Origin: Nostoc sp. PCC 7107
GTDB lineage: Bacteria > Cyanobacteriota > Cyanobacteriia > Cyanobacteriales > Nostocaceae
DNA: 64,000 bases
Reading direction: 5' to 3'
Assembly: GCF_000316625.1 (NCBI RefSeq)
Contig: NC_019676.1
Span: 4,420,501 to 4,484,500, forward strand
Shown here: one piece after another, positions 1 through 64,000 of the stretch
How positions within the stretch are numbered: position 1 is the stretch's first letter
Layout: each line of letters starts with the position of its first letter
Notes under the pieces: model-generated
Told to the model about the DNA's origin: nothing
Databases searched by the model: none
The model's input: only the letters and a program-made list of their open reading frames with translations
Translations under genes and position numbers: made by a program

Positions 1-1308
1 GGAAATGGAGCAGCAGACCTGAATGCTAAAGTTTTCATAGCTTCAGGGCTAACCCAAATAACTCCAGTTTCCATTTCACTCAACAATTCCTCAATAGCTT
101 CCCTAGTAACTGGCCCACCATTGAGTCCATTTGAGATGTCTGCTGATGGTCGTACTTTACCTGAAGTCGGTGCTAAGTTTCTGCGAAGAAGAGGTCAGAA
201 GCTCAAAAGTCTTAGACCGTTAGGTAAACAAGTTGTACATCCGCAAGACAGTGTTTTAGGAGCTTTTAGTCGCTTCCCCAATAAAGGTCTGTCAATCGTA
301 GCTTATGATCGGTTGATTATCAAAGCCTTTAAGCCGCAATGGTGGAGATCAAGGTCTCTCATTCAAGTTAATAGTGATGGAACAATCACAATCCTCCCCG
401 AAGCTTTGGCTACAACTACTAGTTCTTTGACTAGTACTGATGAGGCTATCACTACTGATGAAGCTATCACTACTGATGCGTCTTTCAGTATTAACGCTTT
501 GGCTACCACTGCTGATAGTGAAGAAAGAGTGACTTTACCTGCAAATCAGTTTACGCTCAGAGACTGGAATTTCTCCTTATTTGCTGGATTAGCAATGCAA
601 AAGTATATGTCTACTCTTGTATCTAGCCAGACACCCTTTGATAAATTCCAGGCGGGAGATACCAATGCTCTCACCACTCAAGAAAAAAGCGGTCTAGCTT
701 TGTTTGTTAATAGTACGGCTAATGGTGGTGCAAATTGTAACGTTTGCCATGCGATTCCCGAATTCACTATGGGTTCGGTAAGAAGAACCACAGGAATAGC
801 TTCAACTGATTCCGGCAATCCACTGATTAATAATTTTGCTAATGGCTTCATTCCTAACTACGGTGTTAGACCAGCTTCCGAAGACCCAGGAGCCGGAAAC
901 TCTACTACATCAAGATTCAAAATCCCTGGTCTCCGTAACATCGCCTTGACAGCACCATATATGCACAACGGTGGTATGGCAACTCTAGAGCAAGTTGTTG
1001 ACTTTTACAATCGTGGTCGAGGTGACGATGGGGGAGCAGGTGTAGCGCCATTGAACTTAAACTCACAGCAAAAAGCTGATTTGGTCACTTTTATGAGAAC
1101 CGGACTGACTGATCAGCGAGTCCTTCTCGAAAAAGCACCCTTTGACCATCCACAATTGTTCATTCCCAATGGACATCCAGGTAATCAATTTTCAGTGACT
1201 TCCAGCGGTAATACTAATGGAACTCCTACTGCTACAGATCAGCTAGTGGAAGTACCTGCTGTTGGTAGTAATGGTATTACTACTCCCCGGCCAAATTTCT
1301 TAGATTAA
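1..1308 (+). CDS. MauG/di-haem cytochrome c peroxidase-like protein, 5' end outside window
   Basis: The reading frame is open from base 1, so this is the 3' part of a longer gene; the first TTG in frame at 121 is not a credible start. One haem c motif CNVCH lies at 736-750. A C-terminal block contains APYMHNGGM, where the Met is the usual axial ligand, followed by a V-x-F-Y-x-R-G segment. That layout is typical of the C-terminal haem domain of the bacterial di-haem peroxidase/MauG family, which acts in the periplasm or lumen using peroxide or protein substrates. The second haem motif expected in the family would lie upstream of the window. A low-complexity linker around 430-480 has two tandem copies of TDEAITT. 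Family assignment is firm; the substrate is unknown. Confidence 0.8.
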   Translation, partial: GNGAADLNAKVFIASGLTQITPVSISLNNSSIASLVTGPPLSPFEMSADGRTLPEVGAKFLRRRGQKLKSLRPLGKQVVHPQDSVLGAFSRFPNKGLSIVAYDRLIIKAFKPQWWRSRSLIQVNSDGTITILPEALATTTSSLTSTDEAITTDEAITTDASFSINALATTADSEERVTLPANQFTLRDWNFSLFAGLAMQKYMSTLVSSQTPFDKFQAGDTNALTTQEKSGLALFVNSTANGGANCNVCHAIPEFTMGSVRRTTGIASTDSGNPLINNFANGFIPNYGVRPASEDPGAGNSTTSRFKIPGLRNIALTAPYMHNGGMATLEQVVDFYNRGRGDDGGAGVAPLNLNSQQKADLVTFMRTGLTDQRVLLEKAPFDHPQLFIPNGHPGNQFSVTSSGNTNGTPTATDQLVEVPAVGSNGITTPRPNFLD

Positions 1309-1718
1309 GTAAGACTTTGGACTGGGTTTAATACCAGTTAACTTTTGGGCATTGCGGAATAGAGATAATTCTTGTAGGGTGGGCATTTTACCCGCCCTAG
1401 CAAGCTTTAATATCATAGGAATTACGCAAATACTCTCTACTCCCCATGTTTCTTAAAAATGAGTCAATATTGCAAACTACAATTTGTTTACCTGGCGTAG
1501 TACAATAGTGTCTTGTTGCTAATTTATGGTGTAAGTGATGACACCTTCATTTAAATACAAGACTCTTATTTCTTTTAAGAGTTCAAAAATTTTACGCCTC
1601 TACACCCAGTCTTAACAGATAATCTTTATGTTTAAGCCCTGTTAAAAAATGAATATTATTAGCAAATCTTGACAAGAATTCTAGAGTTAGACTAGGGAAA
1701 GCTACGAAAACATTAGTA
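1309..1718. other. Intergenic region with one imperfect hairpin
   Basis: No coding sequence seen. An imperfect inverted repeat (AGGGTGGG / CCCGCCCT, loop CATTTTA) lies at 1377-1399, about 70 bp after the peroxidase-like gene. It may act as a terminator, but it has no T-run. It looks like one of the dispersed GGGTGGGC hairpins common in Nostoc-type intergenic DNA. The remaining roughly 300 bp is AT-rich and must hold the promoter of the deacetylase gene; I could not pick a convincing -35/-10 pair. Confidence 0.4.
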
Positions 1719-2396
1719 ATGCAGTTTGCTCCCTTTTTTCCTTTGATTTATCGGATTCTTCAACCGAGTTTTCCTGATTGTCTTTGGTGTGGCGATCGCA
1801 ATTCTCAGGCGATCTCCCTAACTTTTGACGATGGACCTCATCCACAATACACTCACCAAGTGTTGCAAGTTTTAGACCGCTACAATATTAAAGCCAGTTT
1901 TTTTTGGTTGGGTGCTTGTGTCAACCGTTCACCAGAGGTTGCTAAAGCAGTCTGCGACAGCGGCCATTGGATTGGCTTACATGGTTACGATCATCGTTCT
2001 TTTCCTTTACTTACCCCCAATGAACTCAAGGAAAGTTTAGTAAAAACCCAAGCGGCTATCTACGATAGTTGTAACCTCCTACCTGAACAAGTACGCGATG
2101 TTCGGCCTCCCAATGGTTTATTTACACCAAAAACTTTAAATTTATTCCGTCAATGGAATTACCGTCCGGTCATGTGGAGTGTTGTACCAGAAGATTGGGT
2201 GAGGCCGGGAATTACTACTGTAGTCCAGCGAGTCAACCAACAAGTACAAAATGGTTCACTCATTGTCTTACATGATGGTGTGTGTGGCGGACAAGACGTA
2301 ACTGCAACGATAGAAGTCTTGATTCCTCAATTAATACAACAAGGCTATAAGTTTGTCACAGTAGATAATTTATGGAAATACAATCAAACTAATTAA
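1719..2396 (+). CDS. Polysaccharide deacetylase (NodB-homology, CE4) protein
   Basis: A 225-residue protein made up almost entirely of one NodB-homology domain. Motif 1 is TFDDGPH (Asp37/Asp38), motif 2 is HGYDH with His88 and His92 as the expected metal ligands, motif 3 contains RPPNG, and a late LHDG motif carries the catalytic-site His. These enzymes remove N- or O-acetyl groups from chitin-like, peptidoglycan or exopolysaccharide substrates. There is no clear signal peptide, although the first 15 residues are hydrophobic. It stands alone, facing an XRE gene across a hairpin. The family is certain; the substrate cannot be told. Confidence 0.88.
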   Translation: MQFAPFFPLIYRILQPSFPDCLWCGDRNSQAISLTFDDGPHPQYTHQVLQVLDRYNIKASFFWLGACVNRSPEVAKAVCDSGHWIGLHGYDHRSFPLLTPNELKESLVKTQAAIYDSCNLLPEQVRDVRPPNGLFTPKTLNLFRQWNYRPVMWSVVPEDWVRPGITTVVQRVNQQVQNGSLIVLHDGVCGGQDVTATIEVLIPQLIQQGYKFVTVDNLWKYNQTN

Positions 2397-2415
2397 AATT
2401 GAATAATTGAAAATT

Positions 2416-2464
2416 ACCGATAGATTATCTCTGTCCAAATACTTTTGAGAGATTATCTATCGGT
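2416..2464. terminator. Convergent-gene hairpin
   Basis: Two 17-nt arms (ACCGATAGATTATCTCT and its reverse complement, one central mismatch) are separated by 15 nt between two convergent genes. The position suggests a bidirectional transcription stop. There is no U-tract on either strand, so Rho-independent termination is not assured. Confidence 0.5.
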
Positions 2465-2493
2465 TAGTCCAGGGAATTTACATAAGAGCTATG

Positions 2494-2883
2494 TTAGCTA
2501 CTCGTAGCTTGACGCTTTTGAGTAACTTCACTTTCAGAATTGATAGTTGAGGCTGTGGCCTCAGTTCCCAATATCTGATGTATTTCGTTTATAGAACTTG
2601 GTTTCGCTACAGGTTCTTCTAATGGTTCACTCACATATTCTATTAGGTCTTCTACTTTGCAATCTAAGGCCTTGCAGAACCTAATGATTCTTTCAATGTG
2701 GTCTGTCCCAGTTCTGCCGCTTTCCCAGTTTTGAATAGTGCTTTCAGTTACGCCAACAAGACGTGACAGTTCAAGCTGGGTCAGCCCTGCTTTCTCACGA
2801 AGCAAAGCGATCCTCGGTTTTGGCTTTTGTTTCACAGCTACAGCACTTTTATCTTGATATATAGTGCTAGATCCTAGCACCAA
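2494..2883 (-). CDS. XRE-family helix-turn-helix regulator
   Basis: A 129-residue protein with a Cro/C1-type HTH spanning roughly residues 24-83: recognition-helix region TESTIQNWESGR, followed by the typical CKALDCKVEDLIEY close of the domain. The C-terminal 45 residues are polar and apparently disordered. It is probably a DNA-binding repressor. The start is uncertain: only TTG (2883) or GTG (2880) is available, with no clear ribosome binding site. It lies on the same strand as, and 159 bp downstream of, a PIN-domain gene, so it might be the partner of that gene, but cognate toxin-antitoxin pairs are usually closer. Confidence 0.75.
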   Translation of the reverse strand: MVLGSSTIYQDKSAVAVKQKPKPRIALLREKAGLTQLELSRLVGVTESTIQNWESGRTGTDHIERIIRFCKALDCKVEDLIEYVSEPLEEPVAKPSSINEIHQILGTEATASTINSESEVTQKRQATSS

Positions 2884-3042
2884 AAAAAACCTGCGCCTAG
2901 AAAATCCCTAAAAAATCTTTATTTTGAACCATCTTCTTAAAAATTGGCACTAAAACAGGTAATCGTGTAGTAAATAATACATTATCATGCCACTCAACAC
3001 GATCTCCCTAATGCTTTGGTTTATCAGCACCATTGACTAAAT

Positions 3043-3486
3043 TCAAAGACATTTTTGTAACTGTCTTTCTAAATTGGCTCGCAACCACAAGTCACTAACT
3101 GACCAAACCCATAGCTGATTTGGTGCTTCTACAAAATCTTCCGGTTTGTGGGTAATGATTGCATCTAGTACTTGGTCGCCAACGCAAACGAACTCTACCG
3201 CAGATTCAAAATCTCTTAAGGGTAATGCGCGTGCTAGTTGCAAAATTTGCTGATCAACAATGCAAATGTGAATTTTTTCTCGCAACCAATCAATAACGAT
3301 CTCCGCAATTTGACTGTTTTGCAAGCGACTTGTATAAGCGGCTATTTTTTGCCAACCAATATCTGTTAAATACAATTTGATTGATGGATGCACTCCATCG
3401 AGTAATTCTCTGACATCTTCTGTTAATTTGTGGCGATTTATCAAAGCATCTAAGATTAAATCGGCATCAACTAAAATCCTGAACAC
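3043..3486 (-). CDS. PIN-domain protein (VapC-like ribonuclease fold)
   Basis: About 148 residues beginning with the PIN strand FRILVDADLILDAL (first acidic residues), then internal and late acidic residues. I chose the GTG start at 3486 because a GGGAG ribosome binding site sits 6 nt upstream and the PIN fold begins at once; the longer reading from TTG 3579 adds 31 residues unlike the family. PIN proteins are Mg-dependent RNases, often toxins. No typical small antitoxin gene lies directly upstream, so this may be an orphan or work with the downstream XRE protein. Confidence 0.7.
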   Translation of the reverse strand: MFRILVDADLILDALINRHKLTEDVRELLDGVHPSIKLYLTDIGWQKIAAYTSRLQNSQIAEIVIDWLREKIHICIVDQQILQLARALPLRDFESAVEFVCVGDQVLDAIITHKPEDFVEAPNQLWVWSVSDLWLRANLERQLQKCL

Positions 3487-3942
3487 TTTCAACTCCCAAT
3501 GATAGACTGAATAAATGCAGCTAATAAGTGGTAAGTAACCATTTAATATGTGCCTCTGACAATGAAGCGTAGTCAGCACTGAGTTTTTGTAGTTAACCCG
3601 CGATCGCTAAAATTGAGCATAAAAGTGATGCTAATGTAAACGAGCATTAGTCGTAGTAATGAGAATTTAAAATTACATCATCAAATACAAGGGAGTTAAT
3701 GATTATTTCAGATTTGATGTGCCACTTTTTTTTGCAAAATATTAAGATAAGTGACTTATCTGTTATAAAACTATAAGATGAGAGAAAATTCCCATTTCAC
3801 ATCACAATTAATTTAAACTAGGTAAAAAACAAAAGTATGCTTTAACATCGCTCTGTTTAGTACTGACTATTAGCAAGAATGACGGCAGATGATTCTATGA
3901 GTTCCAGGTTGAAAATTTTTTTGCTATGTTGTTGTTACTTGT
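3487..3942. other. Intergenic region, nothing recognised
   Basis: AT-rich DNA between the start of the PIN gene and the end of mltA. It contains one HIP1 octamer near 3600. I looked on the minus strand for a small antitoxin gene ahead of the PIN gene and found only very short frames without a ribosome binding site. Confidence 0.4.
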
Positions 3943-5163
3943 TTAAGGCTTGAGTAACAAGTAATACAATTGTCCATTGCTAACAGTAACACCAGCGCGA
4001 TCGCCTGCTACTTTCCCAGTACCCAAAAAATAATCTACTCTACCTGCGCCTTTAATGGCTCCACCTGTATCTTGATCAAGCACATAACGGCTAACAATTT
4101 GATGTTCTATCTCGCCATTAGCCTTGACAAAAGGAAAAGGTGCGCGAATCAAAGCTAAAGCACCAGGAGGCATGAGAGACTTATCTGTAGCGATTGAACG
4201 TTCTGGTGTGAGTGCTACATTAATTGAACCTTGGGCTGGTGCGCCGTGGTTTTCTTGAAAAAACACAAAACTGGGATCACGGGGGATATATATATTTAAT
4301 TCTGGGGGATGCTGTTGAAAATAGTTGAGGATAATGGGCATTGTCATCCCCTGTAAAGGCAATTTGCCATCATTGGCTAGTTCTCTGCCAATACTTTTAT
4401 AGTTATAAGCTGTATTACCTGCGTAACCTATAGTTGTTTTAGTTCCATCAGTTAATTGTAGCCGTGCCGAACCTTGAATTTGCATCATATATGGTTCTAG
4501 GCGATCGCGGAACCAAAATAACTCTAATCCGCGTAATTTTCCTTGTGATCCTTGTAAACCATCAGCACCTTCTAATTCTAAGCGGGTAGGATGGGGCTGT
4601 GTCCAGGAGTTGATATCGGGAGGTAAGCGATAAACTGGATAGCGAAATTCGTCTGTGGGAGAGCGACTAGCCTGATAAAGTGGTTCATAATAGGCGGTAA
4701 ATAAAACTGTGCCTTTTTGGTCTTTACCAACAGACTGGTAATAAACAAACTCGCGTTCGATGGCTTGATGTAATTCTGGAGCCGATTGAGATTTGAGCAG
4801 GAGTTCGCGGAATCGGTTTAAACTTTTAATGATGCGATCGCGGGTAATTCCCGTTACCGGATATTTTTGATAAGCTGCGATCGCTCGTGATGTTTGCAAA
4901 TATTGTAAACTGCGGTCGATAGAAGTAATTAGAGCTTTTTTATCGGCTAATTCATCTAAACAAGAGAGATCATCTTGACAACAACCCACAGGCGATCGTT
5001 GAATCAGAACTGGCTGGGTGTTTTGAAAAGACTCTGGGATATCCCATTTCTTCACTCGACATCCTGGTGAACTCAGTTCTCGATATCCCAATGGCTGCAT
5101 CCCCACCAGAAAACTCAACATAATGATTGGTAGGCTGAGGATAGTTTCTAATCTATATTTCAT
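3943..5163 (-). CDS. mltA: Membrane-bound lytic murein transglycosylase A (MltA) with 3D domain
   Basis: MltA cleaves the MurNAc-GlcNAc bond of peptidoglycan with 1,6-anhydro product formation. The protein has an N-terminal hydrophobic export segment (LPIIMLSFLVG). A central MltA domain contains GTVLFTAYYEP, followed by the barrel sequence of the family. The C-terminal 3D domain carries DTGGAIKGAGRVDYFLGTG, with the conserved Asp residues. About 406 residues is normal for cyanobacterial MltA. I take the ATG at 5163; a TTG three codons upstream is less likely. It is transcribed from the same strand as, and 65 bp downstream of, pxcA, so co-transcription is possible. Confidence 0.92.
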   Translation of the reverse strand: MKYRLETILSLPIIMLSFLVGMQPLGYRELSSPGCRVKKWDIPESFQNTQPVLIQRSPVGCCQDDLSCLDELADKKALITSIDRSLQYLQTSRAIAAYQKYPVTGITRDRIIKSLNRFRELLLKSQSAPELHQAIEREFVYYQSVGKDQKGTVLFTAYYEPLYQASRSPTDEFRYPVYRLPPDINSWTQPHPTRLELEGADGLQGSQGKLRGLELFWFRDRLEPYMMQIQGSARLQLTDGTKTTIGYAGNTAYNYKSIGRELANDGKLPLQGMTMPIILNYFQQHPPELNIYIPRDPSFVFFQENHGAPAQGSINVALTPERSIATDKSLMPPGALALIRAPFPFVKANGEIEHQIVSRYVLDQDTGGAIKGAGRVDYFLGTGKVAGDRAGVTVSNGQLYYLLLKP

Positions 5164-5228
5164 TGATGACAAAGTGCTGAGTATTCAATAATTTCCCTGT
5201 TTCTTTGTCCCAACGTCTAACTCCCCAC

Positions 5229-6557
5229 CTACTCATTCATATTGCGGTAAGTTGCAACAGCCGAAGGCGAAATGCGGTTGAGGTAACGGAAGATCCAGTA
5301 TTTAAAAATCGTATCTAAAATTACGGGAAATGTTGCAATAAACAAAAAGATAAAATCTCGATTAGCAGGTAAACCCCAATGACGAGATATGCCTTCTAAA
5401 ATTACTTCCCAGCCGTGGGGAGAGTGAAATCCCACAAAGACATCGGTAAACAAAATAATAATAAATGCCTTGGCACTATCACTCAAGCCATAAACAAGAT
5501 TATCAAAAAAATCTTTTAGTACTGAAATAGATTGCTTACTAACCAGCAGCAGCCAGACAAAAGCAACTACCGAGAAAATATCTGCGAAAACATTTTTAAT
5601 CGCATTGGCACTTTCACCTCGAAATTCCTCAGCAATTTCCGCCGCTTTTTCTTTCAGTTTATCTTCTATTGCTTCTGCATTCCGCGTTGGTGTAATGCCA
5701 ATCAAATTTTCAAATTTAAGCCTTTCTTCAAATTTTTGTAATTCTGCCAGAGCTTCTTCTTCCATTTCAAAATTGATGAAGACATTTGCTGTTTCATCTT
5801 GTCTAAAATTGCTAATTAATGGCCCAACAATCAAAGTTTTTGATAGTTGATGTGCTAAAAGAGGTACAATTATTAGTAATAATATAAATCTAATAGATAT
5901 AATGGTTCTTCTTTGAGCCTGGCGAAAGCTTTTAACAACATCTTCCTCGGAATTAGGGTCTAATTCAACTTGCAAACGACTAATTGTACCTAAAATTGAG
6001 CGAGGCAATACACCTGTTGTGTCAGCTTTTCTGCGTGGTTTTATTTTTGGTTCTATATTTTTATTAGGGGATGCTGTTGTCAATGATGCAGGTAATTTTT
6101 GTGTAGTGACCTCATCAACTTTGACTCTTTGTGGTTGGGTAACTATTGCAGAATTAATCTCAATATCAGCTACGGTATATTTTGATATGACTTCATCAAT
6201 AAATCTTAACTTTCCTAAAATTATTTCAGCACTGGGATATTCTATCCCGGTTTTTCGTGCTGCTTTTTGATTAGATTCGTTAGAAAACCAACGGCTGGCT
6301 CGAAATTCCGTCAAGCGCATCCGGGCAATTTTTAATTGTTTTTTTAGATCTAACTCAAAATAATCCATCATACTGCTGCTGTAGATGCTTGAATCAGCGT
6401 CTATCTTCCGTCCGTTGAAATGCTCATCTTCTATGGATTTAATTTGTAATGCGGCTTGATAAGCCTCATCAAGAGAACGCTGTGGCGTTAATAAGTACCA
6501 ACGGTAAGCAGCTAGTAAGTAAGAGTAAATTTTTTGGGTAAAAACAAAATTGTTCAT
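5229..6557 (-). CDS. pxcA: Proton extrusion protein PxcA (CemA family)
   Basis: Recognised from the N-terminal YSYLLAAYRWYLLTPQRSLDEAY block and the C-terminal membrane region with several hydrophobic helices ending in FKYWIFRYLNRISPSAVATYRNMNE, which match PcxA/CotA/CemA proteins. In cyanobacteria this inner-membrane protein is needed for light-induced Na-dependent proton extrusion and indirectly for inorganic carbon uptake. The middle 100-200 region is charged and variable between members. The ATG at 6557 is preferred over TTG 6566. It diverges from the ATPase gene, sharing an intergenic region of under 100 bp. Confidence 0.92.
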   Translation of the reverse strand: MNNFVFTQKIYSYLLAAYRWYLLTPQRSLDEAYQAALQIKSIEDEHFNGRKIDADSSIYSSSMMDYFELDLKKQLKIARMRLTEFRASRWFSNESNQKAARKTGIEYPSAEIILGKLRFIDEVISKYTVADIEINSAIVTQPQRVKVDEVTTQKLPASLTTASPNKNIEPKIKPRRKADTTGVLPRSILGTISRLQVELDPNSEEDVVKSFRQAQRRTIISIRFILLLIIVPLLAHQLSKTLIVGPLISNFRQDETANVFINFEMEEEALAELQKFEERLKFENLIGITPTRNAEAIEDKLKEKAAEIAEEFRGESANAIKNVFADIFSVVAFVWLLLVSKQSISVLKDFFDNLVYGLSDSAKAFIIILFTDVFVGFHSPHGWEVILEGISRHWGLPANRDFIFLFIATFPVILDTIFKYWIFRYLNRISPSAVATYRNMNE

Positions 6558-6645
6558 TTTAGGCAATTATCCAGCCTTTTTTAGTGATTCTTAACCCTAA
6601 GTTAACGCACAAGATATACTAACCAAATCTAGAAGGAGAAAGTTT

Positions 6646-8874
6646 GTGATTTCGCATTCTGTTTGGATTGTCGGCAATAGCCGGAGTGGTAAGACAACTC
6701 GTTTAGTAGAGCATTTTTGTCGTTGGCTGCAAATAGAAAATCATAACTTTGAATTATTTTATACTAAAAAAGGCGGAAAAAAATTAGACAATTCCATCTT
6801 CAAACCCTTAGTTTTAAAACAAACAGAACCGGGAATTTTGGTCTTAGCTGCTAATGACGACAATCGTCGAGAATTATCTGACAAAATTGTTACAAAAACT
6901 TTAGGAAAATATCCGATTCGTGCCAAAACTCCATTAGGTTTTCTTCAGGATGAAGTTATTTTATTTTGGCCTTTACTAATTGAGTTGTTACATCTCAAGG
7001 CACAATTTCCGGTAAGATTACGCCCAGAAACTGAACAGGAATTAGCAACAAAACTCTGGCGTGAGCAATTAGATGCAGAAATCTTGCGTCGGGCGGGAGT
7101 GAATGAGTATCGTTTAGTGCGACGGATTTTGGATTTATTGCAACTAGCTGCTTATAGTGGCACACCCTGTGGAGGAATAGCAGAGGTTTTGCAAAAAGGT
7201 TTAGAGGAAAATGGCATAAATCTAGAGCCGGAATTTCTGGCATCTTTGCTGCTAGATTGGCGTAACTGGTGTTTAGAGCGAGGCTTACTCACTTATGGGA
7301 TTATAACTGAACTCTACTCTCAGCATTTGTTAAGCGATCGCCATTACCAAAAGCGTCTAACCCAAAGGTATCAAGCCATACTAGCTGATGATGTTGATGA
7401 TTATCCAGCCGTAGCCCGTCAGTTATGTGAAACACTGTTAGAACGTGGCGCAGTTGGCGCTTTTACTTACAATCCTGATGGCGCTATCCGCTGGGGATTA
7501 GGCGCTGATCCTAACTATTTGGAAGGTTTAGCAAGGCATTGTCGCTTAGAAACTTTGTTTGCACCTGTAGAAGAATCCTTGGCAGAGCAACTAGCTACAC
7601 CAATAGTAGAATTTATTACACAACCACTGGTAATGTTAGAGTTACCCGCAACAGTGCAGTCAATTCAGACGACCTCCCGTGCTGAACTACTGCGAACCAC
7701 AGCCGAGGTCATTGGCAAAGCTATCAAATCAGGACGAATACAACCAGAAGAGATTGTCATCATAGCACCCGGTTTAGATGCGATCGCTCGTTATACTATC
7801 ATCGAAATTCTCACCAAGCAAAACATCCCTGTTGAATCACTCAACGACCAACGCCCCTTAATTAGTTCACCAATGATTCGGGCATTGTTAACCATGCTGG
7901 CACTAGTTTATCCCGGTTTAGGACGCTTAGTAGACCGAGATGCAGTTGCTGAGATGTTAGTAGTGTTGAGTAGGAGGCAGGAGGCAGGAGGCAGGGGGCA
8001 GGAGGCAGAAGAAGTATTAAATACTCAGCACGCTGCTCAACTCTCGCTACCGCTAACAGTACTCAGCACTCACATCGACCCAGTACGTGCTGGTTTAATC
8101 GCTGATTATTGCTTTGTACCTCATCCTGACAGACCTAACTTATTACCTGTCACATCTTTTGAACGCTGGGATAGAATTGGCTATGCCGCAACCACAGCTT
8201 ATACTCAGATATTACAGTGGATTGAAAAACAGCGATCGCAACAAGAACAGCGTTTGATTCCTAGCCCCATTTCTCTGTTGTATCTGGCAATTCAAGACTT
8301 TCTGTGTAAAGACAATAACCCCCCCTACGACCAAATGGCCGCATTGCGAGAACTGCTGGAAACTGCCCAACATTATTGGGAAATTGATACAAGGTTGAGG
8401 CAGGAGGCAGGAGGAATCGAATCTTTAACTCAGAACTTAGCACTAAGCACTCCCTTGGCTGAATTTATTCAACTGTTGCGGCGGGGTACGATTACTGCGA
8501 ATCCTTACCCACTGCGTCCGATTGGCTTGTCAAGAAAAGCCGTCACCTTAGCAACTATTTTCCAATATCGTTCGAGCAGGCGATCGCACCGTTGGCATTT
8601 TTGGCTAGATGCGGGTTCACCATTATGGGCAAAAGGTGGTGCAGCTACTTTATTTGGTGCGCCGTTATTCTTGCGAGATAGATTAGGCGAAGCTTGGACA
8701 GCCGAAGATGAAAAAAACACAGAACAAGAAAGATTACGCAGAATTTTGACTGATTTACTCTCCCGTGCATCTGAGAAAGTTTATTTATGTCACAGCGATT
8801 TAGCCGTCAACGGACAAGAACAATTAGGGCCTTTGTTACCCTTGGTACATACTTGTATTTCTGTTGCTTCATAG
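6646..8874 (+). CDS. UvrD/RecB-like superfamily 1 ATPase/helicase-related protein
   Basis: A 742-residue protein starting with GTG behind a good AGAAGGAG site. Walker A (GNSRSGKTT) is at residues 10-18. ADDVDD at 247-252 sits where UvrD-type proteins have DEFQD, and a region around residues 350-420 resembles the second RecA-like half. It therefore looks like a divergent SF1 helicase related to RecB/AddB subunits, but I cannot see all helicase motifs and the acidic box is altered. Cyanobacterial homologues are often labelled only as recombinase-like. Two stretches (residues about 443-456 and 585-592) are encoded by GGCAGGA-type repeats, inserted without breaking the frame. No catalytic nuclease motif was found. 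Confidence 0.6.
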   Translation: MISHSVWIVGNSRSGKTTRLVEHFCRWLQIENHNFELFYTKKGGKKLDNSIFKPLVLKQTEPGILVLAANDDNRRELSDKIVTKTLGKYPIRAKTPLGFLQDEVILFWPLLIELLHLKAQFPVRLRPETEQELATKLWREQLDAEILRRAGVNEYRLVRRILDLLQLAAYSGTPCGGIAEVLQKGLEENGINLEPEFLASLLLDWRNWCLERGLLTYGIITELYSQHLLSDRHYQKRLTQRYQAILADDVDDYPAVARQLCETLLERGAVGAFTYNPDGAIRWGLGADPNYLEGLARHCRLETLFAPVEESLAEQLATPIVEFITQPLVMLELPATVQSIQTTSRAELLRTTAEVIGKAIKSGRIQPEEIVIIAPGLDAIARYTIIEILTKQNIPVESLNDQRPLISSPMIRALLTMLALVYPGLGRLVDRDAVAEMLVVLSRRQEAGGRGQEAEEVLNTQHAAQLSLPLTVLSTHIDPVRAGLIADYCFVPHPDRPNLLPVTSFERWDRIGYAATTAYTQILQWIEKQRSQQEQRLIPSPISLLYLAIQDFLCKDNNPPYDQMAALRELLETAQHYWEIDTRLRQEAGGIESLTQNLALSTPLAEFIQLLRRGTITANPYPLRPIGLSRKAVTLATIFQYRSSRRSHRWHFWLDAGSPLWAKGGAATLFGAPLFLRDRLGEAWTAEDEKNTEQERLRRILTDLLSRASEKVYLCHSDLAVNGQEQLGPLLPLVHTCISVAS
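7972..8012 (+). repeat. In-frame GGCAGGA heptamer repeat inside a coding region
   Basis: Roughly five GGCAGGA/GGCAGGG units run in tandem and encode an RRQEAGG-type insert in the helicase-like protein. The next 60 bp (CTCAGCAC, CTCAGCACT) also resembles intergenic filler seen in Nostoc genomes. This suggests that a whole repeat cassette of about 100 bp entered the gene. Confidence 0.8.
8399..8420 (+). repeat. Second in-frame GGCAGGA repeat in the same gene
   Basis: Two and a half GGCAGGA units encode RQEAGG and are followed by CTCAGAACTTAGCACTAAGCACT, again similar to intergenic filler. The reading frame is kept. Confidence 0.75.
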
Positions 8875-9121
8875 TTAACTAGACTTGAATAGCTAACCTA
8901 CTGGGCTTTACTGAAAATTTACGTATAAATACTGAATAATTCATGAAAAATTTACATAATACATTTTACCTCTTTAAGTAGAATATTAAACTTTTACTGA
9001 GTTTCAGTTTTTAAAATTCCCAAACTCTTCAATTTCAATCTGCCATTCTGTGACAGAGACAGCAGATATGAAGCGGGAGTAATGACTCAGTAAAATCACG
9101 TTAGTTTAGGAAATCATCCTG

Positions 9122-10393
9122 ATGAGCATCTCCAAAGTTTTGAATAGGCTATCGATGACTGCCTTAAGTGCAGCTTTTGTAATTATAGGTACAGCTAATA
9201 ACGCTCAAGCAGCTGGTCTTTTGCTAAATGGATTTGGTGGTAATGCGGGTTTTGGAGAATTAGCCCTTCCCAGGAATGATGATGGTTCATCAAACCAACT
9301 TAACCTCCCGTTTCAAATAAACTTTTTCGGGAACACTTTCAATAACTTCTTTGTTAACAACAATGGGAACCTCACCTTTAGAAGTCGGTTAGGTCAATTT
9401 ACACCCAATCCTTTTCCTATTGCTAACCAACCAATCATCGCGCCATATTGGTCAGATGTTGATACTCGGTGTGCAACATGTGGTGAGGTTTATGTTGCTT
9501 CTCCTAATTCAGACACAGTTGTTGTTACTTGGAACAACGTTGGCTACTTCTCCAACAGATCTGATAAACTGAACAATTTTCAGACAGTTCTCCGCAATCG
9601 TAACGACACAGGTGCAGGTAACTTTGACATTGAATTTCGTTATGAAACCTTAGAGTGGACTACAGGAAATGCTAGTGGTGGTGTGAATGGTTTGGGTGGA
9701 ATTCCAGCCCAAGCAGGCTTTGATGCAGGTGATAATGTTAATTTCTTTACTCTACCTGGCTCACGCACTGCTGAGGTTCTAAACATCCAAAATACAAGTA
9801 ATCTTCCTGATCCTGTTCCAGGTATTTGGTCTTTTGCTGTCCGTAATGGTGTATTACCAGGAGCAACCCCAGATAATCCTTTATTGCCAGTGGTGATAGA
9901 CGATGAGTTTAACTTTGACTTTAATATTGTTAATCCAACTCAACCAGTGTTCATCGATCCTCCAGTTGCAATTGGTTACGACTACATTGTAGATTCAGGG
10001 CCAAACATTGCTTCTGTGATTCTGCCCACTGGTATTGGGGATGACCTCTACGATTTGTTCACTTTTAACAGCACAGACAATGATTTTGTTGATTCTGGAA
10101 TAGATATTGCTGGGGGTTTTGCCTTTAATTTTGGTGATGGCGGTGTAGATAGGTTCCGTATATTAGGTATTGAACCGAGTGCAGGGCTTGATCCTAATGA
10201 CATTACGGCATTTGTTACTGGATTAACCTTTACCGATGCTGGTCGAGTGCAACTTCGTCAAATTGCAATTAGTCAAAATACTACACCTGCACCAGTACCA
10301 GAACCAGCCACTATCCTTGGTTCATTGATAGCCCTTGGATTTGGTAGAAAGTTATATAGAATGCGATCGCATTCTGCAAATAAAGGTGCATAA
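9122..10393 (+). CDS. Secreted PEP-CTERM protein with nidogen-like N-terminal domain
   Basis: A 423-residue protein. The Sec signal peptide ends near NNAQAA (residue 30). A NIDO-like domain follows (INFFGNTFNNFFVNNNGNLTF, then PIIAPYWSDVD), then a second beta-rich region. The C-terminal sorting signal is VPEPATILG plus a hydrophobic stretch and RKLYRMRS. PEP-CTERM proteins are processed by exosortase and end up on the surface or in the extracellular matrix. The specific role is unknown. An AGGA about 10 nt before the ATG serves as a weak ribosome binding site. A hairpin with a T-run follows the gene. Confidence 0.85.
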   Translation: MSISKVLNRLSMTALSAAFVIIGTANNAQAAGLLLNGFGGNAGFGELALPRNDDGSSNQLNLPFQINFFGNTFNNFFVNNNGNLTFRSRLGQFTPNPFPIANQPIIAPYWSDVDTRCATCGEVYVASPNSDTVVVTWNNVGYFSNRSDKLNNFQTVLRNRNDTGAGNFDIEFRYETLEWTTGNASGGVNGLGGIPAQAGFDAGDNVNFFTLPGSRTAEVLNIQNTSNLPDPVPGIWSFAVRNGVLPGATPDNPLLPVVIDDEFNFDFNIVNPTQPVFIDPPVAIGYDYIVDSGPNIASVILPTGIGDDLYDLFTFNSTDNDFVDSGIDIAGGFAFNFGDGGVDRFRILGIEPSAGLDPNDITAFVTGLTFTDAGRVQLRQIAISQNTTPAPVPEPATILGSLIALGFGRKLYRMRSHSANKGA

Positions 10394-10441
10394 ATAGGCA
10401 ACATAGCAATCTATTTGATTTTTGAAAGTCAAGCGGCTCAG

Positions 10442-10477
10442 ATCCCCAACTTTTGAAGGAAAGTTGGAGATTTTTTT
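10442..10477 (+). terminator. Rho-independent terminator after the PEP-CTERM gene
   Basis: The stem ATCCCCAACTTT / AAAGTTGGAGAT has one mismatch, a TGAAGG loop and a run of T that includes seven consecutive residues. It belongs to the same family of dispersed GATCCCC-type hairpins seen after the NOS gene. Confidence 0.8.
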
Positions 10478-10767
10478 GTTCGTGTTCTCTGTGTTTCAAT
10501 AATTCATTAGAACTCTTGCACGAATAATTGAACAATCGCAATATATAATTTTCCGCGTTCTTCTTTGCATCTTTGCGCCTTTGCGTGAGCTTTTAAATAA
10601 TATTCTCAGCAACACCAAAGTATTTATGCAAGAGGTCTATTTCTAACGGTATCAGCTTCTAGTCAAAGTGCGATCGCAGGGTTTTGCTGAATATCCGTAG
10701 CGATCGCCAGAATCGTTAGAATATTAACTACACTCAAAATGTATATCAAACTTTAGAGTTAGAACCT
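10478..10767. other. Intergenic region with CTTTGCGCC repeat tract
   Basis: No gene seen. The stretch near 10560-10600 (CTTTGCATCTTTGCGCCTTTGCGTGAG) is a dispersed repeat; relatives occur near 42270 and 59045. Two HIP1 octamers lie at about 10670 and 10700, ahead of msrA. Confidence 0.4.
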
Positions 10768-11436
10768 ATGGTACTGTTTGGATTCGGTAAAAAAAAGCTG
10801 GCTCTCCCTACTGCTGAAGAAGCTTTACCAGGACGAGCAAAGGAAATGCCAGTCCCTGCTCATCACTATGTAAATAACAATCCCCTCAAACCACCTTTCC
10901 CCGCAGGTATGGAACAAGCAGTGTTTGGACTGGGCTGTTTTTGGGGTGCAGAACGTAAATTTTGGCAACTTCCAGGAGTTTATACCACTGCTGTTGGTTA
11001 TGCGGCGGGAATTACACCCAATCCTACCTACGAAGAAGTATGTACAGGTATGACTGGTCATAATGAAGTGGTCTTAGTTGTATTTGACCCTCAAGTTATT
11101 AGTTACGCGCAAATACTCAAAGTCTTTTGGGAAAGCCACAACCCCACCCAAGGAATGCGCCAAGGTAACGACGCTGGTACACAATACCGTTCGGGAATTT
11201 ACGTCTATTCTGAAAGTCAAAAACAGCAAGCTGAAGCGTCCCGCGAAGCTTACCAACAAGAATTAACCAAAGCGCGTTATGGCGAAATCACCACAGAAAT
11301 ATTAGATGCGCCAGCATTTTACTACGCCGAAGCTTATCATCAGCAATACCTCGCCAAAAACCCCAACGGCTATTGTGGTTTAGGTGGAACAAACGTTGCT
11401 TGTCCTATAGGTGTGTTTGAGGCAGAAGTGAAGTAA
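10768..11436 (+). CDS. msrA: Peptide-methionine (S)-S-oxide reductase
   Basis: MsrA reduces the S-epimer of methionine sulfoxide in proteins and free Met, a repair function in the cytosol. The GCFWGAE catalytic motif has the nucleophilic Cys at residue 57. The family blocks [21 protein letters not shown] and QYRSGIY follow. Additional Cys residues near the C-terminus (GYCGLGG, NVACP) can act as resolving cysteines. The first 45 residues are an N-terminal extension seen in many cyanobacterial MsrA proteins. Length 222 is normal. It is a single gene with its own upstream region. Confidence 0.95.
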
Positions 11437-11545
11437 TACCAATTGGCTCTATAGTTTGCGCTGGCGATCGCTTTATTCATTCACCAAGGCGATCGCTTTG
11501 GTGTATCGTGTAATATTTTGGGGTAAGTTCACCTACTAGGTCAAC

Positions 11546-12628
11546 CTAGTTATCAATATAATCTTCCAATATGGGGCTGACTTTCACCTGTAAGGCTTTC
11601 AAGTTTTTATAATCAACTAACTTGTCATGGTGCAAACGCCCAAGAATAATACCTGGATGTCTATGATGAGTGTAAGCAAATTCTTCAATTGCTTGACGAG
11701 AGAAGTATTTTTTCACCCCGGAAACAAAAACTGTAAAGGCTTGAGGTTCTATCAACCAGTTGGCAGCTTTTTGATTGGCTTCTTTCTCCTTATCATTGTT
11801 TTCTAAAGCATCTAAGTTATCTAAATAAATTCCTTGATGCCCTAATACAATATGTGCTAACTCGTGCATAAGAGTAAACCAAAATGAGTCAATACGGTCA
11901 TATCTCAATGTCAAGGCAATAATTGGTTTATCGTTCAAGTAATGGGCTGCGCCATCGAGATAGGTTTTTTTGAGATGAGGCACGATTACAAAATGTACAC
12001 CTAAATCTGCTAGTAATTCAGGAATCTGCACAATAGTTTCTACTTGTTCAGAACAAGCAATAATTTCAGGTATAGCAGTTTCTAGTTGCTTGCGATCAAA
12101 ATTAGCAACTGTTTGTTGTTTGGCTAGATACTCAACTCGTTTTACCCAAGCTATCCGAGATGTTTCCTCTGGTTCTCTATGCTCAGAGCAACGAAAGTTA
12201 ACTGCTAACTGCGGTGTTTCATTTAAGGACGAAATTCCGAGATAATTACAGACTTGTTGTTCTAATTCATCAATGGAATCTGTTGCTTGAATCCATCTAT
12301 TTTTGATTAGTTCGGAGATAGGAGCTATTGTATATAATCGACCTTTACGAGTTATATCTTGCTCCTTGTTTTCTTTTCCCGCTAGGTGAAGACGATATTT
12401 TGCTTCTAGGTTTGTCCAGAACTCAGGGGAAGTTCCCAAGGCTTGGGAGAGTTCGATAGCTGTTTCTGGGGTAATTTGCTTAGTTCCCCGGATAATTTCG
12501 TTAATGGTTTGAACTGGACGATCCATAATTTCGGCTAAATCTTTCTGTGTCCAGCCACGCGCTTCTAGTTCTCTACTTAAAATTTTTCCTGGTGTTGGTA
12601 CTCTTGCTGGTGTTAGCTTCTGGCTCAT
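11546..12628 (-). CDS. HigA-type antitoxin fused to an ImmA/IrrE (M78) metallopeptidase domain
   Basis: Residues about 10-75 form an XRE/HigA helix-turn-helix (LEARGWTQKDLAEIMDRPVQTINEIIRG). Residues about 200-300 carry a zinc-peptidase motif HELAHIVLGH (HExxH) of the ImmA/IrrE family. Such fusions occur in toxin-antitoxin loci, where the HTH represses the operon and the peptidase may cleave a regulator. It follows a HigB-like gene by 25 bp on the same strand, in the HigB-then-HigA order. GGGGAG lies 8 nt before the ATG. Whether the peptidase cuts its own HTH, the toxin or another repressor is not visible. Confidence 0.82.
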   Translation of the reverse strand: MSQKLTPARVPTPGKILSRELEARGWTQKDLAEIMDRPVQTINEIIRGTKQITPETAIELSQALGTSPEFWTNLEAKYRLHLAGKENKEQDITRKGRLYTIAPISELIKNRWIQATDSIDELEQQVCNYLGISSLNETPQLAVNFRCSEHREPEETSRIAWVKRVEYLAKQQTVANFDRKQLETAIPEIIACSEQVETIVQIPELLADLGVHFVIVPHLKKTYLDGAAHYLNDKPIIALTLRYDRIDSFWFTLMHELAHIVLGHQGIYLDNLDALENNDKEKEANQKAANWLIEPQAFTVFVSGVKKYFSRQAIEEFAYTHHRHPGIILGRLHHDKLVDYKNLKALQVKVSPILEDYIDN

Positions 12629-12653
12629 ACTGCTGTCTCCCCTGCTGCTCTGA

Positions 12654-12965
12654 TTAGTGGTAATCTTCGATATCGATTATTGTGAGGTAATGTCCCTGTT
12701 CATCCTCATCCACTGTCACGATTAAACGCCACTGGTCATTTAAACGTAAGGAACGTTGTCCTTGTTTTCCTCGTTTCCCTTTGAGTTTCTCAAATCTCAA
12801 GCCTTTTAGAGCATATAACTCTCGCTCGTCTACAGCAGCATCAATAATTGTCATGACTTCAAAAAAGTCATCAACCACACCTGGGTATTTATGAGCATCT
12901 TTTTCTTCTGTGTAAAGTGCTTCGAGTTTCTTTGTCTTAAATTCAAAACGCAAAGCTCCCCCCAA
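12654..12965 (-). CDS. HigB/RelE-superfamily toxin
   Basis: About 100 residues with the RelE/HigB pattern: an N-terminal helix pair (KKLEALYTEEKDAHKYPG), ALKGLRFEKLKGKRGKQGQRSLRLNDQWRLIV, and a terminal strand IDIEDYH. HigB proteins are ribosome-dependent mRNA endonucleases. The basic patch and the Arg residues in LRLNDQWRLI fit activity. The start is uncertain: the longest reading begins with TTG at 12965, but TTG at 12953 (MRFEFKTKK) fits the family length better. It is the upstream gene of a two-gene operon with the HTH-M78 protein. Confidence 0.8.
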   Translation of the reverse strand: MGGALRFEFKTKKLEALYTEEKDAHKYPGVVDDFFEVMTIIDAAVDERELYALKGLRFEKLKGKRGKQGQRSLRLNDQWRLIVTVDEDEQGHYLTIIDIEDYH

Positions 12966-13441
12966 GTTGAATGTAGCGGATGCTGCATTATACTACGCTT
13001 AAATTCAGCCTTGGGGTGAATCGCTGATATTTTAATTTTAAATCTTAATCGGATAAGAGTTTTAATCTATTTGTAAAGATTGTCAGATTATCTTGAAAGT
13101 TAGCGTAAACCTAATTTTGTCCAGGGTTTCGGCGTATTGCTTGAACCTCCTCATCCATCTAGATAGTACAAATATACTATACAAGAAACCGAAAGGCGAG
13201 TTATCCAACTTGTATCATTTCAAAATTCTAGTGCTATATATTTAGGACTTACGCTATGAGACGAAAAATCAAGTTTATAAGTTATACTACTATTCAACTT
13301 CTATGCAATTAAGATTCGTAGGCTGATAATGATAGAGTACAGATGACTTATGCAAATTCCTGAGAAATGGCAATAATTTGTTAACACTGACAAATTATTA
13401 ATAATTTACAGCTATTAGCTTTTAGGCAGCTTAATTTAAAA
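12966..13441. other. Intergenic region, no gene recognised
   Basis: AT-rich stretch between the toxin-antitoxin operon and the tRNA pair. It should hold the promoter of the operon on the minus strand. No convincing small gene, repeat or hairpin was found. Confidence 0.35.
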
Positions 13442-13513
13442 AGCCCGTGACGAGGATTGAACTCGTGACCTCACCCTTACCAAGGGTGTGCTCTACCACT
13501 GAGCCACACGGGC
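13442..13513 (-). tRNA. tRNA-Thr (GGT)
   Basis: The minus strand folds as a full cloverleaf. The acceptor GCCCGTG pairs with CACGGGC, the anticodon stem CACCC/GGGTG holds the loop TTGGTAA (anticodon GGT), and the T-arm loop is TTCAATC. CCA is not encoded. It lies 59 bp from tRNA-Tyr on the same strand, so both may derive from one precursor. Confidence 0.95.
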
Positions 13514-13572
13514 GAAATTTAGTCAAATTCTAGATTTTGAATTTGACTAAACTCAAAATCTAAAATTGAAGG

Positions 13573-13655
13573 TGGGCCGGGCTGGATTTGAACCAGCGTA
13601 GGCGTAAACCAACGGATTTACAGTCCGTCTCCATTAACCACTCGGACACCGACCC
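13573..13655 (-). tRNA. tRNA-Tyr (GTA)
   Basis: Class II tRNA with a long variable arm. The acceptor GGGTCGG pairs with CCGGCCC (one G-U), the anticodon stem ACGGA/TCCGT encloses CTGTAAA (anticodon GTA), and the T-loop is TTCAAAT. CCA is not encoded. Confidence 0.95.
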
Positions 13656-13737
13656 GTATGTCCCACGATTCACAATCTTAGCAGCAAATTTCGGAAAGCG
13701 CAAGTCTCTTACAAAAAGAAGTGGAAAAGTTACCCAA

Positions 13738-13769
13738 TTTTAGAGACGTTGTATGCAACGTCTCTAAAA
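13738..13769. repeat. Dispersed palindrome of the AGAGACG...CGTCTCT family
   Basis: A perfect 14-bp stem (TTTTAGAGACGTTG and complement) with a TATG loop sits 13 bp after the stop of the ABC exporter gene, so it may end that transcript. Related palindromes lie at 22264 and about 36772. Confidence 0.7.
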
Positions 13770-13782
13770 CTGCAACTTGAGA

Positions 13783-15600
13783 TTAGCTCAAGAGTTCACC
13801 AGTTTCTTGCAAAGAGTGTAAGCGTTGATAAATACCTTCGTGGCGCAACAGTTCTTCGTGGCTACCAACTTCGACAATTTTGCCTTGTTCCAACACGACA
13901 ATTTTGTCAGCTTCGCGGACTGTACTCAGACGGTGAGCAATTACAATTGTGGTACAAGTTCCCTGAAGCGATCGCATCGCCAATTGAATGGAACGTTCTG
14001 ACTCATAATCTAAGCTGGAAGTAGCTTCATCAAAAATCAGTACGTCTGGTTTGACTAATAACGCCCTTGCAATTCCCAGGCGCTGTCTTTGTCCGCCAGA
14101 TAGTCTGACTCCACGTTCCCCGACAACGGTGTAATAGCCTTGGGGTAGCATCTGTACTACCTCGTCAACTCTGGCAATCTTACAAGCTTCTTGCACTTCT
14201 TCTAAAGTAGCTTTTGGTCTACCGTAGGTGAGATTATCCAAAATTGTACCGTTAAAAACGTCTACTTCTTGGTGAACGATAGCTAATCTGCGTCTATACT
14301 TACCCACATCCAAAGTGCGAATATCATAGCCATCAATTAGAATTTGACCATCTTGAGGTTCAAAATACCGCAATAGCAGTTTTACTAAAGTTGATTTACC
14401 AGAACCAGAACGCCCAACTAAGGCGACTGTTTGATAAGGTTCAATCAATAAATTGATATCTTGCAAAACTGGACGGTTAGCAAGATACTCAAAACTCACC
14501 TGAGAAAATTCAACTTTGCCAGTAAATTTATAAGGTGATTCATCTGCATTTTCTACAAAAAGACTGGATGTATCAGAACCTGTTGGCTCTTCCAAAAATT
14601 CGTGAAACCGCAACATAGAAGAATAGCGTCGAGCAAAAACTTCTGCCACAGTGCTAATCGGCTCTAGTTCAGAATATGCCATACTCGAAAGTGTCAAGAT
14701 CATCACAAATTGACCAAGAGAAATTCGACCATCTACTGTTGCTGCTAAAGTTAAACCTAAAATTGTAAATACACAAAACTGGATTACTGTTTTTTGCCAA
14801 GCTATCAGTTTTGTATAATTTTTGTGGATGCGGTAATCAACTACTGTTAGCTCCCGATTTAAACGTTGTTGTTGTCGTTTTAATTCCTTCGATTCTGTAG
14901 CAAATGCTTTCACCGTTTTAATGTTGGTGATGATTTCGGAAGTCCGACTTTCGGTATCTTCCATATATTTATCCAAGCGACCTTCGTGCCAAATTATTCG
15001 CCGTAATTCTTTCAAACTAAAGGCAAGGATAATTACAAAGGAAATCATGTATAAAATTGCAATTCGCCATTCAATCACTACAATAAATACAAAAATCCCT
15101 ATCAAACGTAGTACTTTAGGAATTAACTGTCCGGCAATTTCTGGATATGTCCAAGTATGGTTAGAAACACCTCTAGCTACTCTGCCGGCAATTCGTCCGG
15201 GGTTATTTACATCATAAAATTCTAGGGGCAAAGAGAGGATTTTTTCTATAGCTAGTTGAGCTTTATCTCGGCGCGACCTCAAAGCAATATCCCAGTGAAA
15301 CCACACCGTTAACCAAGGTTGTGTTGGCGCTCTCACTACGGTCGCTATAAAAATGAGACCTAGTAAAACCACTAAAGATAGTGTTTTACCAACTGGGTAA
15401 TTGGTAACTTCAGAAATAGATGCGATCGCACTTTGTAAAGGTTTATCTAGCGGTTGGCTAGACAAAACATTTAATATTTGACCAATTGCATAGGGAACAA
15501 CCAAATCAATAATTTCGTAAATGCTAGATGCAGTAATACTGAGAACACTAAGTTTCCAATGGGGACGATAATAATTGAGAATATCTCGAAATTTTGCCAT
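13783..15600 (-). CDS. ABC exporter, fused permease and ATPase (type IV, MsbA-like)
   Basis: A 605-residue half-transporter. About six membrane helices lie in residues 15-320. The nucleotide-binding domain has Walker A GRSGSGKST, signature LSGGQRQR, Walker B VLIFDEATSSLD and switch His in IAHRLSTV, so the ATPase site is intact. Such proteins homodimerise and export lipids, peptides or drugs from the inner leaflet. The substrate is not deducible. The gene is monocistronic and ends at a palindromic repeat. A second exporter at 48009 is of the same class but not closely similar in the membrane part. Confidence 0.9.
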   Translation of the reverse strand: MAKFRDILNYYRPHWKLSVLSITASSIYEIIDLVVPYAIGQILNVLSSQPLDKPLQSAIASISEVTNYPVGKTLSLVVLLGLIFIATVVRAPTQPWLTVWFHWDIALRSRRDKAQLAIEKILSLPLEFYDVNNPGRIAGRVARGVSNHTWTYPEIAGQLIPKVLRLIGIFVFIVVIEWRIAILYMISFVIILAFSLKELRRIIWHEGRLDKYMEDTESRTSEIITNIKTVKAFATESKELKRQQQRLNRELTVVDYRIHKNYTKLIAWQKTVIQFCVFTILGLTLAATVDGRISLGQFVMILTLSSMAYSELEPISTVAEVFARRYSSMLRFHEFLEEPTGSDTSSLFVENADESPYKFTGKVEFSQVSFEYLANRPVLQDINLLIEPYQTVALVGRSGSGKSTLVKLLLRYFEPQDGQILIDGYDIRTLDVGKYRRRLAIVHQEVDVFNGTILDNLTYGRPKATLEEVQEACKIARVDEVVQMLPQGYYTVVGERGVRLSGGQRQRLGIARALLVKPDVLIFDEATSSLDYESERSIQLAMRSLQGTCTTIVIAHRLSTVREADKIVVLEQGKIVEVGSHEELLRHEGIYQRLHSLQETGELLS

Positions 15601-15688
15601 GATCTATTCTCTCCAAGAGTGCGATCCTAAGCTTGGAACAATATACTACATAATGTAATACAAAATAGTCAAGAGCTAATACAACAAA

Positions 15689-16486
15689 TCATTCTTCTGG
15701 ATGAGGTAAAAGTTCTACAGGAAAGAATTCCAGGCGATAGCGATACAGCGCAACAGGTCGAGAAGCGGCCTGAAAGTAATCTGGATCTTGGGGTGAAAGA
15801 TAGACCGCAGTAACTTGATCTGCCTCAATTGTAGGATTATTTGTTGGCAATTTATGGTAAGCAGTTGTAGACTCTACAGAATTAAAATAAGGGACAGAAC
15901 CACCTTTAAAGAGTTGTTGAAATACTTCCGCCGTGATGTATCTATGCTCAGAACTATTTTCTGTAGCGCGTGCTGTCACAATAGAGACTAATTGCCGTTC
16001 TCCACGTAATAATGTGATTTGCCGATTCGGAGATTCTGGATCTACTTTGACAGATAATACTGCTTGCTCACCTAAATAAGCTTTAGCTAAATTCAAGCTA
16101 TTAAATGCTCTATCCGCTACTAAAATCGTTGAAAAATTATTGATTTTAGGAATCAATTTTAAACCAACTGTGACTGATGGTTTTTGTTTAATAAACCTAA
16201 CAATAAAACTTACAGGTTGGTTAAGTTGTTGACGGTTACTTTCAAACCCAGGTGTAACAATATCTGGCGCTAAAGGTGCAACTAAATCGACCAATGTACT
16301 TGTAACTTTCCAAGTCCCAGCCATCCATTCAGGATAAGCTAAATCACCTTCAGCTGGTTGCATAGAAGTTAAATTTTCCCACTGGGGAAAGTTAGTCAAG
16401 CGTTCTGATAACTCACCTGCATCTGCACTTCCATACCATCCCAGCAAAAATAAAACAATTAAGCAAAAACGGTAAATTATCTTCAT
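15689..16486 (-). CDS. Exported or lumenal protein resembling DUF6816
   Basis: A 265-residue protein with an N-terminal Sec signal (CLIVLFLLGWYGSADAG). The mature part contains LAYPEWMAGTWKVTSTLVDL and a C-terminal RYRLEFFP strand pattern. It resembles the cyanobacterial/plastid DUF6816 group, which has no proven function. No cofactor motif was found. The TW-type motif after the signal is reminiscent of a lipocalin-like beta-barrel, but that is inference. It sits 88 bp upstream of the ABC exporter on the same strand, so the two could be co-transcribed. Confidence 0.6.
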   Translation of the reverse strand: MKIIYRFCLIVLFLLGWYGSADAGELSERLTNFPQWENLTSMQPAEGDLAYPEWMAGTWKVTSTLVDLVAPLAPDIVTPGFESNRQQLNQPVSFIVRFIKQKPSVTVGLKLIPKINNFSTILVADRAFNSLNLAKAYLGEQAVLSVKVDPESPNRQITLLRGERQLVSIVTARATENSSEHRYITAEVFQQLFKGGSVPYFNSVESTTAYHKLPTNNPTIEADQVTAVYLSPQDPDYFQAASRPVALYRYRLEFFPVELLPHPEE

Positions 16487-16903
16487 AATTTGTTATTCGT
16501 AATTAAAAAATTGGTTATTCAGTTCATTTTCTGGAACAAAATAATAAATAAAATATAAATTTAACCTGTATTTATTGCAGTAGATAGGTTTTCAGGTTGT
16601 GAGACTTTCTATAAAACTGGGGTTTTGATCATTTACCATAAAACTAACGCAAGAACCAAAAATTTACACTAATCTTATGAAAGTAGGCAATTGCTCACAA
16701 AAAGTTTACCTGCATGTTTGCCTAAGATAAAGATTAAATTTACACACAAGAAAATTAGATAAAAAAAAATCTGTATAAATATCCAAAACTAAGTAATTAG
16801 ATTTAAAATTCTGTACAATGTCGAAAAAAAGATATCTGGGCATCTAAATCCCGCATAAATATCCAAATGCGGTAATTAACCGCTTAAATCCTATCTAATC
16901 AAT
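16487..16903. other. Intergenic region left of the IS element
   Basis: No gene. It contains two copies of ATAAATATCCAAA (near 16776 and 16854) about 80 bp apart. Before the IS insertion this was the shared upstream region of the divergent DUF6816-like gene and the gene beginning at 18281. Confidence 0.4.
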
Positions 16904-16912
16904 GTTTGTTTT
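16904..16912 (+). repeat. Target site duplication, left copy
   Basis: GTTTGTTTT directly abuts the left inverted repeat. The identical 9-mer abuts the right end at 18185-18193. Confidence 0.9.
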
Positions 16913-18184
16913 CTGAAGGGGTGACAAAGCGGCTGAAGCCAAGAAAATAGAGGAGCGTGACCGTTTTGGGGTAAAAAAAGATAGGTCAGGTATTCTCAAC
17001 AAGACCTATCAAATGATAATGTTACCTAAATTCTACCAAAACTGCTTTCAAAATGTACTGACACCCGCACAGTACAAGATGCTAGAAATCTTACTAATGC
17101 TATTGCAATTTCATAAAACTGTGACAATTGAGAAACTAGCAACAGTATTTCCACAACCGATAAAATTTGAAAGTCGGAGGCGGAGTATACAAAGATTTTT
17201 ACTACTACCTCAGTTGTCGATTCCATATCTGTGGTTTCCCCTGCTCAAACGATGGGTGAAAAATAGTCTGAAAAGAGGAGAGAAACGGCTAATATTTGCG
17301 ATTGATAGAACACAATGGCGTTCACAAAATGTATTTGTAATTAGTTTAATAGAACAAAAAAGAGCAATACCTGTGTACTGGCTATTGTTACCTAAAAAAG
17401 GATGTAGCAATTTGGGAGAGCAGAAAAAATTAATTCGTCCACTATTGCAGTTATTTAAGGGATATCAAATGCTGGTACTGGGAGATAGAGAATTCCACAG
17501 TATAAAACTAGCAAATTGGTTACATAGCAAGGGCATTGACTTTGTATTGCGTCAGAAACAAGGTATTTATATTCGGCAAGAAAACCAATCACACCAACGC
17601 TTACAATCTTTGGGATTAACTCCTGGCATCTCGTTTTTTTTGACAGGGATTCAAGCAACTAAACAGAAAGGGTTTGCCAATTTTAATCTCGCCGGATATT
17701 ACAAGCGCAAATATCGTGGAGTTGTTGAGCCTGCTGGCTGGTTTTTATTAACTAACCTTGATAGTCTCAAAGATGCCATTAAAGCATTTAAGTTGCGGAG
17801 TGGTATCGAAGCCATGTTTAAAGATTGTAAAACTGGAGGGTATAATCTCGAATCTACTTATGCTGATGGTCAACGTTTGATAGCACTGATTTTATTAATT
17901 GCTATTGCCTATACTTGTGCTATTTTAGTTGGTCGTAATTCTCGCTCCTCTGGACTACAAAAATATGTTGGTCGTCTGAAGGAGTTACAACGATTGCACC
18001 GCCGACATAGTGCTTTTTGGATTGGTTTGTATGGTCAGTTATGGGTAGGGGCAATGGAATTTTGGGCTGATTTAGCTCATGAATTGATGCGCCTCAAGCC
18101 CAGTAAACTGCCATATTTTCAACAAGGTCTACGGGCTATGACTCTTATCCAGTCTGCTTTATAACTTTTTTGTCACCCCTTCAG
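16913..18184 (+). mobile_element. Complete IS4-family insertion sequence (1272 bp)
   Basis: The ends are 16-bp perfect inverted repeats, CTGAAGGGGTGACAAA at 16913-16928 and its complement at 18169-18184. They are flanked by a perfect 9-bp direct repeat and enclose one intact transposase gene. A hairpin (GATAGGTC ... GACCTATC, 16980-17010) lies just before the transposase start and may limit translation from outside transcripts. The intact ends, intact gene and identical target repeats indicate a recent insertion. It lies 97 bp upstream of a gene that is itself interrupted by a stop codon. Confidence 0.93.
17013..18164 (+). CDS. IS4-family DDE transposase
   Basis: A 383-residue protein. DDE residues: Asp in FAIDRTQW, Asp in VLGDREF, and Glu in the RSGIEAMFKDCK segment, which fits the IS4 signature R(3)E(6)K. 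The first 80 residues contain the N-terminal region that binds the ends. The frame is intact. Two ATGs (17013 and 17019) lie six bases apart and either may be used. It acts in cis on the 16-bp inverted repeats described for this element. Confidence 0.93.
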   Translation: MIMLPKFYQNCFQNVLTPAQYKMLEILLMLLQFHKTVTIEKLATVFPQPIKFESRRRSIQRFLLLPQLSIPYLWFPLLKRWVKNSLKRGEKRLIFAIDRTQWRSQNVFVISLIEQKRAIPVYWLLLPKKGCSNLGEQKKLIRPLLQLFKGYQMLVLGDREFHSIKLANWLHSKGIDFVLRQKQGIYIRQENQSHQRLQSLGLTPGISFFLTGIQATKQKGFANFNLAGYYKRKYRGVVEPAGWFLLTNLDSLKDAIKAFKLRSGIEAMFKDCKTGGYNLESTYADGQRLIALILLIAIAYTCAILVGRNSRSSGLQKYVGRLKELQRLHRRHSAFWIGLYGQLWVGAMEFWADLAHELMRLKPSKLPYFQQGLRAMTLIQSAL

Positions 18185-18193
18185 GTTTGTTTT
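18185..18193 (+). repeat. Target site duplication, right copy
   Basis: GTTTGTTTT, identical to the left flank of the IS. Confidence 0.9.
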
Positions 18194-18280
18194 ATTGAGT
18201 TGTTTAACAGAAAGCAACTTCAGACATATCGATAGGATCTGAAAATTAGTGGTGTTAATACTTGTTAAAAAATAGCTTTT

Positions 18281-19126
18281 ATGAATACTAAAACATTCAA
18301 CTATGTTAAGTGGGGTTTTGTTGTAGCGTTAATCGGAACTGTGGCTACAGTTGCTACTGTTCCAGAAATTAGATGTAGCATAGGCTTGTTGGCAGATACC
18401 TGCACAATATCACAGCAAGAAGTTGAGCTTATTACACAAACAGAAATAGGAGAACCTTTAGCAGACGTTAAGCTTCAGGTTATTGCCAAAGGTTCCCCTG
18501 AGAACGATTATACCGATAGTAATGGTTATGCTAGGGTTAACATTCCCACTAAAGGTAAGGTTCGTGTCAACTTAAATAAAACTGGCTATCCACCTCAAAA
18601 TTTTAATATTAACTTGGCAGTCTAGCAAGAGACAGTTAGGATTATTCGGTTGTCTAAATCTGGTCAACCTGAAGTTATTGCAACTCCAACAGCGCCTCCT
18701 ATTACTGCTCTAACCTCTACCAATGGTACTACTCCAACACCTGAGACAGAACCTATTTCTACTCCTCAACCTGGTGATATTGGTCGTGTTGTTAGGAACG
18801 CTTCTTTAATAAATGAGGCAACCTGGACTGTTGAACCCTCTCCTGTAAATAGAGTTTTAACCTTCAAATTTTACGTTGAGGCTGCAAGTAATGGCGATAA
18901 AATTGGCAGTGTTAATGCAACACTTTTCCGGGAGGGGAAAGACATCTGCACTATTTCTGTGAGTTCTAAAACTTCTCCTCAGAGTGGAGGAGTGCATTAT
19001 GAAGGGTCAAACTGCCAAGACACTTTAGTAAAAAATAGCGGAGCTACCTACGGAGCAAAAGTAAAAGTTTTAGAGATGACTCCCACAAAAATTTATTTAG
19101 ATTATGTTGATGCAGTGCAGAAATAA
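18281..19126 (+). pseudogene. Membrane-anchored protein gene interrupted by an in-frame TAG
   Basis: Two open frames (18281-18622 and 18650-19126) are in the same phase and are separated only by TAG at 18623-18625. The sequence reads sensibly through it: ...FNINLAV, stop, QETVRIIRLSKSG.... The joined 281-codon product would have a membrane helix (residues about 9-28). A carboxypeptidase-regulatory-like beta-sandwich follows (EPLADVKLQVIAKG, NGYARVNIP, VRVNLNKTGYPPQNF). Then come a Thr/Pro-rich linker and a C-terminal domain of about 115 residues without recognised motif. A CAG-to-TAG or similar nonsense mutation is the simplest reading; recoding or a sequencing error cannot be excluded. The downstream part has only a TTG start with no ribosome binding site. 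Confidence 0.7.
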
Positions 19127-19209
19127 TTGAGTGTAAAGGTTAATCAAACCTATTGCTAGAAGATACTAGTACAACACGGCGGAAATAAAGATACCATTTC
19201 AAGTTAGTG

Positions 19210-19232
19210 AAAAGCTTGTGATATAAGCTTTT
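19210..19232 (+). terminator. Rho-independent terminator
   Basis: Stem AAAAGCTT / AAGCTTTT with a 7-nt loop followed by further T residues, 84 bp after the interrupted gene. Confidence 0.6.
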
Positions 19233-19267
19233 TTACTTTTTACTTTTTACTTTTGCCTTTTTACTTC
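19229..19267 (+). repeat. TTTTTAC heptamer tandem repeat and nearby GGCAGGA unit
   Basis: About four TTTTTAC-type heptamers run in tandem after the hairpin. At 19361-19374 there is a short GGCAGGA tract, the intergenic counterpart of the repeats found inside two genes of this window. The remaining DNA to 19532 shows no gene. Confidence 0.65.
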
Positions 19268-19532
19268 CGCGTAGCGGTACTAGTTCCTTAAAAATTGGAA
19301 TAAGAATGTTCACTCTAATTGCTGTTAAGTAGGTCGATGTTAAAAATTGTCGTCATGACAAGGCAGGAGGCAGAAGGGAAGAGGGTTTTAGATAATTTTA
19401 CTTTTCGTTATATAGTTCGGTTTATTTGCACAGTTCTGACTTGAAAATACTTTGCGCTGAAATTAAGCAGAAAAAATGACGGTACAGACTGTGTTTGACA
19501 ATCCGAACTCAAGTAAAGACAGGTTATTTCAA

Positions 19533-20371
19533 TCAGGCAAGCGTTGGCGACGCAGTTTCTAGCTGAGTCAGTGAAACTTCATATCCTAGTTTTTGCAAAC
19601 GTTTAACTAAACGTTTTTTTGTCGCCTCTGGCTTTTGTTTATCGAAATAATCACCTCCTAAATCTTGATAAGTCTCCTGACGCAAAATTAAGTAGTAGGC
19701 GATTTTTCAAATCGAATGTGCAACAGCGATTATCGCACTTTTCCATCCAGGGCTTGTATGAGTTGCTCGCGTTTGTCTTTTAAACGCTTGGATGCCAGTT
19801 CAGCCATCAGTTGTGGGTTAGTTTCTCCCTTGACAATAGCATCCAGTATCATTCTTGCTGATACTCCCATGACATCTGATACCACTGCCGCTAGTTTGAT
19901 ATTCGCCCCTTCTAACACCTTTTGGACTCGATTGACTAACGTTGCTCGCTCACGAATGAAATTTGTCCGATGGCGAATCAAGTCACGCAAATCCCTTTGC
20001 TCTATCGGTGGAATAAAACTAGCACGCAACAGTCCGTGCATCAGTAATTCTCCAATCCATTGAGCATCCTTGGTATCAGTTTTCCGTCCAGGTACGTTTT
20101 TGATGTGGTGACCATTCACCAGTAATACTTGAAAATTTGCCTCCAAGATATTAAATACTGGCCGCCAATACTCTCCCGTGCTTTCCATCGCTACGTGAGT
20201 ACATTCCCTTGCCATCAACCAATCTGACAAATGTAGTCAATCCCTGGTCATTGTTCCAAATGTTTGAATTTCTTTGTGACAACCACCACTCGATTTGGGT
20301 GTGATTGCACAAGCCACTACTGTCTTTTTATGGACATCCAGACCTGCACAACGGGAATATACTATTTCCAT
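19533..20371 (-). pseudogene. Decayed IS110-family transposase
   Basis: The start is ATG 20371 (MEIVYSRCAGLDVHKKTVVAC, the IS110 DEDD N-terminus). A TGA at 20237-20239 interrupts the frame where homologues have Leu (TRD-stop-LHLSDWLM). The frame then continues through AMESTGEYWRPVFN and GRKTDTKDAQWIGELL to a stop at 19730. Most of the C-terminal Transposase_20 region is missing. After about 30 bp a different frame gives the characteristic C-terminus YQDLGGDYFDKQ ... LQKLGYEVSL, ending at 19533. So one element suffered a nonsense mutation and an internal deletion. No inverted repeats are expected for this family. Confidence 0.85.
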
Positions 20372-20704
20372 AACTACCTCACCTGATCTTGGCGACAAGG
20401 CACAGTGTCCTGTTGATACCCATGAGTCATAATCTGACTTACGTGCTTTCCTCTTTAACAGGCGCAACAGTTACCGGTTCTTGCGGGTATCTGGTTCTGG
20501 CTATTTAACAGGCTTTTACGCACCAAGAACGAACGAACTCTGTAGAACACCATGCTCCTTTTATTATCCCTTTTTCATGCGTTCTGCTGTACGCAGTTCA
20601 TGACGGCTACTTACGCCAATATCAATGTTGGGTTTCGCTGTCGCTTCACCCAACCTACAACTCGCAATGACATATCGTAAGTGATTAAGCGGACTTGATA
20701 TGAC
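20372..20704. other. Upstream end of the IS110 remnant plus a GTTGGGT hairpin
   Basis: No gene. IS110 elements carry a structured noncoding bridge RNA at an end, so part of 20372-20560 may be its relic; I cannot define it. At 20627-20654 lies GTTGGGT ... ACCCAAC, a dispersed hairpin frequent in Nostoc-type genomes. Confidence 0.4.
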
Positions 20705-21109
20705 TTATAGCTCTACTGGTAAAGGCTGCCAAATTTCGCCATATTTCTCTTTTAAATCATGCCAAGCTTCTACTTGGCCGGGTTCATATTCTCCTGGTTT
20801 TCCCCATTGCAAAAATAGGCTTAAAGCAGGTTCTTGTTTATCATCTAAAAAGCGAATTGCATAAGTTGTAAAGTTACCTCTTTTTGCTTCACCTGTTTCA
20901 AACTTTACCTGAGTAATTTTGTCCATATTGAGGTGAAATTCAAAGCCTTCGGTGTGCATATTGGCATATTTACCTTTAGGCAATTCGGCATAAAATAGTT
21001 TTTCTATGTTGCCGCGTGCTTCTAATACAGCAGCACTGCTGGTAACAATTAAACGCAAAGTTCCCAAAGTTTCACAAGCTTCTAAAAATTCTTTTAAATT
21101 TGCGCTCAT
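20705..21109 (-). CDS. ChuX/HutX-like haem-utilisation family protein
   Basis: About 134 residues starting at ATG 21109; nine more codons upstream are possible but add no family sequence. The sequence LRLIVTSSAAVLEARGNIEKLFYAELPKGKYANMHTEGFEFHLNMDKI matches the HemS/ChuX/HutX half-domain, which binds haem or haem-like ligands. Cyanobacterial members are small and soluble and occur without the rest of a haem-uptake operon. It lies 41 bp downstream of phoH on the same strand and may belong to that transcript. The ligand is not proven. Confidence 0.75.
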   Translation of the reverse strand: MSANLKEFLEACETLGTLRLIVTSSAAVLEARGNIEKLFYAELPKGKYANMHTEGFEFHLNMDKITQVKFETGEAKRGNFTTYAIRFLDDKQEPALSLFLQWGKPGEYEPGQVEAWHDLKEKYGEIWQPLPVEL

Positions 21110-21150
21110 AATTAATAATCCTTTGTCATTTGTCATGACTCATTTGTTGC

Positions 21151-22104
21151 CTATTTTTCATATCTTTCGTAAGCAGCGACAATTCGCTGAACTAGGGGAT
21201 GACGCACTACATCTTTTTGGGTGAATTCGCAAAAACCAATGCCTTCGACGTGCTTTAAAATGTCTAAAGCGACTGATAGACCTGATTGTTGATTATGAGG
21301 CAAATCTGTTTGTGTGGTATCGCCTGTAATCACCATCCGCGAACGAAAACCCAATCGCGTCAAAACCATTTTGATTTGTGCAGGTGTGGTATTTTGAGCT
21401 TCATCCACTATTATGAAAGCATGATTTAGGGTGCGTCCGCGCATGTATGCGAGTGGTGCAACTTCAATAATGCCGCGTTCCATTAAATTGGGGACTTTTT
21501 CAGCATCAATAAATTCGTAAATTGCATCGTAAAGTGGACGCAAATAAGGGTTAATTTTTTGCTGTAAGTCTCCTGGTAAAAAGCCCAATCTTTCACCGGC
21601 TTCTACTGCGGGACGAGTCAAAATCAGTTTTTCTACTTGGTTGGCGAGGAGTGCTTGAACTGCGACAACAACAGCCAGATAAGTTTTACCTGTACCCGCT
21701 GGCCCGGTGCAGAAGGTAACATCACGTTTGCGGATGGTTTCAATGTACTGTCGCTGACGAAATGTTTTGGCGCGGACTTCATCACCGCGACGGGTTTTAG
21801 CCAGAACATCTCGACGTAATTCTTGTAATTCGTCTTCCCGATCGCTATCTAGGGCTTGACGGGCTGTTAGAATATCGGCACTGGAAATATTGTTGCCTTT
21901 AATCCACAAGTCTTCTAGTGATCGCACTAACCGCGATGCTAAATTAATTTGTGCATCTGTGCCAGTAATCTGTAATTCCTGTCCCCGTAGTACTAACACC
22001 GCGCCTGTTTGCCGAGACAGGATTTTGAGATTTTCTTCACCATCACCTGCAAGAGCGATCGCACTGGGAATATTTGGCAGCTGAATCTTTAAAGCATCTG
22101 CCAT
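21151..22104 (-). CDS. phoH: PhoH-family ATPase
   Basis: A 317-residue P-loop protein: an N-terminal KH-like segment (residues about 15-90), Walker A GPAGTGKTYLA, Walker B FIIVDEAQNT and sensor region GDTTQTDLP. PhoH/YbeZ proteins are ATPases linked to RNA and ribosome metabolism, often next to YbeY. Here the gene follows rpsU, khpA, rpsP and ffh on the same strand, consistent with a role around translation. The family is certain; the precise reaction is not known. Confidence 0.93.
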   Translation of the reverse strand: MADALKIQLPNIPSAIALAGDGEENLKILSRQTGAVLVLRGQELQITGTDAQINLASRLVRSLEDLWIKGNNISSADILTARQALDSDREDELQELRRDVLAKTRRGDEVRAKTFRQRQYIETIRKRDVTFCTGPAGTGKTYLAVVVAVQALLANQVEKLILTRPAVEAGERLGFLPGDLQQKINPYLRPLYDAIYEFIDAEKVPNLMERGIIEVAPLAYMRGRTLNHAFIIVDEAQNTTPAQIKMVLTRLGFRSRMVITGDTTQTDLPHNQQSGLSVALDILKHVEGIGFCEFTQKDVVRHPLVQRIVAAYERYEK

Positions 22105-22263
22105 AGTTATTTCTTAAATGTGTGATGAGTTATTTTTAACAACGGTCTCAGTATCTTTCGGATTTTTAATTAACTTTATTTTTACATTATTTTCTGGTGA
22201 TTCGTCATTTTTACTGGCTAATGACTATTTCACATAGTTATTTTTGCTGTTTTTTCTAGTTAA

Positions 22264-22289
22264 AGTAGAGACGCGATCGCGTCTCTACT
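22264..22289. repeat. Perfect 26-bp palindrome centred on a HIP1 site
   Basis: AGTAGAGACGCGATCGCGTCTCTACT reads identically on both strands and has the HIP1 octamer GCGATCGC at its centre. It lies between rpsU and phoH. It is a member of the same AGAGACG palindrome family as 13738 and 36772. Confidence 0.85.
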
Positions 22290-22327
22290 AGGTTGAGGTT
22301 GAAATTAATTAAGCTTTCAAACCCTTA

Positions 22328-22501
22328 TTAACGAACACCTTTACGTGCAGCTTCTGCTTTCCGCTTGCGGCGCAAACTGGGTTTTTCGTATCTTTCCCGG
22401 CGTTTAACTTCAGATAATATCCCGGCTCTTTGAATTTTCTTTTTAAAACGTCTTAGTGCCGAGTCAATTGTTTCATTTTCACCTAGACGAACTTCAGCCA
22501 C
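22328..22501 (-). CDS. rpsU: 30S ribosomal protein S21
   Basis: A 57-residue basic protein reads [20 protein letters not shown] then [22 protein letters not shown], the clear pattern of S21. The start is GTG at 22501. An in-frame TAG lies two codons upstream, and GGGA just precedes the start, so no longer form is possible. S21 binds the platform of the 30S subunit near the 3' end of 16S rRNA. It lies between khpA and phoH in the ffh cluster. Confidence 0.95.
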
Positions 22502-22668
22502 TCCCTATTTTCACCCCCTGACAGAGATATTTAGAAGTTGCATTCAAAAATAGCATTTAGAAATTAGGTCAATGAGAGGAGGCACAATGCAGAAAGATTA
22601 AGTTTCAGACTTCATCTTTCATACTTCATACTTTTTCTCCCTCATCTTCCTTTCTTTTTAGTTTAAAC

Positions 22669-23106
22669 CTAGCGAAAACGAGGTTTAGCAATAGGTCTAG
22701 GCCCATTGTCCCCGCCTCTTTCCCTAGTTTTTGGCAGTGGCGGGCGCTCTTCGCGGTCTTCATCAAAAGAGATACCATCTCGCCCCATAGCACTGCTGCC
22801 ATAGATATCCAGGTAGACTGATTGTCCAGCAAGTTCCGCAGCGGCGGCCATTACTGTCCGAATCGCCTGAATATTGCGTCCGCCTCGACCAAATACTTTG
22901 CCTTTATCTTCACTGTCAAAGGCAATGCGAATCCAAGCCTTTTTCAGGGTGTGAGAAATTTCACAATCAACGCTTAAAGTCTTTGGAGATTCTAAAAACG
23001 GCTGCATCAAAAATTTAACTAGTCCAACGTAGTTGGGATTAGTTGTCAGAAGAAATTGTGTGTTTTCGTTATGATACGGGTTTTGCACTGACCTGTTCAA
23101 GAACAT
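22669..23106 (-). CDS. khpA: KH-domain RNA-binding protein (KhpA type)
   Basis: A 145-residue protein with a KH signature [20 protein letters not shown] (the GxxG loop is GRGG) in residues about 70-100, and an acidic/basic disordered tail. KhpA proteins bind RNA, often with KhpB. The N-terminal region of about 25 residues overlaps the end of rpsP by 38 bp, which suggests translational coupling. The start ATG at 23106 is plausible but a shorter form is possible. The order rpsP-khpA is widely conserved. Confidence 0.88.
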
Positions 23107-23329
23107 TAGCTTTTACTAGGATGCGACGTACTGTGTCAGTGGGTTGTGCGCCTTGTTGTAGTCGCTTGACGATGCTGGGAACGTCTAGTCTTACTTCATC
23201 GGTTCTGGGGTTGTAAAAGCCCAGTTCTTCTAAAGGACGACCATCTCGGCGAGAGAGGTTATTCATGGCGACAATGCGGTAGCTCGCTTCCCGCTTTTTT
23301 CCGTATCGCTTCAAGCGCAGTTTGATCAT
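23069..23329 (-). CDS. rpsP: 30S ribosomal protein S16
   Basis: An 86-residue protein beginning [20 protein letters not shown], with [15 protein letters not shown], the textbook S16 sequence. S16 is needed for assembly of the 30S body. It lies 189 bp after ffh on the same strand and overlaps khpA. Confidence 0.97.
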
Positions 23330-23518
23330 GTTGAAGAATCGTTCTCCTGTTTATATGGATTTTTTGCAGCGGATACATCAGGGAAATAACTGAGCGAAAG
23401 TGCCTTTGTTAATAAATTCCCATACTGAAATGCCTATTTTAACACTTGATTAGTGTTTACGGCTATTGGTCAAGAGTCATTAGTCATTGGTTATGAGCAA
23501 AGGACTAATGACCAATAA

Positions 23519-24994
23519 TTAAAGATTTCCAAAACCTTTTTTCTTTTTATCTTTAGGTTTTTTCTTTTTGCTGCCGCTGCCGCCACCGCCACCAGTGTAA
23601 CCGCGCCATCCAGGGGCGGAGGGACGGTTGCCTGCTCCGGCAAAGGCGCTGCCCATACCACCACCGCCAAACATACCTCCAGGCATACCGGGGAAGTTAC
23701 CTTTGCCCATTTGCTGCATGAGCGATCGCATTTTTTGGAAGTCTGACACCAGCTTGCTGATATCTGCTTCTTTGTAACCAGAACCACTGGCTACCCGTCG
23801 TCGCCGACTGGGAGAACTTGCCAATAAATCTGGGTCTTGGCGTTCTTGCTTGGTCATGGAATTAATCATCGCTTCGCAGCGTTTTAGCTGAGTTTCTCCC
23901 TGCTTCAGTTGATCATCGGAAAGCTTACCCATACCGGGGATCATCTTGAGAATGCCTCCCAAGGAACCCATATTTTTCAACAAACGCAGCTGTTTGAGAA
24001 AGTCAGTAAAGTCAAACTTCGCTGATAGAATTTTCTCCTGCATTTGCTCGGCATCTGCCAAGTCAATTTCTTCTTGGGCTTTTTCTACCAAGGTCAGCAC
24101 ATCGCCCATCCCCAAAATCCGTGATGCCATGCGTTCGGGGTAGAAAGGTTGTAGGGCTTCGACTTTTTCCCCAATACCAACAAATTTGATGGGTGCGCCG
24201 GAAATCTGCCGGACTGATAACGCCGCACCACCACGGCTATCACCGTCTAATTTGGTGAGAATTGCCCCAGTAATCCCGATTTGCTCGTGGAAGGTGCGGG
24301 TGAGGTTGGCGGCTTCTTGACCAGTCATTGCATCCACCACTAACAAAGTTTCGTGGGGTTGGACTGTGGCTTTGATGCGGGCTAATTCCGCCATCATGTC
24401 TTCGTCGATTTGCAGACGACCAGCGGTATCGATGATGACGGTGTTGACACCTTCGGCTTTGGCGCGTTCTAAACCTTGGCGGGCGATTTCTACTGGGTCA
24501 GCGTCACTGCCTAAATCGAATACGGGTACGTCAATTTGTTTACCCAAGGTGATCAACTGATCAATAGCGGCTGGGCGATATATGTCTGTGGCGACTAATA
24601 AACAGCTACGATCTAATTTACGCAGATGTAAAGCTAACTTGGCGGTGGCGGTGGTTTTACCAGTACCTTGCAACCCAGCCATCAGCACAACGGTAGGCTT
24701 TTGTTCAGCTTCCGCCAGGGGAATGTTTTCTTCCCCCATCACTTGTACTAGTTCATCGTAGACAATTTTGATGAACTGCTGGTCAGGGCGCACGCCAGAA
24801 ATTACCTCGGCTCCCTGCGCCTTGGCTTCAACTTCGCTAATAAAATCTTTGACTACCTGGAGGTTGACATCTGCTTCCAACAAAGCGCGGCGGACTTCTC
24901 GCAAAGCGTCTTGAATGTTGGATTCCGAAATTTTATCTTGACCCCGTAGTTTTTTCCAGGCGGATTCTAAACGGTCTGCTAATGCGTCAAACAT
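23519..24994 (-). CDS. ffh: Signal recognition particle protein Ffh (SRP54)
   Basis: Ffh binds signal sequences of nascent membrane proteins together with 4.5S RNA and docks to FtsY. The protein shows an N-domain, a G-domain with GLQGTGKTTATAKLA and VIIDTAGRLQ, and an M-domain with LGGILKMIPGMGK and the RRRRVASGSG RNA-binding helix. Length 491 is normal. It ends in a Gly-rich, Lys-rich tail (SGSKKKKPKDKKKK), common in cyanobacterial Ffh. It heads the ffh-rpsP-khpA-rpsU-phoH cluster. Like other long, strongly expressed genes, it shows no repeat invasion. Confidence 0.97.
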   Translation of the reverse strand: MFDALADRLESAWKKLRGQDKISESNIQDALREVRRALLEADVNLQVVKDFISEVEAKAQGAEVISGVRPDQQFIKIVYDELVQVMGEENIPLAEAEQKPTVVLMAGLQGTGKTTATAKLALHLRKLDRSCLLVATDIYRPAAIDQLITLGKQIDVPVFDLGSDADPVEIARQGLERAKAEGVNTVIIDTAGRLQIDEDMMAELARIKATVQPHETLLVVDAMTGQEAANLTRTFHEQIGITGAILTKLDGDSRGGAALSVRQISGAPIKFVGIGEKVEALQPFYPERMASRILGMGDVLTLVEKAQEEIDLADAEQMQEKILSAKFDFTDFLKQLRLLKNMGSLGGILKMIPGMGKLSDDQLKQGETQLKRCEAMINSMTKQERQDPDLLASSPSRRRRVASGSGYKEADISKLVSDFQKMRSLMQQMGKGNFPGMPGGMFGGGGMGSAFAGAGNRPSAPGWRGYTGGGGGSGSKKKKPKDKKKKGFGNL

Positions 24995-25248
24995 ATCTTA
25001 GTTACAAGTAGTTAGCCAATAGGGAAGCCTGAATCGCCAAACAGCGATGCAGAATTTCCGGTAGAATTTGAACGTGCTATCTACCAGCTTAGTAGTTTTC
25101 ACTCCGACTTGAACAACTGGATACCTACTGATGTTAGGGTGGTCAACCGTCTTTTGTGTGTAAAGTCTGATTTTAGTGGTTTGTTGAAGTGTGTGCGTAT
25201 TGAACGAGCGCCAAAAAATCTTTTCGGAAGAACATAAAATAAAAACTC

Positions 25249-26640
25249 TTAATTGGAGATATGTGCCATTAAATTTTCTACTGTCTCAGCATCATTTGGT
25301 AATGCGGCTGTTAAAACTTCGCTACCCTCAGCGGTCACTAAAACATCATCTTCAATGCGGATACCTCGGACATCAGCAAACTGAGATAAACGCTCCCAAT
25401 TCAGGACATTTTGATATTTAGCGCGATTGTCAGCATAATTTAAAATCGCTGGGACTTGATAAAATCCCGGTTCAATTGTGACTAACATTCCCGAATCTAG
25501 GGGACGATTGAGACGCAGATAACTTAAGCCAAAGCGATCGCTTCTTGTCCTACCATTTTCATATCCGGCTAAATCTCCCAAGTCTTCCATATCATGCACA
25601 TCTAAACCGAGTAAATGCCCAATTCCGTGGGGAAAAAATAAGGCATGAGCATCTATTTCGACTAAATCTTCCGGTTTACCTTGTAATATGCCTAAATCCA
25701 CTAAACCTTCGGTGATAGTAGTCGCAGCTAATAAATGAATATCCCGATACTCTACACCAGGGCGAATCTGAGCAATGCAAGCATCATGAGCCGCTAAAAC
25801 AACATCATAAATATCTCGTTGTGTGGGGGAAAACTTACCGGAAACAGGCCAAGTTCGTGTAATATCAGCCGCCCACCCCATTTCTGTTTCTGCACCTACA
25901 TCAGCAAGCAGTAAATCACCGGGTTGTAGTGGGTGATGATATGCTTCGTTATGCAAAACTTCGCCGTGAACAGTGACAATACTGTTGTAAGAAGTGGTCA
26001 TGTTCTGGGCAATAATTACCCCTTCCATTACCGCCCTGACTTCTGCTTCTCGTTTCGCTTTGGGGGTGGCGGCCATACCCGCTTTGTGTGCAGCAACACT
26101 CACCGCCGCAGCTTGACGTAATTCTGCTAAGGCTTCTGCATCGTGGGTGAGGCGTAAAGTCACAATTGCCTTGGCTAGTTCTAAATCTAACCCTGCCAAG
26201 TTAGATGGTGAAGCAATCTCTCTGTGCAGAATTTGAGCCTGCACAAGGCTGGTGCGATAATTCTGCACCGGAATTGAGGCTGCACCACTCCCCCGATGTT
26301 TCAACTCGGATAGGGTTCTGGCTACATCTGCGCCGATTTTGGCAGCAATTTCTTCGCGTTTGGGTGTTTCCCCATGCCATAAGGCGCTACCTGGTTCGGG
26401 ATCATCCATGAATAACTCTAGCTTGCCTGCGTCTAGATGGATGGCGGCATTGTGTAAGGGTAATCCAGCAAAGTACAGGAAATGGCTGCTGGCGCGAAAT
26501 GGATAGGTATTAGCTCTAAAGTTGCGGGGGCTGTTGCTGCCTGACCAAAGAATTACCGGGAAATCAATTAACTGCGCGAGTTTTTCTCTTCTGTGGCGTA
26601 GGGTATCGCTGAGGTTGTTGGAGATATTGTGTAGAAGCAT
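25249..26640 (-). CDS. pepP: Aminopeptidase P family (Xaa-Pro aminopeptidase)
   Basis: A 463-residue M24B metallopeptidase. The N-terminal creatinase-like domain spans residues 1-170. The catalytic pita-bread domain has the five metal ligands in ADVGAE, AADITRTW, GIGHLLGLDVHD, VTIEPGFY and GIRIEDDVLVT. It removes N-terminal residues that precede proline. No signal peptide is seen, so it is cytosolic. It is alone on its strand. Confidence 0.9.
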   Translation of the reverse strand: MLLHNISNNLSDTLRHRREKLAQLIDFPVILWSGSNSPRNFRANTYPFRASSHFLYFAGLPLHNAAIHLDAGKLELFMDDPEPGSALWHGETPKREEIAAKIGADVARTLSELKHRGSGAASIPVQNYRTSLVQAQILHREIASPSNLAGLDLELAKAIVTLRLTHDAEALAELRQAAAVSVAAHKAGMAATPKAKREAEVRAVMEGVIIAQNMTTSYNSIVTVHGEVLHNEAYHHPLQPGDLLLADVGAETEMGWAADITRTWPVSGKFSPTQRDIYDVVLAAHDACIAQIRPGVEYRDIHLLAATTITEGLVDLGILQGKPEDLVEIDAHALFFPHGIGHLLGLDVHDMEDLGDLAGYENGRTRSDRFGLSYLRLNRPLDSGMLVTIEPGFYQVPAILNYADNRAKYQNVLNWERLSQFADVRGIRIEDDVLVTAEGSEVLTAALPNDAETVENLMAHISN

Positions 26641-26884
26641 AAAAATAAAAATAAATCAGAATTCAGAATGTTCTAACCACGAAGAGAGAGGTGAATGATT
26701 TTGGATATTTAATCCTAGATTAAATCACAATTTTACGTAGGTTTAAAACATATATTATACATTTATGTAATTTGGATCATATTTACACCAGGGAGTTAAT
26801 TTTAGCTTTATTTATGGCAAATATTTGGGAATTATAAGAAAGGTTATATAAGGGTCATATTTTATTCAAGATAGATACATAAAT

Positions 26885-27394
26885 ATGAAAAACTTACCAG
26901 ATGTACTACTGCGCTTATTTTTTGGTGGTGCTTTGTTTGCACTTGGTATAGCTATTCTACAGTATGGCTCTGGAGGTTCAATTGTTAATTGTCAAGCCAC
27001 TCAGTCGAAAACAGCATCTTGTACAACAACTGAACGTTTAGCATTTAGTCAAGAGATAATCGAAGAGAAAACTATTGATAATATTGCTCAGGGAAAAGTT
27101 GCCATCATTAATGCTACACGCTCAGATGTAGATGGTACTGCTCAGGATATACAGTTTTTTCGAGTGTTGGTGGTTACGAGAAAGGGTGTTAGTTACCAAA
27201 TTGGTCAAGATGGAAAAGATCCCGCTGAAGCTGAAGCCGTTGCTGAAAAGATTAATTTTTTAATCCAGAATCCAAATACTTCACCAATTCAATTAGATTA
27301 TTCCTCTAAAACGATGAATTGGTTGGGTTGGGGAGCGATCGCATTGGGAGTAATTGTGTCTCTTTTTATGCGTACTGAGCAACGTTCTATATGA
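26885..27394 (+). CDS. Hypothetical protein with two membrane helices
   Basis: A 169-residue protein not recognised. Hydrophobic helices at residues about 7-25 and 145-163 bracket a soluble beta-rich loop of about 115 residues, which holds two Cys residues (VNCQ, ASCT) close to the first helix. The loop contains FFRVLVVTRKGVSYQIGQDG, which resembles a small PH-like or beta-barrel domain; this is inference. It stands upstream of the phzF-like and NOS genes on the same strand, with about 80 bp to phzF. Confidence 0.6.
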   Translation: MKNLPDVLLRLFFGGALFALGIAILQYGSGGSIVNCQATQSKTASCTTTERLAFSQEIIEEKTIDNIAQGKVAIINATRSDVDGTAQDIQFFRVLVVTRKGVSYQIGQDGKDPAEAEAVAEKINFLIQNPNTSPIQLDYSSKTMNWLGWGAIALGVIVSLFMRTEQRSI

Positions 27395-27472
27395 CTGACA
27401 GAGTGATAAAGTAGTGAGTCGAGAAAGAGCGATCGCTGACTTACTTACTCAATCAACTTCCCAAATAACTCT

Positions 27473-28273
27473 ATGAGACAAATCATTACTCAGGTTGATG
27501 CTTTTACCAATAAACCTTTTGCGGGGAATCCTGCGGCTGTGTGTGTTTTGCCTGCACCAAAAAGCGATCGCTGGATGCAGCAGGTAGCACAGGAGATGAA
27601 TTTGTCGGAAACGGCTTTTTTGGTGAAACAGGATGATGGCTTTAGTCTGCGTTGGTTTACGCCAGCGGTAGAAGTCCCGCTTTGTGGTCATGCAACTTTA
27701 GCCAGCGCCCACGTACTGTGGTCTGAAGGACATTTATCAAAGGATGAAGTGGCTCGATTTCATACCAAAAGTGGGTTATTGATTGCCAAGTTACAAAATG
27801 AATGGATTGAGCTAGATTTTCCGGTAAATAACTCACAAGTGGCGAAAGCACAACCGGAACTTAGTACAGCTTTAGGTGTAAATTACAATGCGGTTTACCA
27901 AAATTCCCTCGGTTATCTCGTAGAAGTAGAATCTGAGGATGTAGTACGGCAAATGCAGCCAAATTTTCAACTTCTCAAAACATTGCCTGTACATGGGGTA
28001 ATCGTTACTAGTAAAGTTCATCCAGGCTCAGAATATGATTTTGTTTCGCGCTTTTTTGCTCCAGCCCTCGGCATTGATGAAGATCCAGTGACAGGAGCCG
28101 CCCATTGTTGTTTAGCACCATTTTGGCGCGATCGCTTGCATAAAAATACTTTCTTGGCTTATCAAGCATCTAGTCGGGGCGGTGTCGTCAAGTTGTATTA
28201 TGATGGCGGCGATCGCGTACTCCTTTCTGGTCAAGCAATTACCATATTACAAGGTGAACTTACTAGTTTTTGA
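27473..28273 (+). CDS. PhzF-family isomerase/epimerase-like protein
   Basis: A 266-residue protein with the PhzF double hotdog-like fold. The N-terminal QVDAFTNKPFAGNPAAVCVL block is followed by MNLSETAFL, whose Glu is the proposed catalytic base. Later come CGHATLASAHVL and the mirrored motif DPVTGAAHCCLAPFW in the second half. PhzF proteins act in phenazine synthesis, but most cyanobacterial members have unknown isomerase or racemase roles. It lies 512 bp upstream of the NOS gene, too far to claim an operon. Confidence 0.9.
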   Translation: MRQIITQVDAFTNKPFAGNPAAVCVLPAPKSDRWMQQVAQEMNLSETAFLVKQDDGFSLRWFTPAVEVPLCGHATLASAHVLWSEGHLSKDEVARFHTKSGLLIAKLQNEWIELDFPVNNSQVAKAQPELSTALGVNYNAVYQNSLGYLVEVESEDVVRQMQPNFQLLKTLPVHGVIVTSKVHPGSEYDFVSRFFAPALGIDEDPVTGAAHCCLAPFWRDRLHKNTFLAYQASSRGGVVKLYYDGGDRVLLSGQAITILQGELTSF

Positions 28274-28785
28274 AACAAAAAGTAAAATTTAGCGGCAAGA
28301 TTGTAGTGATTTACACTTAAAAACCTGTATAATACAACGTTAAGTATCATCTAACACGCAAACTTAGTTAATGCCCCTTTAAGGATTTGTGAGTCAGTAT
28401 ATATGTGTAAATACCCGTTGAAAACGTATACAGAACGGATAGTTCAGGTATCAGAATCAATTATTAGAAACTTTCAACACCACTGAATCATCGTTCTAAC
28501 TCCAGTCAATGATCAATTATGGTGGCTGACTCTTCTAGGCTGTTTTGATCAATTTGATTTTGCCGATTTTTGAATGAGCATTTTGTAACCGATACGATAC
28601 AAAAATAGGAATTACACAACAAGATGCTTCGCTTTGTAGGGGATGAGGATTTGAAACCTTAACTACCCAAACTTTTGATGTCTTGTTTGAAGATTTCATT
28701 CCCGCAGAAATGAGATTAACTCTGGTGTTGCAGCGAATTTTGGTATCAACTTGAACTTGCTAGTCATCCCAATAATTTTTTACAC
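28274..28785. promoter_or_regulatory. Long upstream region of the NOS gene
   Basis: 512 bp without a gene. It contains TATAAT at 28328-28333 (no good -35 at 16-18 bp) and an inverted repeat TTTTGTA-N10-TACAAAA at 28581-28604 with GATACGATAC in the spacer, about 180 bp before the ATG. That could be an operator. I saw no exact GTA-N8-TAC NtcA site. No ribosome binding site is evident at ATG 28786. Confidence 0.35.
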
Positions 28786-31700
28786 ATGGATTACGATCAA
28801 CAACTGATTAATTTAACAGAAATCTCAGCTACAGATGTTCCATCTGGAGGAGATTTTAAATATAAATGTCGTGTACAGATACTTTCTGAGCAAGGACAAT
28901 CTGTTTTATCCAAGGATCTGTTTTCGCGGATGCAGCCCAGCTGGTTGTTGAATTTAACTAACTACAAAGACTGCGCGATCACCATTACACTGTGTTATCG
29001 CCAAGGCGATATGACGCAACCTTGGCAAGATGCCGGGACAGTTACCTTTGCGGCGCAAGATTTTCTGCATGGTCACAACTCAATTGAACTAGAATTTCCC
29101 ATCACCACCTGGAGTCTGGCACCCTACTTAACCCTGAAAACACGGATCACCCAGACTATTGGTGAAGCAAATAGCAGCACCGTCAACTTATTAGCCAATC
29201 AGCAAAGCCATACGCGTGTTCAACTGAAACCAACCTCAACAACCGACAAAGAAGTAGAAATTCCCGCAGCTATTCCCCTGACAGCCAATGAAGAAGTCAT
29301 CGTCAAGGATGTCTGGAATAAGCTACGGGCTTGGAAAGAACTGCAAATGGAAAAGTTCTTTAAACGGCTGTTGCTAGAAGAACCAGAACTAGAACATATC
29401 TTTGGTGAAGCGATCGACAGCATAACAGATTACTTTTATGAGTTATTTGATTACTGTATTCACCAACTCCAGCCCCACACCCAAAACATTATTTCTGAAC
29501 CTCTCACAGGTGTGCCTTACGAAAAAGGCGATGACTTCGATACAGTAGAAGACTACGGGGCTTTGTTTGCGGATATTGGGATGCGTCCCCACCACTGGGT
29601 AAAAGCGCGACAAGTGTGGATGTGGATGTTACCCTCGATTCCTTATCTGGAAGAATACGATCGCCAAGATTTAGCTAAAGGTGTTAATTCTGCGCTTTAC
29701 AAGTTTTTCAATACCCATATCATTGTCCCAATGGTAGAAGCAGTCCGTTGTTATGAAGACGCTTTACCACAAGAATTACTCCAGGAGATGACAGACACTT
29801 GGCAGATATTTAGCCAAAACAAGCAAGAAATGGGGATGGTATTTTATCAGACCTTATTTGAAAAATATCCCTTTGTGTTGCCGATTTTTGGCAGGGCAGA
29901 TATTGATTACCTATCTTTGCACCTGTTTCAATCATTGGATTTTCTCATGCGTTGCTTGAAAAGCGAAACCACTGATGAACTGTTGCTGGAACTGCGATTA
30001 TTAGGACAAATTCACGGCAATGTGGGAGTACCATCTTGTGCATACCCTGCCATTTCGGACACCATGTTTGTCTTATTTGAAAAGTATGTGCCGAATTTTA
30101 CCCCAGAATTACGGCGGGCATGGCAGACATTGTTTAATCGCGTCACCAATGTGATGAAGTTGCCTAAGCTGAATGAAGAAAGGTTATTAAAAAAAGCCAA
30201 GCAATTTCTCGAAGTGATTGCGACTGAACAAGGTTGGGAACCAGAACATCAAAAACTACGTTGGGCAGAAATTCAAGCAGAAGTTCAAGCCACAGGTGCT
30301 TACAGTCATACCTACGAAGAACTCGCCTATGGCGCACAGTTAGCTTGGCGGAATGCTTCCAAATGTATTGGTCGGATTCAGTGGAATAATATGGTGGTGC
30401 GTGATTGCCGTCATGTTACCGACCCTGATGAAATGTTCAAAGAATTAGTCGAACATTTGCGTTTAGGGACAAATGGCGGCAATATTCAAGTGATCATGAC
30501 CGCATTTCGTCCCAAACAACCGAAAGAACGTTGGGGGCCTCGCCTGTGGAATCCCCAATTACTGCGTTACGCCGCCTACGAACAACCAGATGGCAGTGTG
30601 ATAGGCGATCGCGCTAACTTAGATTTAACTAAAGCAGTGATCAAACTAGGTTGGCAACCACCATCACCCCGCACCCCTTACGATATTTTACCGATAGTGA
30701 TTGAAGTGCCGGGAATGGAGCCAAAGCTTTATGAATTCCCCCAAGACGAAATTTTAGAAATAGACATTGAACATCCCAGCATTAGCGAATTCAAATCTTT
30801 AGGGTTGCGCTGGTATGCCATCCCTGCCATCAGTAATTTCCGTATGGATATTGGTGGCATTACTTACGCTTGCGTCCCCTTTAATGGCTGGTACATGGGT
30901 ACAGAAATCATGCGTGATTTCATGGAAGAAGGACGTTACGACAAACTCGAAGACATCGCCAAAGTACTGCAATTAGATATTAGTTCCGAGCAGACCTTGT
31001 GGCGCGATCGCGTCGCCTTAGAATTGAATATTGCTGTCCTGTACTCCTTCCAAAAAGCGAAGGTAACAATGGTAGATCATCAATCTGCCTCGCGCCAGTA
31101 CCTCGCCCACGATTTGCGCGAAAAGAAAGCAGGTAGAGAGTGTCCGGCGGAATGGGGTTGGGTGATGCCACCAGCCGGCGGTAGCGCTTGTCCGGTTTGG
31201 CATCATCAAACACGGGACTTTTATTTAGAACCAGCCTATCACCATGCAGCCGATCGCTGGGCAGTAGAAGATGGGATTGACCTGGAAAAAATCACGACTT
31301 TTGCTTCTGAAGACGACAATAAGCAAGACCGCATTTTGATTTTATATGCCTCAGAAACTGGCACAGCCGAAGGTTTTGCCCGGACTGTAGCACGGCAATT
31401 AAATCGTTATCGTCCCAAGGTGATGGAACTGGATGAGTACAACCCCGACCTTTTAGCTTCGGAGAAACTACTACTAATTGTCACCTCCACCTTTGGTAAT
31501 GGGGAAATGCCAGGGAACGGCAAAAAATTCTTGCATTGGTTGAAAAAGCAACCGCCTGGTTCCCTGATGAGTTTAAATTATTCTGTGTTGGGGCTGGGTA
31601 GTACCGTATACGAACACTTCTGTGCGGCAGGAATTGCGGTTGATAAAGCCTTAGCTCGCTCAGGGGCAAACTCTATCGCTCCCTTACATAAAGCTGACGA

Positions 31701-33231
31701 AATCAAAGGACAAGCCGACACCTTTAAACAGTGGGTGAGATTAATTAGTCGTGTTTTAGGTGAAGATGCCACAGCCGCCGATGGGACTACGGCTCATGCG
31801 CCTCAATTGCAGGTGAAAGTGTTGAATGTCGCCGAAGTTCTCAATCTTTCTTGTATTATCGGCAGTGGCGATCGCGGTATAGCCGTTCCTGTAGTTGCAA
31901 ATCAAGAATTGCTGCAAGAAGTAATTCCCGGTAGCCGTTCCACCCGATTTATCAGCTTCGATATTGCTAATACCAACCTGACGTATGAAACAGGCGATCA
32001 TGTGGCAGTGTATCCTTGCAACTCATCAGCATTGGTGCAGCGAATTTGCGATCGCCTGAATGTCACTCAAGACACCTACTTCAGTGCTAGTTACGTTACC
32101 GCTGATGGTCAGGAAACCGAAGACAAACCCCCAGTTGCCGTACCTACAACTGTCGGTCATGTGCTACATGAAGAGCTAGATTTAGCCTTGCGGGAACCAT
32201 TCAATGATTTATTGGCATATTTACACTCCGCCACATCAAACCTCACAGAAAAACAACGCCTAGAAACTTGGTTAGAAATTCTCCGCCAAGGTGAAGACCA
32301 TCCCGACAGCATCGCGCTCACCAAAAATATCACCGACAATTACATGAGCGTGGCTGACTTATTCGATGAATTCCCCGCCGCCAAAATTACCCTCGCCGCC
32401 TTACTAGAGTTACTCCCCAGACAGAAACCCCGTCTGTACTCCATTTCCTCCTGTCCCTTGCTACATCCCCAAGAAATTCAAATCACAGTGGGGGTATTGC
32501 AAATTACCACCGATGCAGGCAAAGTCCGTCAAGGGCTGTGTTCCAACTACCTAGCTGGATTGGAAGTAGGCACAACAGTAAGAATTGACGTTCGTACCTC
32601 CACCTTCCGTCCACCCAGTGATCCAGAAGCAATGATGTTGATGGTAGGCCCAGGTACTGGGGTTTCACCGTTAATTGGCTTCTTGCAATACCGACAAGCC
32701 CTGTGGCAACAAGGACAACCCTTAGCAGACGCAGCTTTATTCTTTGGTTGTCGTAATCACCAGGACTTCCTCTATCAAGAGCAATTGCAGACATGGTACA
32801 ACCAGGGCGTGCTATCAGAATTAAACGTGGCTTTTTCTCGCCAAGGCGGAGAAAAAGTCTACGTTCAACATTTGATGCAGCGCAAACCCCAAGAAATCTG
32901 GCAACTGTTGAGTCATCCAAAATGCCACTATTATGTTTGTGGTGATGCCAAAATGGCCGATGATGTTTATGAAGTCATGTTAGCGATCGCCAATACTGAA
33001 GGTGGTTTATCACACCTAGAAGCTGTCCAGTTCTTTGACAAAATGAAACAGGAAAAACGCTTCACTGCCGATGTTTGGGGAATCACACTCAACTACAAAC
33101 AAGCCATCAAACAAGTGCAGAAAGATAACTACTCAAAAGCCCAAAGATGGCTGGATCGTGTTAATCAATCGGCAGATGATCAGGCACAAGTTCCAGAGGT
33201 AGCAACACCATCCATTGCCTATAATATTTGA
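28786..33231 (+). CDS. Globin-containing nitric oxide synthase with fused reductase
   Basis: A 1481-residue multidomain enzyme. (1) Residues about 1-160: beta-rich domain of unknown family. (2) About 166-320: globin-like domain in which Phe192 and Phe261 fall where haem globins have Tyr-B10 and proximal His. (3) About 328-465: globin with Tyr354 (B10) and His410 (QIHGNVGV). (4) About 475-835: NOS oxygenase with haem-thiolate Cys527 (SKCIGRIQW) and arginine-binding Glu707 (GWYMGTEI). (5) From 849: FMN domain ([10 protein letters not shown]). (6) FAD/NADPH reductase with RLYS at 1216-1219, GPGTG at 1288-1292 and [11 protein letters not shown] near the end. NOS converts L-arginine, O2 and NADPH to citrulline and NO; the Tyr-B10 globin could oxidise NO to nitrate. 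No calmodulin helix is seen in the short oxygenase-FMN linker. The known relative is the NOS of Synechococcus sp. PCC 7335. Confidence 0.95.
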
Positions 33232-33275
33232 GACATGATGGGATGATGATTTACTGTTGAAAATCAGTAAAGATT

Positions 33276-33314
33276 AGATCCCCGATTTCTTTGAGAAATC
33301 GGGGATCTTTTATT
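33276..33314 (+). terminator. Rho-independent terminator after NOS
   Basis: A perfect 15-bp stem (AGATCCCCGATTTCT and complement) with a TTG loop, then TTTATT, 45 bp after the NOS stop. It probably separates NOS from the permease gene. Confidence 0.85.
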
Positions 33315-33472
33315 CATGAATTACTGAGATTTTATTTATTTTTGTGATTCAGCTTCAATTTTCTGATAAATTTAATTTCAGAAAACTATCATATATTCCC
33401 TTGAGTTATCTATTAACTGTTTTTTGTTGATTGCCACAGTAATATGTAGACGTTCCAAATAAAAACTGAGGC

Positions 33473-34045
33473 ATGGAACAAACTATATTTTTAGATTTTT
33501 TAGCCAGCCTACAAAAACTGTTCGTAGGTTACATTCCGGCTGCTGTTTTCGGTAGCTTTATTGGATATTTCATTGGCATAAATGTTACAGTGTATCAGAT
33601 TTTTAGAAGAATATTTCAGATACCCAATAGCATTCCACCTTTAGCCCTACTCCCAATTGCTCTTGTCTTATTTCAAGATAGTGAACCTGCTGCGGTAACG
33701 GTGATATTTATTGCCACTCTCTGGACAATTATCATTAATGTGGCAATAGGTTTACAACATTTTCGTAGGCAAAATAATAACTTTCGGGCTGCTATATTTC
33801 ATGTATTTCATGCCCTGAAAGTTGGCATTTGGGTAGCGTGGTTTACAGTTATTGCCATAGAAATGTTAATTGGCCCTAGAGGCTTAGGCTTTCTTCTCTG
33901 GGAAGCCTACAAAGCTGGTAATACTAATAACATCATTCAGTTTTTACTCTACATTGGTATTATCGGCACTTTGTTGGATCAATTTTTAGATTTTATGGGG
34001 TCTCTATTGGCACAGATGATTTCTGAGAGTAAAAAATCTACTTAA
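33473..34045 (+). CDS. Orphan NrtB-like ABC permease lacking the coupling loop
   Basis: A 190-residue integral membrane protein with about five helices. Segments SIPPLALLPIALVLFQDSEPAAV, TLWTIIINVAIGL and VIAIEMLIGPRGLGFLLWEAY match the NrtB/SsuC/TauC group of nitrate, sulfonate and taurine importers. Typical members have about 270 residues. Between NVAIGLQ and WVAWF some 25 residues are missing, which is where the EAA loop that grips the ATPase should be. No ATPase or binding-protein gene is nearby. It may be a pseudogenised or repurposed permease. It follows NOS on the same strand by 241 bp, with a terminator between. Confidence 0.65.
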   Translation: MEQTIFLDFLASLQKLFVGYIPAAVFGSFIGYFIGINVTVYQIFRRIFQIPNSIPPLALLPIALVLFQDSEPAAVTVIFIATLWTIIINVAIGLQHFRRQNNNFRAAIFHVFHALKVGIWVAWFTVIAIEMLIGPRGLGFLLWEAYKAGNTNNIIQFLLYIGIIGTLLDQFLDFMGSLLAQMISESKKST

Positions 34046-34049
34046 CTTT

Positions 34050-35450
34050 TTATTTGGGTTTACGAATTGCACTTTGCCAGTTAATAGTTTGCTTTGCCGA
34101 ACGTTCTCCTAATAAGCGCGTTGCTATCACTTCAATATCAACATTTGTACCAGGACGTAAGGCATCTTCTGGGATTTTTAGCTTGCCTAACGCCAAAATA
34201 AACCGATTATAGTCACGGGTGACAAAATCAGATGGAACATCACCTTCATAAACAGTTTTATAGTCAGAGAAACCGCCAAAGTTATCCCGCGCCCGGAATT
34301 TCACGCGAAATTTAGTCTGAAGCACATCAGATTTGGCTGCTAAATCGACTATTTTTAAGTTGAGGTTTTCTCCCGCATCCGCAAATTCGGCTACCGCTAA
34401 CCGGGTAACATCTTGTTTGAGAATTGCGTGGTTAACGTTATAGGTTGTCAAATTATTCTCACTTTTACTGTTAGCATCAACCCACAAATCATCAGGGAAA
34501 GTAACTTCTACTTGCTTACTATCATTTAAAGTGACTGTGATAGATTGATTGCCAAAACTTTCACTTGGTTGTTTTTCCTGCCAAACAATTTGAAAAGACT
34601 CTTCCAAACGTTGTTCAAATTCGCGGTACTCATCAGCAATCATCGAACCAGGCGCAAGTAACGAAGTTGCACCTGTACGCAGGTTCCATTTATTTTTCGA
34701 GAGGATGAACTTTTGACCAGTTAATTCTGCAATGAATAATTTAATGCTAGGAGTGTCAGTTGCCAAGGGTTCTTTACCATTCACAATACTCAACACTCCT
34801 AAACGCCCGTTACTACCATCCCTACCATCGCTACCGTTGCTTCCATCCCGTCCGTTGTAACATCTATAACGCTTCTTAGTACATTTGTAATCAGAACTAC
34901 CAGGAGTACCTTTGCAGGTTTCCACTTCCCAACTGCGCCTGCGACAATTGCAACCAGATGTACCATTCCCCCCACGTCCACCGCGTCCGCCTTCGCCTGG
35001 GGTAGCACGAACAAGAATTTTGCGTAAATCGGCTAAATTGTTGTAGTAAGCCGTGACAGAACCGCCATTTCCGCCATCTCCGCCTTTACCACCATTGCCA
35101 CCTGCACCGCCATTAGCTGCATGAATATCACGATTTCCCTTCTCTGGTTGATAACCGCAGTCAGGGCGATAACCATGTCCACCGTCTTCGCCATCCTCTC
35201 CATCTTGACCTGATAAGTCTAAGTTGGCTGCTGAACCATCGACAAAGATGGTTTGATTTTGACCGTCGCGGCCATCTCTACCCGATCGCCCACTTGTCCC
35301 CACACTCCCATCTCTGCCATAATCTCGATTAGCGAGGTAGTTGTTATTAGCGATCACTGGACATAATACAGAACTAGATGCAGGTAACAAGCTAGTAAAT
35401 AAGCAGAATGTCAGCAAAAGTGGCAGCTTACCGCTCAGACTGTTGGACAT
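34050..35450 (-). CDS. Secreted Gly-rich, collagen-like low-complexity protein
   Basis: A 466-residue protein with a Sec signal (LLLTFCLFTSLLPASSS). Two Gly-rich blocks (residues about 40-95 and 110-230) are built of GRDGxxG, GEDG and GGxGG units, with a Cys-rich insert (GCNC, a dozen Cys in total) between the second block halves. A 230-residue C-terminal part is without recognised motif but beta-rich. The Gly repeats are collagen-like but irregular, and no Pro at Y positions is evident. An extracellular structural or matrix role is inferred. It converges on the orphan permease, with 4 bp between stops. Confidence 0.6.
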   Translation of the reverse strand: MSNSLSGKLPLLLTFCLFTSLLPASSSVLCPVIANNNYLANRDYGRDGSVGTSGRSGRDGRDGQNQTIFVDGSAANLDLSGQDGEDGEDGGHGYRPDCGYQPEKGNRDIHAANGGAGGNGGKGGDGGNGGSVTAYYNNLADLRKILVRATPGEGGRGGRGGNGTSGCNCRRRSWEVETCKGTPGSSDYKCTKKRYRCYNGRDGSNGSDGRDGSNGRLGVLSIVNGKEPLATDTPSIKLFIAELTGQKFILSKNKWNLRTGATSLLAPGSMIADEYREFEQRLEESFQIVWQEKQPSESFGNQSITVTLNDSKQVEVTFPDDLWVDANSKSENNLTTYNVNHAILKQDVTRLAVAEFADAGENLNLKIVDLAAKSDVLQTKFRVKFRARDNFGGFSDYKTVYEGDVPSDFVTRDYNRFILALGKLKIPEDALRPGTNVDIEVIATRLLGERSAKQTINWQSAIRKPK

Positions 35451-35617
35451 CGGCTGAAACCTAATCTTGAGTGATATTTACTGAATATGACGCTGCATCA
35501 CAGGAATTTGCTCCTGATTTCTACTTATAGAATATTACAAATATGAAGTGTGAAGTATAAAGTATGAAATTAGGGAGCATCCCACTTTGTTGAATAGACT
35601 ATCAATTGAAGAAAAAC

Positions 35618-36037
35618 TCATTCTCGCCAATTATCGATGACTAAAGGGTATCTTAATGCTTGAATGTTCTGATAATGTCTAGTATTACCTGTTACTAAAA
35701 CTAAGTTATTTGCGATCGCTGTAGCAGCTATTAAGACATCTGCTAATCCGATTGGTTGTCCTGATGTTTCTAAATCTGCTTGAATCAAACCTGAAAGTTC
35801 TTCACAGCTTTGGTCTAAAGGCAAGATTTCCAGTTGAGATAAATCTGTTAAAAACTCTTGAATCCGGTCATTACGATTTATTTTCCTCCATCCCTTGATA
35901 ATTTCTGAAACAGTAATCACAGAAATTGTGTACTGTTGCCATATACCTTTATAACCAATGGCTTTAGCATTTATTTTAGGATTTTTTAATTTGCGAATTT
36001 CTGATAAAATATCCGTATCAATTAAAGATTTTCTCAC
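35618..36037 (-). CDS. VapC-type PIN-domain toxin
   Basis: A 139-residue PIN RNase: LIDTDILSEI (first Asp), SVITVSEIIKGW (Glu), GLADVLIAATA (Asp) and LVTGNTRHYQ (last acidic pocket replaced by N). The VapC order of acidic residues is intact for three of four. It follows the small antitoxin-like gene by 8 bp, the classical VapBC arrangement. It probably cleaves tRNA or rRNA when free of its partner. Confidence 0.85.
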   Translation of the reverse strand: MRKSLIDTDILSEIRKLKNPKINAKAIGYKGIWQQYTISVITVSEIIKGWRKINRNDRIQEFLTDLSQLEILPLDQSCEELSGLIQADLETSGQPIGLADVLIAATAIANNLVLVTGNTRHYQNIQALRYPLVIDNWRE

Positions 36038-36045
36038 ACCTAAAT

Positions 36046-36270
36046 TTAGTCTCTATAATTCCTATCTCTTAAAATATCTGCAACCATTTTATCAACTAAT
36101 TCGGCTTCATCAGCCCATTTACCGATAAATGTATCATTAAGAATTTCTGGTTGTGTTAATTGATCAATCATTGCTTTGATTATGTCAGAAATTTCGCAAT
36201 TATAGGTTTGTGCCAATTGGTTGATTTTGGTAAATGTTTCTTGATCGAGTTCTATTTCTAGTTTTTGCAT
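36046..36270 (-). CDS. VapB-like antitoxin
   Basis: A 74-residue protein: an N-terminal beta-strand (KLEIELDQETFTKINQLA) and two helices fit a ribbon-helix-helix-like DNA-binding domain. The C-terminal acidic part (DEAELVDKMVADILRDRN) would wrap the toxin. It is the first gene of the pair. Confidence 0.75.
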   Translation of the reverse strand: MQKLEIELDQETFTKINQLAQTYNCEISDIIKAMIDQLTQPEILNDTFIGKWADEAELVDKMVADILRDRNYRD

Positions 36271-36329
36271 AGGTAATTAAGAAGTTGGAAATTAACAGCT
36301 TATATTAATTATAAGTGAATGGATTTTGT

Positions 36330-36521
36330 TTACTGCCGTAACCAAGAGCGAAGCCAACGCCACAACTGACGCAACCACGCCCAACAACCACGGCGAGTAA
36401 CTACAGGCATTTGTGGTTGAGAAAGACGCTCAATTGCATCGTTGCAGAGTTTCACATTAGCATTGATTCCCATTGACTGAAATAGTTCACGCGCATTGCG
36501 ATAAGCGAATAGAATTCGCTA
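36330..36521 (-). pseudogene. Fragment of a larger protein gene
   Basis: An open stretch of about 63 codons on the minus strand reads FAYRNARELFQSMGINANVKLCNDAIERLS and ends in a Trp/Arg-rich tail. It resembles the C-terminus of TPR-type cyanobacterial proteins, but no start codon or upstream part is present. It is probably the stump of a lost gene. Confidence 0.45.
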
Positions 36522-36800
36522 CTACACAAACAAAGTCCACCTGTGTGGACTTAATAAAATAACCCGCGTAGGCGGGTTTTGCCTGCATAGCCGCGATTTC
36601 TAATCGCTGAAAAAATATGACTCTTAGTCACCCCTCGGACTGAATTCATAGTCTCATAGCGCCAGTCATCTCAAGATGACTCAACCAAAAATTTCTTCCA
36701 GTCCACTTAAGTGGACTTCGGCTATAAGCCTGGAAATTTGGTTCTAGGCGGCGGGATTTGATTGAACTGTTGCAGAGATATTGTATACAACATCTCTACA
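36505..36800. repeat. Hairpin-rich dispersed repeat cluster
   Basis: Consecutive hairpins: GCGAATAGAATTCGC, GTCCACCTGTGTGGAC, AACCCGCGTAGGCGGGTT, AGTCCACTTAAGTGGACT, and the AGAGAT...ATCTCT palindrome near 36776-36800. The series looks like a known type of Nostoc dispersed intergenic repeat and carries no gene. Confidence 0.65.
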
Positions 36801-36835
36801 GAATTTATCGAGTGTAGCTTCTCAGAGAATTGCTA

Positions 36836-38026
36836 TTACACCTTCTCCTTGGGAGGAGTAGCAATACCCTGTTTGAGTAGGTTTGCTTCTAGTTCTTTGA
36901 TAAATTTACAGTCTTCCTCTAACAAAGGCTGACTTTCTGCACTTACTAATGGCTGCTTTTCTAAGAAACTGAATGCTTGGCGAAATTGACGGGGACTTAC
37001 AGTTATAGGCGCATCAAAATGACAAGAAATAATCTGTTGAAAATCCCAAGTTGCAACTTTGTTTGCCCAGTCGAGAACTTGTTGTGGTGCTTGGGGCAGA
37101 ATGAGGGTTTGCAAAATGGGGGCGACAAATGGACGACCATTAGCACTCAGGGCGTGAAATGACTGCTGCCAATTTGTTTGCCAACGAAATGGATATAAAC
37201 CAAAGTAGGCTTTACGAGAATGGTCTGGGGCTTTAACTGCATCACGGAAACTTTCACCTAGTTTAGTTACTTCCAACGCACTAGGACGGAAATAAATCGC
37301 AAACAAGGAAATACGCTGCCATCCTTGACGGCGGTTTGCGGCGTTATCTTCAATGGGTTGGAGGGCGTTTTCCCTGGCGTGAAATAACAAAGGGTATGGG
37401 TCTAATTGAAAGATAGCTGGCGGGTTTTCAGGTACAGATATGATTGTATCGGCGAGGAGGAGTGTGTGCGATCGCTTATGCAAAAATGCCACTTCCACAA
37501 AAGAACCCCGCCCCAAATTGATATCTAACACCTCATACTCAAAATCATCCGCAAACGGCGCAAGACTAGCATCTTCAGGTAATACAGAAGTCCGTTGTTG
37601 CGGAAAACCTAGCCAACTCAAAGGCAAATTGAACGGAAAACTCCATTGATGGGGTGCAACAAAAACCTGTGCTTGGGGAAAACATCTCGCAAAAGGGCCG
37701 ACGAAAACCTTATGTTCTAAACCAGAACTCGTTGGCAGAATAATGTACTTCACCGCACCATGTTTGCCTACCAACTCCTGCACCATACGCACACATTCAA
37801 TAGTTGGTGCAACAGGCGCATAAACCAGCAAACCACCACCTGTCAGCTTAATTACAGTCATCCGTATCGGCACAATAGTATAGAGAATGCCGTGAAACTG
37901 CTCAAATGTCCAGATTGTATCTTTAACAATTTCTTGGCAAAGTGTTCGCCGTTTGTTGTAGGGATAAAGGGGAACAACAGGCCAGAACGGCCATGACCAA
38001 TCTTGGGAATTCCTGCTGGGATACAT
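36836..38026 (-). CDS. DUF4336 family protein (metallo-hydrolase-like)
   Basis: About 396 residues from ATG 38026; TTG 38122 would add 32 residues. The sequence includes WSWPFWPVVPLYPYNKRRT, PIRMTVIKLTGGGLLVYAP, KYIILPTSSGLEHKVFVGPFARCFP and TLLLADTIIS. This pattern is DUF4336, a family in cyanobacteria and plants that resembles metallo-beta-lactamase-fold enzymes. The expected HxHxDH motif is not obvious, so catalysis is doubtful. Function is unknown. Confidence 0.7.
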   Translation of the reverse strand: MYPSRNSQDWSWPFWPVVPLYPYNKRRTLCQEIVKDTIWTFEQFHGILYTIVPIRMTVIKLTGGGLLVYAPVAPTIECVRMVQELVGKHGAVKYIILPTSSGLEHKVFVGPFARCFPQAQVFVAPHQWSFPFNLPLSWLGFPQQRTSVLPEDASLAPFADDFEYEVLDINLGRGSFVEVAFLHKRSHTLLLADTIISVPENPPAIFQLDPYPLLFHARENALQPIEDNAANRRQGWQRISLFAIYFRPSALEVTKLGESFRDAVKAPDHSRKAYFGLYPFRWQTNWQQSFHALSANGRPFVAPILQTLILPQAPQQVLDWANKVATWDFQQIISCHFDAPITVSPRQFRQAFSFLEKQPLVSAESQPLLEEDCKFIKELEANLLKQGIATPPKEKV

Positions 38027-38122
38027 AAAATCAAGTATCTCTGAGTTGACTAGAGTAAATTTTGATGAGGAAAAAAGGCTTAATACCTCATGTAAATGAT
38101 AATTGTTGTAAGCTGCTGGCAA

Positions 38123-38429
38123 ATAAATTATTTAACAGTTAATTATCGTTGTTCCAGTCAATACAGTTATATGCCTGCTAAATCTTTTCAGGAATTTAAA
38201 GTTTTAGTAAAGTTTTCAGTAGATTCTTGGCTGTTTTTGTGCAATAAGAACGGTATTTTAAGATCAAGACAGCGAAGTTTACTAGTTTTTACTTAGAGTT
38301 TTTATAAATATTTTATATAGTTTCTGTGTTTGCGCTTCATTGTTACCAAGAATGTGATTATGATTACACCAAGTTAAATATTTTAATCTATTCAAAAATC
38401 TAAATCATTTAGGAGGCGATCGCTTTTCT
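38123..38429. promoter_or_regulatory. Shared upstream region of the DUF4336-like and csgG-like genes
   Basis: AT-rich, no gene. The csgG-like gene has a strong AGGAGG at 38411-38416 that overlaps a HIP1 octamer (AGGAGGCGATCGC), 13 bp from the ATG. Confidence 0.45.
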
Positions 38430-39431
38430 ATGAAGAAACTTGTTCCGTCCATATTTTCGTCCGCTTTGTTGGTTAGTATAAATTTTTATCATCTTCAACC
38501 GGCAACTGCAAATCAACCCGTATCACCAGTTTATTTTGCCAACAGTTCAACTTTCAACCTCAAAGATAACAATAAAGAAAAGCCCCGCATCGCCGTCCTA
38601 GACTTTGACTATAGCAATGTTTCCGATAATTGGATTTGGTGGTGGAATACAAGTGCTAAAGGTGTCAGTGATATTTTAGTGAATAAACTATTTGAAAGTG
38701 GTAATTTTCGGGTTATTGAACGCAGTAAACTAGAGGCTATTCTTGCCGAACAAAATTTAGGTGCGTCTGGCAGAATTGATGCTAGTACCGCAGCTAAAAT
38801 AGGAAAAATTTTAGGTGTTGATACAATTTTGATTGGTTCAATTACTGAATTTAATATAGAACGTGGTGGCGGAGGTGTAAGTATATTTGGAGTGGCTGTA
38901 GGTGGTGGAAAAACTAGCGCTAATGTCAAACTAAATGTTCGTTTAGTAAATACCTCTAGTGCCGAAATTATGGCAGTAGCAGAAGGAAATGGTAAGTCTA
39001 GTGATGGTGAAGGTGCTGTTAGTATACGTGGAGTTAGTGTAGATACAAGTTCACGAAAAGAAGCCAAATTATTAACTAATGCGACAGTTGCTGCTATCGA
39101 CCAGGTAGTACAAAAAATTAGCAGTAACTCCCTAAACATAGCTACCGGACTAGCAACAGTACCAACAATAAATGCAGTAGTCGCTGATGTTACTGGTGGT
39201 ACAATTATTTTAAATAAAGGTACAACTGATGGCTATCGTCAAGGATTGAAACTATCAATTCAAAGAGTCACTAGAGCAATCAAAGACCCAACCACAGGTA
39301 AAGTCATTCGTCAAATTACCCAAGATGTTGGCACAATTGAAATTACAGAAGCCGATCCTCAATCCAGCGTAGCTAAGATTATTTCTGGTACAGGTATGAA
39401 AGTTGGTGACGTTGCTAAACCTGTAAAATAG
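38430..39431 (+). CDS. CsgG/HfaB-family secretion-pore-like protein
   Basis: A 333-residue protein with a Sec signal (ending near ATANQ). The CsgG domain (residues about 50-220) has RIAVLDFDYSNVS, GVSDILVNKLFESGNFRVIERSKLEAILAEQNL and AKIGKILGVDTILIGSITEF. The C-terminal 100 residues form an FlgT-like beta-domain (VADVTGGTIILNKGTTDG). CsgG proteins form outer-membrane channels for curli; cyanobacterial homologues have unknown cargo. No Cys lipobox is visible at the signal cleavage site, unlike E. coli CsgG. It converges with a kinase-like gene. Confidence 0.85.
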   Translation: MKKLVPSIFSSALLVSINFYHLQPATANQPVSPVYFANSSTFNLKDNNKEKPRIAVLDFDYSNVSDNWIWWWNTSAKGVSDILVNKLFESGNFRVIERSKLEAILAEQNLGASGRIDASTAAKIGKILGVDTILIGSITEFNIERGGGGVSIFGVAVGGGKTSANVKLNVRLVNTSSAEIMAVAEGNGKSSDGEGAVSIRGVSVDTSSRKEAKLLTNATVAAIDQVVQKISSNSLNIATGLATVPTINAVVADVTGGTIILNKGTTDGYRQGLKLSIQRVTRAIKDPTTGKVIRQITQDVGTIEITEADPQSSVAKIISGTGMKVGDVAKPVK

Positions 39432-39532
39432 AGATTTAGACGGGAATTGTTAATTAGTTAGTAAAACTAGATCTACACCCATTACCTATATTCAATTAAA
39501 TAGTCCTAAGTTGACAATTAAGCTAGGACTAT

Positions 39533-41230
39533 TTACCTTTTTCCAGGTATTACAATCGGTTGAGGAATTGTTGCGAATTTATCCATTGAACCCAAGGAAT
39601 AATCATCTAATTTAAAATCTGCAAATGGCTGCTTTATGAGCCTATCTCGCAACGCTTCATCTAAAACTACACCCTTGGATTTTTTCCTCACGCCAATAAT
39701 CATGATACTTCTTTGATATGCGGTTATATCTTGCTTATATGGACATTTAACATCCTGAAATTGTCCAAGATTCAATAAGCGATAACCTTTAACACTAGAT
39801 GTATTTTTAAATAATTTCTGAGCCAACATTTGTACTTGCTTGGCACGTTCTAGAGAGTGACGTTGTGCAACTGCCAAATTGCCTTCACAAGTTGCTGTAC
39901 CCACAGAAATAATTTCTGTAGGATATTCCATAATTTTTTGGATGCCATCTTGTTCTAGGTTTAATTTTAAAAAATCAACACTGACAATTTGATCATTATG
40001 TTTAATTTGAAAATGGCTATTTAATAGCCATTTATATTCTGTTGATAAAATTGCAATACTAAATTCGGCTGTTTTACCTTGACTATCTCTGCCTTCTTGA
40101 TATGCAAAGAAGTCTATTTTCCCTTTTCTATCAGGAGCTTGGCTTTGAGTAATCAAGGCAGAAACTTTAGGCGATCGCATTCCCAAAGCCATGAAACCAA
40201 TTAAGCTCAATGACACCATTAATGCGGCTAATAATGCTAGTAAAGGCAATTGTTCTTGCATTTCTGTTTTAGCAATAGTTGGCAGAAATTGTCTTTTTTG
40301 AAGATTATTGATGATGTTTGAACTAACTTTCTGTTGTTCAATTTCTCCTAACTGCCGCAATATTTCCTGAGCATTTTTTGGTCTTTTATCTACATCCGTT
40401 GCCATCAACAAATCAACTAAATCTAAGAGTGCAGGTGAGACATGAGACGCAAAATTACGCCATTGTAGCCAATTTTTTCGGGCATCATACATATCTAAAG
40501 GATGCCGTCCGGTCAATAAAAATACAAAAGTGCGTCCCAAGGCAAAAAAATCTGATTGCGGTACAGATTGACCTTTCATTTGTTCCAATGCACTGTAGCC
40601 GGATGAAATAATTGATGTTATTTCACCACTATGACTAAATTGATTAAGGTACTGCTTGGCTACTTCTATAGATGTGCCAAAATCAACTAATACCAATTGC
40701 CCATTACTACGAAGTTTAATATTTGCTGGTCGAATATTTTGATGCAGATATTGCTTGTTATGTACCAAGTTTAAAATTTCTACTAATTGTTGTAACCAGG
40801 CAATAGCTTGTGTTTGAGAAATTGGACGATATTGCTGTTTATTCATCCATTGTTCTAAATCTAAGCCATCGATTTTTTCTTTGGCGGCACAGTGTAATAT
40901 CAAACCATTGCGCGTTTGATATTGAAAATAACCATCAACCTTGGGGATACCTGGATGATGTAATTCTCCTAAAACAGTAGCTTCTTGTTGAAAAATTTTG
41001 ATCGCAGCTGCATCAGTAGACAAATCCTCTCCCAGCACCTTGAGGATTTTAGGCATATCTTTTGTGTATGCTTCATATACTTTGCTAAAGCCAGTTTTGT
41101 CACTCAACAAGCGAATGACGCGGTAACGCCCCGGTAATTCCAACGGAGAACCACAACTTTGACAGAAGCGGTGTTTATCGTTATCTTGATTGTTCGGTTT
41201 GGGACAAACTGGATTTATACAAAGGCTCAT
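39533..41230 (-). CDS. Zn-ribbon Ser/Thr kinase-like protein, predicted pseudokinase
   Basis: About 565 residues from ATG 41230. Residues 1-30 form a four-Cys zinc ribbon (CINPVCP, FCQSCG), the hallmark of a large cyanobacterial kinase group. The kinase fold spans residues about 36-310. It keeps the ATP Lys64 (KILKVL) and the DFG at 183-185. The catalytic loop reads HQNIRPAN: Asp165 of HRD is Asn and Lys167 is Arg. The paralogue at 45966 has HRDIKPAN at the same positions. A membrane helix follows (residues about 335-355). The C-terminal 180 residues have a GTATCEGN...SLERAKQVQMLAQKL segment that recalls OmpA-like domains. It faces the csgG-like gene. Confidence 0.8.
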   Translation of the reverse strand: MSLCINPVCPKPNNQDNDKHRFCQSCGSPLELPGRYRVIRLLSDKTGFSKVYEAYTKDMPKILKVLGEDLSTDAAAIKIFQQEATVLGELHHPGIPKVDGYFQYQTRNGLILHCAAKEKIDGLDLEQWMNKQQYRPISQTQAIAWLQQLVEILNLVHNKQYLHQNIRPANIKLRSNGQLVLVDFGTSIEVAKQYLNQFSHSGEITSIISSGYSALEQMKGQSVPQSDFFALGRTFVFLLTGRHPLDMYDARKNWLQWRNFASHVSPALLDLVDLLMATDVDKRPKNAQEILRQLGEIEQQKVSSNIINNLQKRQFLPTIAKTEMQEQLPLLALLAALMVSLSLIGFMALGMRSPKVSALITQSQAPDRKGKIDFFAYQEGRDSQGKTAEFSIAILSTEYKWLLNSHFQIKHNDQIVSVDFLKLNLEQDGIQKIMEYPTEIISVGTATCEGNLAVAQRHSLERAKQVQMLAQKLFKNTSSVKGYRLLNLGQFQDVKCPYKQDITAYQRSIMIIGVRKKSKGVVLDEALRDRLIKQPFADFKLDDYSLGSMDKFATIPQPIVIPGKR

Positions 41231-41245
41231 GGTAAGGCAAACGGC

Positions 41246-41280
41246 AAAAGTCAAAAGTCAAAAGTCAAAAGTCAAAAGTC
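41246..41280 (+). repeat. AAAAGTC heptamer tandem repeat (5 copies)
   Basis: Five perfect AAAAGTC units lie between the kinase-like gene start and the hydrolase gene, followed by ATGACTAATGACAAATGAC-type filler. This is a typical cyanobacterial short tandem heptamer repeat. Confidence 0.85.
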
Positions 41281-41322
41281 CAGAAATTTTTGACAAATGA
41301 CTAATGACAAATGACGAATTAC

Positions 41323-42162
41323 TCATTTACACTCTGCTAAAAAAGCCGCCACAGTCCGGTTAAATGAGTCAGGTTCAGTCAGAAAAGGCCAATGATTTCC
41401 TGGAACTTGACACAAGCGTAAGTTTTTCAGATTGGTTTTGTAGGGTTTTAATTGCCATTCTTGGCGGTTGAGACCTTTATCTGACTTGATAAATAAGGCG
41501 GGTGTATCGATGGGGCTAATAAAGCCCGGTACGCGCATCACATCTTCAAAAATTCCATCACGGGCGGCTATGGTGAACTTACTACCCCAGCTACCATCAG
41601 GTTTTTGTTCTATTCCTGCTTGAAATACTTGCTGTTGCAGTTCATTCCAGCCTTGATATTGGTTTAATTGTTGGGCTAGTTGTTCAGCTTCTGCATAACT
41701 AGCAAATGGCCCCATACCTTTGAGAAAAGATAAAAAGCGGTACAACACAGGAAATGTCGCCTTGAAGAATTGGGGCATTTTCCAGATGAAAATCGGGTCA
41801 ACAAGCACCATACTTCGCACCCGTTGGGGATTTTTCTTAGCCCAGATAACAGCTAATTTACCAGTCCAGGAATGACTCACAACATGGGCAGAAGACCATC
41901 CTAATTTATCCATGAGAGTTTCGAGGTCGGCGATCGCACTTTCAAAGCTATAATCTTTCTCTGGTTTGCTGCTTTCACCATGACCCCGCATATCTGGCGC
42001 AACTATATGGTAATCTGCTGCTAAATATGTTCCCAAGCTAGACCAAACCAGCGCATGGTCGCCTAGTCCATGTAATAACAGCAAAGGTTCTTGACCTTGA
42101 TTCCACTCTAAATACGAAAGTTGAATATCAGATTTAACTAAGGTTTGCCGTATCGGGATCAT
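41323..42162 (-). CDS. Alpha/beta-hydrolase fold protein
   Basis: A 279-residue protein. The oxyanion-hole region is LLLHGLGDHALVWSSL, and APDMRGHGESSKP follows. The nucleophile elbow is SHSWTG, with a serine replacing the first Gly of GxSxG. The acid lies in the IDTPALFIKSDKG region and the catalytic His in PGNHWPF. Such proteins are esterases, lipases or haloalkane-type enzymes; the substrate is unknown. It lies 69 bp after the heptamer repeats on the same strand as the pseudokinase gene. Confidence 0.85.
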   Translation of the reverse strand: MIPIRQTLVKSDIQLSYLEWNQGQEPLLLLHGLGDHALVWSSLGTYLAADYHIVAPDMRGHGESSKPEKDYSFESAIADLETLMDKLGWSSAHVVSHSWTGKLAVIWAKKNPQRVRSMVLVDPIFIWKMPQFFKATFPVLYRFLSFLKGMGPFASYAEAEQLAQQLNQYQGWNELQQQVFQAGIEQKPDGSWGSKFTIAARDGIFEDVMRVPGFISPIDTPALFIKSDKGLNRQEWQLKPYKTNLKNLRLCQVPGNHWPFLTEPDSFNRTVAAFLAECK

Positions 42163-42614
42163 TTCTATGTAACTTTGGAGAAGATGGCTTTGCGCTTATA
42201 TCGTACTGCGAAAGCCGGCGTTGCATAAATGTGGGATGAAATTATAAAATTCTAATTTTCAAACTCTTGCTCTTTGCGCCTTTGCGGCTTTGCGTGAGAC
42301 AAAAATCATCCCCTCAATCAGCAACGCCCGAAAGCCTTTATCTACCAAGGGTAATTATTGATGGTTGCGTAAACTATGCTCGTTGCAAGCATCAAACTTT
42401 ATCATCTACACGGAGTGATAAATTGCTTGTATAACTTTATATAACGTTTTTTACAACTTACCACTGATAATTGCTTGCTATGTCATAATAGAAAGTGAGA
42501 GTTAATTCGGCGACCGCGTTTGTTTTTATTATTGACAGGCTTTTTCCTTTTGGTATCTACAGACTTTTCTCCGAAACCTAAATCTCCACACACTTATGAT
42601 TTCGGAGACAATCT
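42163..42614. other. Intergenic region with CTTTGCGCC repeat and rbp leader
   Basis: A CTTTGCGCCTTTGCGGCTTTGCG tract lies near 42270. The last 150 bp is the likely long leader of the RRM gene; a CATAAT motif at about 42484 could be its -10. Long leaders are known for cold-induced cyanobacterial rbp genes. No further gene seen. Confidence 0.4.
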
Positions 42615-42914
42615 ATGTCAGTTTATGTAGGCAATCTTTCTTATGAAGTTACAGAAGATAGTCTGAGTGCAGTTTTTGCAGAATATGGTTCAGTAAAACG
42701 CATTCAGTTACCTACTGACCGTGAAACAGGTCGGATGCGTGGTTTTGGATTTGTGGAAATGGGTACAGATGCTGAAGAAACATCTGCCATTGAAGCTCTT
42801 GATGGTGCTGAATGGATGGGACGTGATCTCAAAGTGAATAAGGCTAAACCAAAAGAAGATAGAGGTTCATTTGGTGGTAATCGTGGAAGCTACGGCGCAC
42901 GGAACCGCTACTAA
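42615..42914 (+). CDS. rbp: RRM-type RNA-binding protein (cyanobacterial Rbp)
   Basis: A 99-residue protein consisting of one RNA recognition motif: RNP2 is VYVGNLS at residues 3-9 and RNP1 is RGFGFVEM. A short Gly/Arg-rich tail (SFGGNRGSYGARNRY) follows, characteristic of the cold-inducible Rbp group. These proteins bind RNA and are linked to cold acclimation and mRNA positioning at the thylakoid. A long leader and a downstream hairpin mark a single-gene transcript. Confidence 0.93.
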   Translation: MSVYVGNLSYEVTEDSLSAVFAEYGSVKRIQLPTDRETGRMRGFGFVEMGTDAEETSAIEALDGAEWMGRDLKVNKAKPKEDRGSFGGNRGSYGARNRY

Positions 42915-42977
42915 GTTTTATAGATTTAGCTCTTGAAGCTAACCCATTAATCCAGAACACGAATTGCATTTATTATC

Positions 42978-43006
42978 GGCTTAGGCAGAAATGCTTGAGC
43001 CTTTTT
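42978..43006 (+). terminator. Rho-independent terminator after rbp
   Basis: Stem GGCTTAGGCA / TGCTTGAGCC (two G-U pairs) with a GAAA loop and a TTTTT tail. Confidence 0.75.
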
Positions 43007-43059
43007 AATACAAAATCAGGACTGGACAATCAGTTAAAATCGAATTTCTGGAGTTCTCT

Positions 43060-43365
43060 ATGTCAAACTCAACCCCTCCCGTTGAGCCTGCTATTTTAAT
43101 CACCATTATTGGTGAAACAGTACTCAAAGACCGGATTGTTAAGCTGCTAAAAAACCATAATGTCAGCGGCTATACAATTAATCAAGTGCAGGGTGAAGGC
43201 GGTCACGGAAGACGCTTGGCAGACCTAGCCGGCTACAACACTAATATTGAAATCAAGACAATAGTTTCATTAGAAGCATCAAATGCCATTCTGTCTGCAC
43301 TCAAAGAAGAACAAGGTAAGCACGCTTTAATTGCTTTTCGCCAGAATATAGAAGCCTTTTATTGA
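43060..43365 (+). CDS. PII-like (SbtB/CutA-fold) signalling protein
   Basis: A 101-residue protein with the PII-superfamily pattern: LITIIGETVLKDRIVKLLKNHNVSGYTINQVQGEG, IEIKTIVSLEASNAILSALKEE and a last strand ALIAFRQNIEAF. The T-loop region (HGRRLADLAGYNTN) is short and lacks the uridylylated Tyr or the phosphorylated Ser of classical GlnB, so it is a PII-like member nearer SbtB. Family proteins bind adenine nucleotides and regulate transporters. No sbtA or other transporter is adjacent. GGAG lies 8 nt before the ATG. Confidence 0.75.
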   Translation: MSNSTPPVEPAILITIIGETVLKDRIVKLLKNHNVSGYTINQVQGEGGHGRRLADLAGYNTNIEIKTIVSLEASNAILSALKEEQGKHALIAFRQNIEAFY

Positions 43366-43538
43366 TTAAATTTCCGCAGGTATTCCTGATAAATATGTAG
43401 TCTTATTCAACTGCTGAAAGTGCTATGTAATTAACAATTTTGATATGACTAGCTTTAATATTAGATAGCTTAATGTCATACTCAGTAGCATTACAGAATC
43501 ATGTTCTCCCTAACAAGTAATTGCAAGGTGTATCAAGT

Positions 43539-43829
43539 ATGGAAACTACTGCAAATATAATTCCTGAATTTGAAAAATTATTTAGACAAAAATTACAACT
43601 AAATAATTGTAAGCTGAGAAAAAAAAGGCAAGAGAATAATTATGAAATTATTACTCCTGCTAAAGACATTTTTTTGATGTACTGGAGTGAATTCCCAGAA
43701 GTTAAGTTGATATATCAGGCTGTAGGAGTACGCACACAGCAAACCGTAGTTTATGAGCGGGCTATTCGCTCTCATATTGATTTTTGTTTAAATAGCATTA
43801 AAGAGATTATGATAACTGTTGCCAAATAA
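43539..43829 (+). CDS. Hypothetical small protein
   Basis: A 96-residue protein not recognised. I take the ATG at 43539, preceded at 8 nt by AAGGTG; a TTG six codons upstream is also open. The protein is Lys-rich and mixed alpha/beta, without membrane helix or Cys pair. Its C-terminal helix (RAIRSHIDFCLNSIKEIM) is amphipathic. It is convergent with the infC-like gene across a strong hairpin. Confidence 0.5.
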   Translation: METTANIIPEFEKLFRQKLQLNNCKLRKKRQENNYEIITPAKDIFLMYWSEFPEVKLIYQAVGVRTQQTVVYERAIRSHIDFCLNSIKEIMITVAK

Positions 43830-43854
43830 TGGCAATTTCCATTCATAAGTAAGT

Positions 43855-43891
43855 AACAGCGCTCTATGCTTGCTGCATATAGAGCGCTGTT
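43855..43891. terminator. Bidirectional hairpin terminator
   Basis: A perfect 13-bp stem (AACAGCGCTCTAT and complement) with an 11-nt loop lies between two convergent stops, followed by TTTATAGTTTT on the plus strand. Confidence 0.75.
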
Positions 43892-43898
43892 TATAGTT

Positions 43899-44390
43899 TT
43901 ATGCAGGCATGATTTGCACAATCAATGAGCGTTTATCCAGCGACTGGACTTTGCCAACTTCACCCAGATCAGTGACAATGCGATCTAGCATATCTCCAGC
44001 CTGCTGGCGATATTGATTTTCTCGACCCCGTAAACGAATAGCGAATTTGACTGAATCGCCTTTACTCAACCACTGAAGTGCTTGATTAATACGCAAATTA
44101 TAGTCACCCGCACCGACATTAGGACGGAACCGAACTTCTTTTACAGTAGGTCTAGCACTTGAACCCTGGCGTTTCTTCTTTTGATACTGAAGCTTGCCAT
44201 AATTGAGAATCTTTGCTACTGGAATGTCTTCGTTTTGGGAGACTACAACCAAGTCAAGCTCAACGCTCTGAGCTATGTTTAGAGCTTCGTAGGTGTCTAT
44301 CAAACCACGATTATTATTTTCATGGTCAATCAAGAAGACTTGAGGTGACTTGATTTGCGAGTTAATTAGCTGCTTTTGGACTACGATAAT
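43899..44390 (-). CDS. infC: IF-3 paralogue with an apparent AUU start
   Basis: A translation initiation factor 3-like protein of 163 residues. The IF3-N domain (INSQIKSPQVFLIDHENNNRGLIDTYEALNIA) and the IF3-C domain (VKEVRFRPNVGAGDYNLRINQALQWLSKGDSVKF) are complete. IF-3 binds the 30S subunit and discriminates start codons. No ATG, GTG or TTG precedes the N domain: the first TTG (44333) would delete its first 19 residues. ATT at 44390 lies 5 nt after AGAGG, and an in-frame TGA sits 12 nt upstream. E. coli infC also starts with AUU. Cyanobacteria often have a second, shorter IF-3 of this type. Confidence 0.85.
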   Translation of the reverse strand: MIVVQKQLINSQIKSPQVFLIDHENNNRGLIDTYEALNIAQSVELDLVVVSQNEDIPVAKILNYGKLQYQKKKRQGSSARPTVKEVRFRPNVGAGDYNLRINQALQWLSKGDSVKFAIRLRGRENQYRQQAGDMLDRIVTDLGEVGKVQSLDKRSLIVQIMPA

Positions 44391-45032
44391 TTTTTCCTCT
44401 CAATTATTCAACACTTTGCATTGCAAGTATTACTAAGGTAACACAGTACTATCTCTCCTTCTTCAGCCCTCTGGCAGAAAATTTTGAGTTTTTGTTACCT
44501 AACCTGAAATGCTGAAAGTACTCTCATTATTTTGAGTACTGTTCAATATATTCTAATTTTAATCTCGAAATTGTGTAGATCGAAGCGTTATTTATTAATT
44601 TTTAATGACCATAGCAGGGAACGGAAAACGGGGTTAAAATCCTTATACAAAAAGGATTTTGCAGTCAATTAAGTAGAAGGCTTAAATAATTCACGCTATG
44701 TCATTGCGTAGGAGTTAGCTTGCCCAAAAGGGATGAAACTATGTGGAATGTAGACGCGAAGAGACTTCGCAAGGATTAGTCCGATTTTACATTTTGTTAC
44801 ATAGTTAGGTTTATTCTCAATAACTTAACTTATGTCTCTTGTTCAAGCGTATGGTTAATATTTCTTCAGAGTTTATTTATAGTTTATAAACAAATTAAAC
44901 TATTGACATAGTAAGCTTAGAATATTTAAGTTATGGTTTTTTGCGGTGATAGACTTCTAGCTCTTCTGGTGTAGGCAAGATGCCTACACCAGAAGAATGA
45001 TATTCATGAACTATTTTAGCCTTGAGCCGCGA
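44391..45032. other. Intergenic region with two hairpins
   Basis: No gene was recognised in 44391-45032. AAAATCCTT-N7-AAGGATTTT lies at 44636-44660, and a perfect 16-bp hairpin with an AGA loop (CTTCTGGTGTAGGCA arm) at 44962-44996. The second lies 36 bp after the stop of the small minus-strand gene and could end its transcript, although there is no U-tract. Confidence 0.45.
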
Positions 45033-45209
45033 CTACTCATCTTCATCTCCTGGAGGTCTTTCACTACGACTTTGTTGGGCATTCCACTCCAAAACGATGC
45101 GCTCTAACATCTCAATTTGTGTACATTCGTTAACAGCAGCATACATCTTGATCAACTCTCTGACTTCAAGACTAAGGTGACTTATCGCTAGTTCTTTATC
45201 TTTTGCCAT
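45033..45209 (-). CDS. Small hypothetical protein, possible ribbon-helix-helix
   Basis: A 58-residue protein from ATG 45209 reads ELAISHLSLEVRELIKMYAAVNECTQIEMLERIVLEW and ends in an acidic tail. The strand-helix-helix spacing would suit a CopG-type DNA-binding fold, but no family is recognised and the ribosome binding site is weak. It lies about 100 bp downstream of the next gene on the same strand. Confidence 0.5.
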   Translation of the reverse strand: MAKDKELAISHLSLEVRELIKMYAAVNECTQIEMLERIVLEWNAQQSRSERPPGDEDE

Positions 45210-45310
45210 ATTTATTAGCTGTGGTTGTGGTTAAGCCTCAAATTAATTACTAACCTGAAAATAGATAAGGCAGAACAAGCTCTAGAATAATATGTCAAAA
45301 ACTGACTTAA

Positions 45311-45730
45311 TTACCGTAAGTTATCTGTGTTGAGTTCTTCATTAACATCTACAGTTCCTGAACTATTCACATCAATTCTTAATGCTTCTTTGGTAAAGTA
45401 CTTCAAAGTTGAAGCTAAAGCTAATTGAGAAGCTACTTGATACGCCAGTTCTTTAGGGATTTCTTGTTGTTGATTTAACAATTCGACAAAGCTTTCAAAA
45501 TCACGCATTACGCAATACCTGTGTAACGCAGCTTTTTTATCTATCAGATTAAACTTTTCATCAATTTTCTCTTTAGCTTCTTTCTCGGCTTCAGAAATCG
45601 AATTGACAAATCCACTGTTATGGCATAGTTCGCCAGAAATTTTGTAGTAGTAAGCTTTTTTACTTAATGATTCCTCTTCAATACAGATTGAATGAAATTT
45701 GTACTCAATTTTGTACTTATTAGATTCCAT
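45311..45730 (-). CDS. Hypothetical protein
   Basis: A 139-residue protein not recognised. The N-terminal 50 residues look beta-rich (KYKIEYKFHSICIEEESLSKKAYYYKISG is about one strand pair). A charged helix (SEAEKEAKEKIDEKFN) and a helical region (KELAYQVASQLALASTLKYF) follow. No membrane segment or signal. It may be co-transcribed with the 58-residue gene 101 bp downstream. Confidence 0.5.
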   Translation of the reverse strand: MESNKYKIEYKFHSICIEEESLSKKAYYYKISGELCHNSGFVNSISEAEKEAKEKIDEKFNLIDKKAALHRYCVMRDFESFVELLNQQQEIPKELAYQVASQLALASTLKYFTKEALRIDVNSSGTVDVNEELNTDNLR

Positions 45731-45965
45731 AAATATATGACATCACATAATTAACTAACAATTAGTTTGGATTTAAGGTGAAATCCTGTTAATACTAAAA
45801 AAATCATGAATTAGTTATACTCTTATCTTCTACTTTAACACGATATTCAAAAACTTTATAGAATATCTTAACTAAAATATGAGTGGAGATATGTATTTGA
45901 TAAATTTTCTCCAGTACAACTTAACTTAATGATTTCTTTCTTTGTGAGTTTTTGTAACTACTATC

Positions 45966-47897
45966 TCACTGCTGAATTCGCCAGATTTTGATACTTCTAT
46001 CACTACTACCACTGACTAAAGTTTGCGAATCTGGACTAAAAACTACAGAATAAACAGTAGTAGTGTGACCTGTAAGTGTCCGAATTAAGCCACCATCATT
46101 TAAATTCCAGAGTTTAATTGTAGTGTCACCGCTACCACTAGCTAAAGTCTTGCCATCAGGACTAATTGCTACAGAAAATACCTCTGCGTTGTGACCTGTC
46201 AGTGTTCTAATTAATTCGCCTGTTGCTAAATTCCAAATTTTAATTGTTTTATCATTACTACTACTTACTAAAGTCTCTCTATCAGGATTAATAGCCAGAG
46301 CAATAACCGCATCATCATGAGCTTTGATTGTCCGAATTAATTCACCTGTTGCCAAATTCCAGATTTTAATTGTTTTATCATTACTACCGCTGACTAATGT
46401 TTGACTATCAGGACTAATTGCTAATGACATTACAGAACTTAAATGGCTGGTGAGTGTTTTAACTAACTGTCCTGTTTTTAAATTCCAAATTTTGATGGTT
46501 TTATCGCCACTACCACTTGCTAAAGTTTGTCCATTTGGGCTAATAGCAATTGACCAAACTGCACCTTCATGTCTCTTCAGAGTATGAATTAATGTCCCAG
46601 TTTTTAAATTCCAAATTTTGATGGTTTGGTCATTACTACTACTAACCAAAATCTGATTATCTGGGCTAATAGCCACTGCAATCACTCCACTATCATGACC
46701 AGATATTGTCCGAATTAAACTGCCATCTGCTAAGTTCCAAATTATAATGGTTTTGTCACTACTACCACTGACTAAAGTTTTACCATTTTGACTTATGGAA
46801 AGAGTTTTAACGTAATGTGAGTGAGATTTTAGAGTGTTGTCTATTTGCAGATGTTCTAATTGATTTTTATGGATAAATGGAAATGGCAGTCTAGGCAATT
46901 GATATAACCCATAACTTAATACTACTGCCGTAATAAGTAGAGTACCAGCAGTTATTACTCTCGGAAATTTAGAAGAAATGTGGGTGGGTTTGAGTGTTGT
47001 TGTCTGTTCTAGTTGTTGCAGTTGTTGCAAAAGTATTTCAGGAGTTTGTGGTCTATCTGCGGCTTTTCTTGCCATCAAATTATCTAAAAAATCAGCAAAT
47101 TTTGGGGAGACATTTGCTGCCGATCGCCAGTTTAAAACATCATCACGAGCATTGTAAAATCGTAGTGGATATTGTGCTGTTAATAAATAAACAAAAGTCC
47201 GTCCTAGGGAGAAAAAATCTGATTGCGGTACAGCTTGACCGCAAGCTTGTTCTGTTGCGGTATACCCGGCTGAAAATACGGCTGTAATTTGGTTCCCTGC
47301 TCCTAGTTTAGCTAAATAAGTATGAGTGGCATCTCTCGCGGTGCCAAAATCAATTAACACTAACTGCCCATTATTTCGCAACATGATATTAGCTGGTTTA
47401 ATATCACGATGAAACCATCCTTGGCTATGGACTATGTTCAAGATTTCTGCTAATTGCTTTAACCAAGAGATCGCTTGTTTTTCAGAAATCGGCTGATGGC
47501 TTTGTTGTTGTAGCCATTCTTCTAAATTGACACCATCAATTTTCTCCATAACTAAACAATGCAGCTTGAATCCATTGCTAGTTTGATATTGAAAATAACC
47601 GTCAACTTGGGGAATTCCCGGATGATTTAATTGACTCAAGACATTTGCTTCTTTCTGAAAGAGTTCCACCGCCTTGGGGTGGTTGTTGAGTTGTTCTTTC
47701 AGTACTTTGAGAATTTTGGGCGTACTCCTGGTGTAGACTTCATAGATTTTACCAAAGCTGGTTTTATCACTTAACAGGCGCATGACCCGATAGCGTTCTT
47801 CTAGAAGTAGTTGGGAACCACAACTTTGACAGAAGCGGTGATTATCATTCTCCGGGTTTTCTGGATTAGGGCAAAAGGGGTTGATGCACAGGCTCAT
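45966..47897 (-). CDS. Zn-ribbon Ser/Thr protein kinase with seven WD40 repeats
   Basis: A 643-residue protein: a four-Cys zinc ribbon (residues 4-26), a kinase domain (about 36-300) with Lys64, HRDIKPAN at 163-170 and DFG at 183-185, so it looks active. A membrane helix (about 317-335) is followed by seven WD40 units, each with an SGSxDKTIKIWNL-type end, which should close as one propeller outside the cytosol or as a docking platform. Such PknB-WD40 fusions are frequent in Nostoc-type genomes. The glycine loop is degenerate (SDKTSFGKIYE). It diverges from the ABC exporter gene. Confidence 0.92.
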   Translation of the reverse strand: MSLCINPFCPNPENPENDNHRFCQSCGSQLLLEERYRVMRLLSDKTSFGKIYEVYTRSTPKILKVLKEQLNNHPKAVELFQKEANVLSQLNHPGIPQVDGYFQYQTSNGFKLHCLVMEKIDGVNLEEWLQQQSHQPISEKQAISWLKQLAEILNIVHSQGWFHRDIKPANIMLRNNGQLVLIDFGTARDATHTYLAKLGAGNQITAVFSAGYTATEQACGQAVPQSDFFSLGRTFVYLLTAQYPLRFYNARDDVLNWRSAANVSPKFADFLDNLMARKAADRPQTPEILLQQLQQLEQTTTLKPTHISSKFPRVITAGTLLITAVVLSYGLYQLPRLPFPFIHKNQLEHLQIDNTLKSHSHYVKTLSISQNGKTLVSGSSDKTIIIWNLADGSLIRTISGHDSGVIAVAISPDNQILVSSSNDQTIKIWNLKTGTLIHTLKRHEGAVWSIAISPNGQTLASGSGDKTIKIWNLKTGQLVKTLTSHLSSVMSLAISPDSQTLVSGSNDKTIKIWNLATGELIRTIKAHDDAVIALAINPDRETLVSSSNDKTIKIWNLATGELIRTLTGHNAEVFSVAISPDGKTLASGSGDTTIKLWNLNDGGLIRTLTGHTTTVYSVVFSPDSQTLVSGSSDRSIKIWRIQQ

Positions 47898-48008
47898 ATC
47901 AAGCTACAGGCAGAATGTATCCGTAGTATACGTTGTGTTGAGTGAAGAGTTCTTCTCTTTATTGACTTATCACCCCAACTCGGTGTTTCTACGCTATAAA
48001 TAAAAGTA

Positions 48009-49826
48009 ATGGGGACTAAGAAAGTAAGAAACACTCTGCAACAATCTCTGTCTGTCTTTCGCTACAGTGGACGGGCGATAAATTTAGTGTGGACGACCAG
48101 CCGTGGTTTGACGATTATTTTGGCGACGTTAACTTTAGTGGCGGGACTTTTACCAGCTGCGATCGCCTACATTGGTAAACTGATTGTAGATGCTGTGTTA
48201 TTGGCGGCGCAAGGTAATGTAGTCACTGGTTATCACCCTTTATGGTATGTTGGCTTAGAAGCGATCGCAGTTATTTTATTAGCCGGTAGTCAGCGCGGTT
48301 TGCTTGTTTGTCAATCTTTACTGCGAGTTTTACTTGGTCAACGGGTAAATATTCTCATTCTCGAAAAAGCCCTCACCTTAGAACTGCAACAGTTTGAAGA
48401 CTCAGAATTTTACGACAAATTAACCAATGCTAGGCGCGAAGCCTCAGTCCGTCCCCTTTCTCTCGTCAACCGCACATTTGGCTTAGTCCAGAACGCCTTG
48501 TCTCTTATTACCTACGGTGTATTGTTAGTCAAATTTTCCATTTGGGCGGTGATAGTTTTAATCGTAGCAGCCATGCCTGCATTCATTGCTGAAACTAGAT
48601 TTGCAGGTGAAGCCTTTCGCTTATTTAGTTGGCGTGCGCCAGAAACTCGTCAACAACACTATATTGAAAATCTCTTAGCACGGGAAGATTTTGCAACAGA
48701 AATCAAACTCTACCAGCTAGGAGAGATGCTGTTAGAACGTTACCGTGAGGTTTTTCGCCAACTCTACGGCGAAGACCGAGATTTAACTTTGCGGCGCGGA
48801 CTTTGGGGATATCTTTTAAGTTTAGTCAGTACCATTGCTTTTTATATTGCCTACGCTTGGATTGTCATAGAAGCAGTTGTGGGTAAAATTTCTTTAGGCG
48901 ATATGACAATGTATCTCACCGTGTTTCGTCAAGGACAGGCGACTTTTTCTAACGCCCTGACTTCCATTGGTGGGATGTACGAAGATAACTTATATTTATC
49001 TAATCTCTACGACTTCTTAGAAGAAAAAGTCACCAAGCCTTGGGGTTATGCGACTCAAGGTTTATCTCCCCAAGATGGCATTCGTTTTGAGAATGTATCC
49101 TTTATTTATCCAGGTAGTAATAAACTAGCTTTAAAAAATATCTCCCTACATTTAAAACCTGGGGAAAAACTAGCAATTGTTGGTGAAAATGGTTCTGGTA
49201 AAACTACTTTAATTAAACTCCTGACTCGACTTTATACACCCGACTCCGGGCGGATTTTATTAGATGGTTTGGACTTACAAGAATGGGATGTTGATATATT
49301 GCGGCGACGCATTGGTGTAATTTTTCAAAACTTTGTACGTTACCAATTCACAGTGGGTGAAAATATTGGCGTTGGTGATGTGAAAAATCTTGAAGATAAA
49401 CATCGCTGGCAAATTGCAGCCCAAAAAGGTTTAGCTCAATCTTTTATTGAAAAATTGCCGCAAAGCTTTCAAACTCAACTCGGTCGCTGGTTCAAAGGTG
49501 GACAAGAATTATCTGGCGGACAGTGGCAAAAAATAGCCCTTGCCCGTGCTTTTATGCGTACGCAAGCAGATATTTTAGTTCTTGATGAGCCAACCTCTGC
49601 GATTGATGCTCAAGCTGAATTTGAAATTTTTAATCATTTTCGCACTCTTACTCAAAATCAGATGGTGTTTTTGATTTCTCACCGTTTTTCTACTGTGAGA
49701 ATGGCTGACAACATTGTTGTGATTGACAATGGGGAAGTCAAGGAACAAGGAACTCATGAAGAGTTGCTAGAAATTAGGGGAATTTATGCCAAGTTGTTTT
49801 TGTTGCAAGCAGCAGGTTATCAGTAG
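48009..49826 (+). CDS. ABC exporter, fused permease and ATPase
   Basis: A 605-residue half-transporter with about six membrane helices in residues 25-320. The ATPase domain has Walker A GENGSGKTT, signature LSGGQWQK, Walker B ILVLDEPTSAID and switch His in ISHRFSTV. The LSGGQ and Asp/Glu residues are intact. The substrate is unknown; the closest style is lipid or peptide exporters. Its divergent neighbour is the kinase-WD40 gene (111 bp between starts), so both may share regulation. Confidence 0.9.
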   Translation: MGTKKVRNTLQQSLSVFRYSGRAINLVWTTSRGLTIILATLTLVAGLLPAAIAYIGKLIVDAVLLAAQGNVVTGYHPLWYVGLEAIAVILLAGSQRGLLVCQSLLRVLLGQRVNILILEKALTLELQQFEDSEFYDKLTNARREASVRPLSLVNRTFGLVQNALSLITYGVLLVKFSIWAVIVLIVAAMPAFIAETRFAGEAFRLFSWRAPETRQQHYIENLLAREDFATEIKLYQLGEMLLERYREVFRQLYGEDRDLTLRRGLWGYLLSLVSTIAFYIAYAWIVIEAVVGKISLGDMTMYLTVFRQGQATFSNALTSIGGMYEDNLYLSNLYDFLEEKVTKPWGYATQGLSPQDGIRFENVSFIYPGSNKLALKNISLHLKPGEKLAIVGENGSGKTTLIKLLTRLYTPDSGRILLDGLDLQEWDVDILRRRIGVIFQNFVRYQFTVGENIGVGDVKNLEDKHRWQIAAQKGLAQSFIEKLPQSFQTQLGRWFKGGQELSGGQWQKIALARAFMRTQADILVLDEPTSAIDAQAEFEIFNHFRTLTQNQMVFLISHRFSTVRMADNIVVIDNGEVKEQGTHEELLEIRGIYAKLFLLQAAGYQ

Positions 49827-50123
49827 ATTTATAACAGTTTAGGTAAACCCTAGTTTTAGTTACGACGGTCAAGATTTACGTCTATTTACTTATATTAAGT
49901 ATGTAGATTTCATAAATAAAATACAAAGAAATATCAAAATATATACTAAATTTAGTTATTTCTGCTTAAATCAGAATAATTAAATGTTGTTTCCATGCAG
50001 CAACAACAGGGTTAATACTGAATCGCATTAAGTTCGGTAAGCATCTTTAAATTACGGGTTTTTCAAAGTTTTATCTTTGCAATCAATTGCAAAGATTAGT
50101 TAAGCAATAAGACGAGTTATTCT
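49827..50123. other. Intergenic region, nothing recognised
   Basis: AT-rich region upstream of a PEP-CTERM gene. No small gene, hairpin or clear promoter was identified. Confidence 0.35.
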
Positions 50124-50855
50124 ATGATGAACAATGCTTTTAAGAAAGTTGTAGGAGCAGCAACATTAATTACTCTTGCAGTTACTATGATGCCAGATGC
50201 TGCACAAGCACAAAGATTTCGTTATTCTGGACGTTCCATTAACGGACAAGTCATTGATTTTGATATAAACACCACAGTTACTGAACAATCGCCTGGTTTA
50301 GGTAATGACAATTTAGGATATTTTCCAGGAGCAATTCAAGATTTTAATATTGCATTGCCTAGTTCTGATATAAGTAATTTAGCTATTTGTGGTCAAGATA
50401 CTTGCCCATTAGGAGATTTAACTATTAGCAGATTGACTACTGAAGCTGACGGTACTACTGTCAGTAATCTCAATATTGATGGTGGCTCAACAGTTACATT
50501 AAATAGCTTACAGAATTTCTTCTTTGATGGTGGAATCAATTTTTTGGGCAATGTATTGAGGTATGATCTTAGCTTTTTGGGAGGAGCAACTAGTAATCAG
50601 CCTGACGTAGTTTGGTTTATTCAGTCTGACGATTCTAGGCTGATTAATAATTTAACAGGTTTAGGTGAAGTTAATAGAATTATCGGATTCTTTCCTAGTC
50701 AGGCTAGTAGCGGGGGAACATTTTCTTTTGACCTGCAAAACAGTAGTCAACCAGTTCCTGAACCATCTACTGTTGCAGCTAGTTTACTGAGTGTAGGCGC
50801 TTTGGGGATGCGATCGCTACTGCAACACCGCAAACGCTTGAAAAAAGTGTCCTAA
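50124..50855 (+). CDS. PEP-CTERM exported protein
   Basis: A 243-residue protein: signal peptide (AATLITLAVTMMPDAAQA), a beta-rich body with a Cys pair (ICGQDTCPLG), and the C-terminal sorting signal VPEPSTVAASLLSVGALGM followed by basic residues (QHRKRLKK). It should be an exosortase substrate on the cell surface. It is 95 bp upstream of an FHA-type exoprotein gene on the same strand, with a hairpin between them. Confidence 0.85.
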   Translation: MMNNAFKKVVGAATLITLAVTMMPDAAQAQRFRYSGRSINGQVIDFDINTTVTEQSPGLGNDNLGYFPGAIQDFNIALPSSDISNLAICGQDTCPLGDLTISRLTTEADGTTVSNLNIDGGSTVTLNSLQNFFFDGGINFLGNVLRYDLSFLGGATSNQPDVVWFIQSDDSRLINNLTGLGEVNRIIGFFPSQASSGGTFSFDLQNSSQPVPEPSTVAASLLSVGALGMRSLLQHRKRLKKVS

Positions 50856-50878
50856 CTTTTAACTATTCATCAACAACT

Positions 50879-50911
50879 AGATACCCGACTTCTTCAAAAA
50901 GTCGGGTATCT
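50879..50911 (+). terminator. Hairpin between PEP-CTERM and FHA-type genes
   Basis: A perfect 13-bp stem (AGATACCCGACTT and complement) with a CTTCAAA loop. The U-tract is poor (TGAGCCTCTCAATTTTT). It is similar in design to the hairpins at 10442 and 33276. Confidence 0.65.
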
Positions 50912-50970
50912 GAGCCTCTCAATTTTTATGTAATTAAGGTGCGATCGCCGTGGTAAAGGTAAACTATCTG

Positions 50971-53649
50971 ATGCGATTCTGGAGATGGAATTGCACGGCA
51001 ATATTGTGGTTGTTAGCTTGTAACCAAGCCGTTGCAGACATCATTCCCGATAACACCCTCCCTGTAAATACCACTGTCAGCAACTCTGGTAATATCAGAA
51101 TGATTGAGGGCGGTACGCTTAGAGATACAAACCTATTCCACAGCTTTCAAGAATTTTCCTTCTCTGTCAATACAGCGGCGACTACAGGCGATACTGCCTT
51201 TTTCAACAATAATTCGGCAGTCATAAACATCTTTGCACGGGTAACAGGTGGTTCAATTTCTAATATAGATGGCATCATTAGAGCTAACGGCACGGCTAAT
51301 CTATTTTTAATTAATCCTAGTGGAATTGTTTTTGGCCCCAATGCCAGCTTAAATGTTGGTGGTTCCTTTATTGCCAGTACTGCCAATAGTATTAAGTTTG
51401 CTGATGGTAAAGAATTTAGTGCTACAAACCATACTCCTGACCCATTATTAACAGTCAGCATTCCTATAGGTTTAAACTTTAGTTCTACTGTTGGTAGAAT
51501 AGTTAATCAGTCCCAAGCCAGCCCAAACGGAGAAATGACTGATGCTGATCCTTCTAACCCTATTGGTTTAAAAGCTCCTATTGGTAAAACCTTGGCATTG
51601 ATAGGAGGTGATGTAGGGATAGAAGGGGGAAATCTGACAACAACAGCAGGCCGAATTGAACTGGGTAGCGTTGGTACAGGTTTAGTCAAACTAACAGAAA
51701 TTGAGAAAGGTTATGCCTTTGATTATTCCGGTGTACAAGATTTTCGAGATATTCAAGTTTCTCAATTTGCGATTATTTATGGCAGTGGTAATGATGGTAG
51801 CGATATCCATTTCCAAGGTAGAAATGTTAACTTGACCGATAGTTCTTTAGTATTTATTAATAGCTTTGAGCGAGGCAGACAAGATAATTTGTCAATCAAT
51901 GCCAAAAATTTAACTATAGATAGTGGAGCATTTCTCGGAACTTTTGCTCTGGGTGACGGGAATGCTGGGAATATATTGGTAAAGGCTTCAGAGTTGGTGG
52001 AATTAGCAGGTACAACCCCAGACGGTTTTATTCCTAGTGGTATAGGTTCTCAAGTCATAGAATTAGCTACAGGTAACGCTGGCAACATAAAAATTGAAAC
52101 TAAACAATTACTAATTCGAGATGGTGCAACTGTAGATTCTTCTACTTTTGGGTTAGGTAACGCAGGAAACATCAATGTCAAAGCCTCAGATTTTATAGAA
52201 CTGCGTGGAGGTAGCCAAGATGGTCAAATTGCTAGTGGTATTGTTACTCAAGTTGTTCAAGATGCCGTAGAAAACCCTGGTAATGCGGGAGCTTTAACCA
52301 TTGAAACTCAAAAACTTACGATTACGGGTGGCGCACAAATAGCCACAACTGCTCGCAATAGCGGTAATGGCGGCAATATCACGATTCACGCTACAGATAA
52401 AATTCTGGTTAGTGGAGCGTCTTCTCAAGCTACTGGTTCATCCTTCGATAGTTATAGAAGTGGAATTTTTGTCGGTTCTGATCCAGGTGCTACAGGCGAT
52501 GTCGGCAATTTGGATATTACAACTGGATTGCTGACTGTGGAAAATGGAGCCAGAATCTCCGCTGCTAATTTTGGTTCTAGTCAAGTAGGTGGTAATGCTA
52601 CTTTCACTCTGAGACAGTTGGTAGTGCAGAATGGCGGAGAAATTCGTTCTGCTTCTTTTGGGGAAGGGGCTGGTGGAACCTTGAATATCAACGCTACTGA
52701 TTCTGTAGAGGTTGTGGGTGCAGCTAATATTGGTGGTGAAAGTGTCATAAGTACTTTGTTTACCGATGCTCAAGCCTCTGGGAAAGCTGGTAATTTAATT
52801 ATTAATAGCGATCACTTGTCGGTACGAGATGGCGCAGAATTATCAGTAAGTAGTGAAGGCTCTGGACAAGCCGGTAATTTGGATATCACGGCGCGGATTG
52901 TCCAATTAGATAATCAAGCCAAGTTAATTGCTGAAACTGCTTCTGGTGATGGTGGTAATATCACACTCACCTTAGATGAGGTACTCCTACTACGCCGCCA
53001 GAGTTTAATCTCCACCACAGCAGGAACTCTACCTGCTGGTGGTAATGGTGGCATCATTAATATCAAAGCTCCATTTATTGTGGCTATCTCCTCAGAAAAT
53101 AGCGACATCAAAGCTAATGCTTTTACAGGTAATGGTGGTCAAGTTAATATTACTACCCAAGGCATCTTTGGTATTCAACCCCGACAATTTCCAACACCCG
53201 AAAGTGACATTACCGCCAGTTCGACTTTTGGTGTGAATGGAGTTATTAACATCAACAACCCCGATGTTGACCCGACTCAAGGTCTAACTACTTTACCTCA
53301 AACTGTAGTAGATGTTTCCCAATTAATCGCTCAAGGTTGTGGCACACAAACAGAACAAGTAGCCAACCAATTCACCGTAGCTGGACGTGGTGGCTTACCT
53401 CCAAGTCCCAATGACCAACTCGATAGTGATGCAGTATGGTCAGATACGCGCCGCACTGTAGCCGCAAAGCCACAATATCAATCAAAAATTCCTGCTGTGC
53501 AAGTATCCAAAACACTTAATAGTCTTTTTCTAGTTCCTGCATCTGGTTGGGTCTTTAACAACAAAGGCGAAGTTACACTTGTTGCTCAGGGCGCTAATTC
53601 TGTCCGTGAAAATTTAGGCGTTACCTCTACGGTTTGCCATAGTCGCTAA
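50971..53649 (+). CDS. Filamentous-haemagglutinin-type (two-partner secretion) exoprotein
   Basis: About 892 residues from ATG 50971, preceded by AAAGGTAA; GTG 50950 is a less likely start. Signal peptide (residues about 1-22). The TPS domain has NTTVSNSGNIRMIEGGT, NLFHSFQEFSF and NPSGIVFGPNASLNVGGSFIAST, the motifs that engage a TpsB pore. A long beta-helix of ITGG, AGNI and NAGNINVKA repeats follows. The C-terminus (VVDVSQLIAQGC, FTVAGRGGLPPSP) is typical of the cyanobacterial subgroup. It should be exported as an adhesin or matrix protein. No TpsB partner gene lies in this window. Confidence 0.92.
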   Translation: MRFWRWNCTAILWLLACNQAVADIIPDNTLPVNTTVSNSGNIRMIEGGTLRDTNLFHSFQEFSFSVNTAATTGDTAFFNNNSAVINIFARVTGGSISNIDGIIRANGTANLFLINPSGIVFGPNASLNVGGSFIASTANSIKFADGKEFSATNHTPDPLLTVSIPIGLNFSSTVGRIVNQSQASPNGEMTDADPSNPIGLKAPIGKTLALIGGDVGIEGGNLTTTAGRIELGSVGTGLVKLTEIEKGYAFDYSGVQDFRDIQVSQFAIIYGSGNDGSDIHFQGRNVNLTDSSLVFINSFERGRQDNLSINAKNLTIDSGAFLGTFALGDGNAGNILVKASELVELAGTTPDGFIPSGIGSQVIELATGNAGNIKIETKQLLIRDGATVDSSTFGLGNAGNINVKASDFIELRGGSQDGQIASGIVTQVVQDAVENPGNAGALTIETQKLTITGGAQIATTARNSGNGGNITIHATDKILVSGASSQATGSSFDSYRSGIFVGSDPGATGDVGNLDITTGLLTVENGARISAANFGSSQVGGNATFTLRQLVVQNGGEIRSASFGEGAGGTLNINATDSVEVVGAANIGGESVISTLFTDAQASGKAGNLIINSDHLSVRDGAELSVSSEGSGQAGNLDITARIVQLDNQAKLIAETASGDGGNITLTLDEVLLLRRQSLISTTAGTLPAGGNGGIINIKAPFIVAISSENSDIKANAFTGNGGQVNITTQGIFGIQPRQFPTPESDITASSTFGVNGVININNPDVDPTQGLTTLPQTVVDVSQLIAQGCGTQTEQVANQFTVAGRGGLPPSPNDQLDSDAVWSDTRRTVAAKPQYQSKIPAVQVSKTLNSLFLVPASGWVFNNKGEVTLVAQGANSVRENLGVTSTVCHSR

Positions 53650-54037
53650 ATAATGATTAAATTCAACTTGCATTAATTAGTGAAGAATCAAAAATGATGA
53701 AAAATTGATTTGTCAAAGCTATTTGCATTATCTAATTACAATCTAGAAATATCAATTTGATTTCTCAACTAGTGGTGACGGGAGGGCATAGGAATATTAT
53801 ATTTGCTTGGGATGCGGTGAACTTGGTTATCAAAAGATTAAATCAAGTTAATGGTTGGTTATTATTTTTTACATTCACTGGTAGCATGAAATGATTTGAT
53901 GATAAATAGTCAACATAATTTCCTCTAGAATTTCAAGCGATCGCTCTTTATTTTTATCAAACAATTTGTATAAAAATATTGAACCATAACATTTACATTT
54001 TGTTAGTAGCAGTTGCCTAAAAATTTTGCACTTTACC
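53650..54037. other. Intergenic region, nothing recognised
   Basis: AT-rich stretch after the FHA-type gene. One HIP1 octamer lies near 53940. No hairpin with U-tract was found on the plus strand. Confidence 0.35.
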
Positions 54038-54149
54038 AAAAAAAAGCCCCCCGGTAGTTAGCCGAGGGATTCTGCAAGTCGGTAATTGTCGCACAAAGAC
54101 ATTCGCGGATATCACCATACCAACTTAGACTTGAGGAAATCTGCCAAAA
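54038..54149 (-). ncRNA. Candidate small RNA divergent from the chelatase gene
   Basis: The minus strand carries a strong Rho-independent terminator at 54038-54070: CCCUCGG-loop-CCGGGGG with one U-G pair that would be an A-C mismatch on the other strand, followed by GC and eight U. Upstream on the same strand, CATAAT (54161-54156) and TCGCCA (54184-54179) form a 17-bp-spaced promoter. This predicts an RNA of about 112 nt that ends before the chelatase promoter and points away from it. No open frame of note is inside. The RNA family was not identified. Confidence 0.5.
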
Positions 54150-54262
54150 TGCCAAATTATGCAATTTTCGGTTCTTTGTGGCGAACTCAAGACAGATGTT
54201 TCACAATCAACCTGCAACCACGATTAGAATTTAAGTAAAGAAATATTGCGTAGCTTACGGGC

Positions 54263-57200
54263 ATGAAACGGATCGTCTTAATTGCTGGGTTTGAATCGTT
54301 CAACGCTGACTTATACAGAAAAGCGGCTGCTGTGGCTGAATCTCGCTGTCCTGATTTAGATATTCGGGTGTTTAGCGATCGCGATATTATCAGTAAACGT
54401 GGGGAAGTAGAAACAGCACTGCATGACGCTGACGTATTTTTTGGCAGCTTATTATTTGATTATGACCAAGTTGTGTGGCTGCGCGATCGCCTTGCCCAAG
54501 TTCCCATCCGGCTTGTGTTTGAGTCAGCTTTAGAATTGATGAGTTTAACCAAGTTGGGAGACTTTGCCATTGGGGACAAACCCAAAGGAATGCCCAAACC
54601 AGTTAAATTCATCCTCGACAAATTCAGTAATGGACGGGAAGAAGACAAACTCGCAGGTTACATCAGCTTCTTAAAAATCGGCCCGAAACTTCTCAAATTC
54701 GTCCCAGTCCAGAAAGTCCAAGACTTACGCAACTGGTTAATTATCTATGGTTACTGGAATGCTGGCGGCCCCGAAAACGTCGCTTCTTTATTCTGGACAC
54801 TAGCAGAAAAATACCTCGGCTTAAAAATTGGCGACATTCCCCCACCAGTCGAAACCCCCAAAATGGGATTATTGCATCCCGACTATCAAGGGTTTTTTGC
54901 ATCGCCAAAAGCCTACCTAGACTGGTATCAGCAGAGAGGCAGGAGGCAGGAGGCAGGAGGCAGAAGGAATGCTTTTCAGCCCCCCATTGTGGGGATATTA
55001 CTTTACCGCAAACACGTAATCACCAAGCAACCCTATATTCCCCAACTCATTCGCCGCTTTGAAGAAGCCGGTTTAATTCCCTTACCTATATTCATCAACG
55101 GTGTAGAGGGACACGTAGCAGTTCGGGACTGGATGACGACTGACTACGAACAACAACAACGCCAACTTAATAATATTGAAACTCCCTCACTTTCCCCAGA
55201 TGCAGTTAAAGTTGATGCCATAGTTTCCACCATTGGCTTTCCCCTTGTCGGTGGCCCGGCTGGTTCAATGGAAGCCGGTCGCCAAGTAGAAGTAGCAAAG
55301 CGCATCCTGACTGCAAAAAATGTCCCTTATATTGTCGCCGCACCCTTATTAATTCAAGATATCCATTCTTGGACACGCCAAGGTGTCGGCGGATTACAAA
55401 GTGTAGTTTTATATGCGTTACCCGAACTTGATGGGGCTATTGATACCGTTCCCCTCGGTGGTTTGGTAGGCGAAAATATTTATCTTGTTCCTGAACGGGT
55501 ACAGCGATTAATTGGTAGAGTCAAAAGCTGGGTTGCTTTACGGCAAACACCAGCATCAGAACGTAAAATTGCCATTATTTTATATGGTTTCCCCCCTGGT
55601 TATGGTGCAGCCGGCACAGCTGCATTGTTGAATGTACCTCGCAGTTTAATTAAATTCCTTCACGCACTCAAAGACCAAGGTTATAACGTTGGCGACATCC
55701 CCGAAGATGGGGAAGAATTAATTCGTCAGGTGAAAGAAGCCGACGAGAGAATAGAAACAAATTCCTCCCCACTCCCCAATACTGTAAATGCCCGTCAATT
55801 AGAAAAATGGTTGGGATATCTCCGCACATCTCGCGTTGAAAAACAATGGAAATCTTTAACAAGTAGTGGGATTAAAACTTATGGTGAGGAACTGCACATT
55901 GGTGGTGTGCAGTTAGGAAATGTCTGGATAGGTTTACAACCACCGTTAGGCATTCAAGGCGACCCGATGCGATTAATGTTTGAACGCGATTTAACACCAC
56001 ATCCCCAATATGCTGCTTTTTATAAATGGTTACAAAACGAGTTGCAAGCTGATGCTGTGGTTCACTTTGGAATGCACGGCACAGTGGAATGGTTGCCGGG
56101 TTCGCCTTTAGGAAATACGGGTTATTCTTGGTCGGATATTTTGTTAGGTGATTTGCCCAATCTATATATATATGCGGCGAATAATCCTTCGGAGTCAATT
56201 TTGGCAAAGCGTCGCGGTTATGGGGTGTTAATTTCGCACAATGTCCCGCCTTATGGTCGTGCAGGTTTGTATAAGGAATTGGTGGCGTTGCGCGATTTAA
56301 TTGCGGAGTATAGAGAAGACCCGAAAAAGAATTATGTGCTGAAGGAAGGGATTTGTAAAAAGATTGTTGATACGGGTTTAGATGTTGATTGTCCGTTTGA
56401 GGATGCGAAAAAGTTGGGCATTCCTTTTACGCCAGAAAATATCAGAATGTTTAGCGCCCATGCTTTTGATGATTATCTGGTGAAGTTGTACGAATATTTG
56501 CAGGTTTTGGAGAATCGTTTGTTTTCCTCTGGGTTACATACTTTGGGTGAAGCGCCAAATGAGGAAGAGATGGCGGCTTATTTGGAGGCTTATTTTGGAA
56601 ACGAACCGCAAAGACGCGGAGAGGAAGAGATACAGATAAGAGATTTATTAGAACAAACTACAGATGAGTTAACAAATTTATTGCGGGGGTTGAATGGGGA
56701 GTATATTCCGCCTGCGCCTGGTGGTGATTTGTTGCGTGATGGGGCGGGGGTTTTGCCGACGGGAAGGAATATTCATGCGTTAGATCCTTATAGAATGCCT
56801 TCACCTGCGGCGTATGAAAGAGGTAGGGAAATTGCCCAGAAAATTATCGCCCAGCATTTACAGGAACATGGGAAGTATCCTGAAACTGTCGCAGTTTTGT
56901 TGTGGGGTTTAGATGCGATTAAAACTAAGGGTGAATCTTTAGGAATTTTGCTGGAGTTGGTTGGTGCTGAACCTGTGAAGGAAGGGACTGGCCGAATTGT
57001 TCGTTATGAATTGAAACCCTTGGCTGAGGTGGGACATCCCCGCATTGATGTGTTGGGTAATTTGTCGGGAATTTTCCGAGATAGTTTTGTGAATATCATC
57101 GAATTATTGGATGATTTGTTTTTACGCGCGGCTGAGGCGGATGAGTCGGAAGAACAGAATTTTATTCGGAAACACGCTTTGGCTTTAAAAGCGCAAGGTG

Positions 57201-57934
57201 TAGAAAATGTTTCCGCGAGATTGTTTTCTAATCCTGCGGGTGATTTTGGTTCTTTAGTAAATGATAGGGTGGTGGATGGGAACTGGGAATCTGGGGAAGA
57301 GTTAGGTAATACTTGGCAAAGCCGCAATGTGTTTAGCTATGGGAGACAAGATAAAGGCCAAGCTAGACCAGAGGTGTTGAATCAGTTATTGAAAACGAGC
57401 GATCGCATTGTCCAAGAAATCGATTCGGTAGAATATGGTTTAACTGATATTCAGGAATATTACGCCAACACTGGCGGCTTGAAAAAAGCCGCCGAAAAAC
57501 AAAGCGGTAAAAAGGTAACTACCAGCTTTGTCGAAAGTTTCTCAAAAGACACCACCCCCCGCAATTTAGAAGATTTGCTGCGGATGGAATATCGTACCAA
57601 ATTACTCAATCCCAAATGGGCGCAATCAATGGCAAATCAAGGTTCTGGCGGTGCTTATGAAATCTCGCAACGGATGACAGCCTTAATTGGTTGGGGTGGT
57701 ACTGCCGATTTTCAAGATGATTGGGTTTATGACCAAGCGGCTGATACCTACGCTTTAGACCCAGAAATGGCAGAGAAATTACGCCAAGCCAACCCTGAAG
57801 CTTTCCGCAATATTATTAGCAGAATGTTAGAAGCATCTGGACGCGGTTTCTGGGAAGCTGATCAAGATAAGTTAGATAAATTGCGTCAGTTATATGAGTT
57901 GACTGATGAAGAATTGGAAGGAGTGACTGTTTAA
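54263..57934 (+). CDS. chlH: Magnesium chelatase subunit H-type protein (short paralogue class)
   Basis: A 1223-residue CobN/magnesium-chelatase H family protein. The N-terminus (KRIVLIAGFESFNADLYRKAAAVAE) and the blocks LHPDYQGFFASPKAYLDWY, PPGYGAAGTAALLNVPRSLIK, FGMHGTVEWLPGSPLGNTGYSW and HPRIDVLGNLSGIFRD are diagnostic. The standard cyanobacterial ChlH has about 1330 residues and a different N-terminus, so this is the shorter second version seen in some strains. Subunit H binds protoporphyrin IX and inserts Mg with ChlI and ChlD. Residues about 225-238 (RGRRQEAGGRR) are encoded by an inserted GGCAGGA repeat. Specificity for Mg is inferred. Confidence 0.88.
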   Translation: MKRIVLIAGFESFNADLYRKAAAVAESRCPDLDIRVFSDRDIISKRGEVETALHDADVFFGSLLFDYDQVVWLRDRLAQVPIRLVFESALELMSLTKLGDFAIGDKPKGMPKPVKFILDKFSNGREEDKLAGYISFLKIGPKLLKFVPVQKVQDLRNWLIIYGYWNAGGPENVASLFWTLAEKYLGLKIGDIPPPVETPKMGLLHPDYQGFFASPKAYLDWYQQRGRRQEAGGRRNAFQPPIVGILLYRKHVITKQPYIPQLIRRFEEAGLIPLPIFINGVEGHVAVRDWMTTDYEQQQRQLNNIETPSLSPDAVKVDAIVSTIGFPLVGGPAGSMEAGRQVEVAKRILTAKNVPYIVAAPLLIQDIHSWTRQGVGGLQSVVLYALPELDGAIDTVPLGGLVGENIYLVPERVQRLIGRVKSWVALRQTPASERKIAIILYGFPPGYGAAGTAALLNVPRSLIKFLHALKDQGYNVGDIPEDGEELIRQVKEADERIETNSSPLPNTVNARQLEKWLGYLRTSRVEKQWKSLTSSGIKTYGEELHIGGVQLGNVWIGLQPPLGIQGDPMRLMFERDLTPHPQYAAFYKWLQNELQADAVVHFGMHGTVEWLPGSPLGNTGYSWSDILLGDLPNLYIYAANNPSESILAKRRGYGVLISHNVPPYGRAGLYKELVALRDLIAEYREDPKKNYVLKEGICKKIVDTGLDVDCPFEDAKKLGIPFTPENIRMFSAHAFDDYLVKLYEYLQVLENRLFSSGLHTLGEAPNEEEMAAYLEAYFGNEPQRRGEEEIQIRDLLEQTTDELTNLLRGLNGEYIPPAPGGDLLRDGAGVLPTGRNIHALDPYRMPSPAAYERGREIAQKIIAQHLQEHGKYPETVAVLLWGLDAIKTKGESLGILLELVGAEPVKEGTGRIVRYELKPLAEVGHPRIDVLGNLSGIFRDSFVNIIELLDDLFLRAAEADESEEQNFIRKHALALKAQGVENVSARLFSNPAGDFGSLVNDRVVDGNWESGEELGNTWQSRNVFSYGRQDKGQARPEVLNQLLKTSDRIVQEIDSVEYGLTDIQEYYANTGGLKKAAEKQSGKKVTTSFVESFSKDTTPRNLEDLLRMEYRTKLLNPKWAQSMANQGSGGAYEISQRMTALIGWGGTADFQDDWVYDQAADTYALDPEMAEKLRQANPEAFRNIISRMLEASGRGFWEADQDKLDKLRQLYELTDEELEGVTV
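54936..54967 (+). repeat. In-frame GGCAGGA heptamer repeat inside the chelatase gene
   Basis: About four tandem GGCAGGA units (AGGCAGG phase), which encode a basic RRQEAGG-type stretch in the chelatase protein. This is the same repeat as at 7972, 8399 and the intergenic 19361. Confidence 0.85.
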
Positions 57935-57957
57935 AAAATTCCCAATCTATCAAGAGG

Positions 57958-58353
57958 CTAAATGAGTTCTGTAATATAATTTTTCAGGAGTTCAATTAGC
58001 TCTTCTTTACTTACTTTATTATCAGCAACTTGCATTGTTAATTCATAAGCTTGTTCTGGTGACATATTCAGTTCATAATCATTCATGTTCAAAAATGTCA
58101 CTATCACATCAAAAGCAGTCCGCTTATTTCCATCTACAAAAGCATGGTTATTAGTAATATGAAACAAATAAGCTGCGGCTTGTTCAATAATTGTAGAATG
58201 TAAAAGTTTACCACCGAAAGTTGCTTGGGGTTGATAAATAGCTGAATCTAGCAAGCCTTCATCGCGTATACCAAGTGAGCCACCATATATGCGAATCTGC
58301 TTACTATGTATACTTAACACATCTTGTTTTTCAATGAATTTAGGACTAGGCAA
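57958..58353 (-). CDS. doc: Doc-type Fic-domain toxin
   Basis: A 131-residue protein: GIRDEGLLDSAIYQPQATFGG, then the Fic core motif HAFVDGNKRTA (His70 to Arg78), which fits the Doc subgroup HxFx[D/N]xNKR. Doc phosphorylates EF-Tu and arrests translation. The upstream gene overlaps it by 8 bp, but the partner is not a Phd-type antitoxin. It converges with the chelatase gene, with 23 bp between stops. Confidence 0.88.
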   Translation of the reverse strand: MPSPKFIEKQDVLSIHSKQIRIYGGSLGIRDEGLLDSAIYQPQATFGGKLLHSTIIEQAAAYLFHITNNHAFVDGNKRTAFDVIVTFLNMNDYELNMSPEQAYELTMQVADNKVSKEELIELLKNYITELI

Positions 58354-58975
58354 GATTACTGTACACCCAATCCCATTTTTTTGTAGATGCCAAAGAAATT
58401 AGCATAGCTTCTGATTCTTTAGGGATGATATCATCTTTTTGTTCTAATAACTTAGTAAATTCTTCAGTGAGTAAGTTAAATTGTAAACAAGCTTTAATGA
58501 TTGATTGTATTACGTACTTTCCAGTTTCTACAAGAATATATTCTTCATCATGTGGATAAGTTAAAGAAGAAGCTTCATTTATAATAATCAGATATGTATT
58601 TAGAACAACCCGAATATACTTTATAAAAACCTGTCTGGTGTTCTCGTGTTTTATAAAATTAAGTTCAGAGCATTTTTCTAAAATTTCTTGAAGTAAAAAA
58701 CTGTATCTCACAAAAAGTAGAATTGATAATTGATCCGGTTGGGATTTTTTTTCAAGTTTATCAACCAGCTTATTAAATTTATCAAGTTTATATTTTAACT
58801 CTGTTAGCTTATCTAGAAGCTGACTAAGAGTTATCATTCCGCTATTTTCCAACTCAATTATTTCCGCAACTAGTTCATCTTGCGGGTTAGCATCATTCAG
58901 GCATTTTTCCAGGATTTCTATACTTTTTTGAAATTTGGCAATTGTTTCTGGCGGAAGAATCAAGCTGTTTACCAT
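58346..58975 (-). CDS. Unrecognised helical protein coupled to the Doc gene
   Basis: A 209-residue protein not recognised. Predominantly helical, with a heptad-like Leu/Lys/Asp-rich stretch (LTELKYKLDKFNKLVDKLEKK) that may form a coiled coil. No membrane helix or signal. It is translated immediately before doc with an 8-bp overlap, so it is a candidate antitoxin or co-factor, but its size and composition are unlike the known Phd/antitoxin-Doc partners. That makes its role uncertain. Confidence 0.6.
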   Translation of the reverse strand: MVNSLILPPETIAKFQKSIEILEKCLNDANPQDELVAEIIELENSGMITLSQLLDKLTELKYKLDKFNKLVDKLEKKSQPDQLSILLFVRYSFLLQEILEKCSELNFIKHENTRQVFIKYIRVVLNTYLIIINEASSLTYPHDEEYILVETGKYVIQSIIKACLQFNLLTEEFTKLLEQKDDIIPKESEAMLISLASTKKWDWVYSNLA

Positions 58976-59098
58976 CTGTTTTGTACCTGGATTCTAATAT
59001 CAATTTAACGAAATTTACTAATAATTGCATAAAGTCACAGCAAAAACTCCGCGTAACTTTGCGTTTACCTTAGCGATACTCCGCGTTTAAAAACATTA

Positions 59099-59860
59099 CT
59101 AATTAAGCCTTTCCAAAAACTGTTTACCACAATCTTTGCAGAGATAACGCTGCTTCCCATGACGATGACCATTTTTAGATAAACGGGATGAATGACAGTA
59201 AGGACATATCATTACTTTCATTACTTCTTGGGGCAGTGTGTATGGTGTTAAATATGCTACTAGCATTGCTTTGAGTTCTGCATAAAGAACTTGACGTTTG
59301 CTTTCATCCTGTTTCAAAGCATTCAAAAGTAAGGCGTTGTAGGTTCGATGCACTGTTTCAGCAATGAGTTCACTTTTTTCTACAGCTAACTCTGGGTTCC
59401 AGTGACGAAAAAAGGCGGCGAATTGTTGAATTAGCTGCTGATTAAAGGTTTCGTCAAATAGCTGAAACAATTCTGGTGCAACAAAATACTGAATGTACAC
59501 AACACGAGGGATGGGATCTGCAAAATATTTCGCGTAAATATCCACTGTATGACCTATAAAATCTGGTAATGACTTATGCTCGTTGGCTGACTGCATAAGT
59601 TTGGTAAGAATTGCTGTCACCCGTTCCATGTGTATCGCTTCGAGTGCATGAAATATGGCGAGTTTATCAGGAAAAAACTGATATAGAGAACCTATAGCTG
59701 TGTCGGCTTTCGCTGCAATTTGATGGGTAGTCGCAGCCTCATATCCCACTTCCGCAAAGACTTCGGCTGCTGCTTGGAGAATTTTCTTAACCCGTTGCTG
59801 ACTGCGCTTTTGCTTGGGTTGACGGCGCATCAGCAGCGAATCAGATTTACTTATAGCCAT
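59099..59860 (-). CDS. TetR-family regulator fused to a C-terminal zinc ribbon
   Basis: About 253 residues from ATG 59860. Residues about 15-60 form a TetR helix-turn-helix (ILQAAAEVFAEVGYEAATTHQIAAKADTAIGSLYQFF), residues 70-210 a helical ligand/dimer domain, and the last 40 residues a four-Cys zinc ribbon (ICPYCHSSRLSKNGHRHGKQ, CKDCGKQF). That ribbon is the type found at the N-terminus of IS1 InsA and related transposases. It diverges from a Rieske oxygenase gene across 138 bp that holds two operator-like repeats. It is probably a repressor of that gene and of itself. Confidence 0.85.
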   Translation of the reverse strand: MAISKSDSLLMRRQPKQKRSQQRVKKILQAAAEVFAEVGYEAATTHQIAAKADTAIGSLYQFFPDKLAIFHALEAIHMERVTAILTKLMQSANEHKSLPDFIGHTVDIYAKYFADPIPRVVYIQYFVAPELFQLFDETFNQQLIQQFAAFFRHWNPELAVEKSELIAETVHRTYNALLLNALKQDESKRQVLYAELKAMLVAYLTPYTLPQEVMKVMICPYCHSSRLSKNGHRHGKQRYLCKDCGKQFLERLN

Positions 59861-59867
59861 AGTTCTT

Positions 59868-59922
59868 GACAAACATGAAAAATCTGTCGTATTTTTAAAT
59901 CAAACATGAAAGTTTTGTCATA
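59868..59922. promoter_or_regulatory. Two direct operator-like repeats between tetR and the Rieske gene
   Basis: AAACATGAAA occurs at 59871-59880 and 59902-59911, each followed by TCTGTC(G/A)TA or TTTGTC(G/A)TA-type sequence. The 31-bp offset is three helical turns. Each copy has weak inverted halves (GACA...TGTC). This is the expected location for TetR binding. Confidence 0.6.
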
Positions 59923-59998
59923 ATTCTACTCTAACGCGGTCGAAATTAGAGCGATCGCATCATACCAAATACCCTAAACAAATCCCTAGGAGGCTCCT

Positions 59999-60952
59999 AT
60001 GGTAGTAATTCTCCCTGGCGCACCGTGGTTAATTGCTCATCGTTCTATGCTGGGTGTTAGCAAGCCTTATAAAGTTGCGCTGAATGGTCGAGATTATGTC
60101 CTTTGGCAAAATCAACAAGGTGAAGTTCTTGCCTTAGATAACGTTTGTCCACATCTGCAAGCACCTCTATCTGATGGCTGGATTTGCCAAGAACGGGGTA
60201 CAATTACCTGTCCTTTCCACGCGTTGGAATTTGATGGACAAGGAAGGTTGCATCAGTCTGGTCAAGTAGGAAGCCAACCGCTGGTAAATACGCTAAAACT
60301 GATTATCAAAGATGATTGTATTTGGACATACGCTGGTCACGTTCCCAAAATTCCCGTACCAGACCTCATCGCCAAAGTTAGCGAAGGTATGAGTTTTGTT
60401 GGTGTGGCTGGCGAAAAAAGTATTCGCGGGACTTTTTTAGATAACTTGTTAATCAACTACGACTACAACCATCAAAGCGGTACACACCGGGATTTATTTG
60501 GTATTAAAGCTAATCGCGTTCCGGTGTTTGAGCATCAAGGATATTGGGCTAAGGTTGTCCAAGAACTAGAACGGGAGCATAGTACTTGGAATGATATTCT
60601 CCGCAATCCTGTTATTTTAACTGCACCTAAAACCTACACAGGGACTTTAGAGTATGCTTTCCCCGCACTAACAACTTTTCATACCTCATTCTTGTTAGGA
60701 GAAATTTTGCAGGTGCATATCTTATATCCAGAAACGGAAACTCAAACTAAAACTTTTGTGTTAGTCTTCACCAAACCCAAACATCCAATTCTCGTACCCT
60801 TATTAAGACGTTCAATGTTAAGTGCGGTGACAACAGTCGTCGAGCAAGATACACGCGCCATTGAAACTTCTTATCCTCGCCAAACACCCAAAATTCGCCT
60901 ACCGAACGAGGAAATTATGTTTCATTCTCAAAAGCTATATCATGATTGGTAA
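59999..60952 (+). CDS. Rieske non-haem iron oxygenase-like protein
   Basis: A 317-residue protein with a perfect AGGAGG 5 nt before the ATG. The Rieske [2Fe-2S] site is Cys50-Pro-His52 and Cys71-Pro-Phe-His74. The C-terminal half has a mononuclear iron-type region (NYDYNHQSGTHRD with two His five apart) and a later acidic EQDTRAIE. It resembles Rieske oxygenase alpha subunits that hydroxylate or demethylate small molecules; some plant and cyanobacterial relatives act on chlorophyll or choline. Ferredoxin probably donates the electrons. The divergent TetR regulator suggests induction by its substrate. Confidence 0.85.
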   Translation: MVVILPGAPWLIAHRSMLGVSKPYKVALNGRDYVLWQNQQGEVLALDNVCPHLQAPLSDGWICQERGTITCPFHALEFDGQGRLHQSGQVGSQPLVNTLKLIIKDDCIWTYAGHVPKIPVPDLIAKVSEGMSFVGVAGEKSIRGTFLDNLLINYDYNHQSGTHRDLFGIKANRVPVFEHQGYWAKVVQELEREHSTWNDILRNPVILTAPKTYTGTLEYAFPALTTFHTSFLLGEILQVHILYPETETQTKTFVLVFTKPKHPILVPLLRRSMLSAVTTVVEQDTRAIETSYPRQTPKIRLPNEEIMFHSQKLYHDW

Positions 60953-61059
60953 TGTGATTTGTCTCACGCAGCGCAGCAGAGATAATGAGGAGCTTGAGAA
61001 TTTTTCCCCGTAACTTTGCGTTAAAAAGCTTAACGCTCCAAAATTTACCCTTCAGTTGT

Positions 61060-61300
61060 CTTTCCAATGGTCAGTTTATTGCAAGTAGCGGTGATGAAGA
61101 GATGATTAGACTTGTCCACAAAATAATAGAATCATACCCACAGGAATCAAAGCGATTAATTGGGATTAAATATGCAGATTTTATTACATTAGTCGCATTA
61201 GCAGAAAAAAGCATCTAGAGAAACAAGCAGAAATTGAAAAAATAAAAATTAGGTTAATAGCATCTGGAGGAGGACGTAAAAATGTTTTGGTGTACATATA
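61060..61300 (+). pseudogene. Transposase fragment with a single-base frameshift
   Basis: The frame reads SSGDEEMIRLVHKIIESYPQESKRLIG and ends after A-E-K. If one A is restored in the A6 run at 61205-61210 it continues HLEKQAEIEKIKIRLIASGGGRKNVL, a pattern typical of transposase N-terminal regions in Nostoc. No start, ends or remaining domain are present. It is a relic. Confidence 0.55.
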
Positions 61301-61465
61301 ATTAGTAGTACTTTTGTACACTAAATTTACACCCAAATCATACCCAAAGTACCCTAAACTACCCCAAATCATTGTATATTTTTAGTACAGAAATACTATA
61401 GAATGAACTGCCCCATAAACAAAAAAACTATTGTAAGCCATAGCTCAAAATAGTTTTAGCTTTTA

Positions 61466-61536
61466 AGCGGGCGGCGGGAATCGAACCCGCATTAATAGCT
61501 TGGAAGGCTATAGTTTTACCACTAAACTACGCCCGC
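61466..61536 (-). tRNA. tRNA-Gly (TCC)
   Basis: Complete cloverleaf on the minus strand: the acceptor GCGGGCG pairs with CGCCCGC, the anticodon stem ATAGC/GCTAT encloses CTTCCAA (anticodon TCC), and the T-arm is GCGGG TTCGAAT CCCGC. CCA is not encoded. Confidence 0.95.
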
Positions 61537-61586
61537 AAATTTCCAACTTAAACATAGTAACACTATTTTACAGAAAATTCAAACAT

Positions 61587-62759
61587 CTAATTAGAATTGA
61601 CAGGTTGAATTGTAATTTTGACAAAGAGATTACTCAAGTCTGGTTTACTGCCATCTTGATTGTAGGCGGGGGTAAACTTCTCGTTCCTAAACAGTTCGTT
61701 GATTGCTTGTTGGTAGAGATTTTTTTCGCTTTGGAGGTTGGAAGGTTTTATTTCTAAGACTATAGCCTGTTGAAAGTTCCCATTGTGTGCAATTACAAAG
61801 CTGGCTACAAGTTGTGCAGGTGCAAGTCCATTTTCGCCATTGAGAGAATTTGCTGCTAATGTTTTCATACCACTTCCCTGGTATGTAGCTAAAACATCAG
61901 GTAAATCTTTACTTAGTTGACGCATTTCCTGATCAGCAAAAGGCACTATTGTGACTGTCGAGCCAGCTTGCTCAGAAGTAGTGGGATTTTTGTCTGTAGG
62001 AGTTTGAGGGGTATTTCTTGTGGGAATGGGTGAAGTTTTATTGGTAGGACTTGGAGAAGTAGTAGGATTTTTTTGAGGCGGCGTGTTAGAAGTATTATCG
62101 GTGGAACTTGGAGACGAATTTCCTGTTGGAGTGCGGGGATTATTATCTGCTCCCGTGGTTGAATTTGTTGATGGTTCTGAAGGAAGACTGCTTGGTAATG
62201 GTTTTCCTTTTCCGAGGATAATTCCTTGTCGGCGATTCCACGGAAGATTACCAATAGGAATTGTCGGTGTAGGTTTGGGAGTTGGCGTAGGTTTAGTAAA
62301 GTCAGTTGTAAAACTTGGTTTTGGGGTCGTTTGTGCTTTGGGTTTGGGTTGTGAAACAGGTTTTTTGACTAATGGTTTGGTATTTTTTTGAGAAACAACT
62401 TTCTTCTGATTCAGAATGCTGGTTTCAGAATCCTGATTTCTAGCTATATTGTTTGCTGTTTCTGGCAAAGTTCCGGCTATATTCTGTTGGGATGAGATAT
62501 TTGGTTTGGGTGAAACTGTTGTCGTAGGTAATTTTGATTTTGCTGTTGGATAAATTTCCACCAACTCAATAGGAACAATAGCTTGACTTTGCTGGGGAAA
62601 CCATAATCCAAACACATTGGACGATCGCATCAACCAAAAAATCAACAAATGCAGGGAAACTGAACTAATAGTGACAAAAATCCACAAACTTGGAGGATCA
62701 CTATGTCGTTTCCAAATCTTGGGTGGAACAGGAGTTTTGTCTGCAACAGGCGTTGTCAT
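61587..62759 (-). CDS. TonB-like Pro-rich envelope-spanning protein
   Basis: A 390-residue protein. One N-terminal membrane anchor (residues about 25-43, LWIFVTISSVSLHLLIFWL), a Pro/Thr/Ser/Lys-rich linker of about 200 residues (KPTPTPKPTPTIP and similar), and a C-terminal domain of about 90 residues (AQLVASFVIAHNGNFQQAIVLE to FVKITIQPV) that resembles the TonB C-terminal fold. It could transmit proton-motive force to outer-membrane receptors or act as a structural linker. ExbB/ExbD genes are not in the window. The family match is by layout rather than a signature motif. Confidence 0.65.
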   Translation of the reverse strand: MTTPVADKTPVPPKIWKRHSDPPSLWIFVTISSVSLHLLIFWLMRSSNVFGLWFPQQSQAIVPIELVEIYPTAKSKLPTTTVSPKPNISSQQNIAGTLPETANNIARNQDSETSILNQKKVVSQKNTKPLVKKPVSQPKPKAQTTPKPSFTTDFTKPTPTPKPTPTIPIGNLPWNRRQGIILGKGKPLPSSLPSEPSTNSTTGADNNPRTPTGNSSPSSTDNTSNTPPQKNPTTSPSPTNKTSPIPTRNTPQTPTDKNPTTSEQAGSTVTIVPFADQEMRQLSKDLPDVLATYQGSGMKTLAANSLNGENGLAPAQLVASFVIAHNGNFQQAIVLEIKPSNLQSEKNLYQQAINELFRNEKFTPAYNQDGSKPDLSNLFVKITIQPVNSN

Positions 62760-62819
62760 ATCACCGAGGCCAAAGATAATTCAGAGTCCTTAAGCTTTGC
62801 TAAAGACTCCGTTTGGATC

Positions 62820-64000
62820 TTAGCGATTAACTACTAGATCTGGCGAAACAGCAAAAGTCAGGACAGTTTCATCAACTCCTTTAAGTTTTAGTGGACTACC
62901 TTTGGTAATTTCTTCATCCTGCAAATAATCTGCTACAGCAGCCGAAACCAAAATCGTACCGGGAACAGCCGCAGCTTGCAATCGAGCAGCAATATTCACA
63001 CTTGGGCCAATAGCAGTATAGTCGGCGCGTTCTGCACTACCAAACATCCCCACAACCGCTGTACCTTGGTGAATACCACAGCGAAACTGGACACTAGAGC
63101 GTCCATCGCTTTCAAATACACCTTGCTCTTGCCAGCGTTGGTTTAACTGCGAGAGTGAGCGATGCATTGCTCTAGCTGTATTGATAGCTCGACGTACCTG
63201 TTCATTAGGAGTCAGTTCTTCTGGCGCTCCATATAAAGCCAAAATCGCATCCCCCATGAATTTATCTACGGTACCGCCGTTGTCAAACACAACTTTGGTC
63301 ATACATTCTAAATACTCATTCAGCAATTCTGCTACCCGTCGAGATCTAAGAGTATTTGCTAATTGGGTAAACCCCACAATGTCACTAAACAAAACTGTAA
63401 TCAAACGCGGTTCTGGGCGTAAGTCTAAAGTTAAATCTCCTGCTGCGGCTTTCTGTACTAATACAGTTGGCAAAAAACGCTTGAGAACTGATTCTGTTAG
63501 ATAAGTATTTAATTCTACAACCCGTCTTTCATTTTCCTTCAAAGCTAAGAGATTCCTGACTTCTGCTAGAAGTTCTCTGTCGTTAAATGGTTTGGCTAAA
63601 TAGGCATCTGCACCATGTTCTGTGCTTTCAATGCGGGTTTCTTCATCTACTTTGGCTGTGAGCAAAATGATCGGAATTCCTTTTAATTTCTCATCAGAGC
63701 GAATCATCCGAATCATTTCCAGCCCAGTTACTAAAGGCATCATCAAATCTGTAACGATCAAGCTGGGTAAAATTTCTTGAACTACACCAAACCCTTCATA
63801 ACCATTACGAGCCGTGTGGACTTGATAGCCACTGCGGCGGATGATATCGGATACGTAAGTTCGTAAATCTGGGTTGTCATCTACAACTAAGATGGAGTGC
63901 TTAGAAGTTTGCTGGGTGGGTTGCTCTGTTGAAGTGCGCGAACTCGCTTTGCTTGCGGAATTGGGAGTAGGAAAAACATCTGATAAATCTTTTGTAGTAT
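62820..64000 (-). CDS. Response-regulator adenylate cyclase, 5' end outside window
   Basis: The frame is open from the right edge, so the protein is longer than seen. Order: a low-complexity Ser/Thr/Gln linker, a REC domain (VVDDNPDLRTYVSD, phosphoacceptor Asp in SLIVTDLMMP, Lys in TAKVDEET), a connecting helix, then a class III cyclase domain. The latter has the metal Asp residues in FSDIVGFT and GDAILALYG, and NIAARLQ. The Lys of DKFMGD and Asp of ADYTAIG favour ATP over GTP. The preceding linker fits a hybrid protein such as CyaC (REC-kinase-REC-cyclase), but the rest is outside the window. Confidence 0.88.
   Translation of the reverse strand, partial: TTKDLSDVFPTPNSASKASSRTSTEQPTQQTSKHSILVVDDNPDLRTYVSDIIRRSGYQVHTARNGYEGFGVVQEILPSLIVTDLMMPLVTGLEMIRMIRSDEKLKGIPIILLTAKVDEETRIESTEHGADAYLAKPFNDRELLAEVRNLLALKENERRVVELNTYLTESVLKRFLPTVLVQKAAAGDLTLDLRPEPRLITVLFSDIVGFTQLANTLRSRRVAELLNEYLECMTKVVFDNGGTVDKFMGDAILALYGAPEELTPNEQVRRAINTARAMHRSLSQLNQRWQEQGVFESDGRSSVQFRCGIHQGTAVVGMFGSAERADYTAIGPSVNIAARLQAAAVPGTILVSAAVADYLQDEEITKGSPLKLKGVDETVLTFAVSPDLVVNR

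Follow-up and report, generated by a model that had tools for sequence, protein, structure and literature searches.

A syNOS-type nitric oxide synthase in Nostoc sp. PCC 7107 and the apparent exchange of globin modules among its cyanobacterial relatives

Introduction

Can one bacterial polypeptide carry arginine all the way to nitrate, and what would set the balance between releasing and oxidizing the nitric oxide (NO) made on the way? The question is raised by an uninterrupted open reading frame (ATG to stop) of 1481 residues in Nostoc sp. PCC 7107, lying in a stretch of 64,000 nucleotides (the window, numbered here from its first base). The original prediction, made from the letters of this DNA, proposed that a nitric oxide synthase (NOS) and an NO dioxygenase are joined in a single polypeptide, draw on a common reductase and yield nitrate. 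The reference point is syNOS of Synechococcus PCC 7335, which turns arginine into NO and nitrate (PMC6104048, 2018) at an NO:NO3- ratio of about 1:3 in vitro (PMC7554344, citing Picciano and Crane 2019), and for which a 2026 cryo-EM study (PMC12922734) describes a C2 domain, a pseudoglobin without haem, a haem globin that is the NO dioxygenase, an oxygenase, a flavodoxin and an FNR. Within that literature, Ca2+-dependent formation of NO and nitrate from arginine is published for syNOS only, and PMC6104048 names Nostoc PCC 7107 among the NOS-bearing cyanobacteria.

An ortholog of syNOS

The original prediction named the PCC 7335 enzyme as the nearest known type. Two syNOS sequences head the phmmer list against PDB sequences, the match running without a break to syNOS residues 17-1466; behind them comes 8t1j ('Nitric oxide synthase 1') at 586 bits. 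Over syNOS residues of about 17-972, 631 of 952 aligned residues are identical (66.3%), and syNOS (PDB 9Q05, 9Q06, 9Q0X, 9Q0Y, 9Q15) shares with the window NOS all six domains and their order: C2, a pseudoglobin without haem, the haem globin, oxygenase, flavodoxin and FNR (Table 1). A five-part protein had been predicted; a multidomain NOS with globin and reductase is indeed there, but the parts number six, the C2 domain and the pseudoglobin having been overlooked, and in the alignment to syNOS the globin then placed at about residues 328-465 is the haem globin, with the pseudoglobin as the stretch before it. The Pfam Globin match (E 9.5e-6; 26.5 bits, where the cut-off is 22) is modest when taken alone, and the globin assignment holds because the match to syNOS carries it.

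Table 1. Coordinates and basis of the features discussed; positions are those of the window unless a locus is named.
Feature	Position	Strand	Basis
Whole syNOS-type NOS gene, intact, 1481 aa	28786..33231	+	ORF; one-stretch match to 9q05/9q15 (residues 7-1457, 2235 bits)
C2-like domain, about residues 1-125	28786..29160	+	37.3% identity to syNOS C2 (1-134); domain as described in PMC12922734
Pseudoglobin (without haem in syNOS), about residues 167-327	29284..29766	+	72.7% identity to syNOS 179-339; PMC12922734
Predicted haem globin (presumed NO dioxygenase), about residues 328-461	29767..30168	+	Pfam Globin 353-457; 61.9% identical to the syNOS globin
NOS oxygenase domain, about residues 462-840	30169..31305	+	Pfam NO_synthase 464-825 (4.2e-152); 77.8% identity to syNOS
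FMN flavodoxin domain, about residues 851-991	31336..31758	+	Pfam Flavodoxin_1 852-983; 70.6% identity to syNOS (part)
FAD/NADPH reductase (FNR) and C-terminal tail, about residues 1004-1459	31795..33162	+	Pfam FAD_binding_1 1033-1255, NAD_binding_1 1286-1394; boundary approximate, mapped from syNOS 1017-1468
Tyr354, taken to be globin B10	29845..29847	+	Tyr in 32/37 rows; aligns with syNOS Tyr366
His410, proximal His F8	30013..30015	+	His in 32/37 rows; aligns with syNOS His422
Cys527, haem thiolate	30364..30366	+	37/37 rows; aligns with syNOS Cys539
Glu707, presumed arginine-binding Glu	30904..30906	+	37/37 rows; aligns with syNOS Glu720
Terminator-like hairpin, 15 pairs and T-rich tail, 45 bases past NOS stop	33276..33308	+	Consensus scan; 2 sites found against 5.2 expected in shuffles, weak by count
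EF-hand globin NOS	L028:8001-12623; L043:8001-12623; L040:139-3870; L032:2821-7443; L046:5522-10168		Pfam and alignment (see text)
LCIB-type beta carbonic anhydrase (PF18599) fused C-terminally to syNOS-type NOS	L039:7974-13148; L098:516-5714; L103:562-5739		Pfam (see text)

The four residues singled out by the original prediction lie where it put them, and each matches its syNOS counterpart by alignment: Cys527 and His410 as haem ligands, Tyr354 at the presumed B10 position of the globin, and Glu707, which by NOS biochemistry presumably binds arginine. Trp702 and Tyr703, like Cys527 and Glu707, are unchanged in 37 of 37 aligned NOS rows, Phe368 aligns with syNOS Phe380 (CD1), and the basic patch of C2 is kept (K25, K27 and R72 for syNOS K35, K37 and R81). 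The full FMN/FAD/NADPH reductase that had been proposed was likewise found by Pfam. The protein therefore has what marks a syNOS-type (globin) NOS, namely an oxygenase with thiolate Cys and substrate Glu, a fused Fld-FNR reductase, a predicted F8-His globin N-terminal to the oxygenase, and C2 and pseudoglobin at the N-terminus. In syNOS it is Cys539 that is the haem thiolate (PMC6104048). The differences from syNOS lie in a C2 domain and an L1 linker of low identity (37.3% and 24.4%), a C-terminus about 20 residues longer, and Asn98 in place of Arg107, a replacement shared with six close relatives in the 37-row alignment. Because Arg107 forms the published salt bridge of C2 to the oxygenase in syNOS (Arg107-Glu568; PMC12922734), regulation by Ca2+ and C2 may differ in the window NOS. 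Against three close relatives, dN/dS ranges over 0.38-0.63 in L1 but stays at 0.035-0.116 in each of the folded domains, and the low values point to purifying selection across all of these.

Other known systems share some of these parts. The flavohaemoglobin Hmp is a globin with B10 Tyr and F8 His that is reduced by an FNR. The window NOS resembles it in just these features (some of them described for Hmp in PMC12922734), whereas Hmp has neither NOS oxygenase nor flavodoxin, the FNR of the window NOS begins more than 500 residues past the globin, and the FNR of syNOS would need to rotate and move for Hmp-like access to the globin (PMC12922734). Classification as Hmp was rejected because oxygenase and flavodoxin separate the globin from the FAD/NAD domains; the window NOS works in part like Hmp, yet is no Hmp. 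Sorangium-type NOS, which carries a BFD-like [2Fe-2S] domain, is self-sufficient, as is the window NOS. Its reductase, however, is N-terminal (PMC6104048), and this order of N-terminal reductase with BFD-like [2Fe-2S] domain, found in the loci L050-L052, is absent from the window NOS, so that assignment to the Sorangium type was rejected on domain order by Pfam. Metazoan NOS likewise runs from oxygenase through flavodoxin to FNR, but syNOS, according to PMC6104048 and PMC12922734, has no calmodulin-binding segment, and has N-terminal C2, pseudoglobin and globin instead.

It is very probable, then, that the window NOS is an ortholog of syNOS that would turn arginine into NO or nitrate in one chain, with a Ca2+-sensitive C2 domain tipping the balance. 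Electrons from NADPH would pass through FAD and FMN and on to the partner subunit, whose NOS haem would oxidize arginine to citrulline and NO; by the alternative route the FNR would reduce the globin haem, held by His410, which with O2 would oxidize NO to nitrate; and the C2 domain would travel between oxygenase and globin, setting NO release against nitrate formation. The parts and residues are seen directly in the protein, while the chemistry is taken wholly from its ortholog, and the presence of both haem ligands, the catalytic residues and the C2 basic patch supports this syNOS-type mechanism. The central proposal of one-chain NOS and NO dioxygenase with a common reductase and nitrate as product is thus supported by homology to an enzyme for which these features are published (PMC6104048, PMC7554344). 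Its further claim that the two activities are internally coupled is right in placing both in one chain and too simple beyond that, because the published work on syNOS favors counter-regulation: with Ca2+, C2 leaves the oxygenase and travels some 85 A to the haem pocket of the globin, and the authors read NO synthesis and NO oxidation as counter-regulated via Ca2+ and C2 (PMC12922734). A tightly coupled relay, in which the oxygenase hands NO to the globin within one turnover state, could draw on the two haems in one chain, on the NO:NO3- ratio given above, and on rates of syNOS globin reduction that change little upon removal of C2 or addition of Ca2+, an observation that also weakens the notion of a clean C2 switch; but during turnover with Ca2+ and arginine C2 sits across the haem pocket of the syNOS globin and closes it, and Ca2+ modestly reduces NO dioxygenase activity (all PMC12922734), and I regard the relay as unlikely. 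The window NOS is, by its sequence, a routine ortholog of syNOS and already known, in the sense that the mechanism from arginine through NO to nitrate is in print for syNOS, not in the sense that the gene has been listed.

Genomic context

Does the surrounding genome tell us what the product is for? The assembly is one contig of 6,329,823 bases with a single PF02898 match, and the NOS globin is its only PF00042 match, with controls working, so no separate flavohaemoglobin was found by that search, which covers globins other than the truncated ones. The PTPS family has three matches in two frames. As for the supply of BH4, no sepiapterin reductase scored over the cut-off, here or in the control genomes. 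The one Molybdop_Fe4S4 match lies in a frame of 744 residues which, judged by its size, may be the nitrate reductase NarB, and nitrate from the NOS could for that reason be assimilated.

The neighbors of the NOS gene are not conserved beyond its closest relatives. Among ORFs of at least 100 residues in the flanks, just three clusters recur in at least four loci (PhzF-like proteins in six, mixed ABC ATPases in six, aminopeptidase P in five), and the ABC ATPases were rejected as one operon, their distances being scattered. Downstream of the NOS gene, at 33473-34045, stands a lone ABC permease-like ORF of 190 residues, with no ATPase or binding protein beside it by Pfam in the adjoining ORFs scanned; this BPD_transp_1 permease occurs in 3 of 30 NOS loci, and a transporter for nitrate or arginine linked to the NOS gene was discarded as an idea. 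The NtcA-like motif GTA-N8-TAC occurs 20 times in the window against 11.0 expected (1 of 100 shuffles reaches 20), and is absent from the leader at 28274-28785, which separates the NOS start from the gene before it; promoter and terminator scans gave sites no more numerous than in shuffles, and the hairpin past the NOS stop is a possible terminator. With neighbors not conserved and a leader without an NtcA-like site, no genomic context links the gene to nitrogen metabolism, which favors a reading of the window NOS as mainly an NO source for signaling, with nitrate a by-product limiting NO damage rather than a product for nitrogen assimilation. Against this stands the growth of syNOS-carrying E. 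coli on arginine as sole nitrogen source, with build-up of nitrate (PMC6104048), and the signaling role is a plausible reading that I would place somewhat short of an even chance.

A possibly exchangeable globin in the family

That reductase-fused NOS is a rarity among bacteria, as had been suggested, fits the cyanobacterial sample, in which PF02898 matched 16 of 386 genomes at E 0.001; 12 genomes had a match over the cut-off, and some of these matches are fragments or belong to other NOS architectures. In two loci (L051:1497-5162 and L052:1498-5142) an EF-hand pair, a BFD-like [2Fe-2S] domain and an FAD/NAD reductase precede a C-terminal oxygenase, and this is a second cyanobacterial NOS type with EF-hands; in L050:1858-5124, two N-terminal cyclic-nucleotide-binding domains are followed by a BFD-like [2Fe-2S] domain, a reductase and a C-terminal oxygenase; and in Chroococcus sp. 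FPU101 (L044:8001-12398) the NOS is encoded as two ORFs of 826 and 616 residues, with the break between oxygenase and flavodoxin. Residues were counted over 37 distinct NOS rows (the window, a syNOS fragment and 35 loci), among them L040, whose N-terminus is missing, and the shortened frames L096, L105 and L042, which appear as gaps. Left out were 4 of 30 loci that are split or fragmentary (L044, L045, L047, L049), exact duplicates (L055, L087, L088), distant or fragmentary NOS matches (L002-L005, L009-L019) and repeat copies (L089-L094, L099, L101, L102, L104; L094 is the split L044); L106 and two further syNOS-type genomes, G647 and G662, also lie outside the 37.

F8 His and B10 Tyr are both retained in 32 of these rows, and the exceptions (L028, L043, L040, L032 and L046) are exactly the five that carry an insertion of 62-63 residues adjoining F8, with Val (three) or Asn (two) at F8 and Phe at B10. 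Pfam assigns the insertion of each of the five to an EF-hand pair (EF-hand_7, 3e-12 to 1e-10), and by eye both loops fit the familiar EF-hand pattern in four of them, the first loop of L046 being weaker. Pfam Globin was rejected as a test of haem binding, as rows with F8 His score near or below its cut-off of 22 bits (L039 20.0, L098 22.1, L103 not listed); a missing match in the EF-hand rows proves nothing, since rows with the His miss it too, and the His was counted instead. The five rows without proximal His but with EF-hands, in which the catalytic residues of the NOS are still invariant, might suggest that the globin gates the oxygenase as a sensor of haem or of O2/NO and is not a working NO dioxygenase, as might the slow reduction of the syNOS globin (0.22-0.25 per second) and the docking of C2 on its haem pocket (PMC12922734). 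The syNOS globin is, however, published as oxidizing NO to nitrate (PMC12922734, PMC7554344), the window NOS retains Tyr354, Phe368 and His410, and a purely sensory globin appears quite improbable. In the EF-hand form, by contrast with that haem form, the NO dioxygenase is apparently disabled.

How did this form come to sit in different NOS lineages? In the globin tree all five EF-hand rows join with support 100/100, whereas L032 and L046 group with the haem-globin rows L024 and L056 in the oxygenase-flavodoxin tree (100/96) and in the C2-pseudoglobin tree (100/98; without L040, in which the part is missing), the other EF-hand rows falling elsewhere in both. Neither backbone tolerates a tree that keeps the EF-hand rows together (rejected with AU p 1.5e-5 and 0.002), and the clade of L032, L046, L024 and L056 was rejected in the globin tree, the EF-hand group having been named before the trees and the four-row group after; the EF-hand rows sit on a long branch (0.71) in the globin tree, against which the tree tests guard only partly. 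Counted against all rows, the EF-hand label changes 2 and 3 times on the backbones and once on the globin tree. Along residues 160-639, L032 is closer to L028 than to L024 at about 300-440 and otherwise closer to L024, save in the last window, 600-639, where L028 leads by a hair (82 against 80%). At synonymous sites L028 and L032 differ by a distance of 0.45 in the globin but of 1.07-1.45 in their other domains, a pattern that an exchange of more recent date would leave. From trees and synonymous distances, a globin cassette was apparently exchanged between NOS lineages, with no direction implied.

Is the exchanged form a working one? In the EF-hand pairs the globin has the highest dN/dS of all domains (0.235, 0.438 and 0.357), as it also has in the haem pair L024/L056 (0.30), while other haem pairs give 0.03-0.07 and the EF-hand insert by itself gives 0.18-0.37. 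The EF-hand globin is under constraint, perhaps only a weak one, and decay of an unneeded domain could also produce such ratios. In an order-level search, 82 of 387 genomes were tallied, 24 of them with a long match to a C2-pseudoglobin-globin-EF query; in 4 of the 24 (G352, G519, G617, G647) the EF-hand part was matched as well, and the other 58 gave short stretches only, mostly of the EF-hand part, with some globin-like matches and a few NOS remnants.

A second elaboration is found at the other end of the chain, where an LCIB_C_CA domain follows the FNR tail in three genomes (L039 1.4e-65, L098 5e-67, L103 4.1e-66). L039, a chain of 1724 residues, is from Planktothrix paucivesiculata, with L102 on the same contig, and the LCIB part gave dN/dS of 0.11-0.20 in a separate alignment. 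Since L034 and L105, neighbors of these three in the trees, are without the domain, it was lost or cut off in them, or was gained more than once. The genome of the window gave no LCIB carbonic anhydrase match in a search in which no positive control responded either.

Discussion

The literature searched showed neither an EF-hand globin NOS nor an LCIB fusion, and in the available text of two of the syNOS papers the terms 'EF-hand' and 'carbonic' (PMC12922734) and 'EF-hand' and 'carbonic anhydrase' (PMC7554344) do not occur; that search did not extend to most papers behind subscription, among them a review from 2025, cited in PMC12922734, on the diversity of NOS in cyanobacteria, and the novelty of both variants is for this reason unproven. 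With the window NOS, an enzyme whose structure and activity are already published gains a further ortholog, and it is the exchange of cassettes at the level of the family that is worth following. The survey may matter for its syNOS-type NOS in which an EF-hand form apparently takes the place of the NO dioxygenase, and for the LCIB fusions. The globin slot could be an exchangeable regulatory cassette, holding either a haem NO dioxygenase, as in the window NOS and syNOS, or, in cyanobacteria of Microcoleus/Plectonema type, a form without haem ligand and with a calmodulin-like EF-hand pair inserted at the F helix, which would make a Ca2+-switched, NO-releasing NOS; moved between NOS backbones by recombination, it would be a convergent, intramolecular answer to the calmodulin control of animal NOS. 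This proposal seems to me evenly poised between right and wrong. The EF-hand variant would be a natural counterpart of an H410 replacement in the haem form, and comparing the two globin forms bears on NO output, on control by Ca2+, and on the flow of nitrogen from arginine to nitrate.
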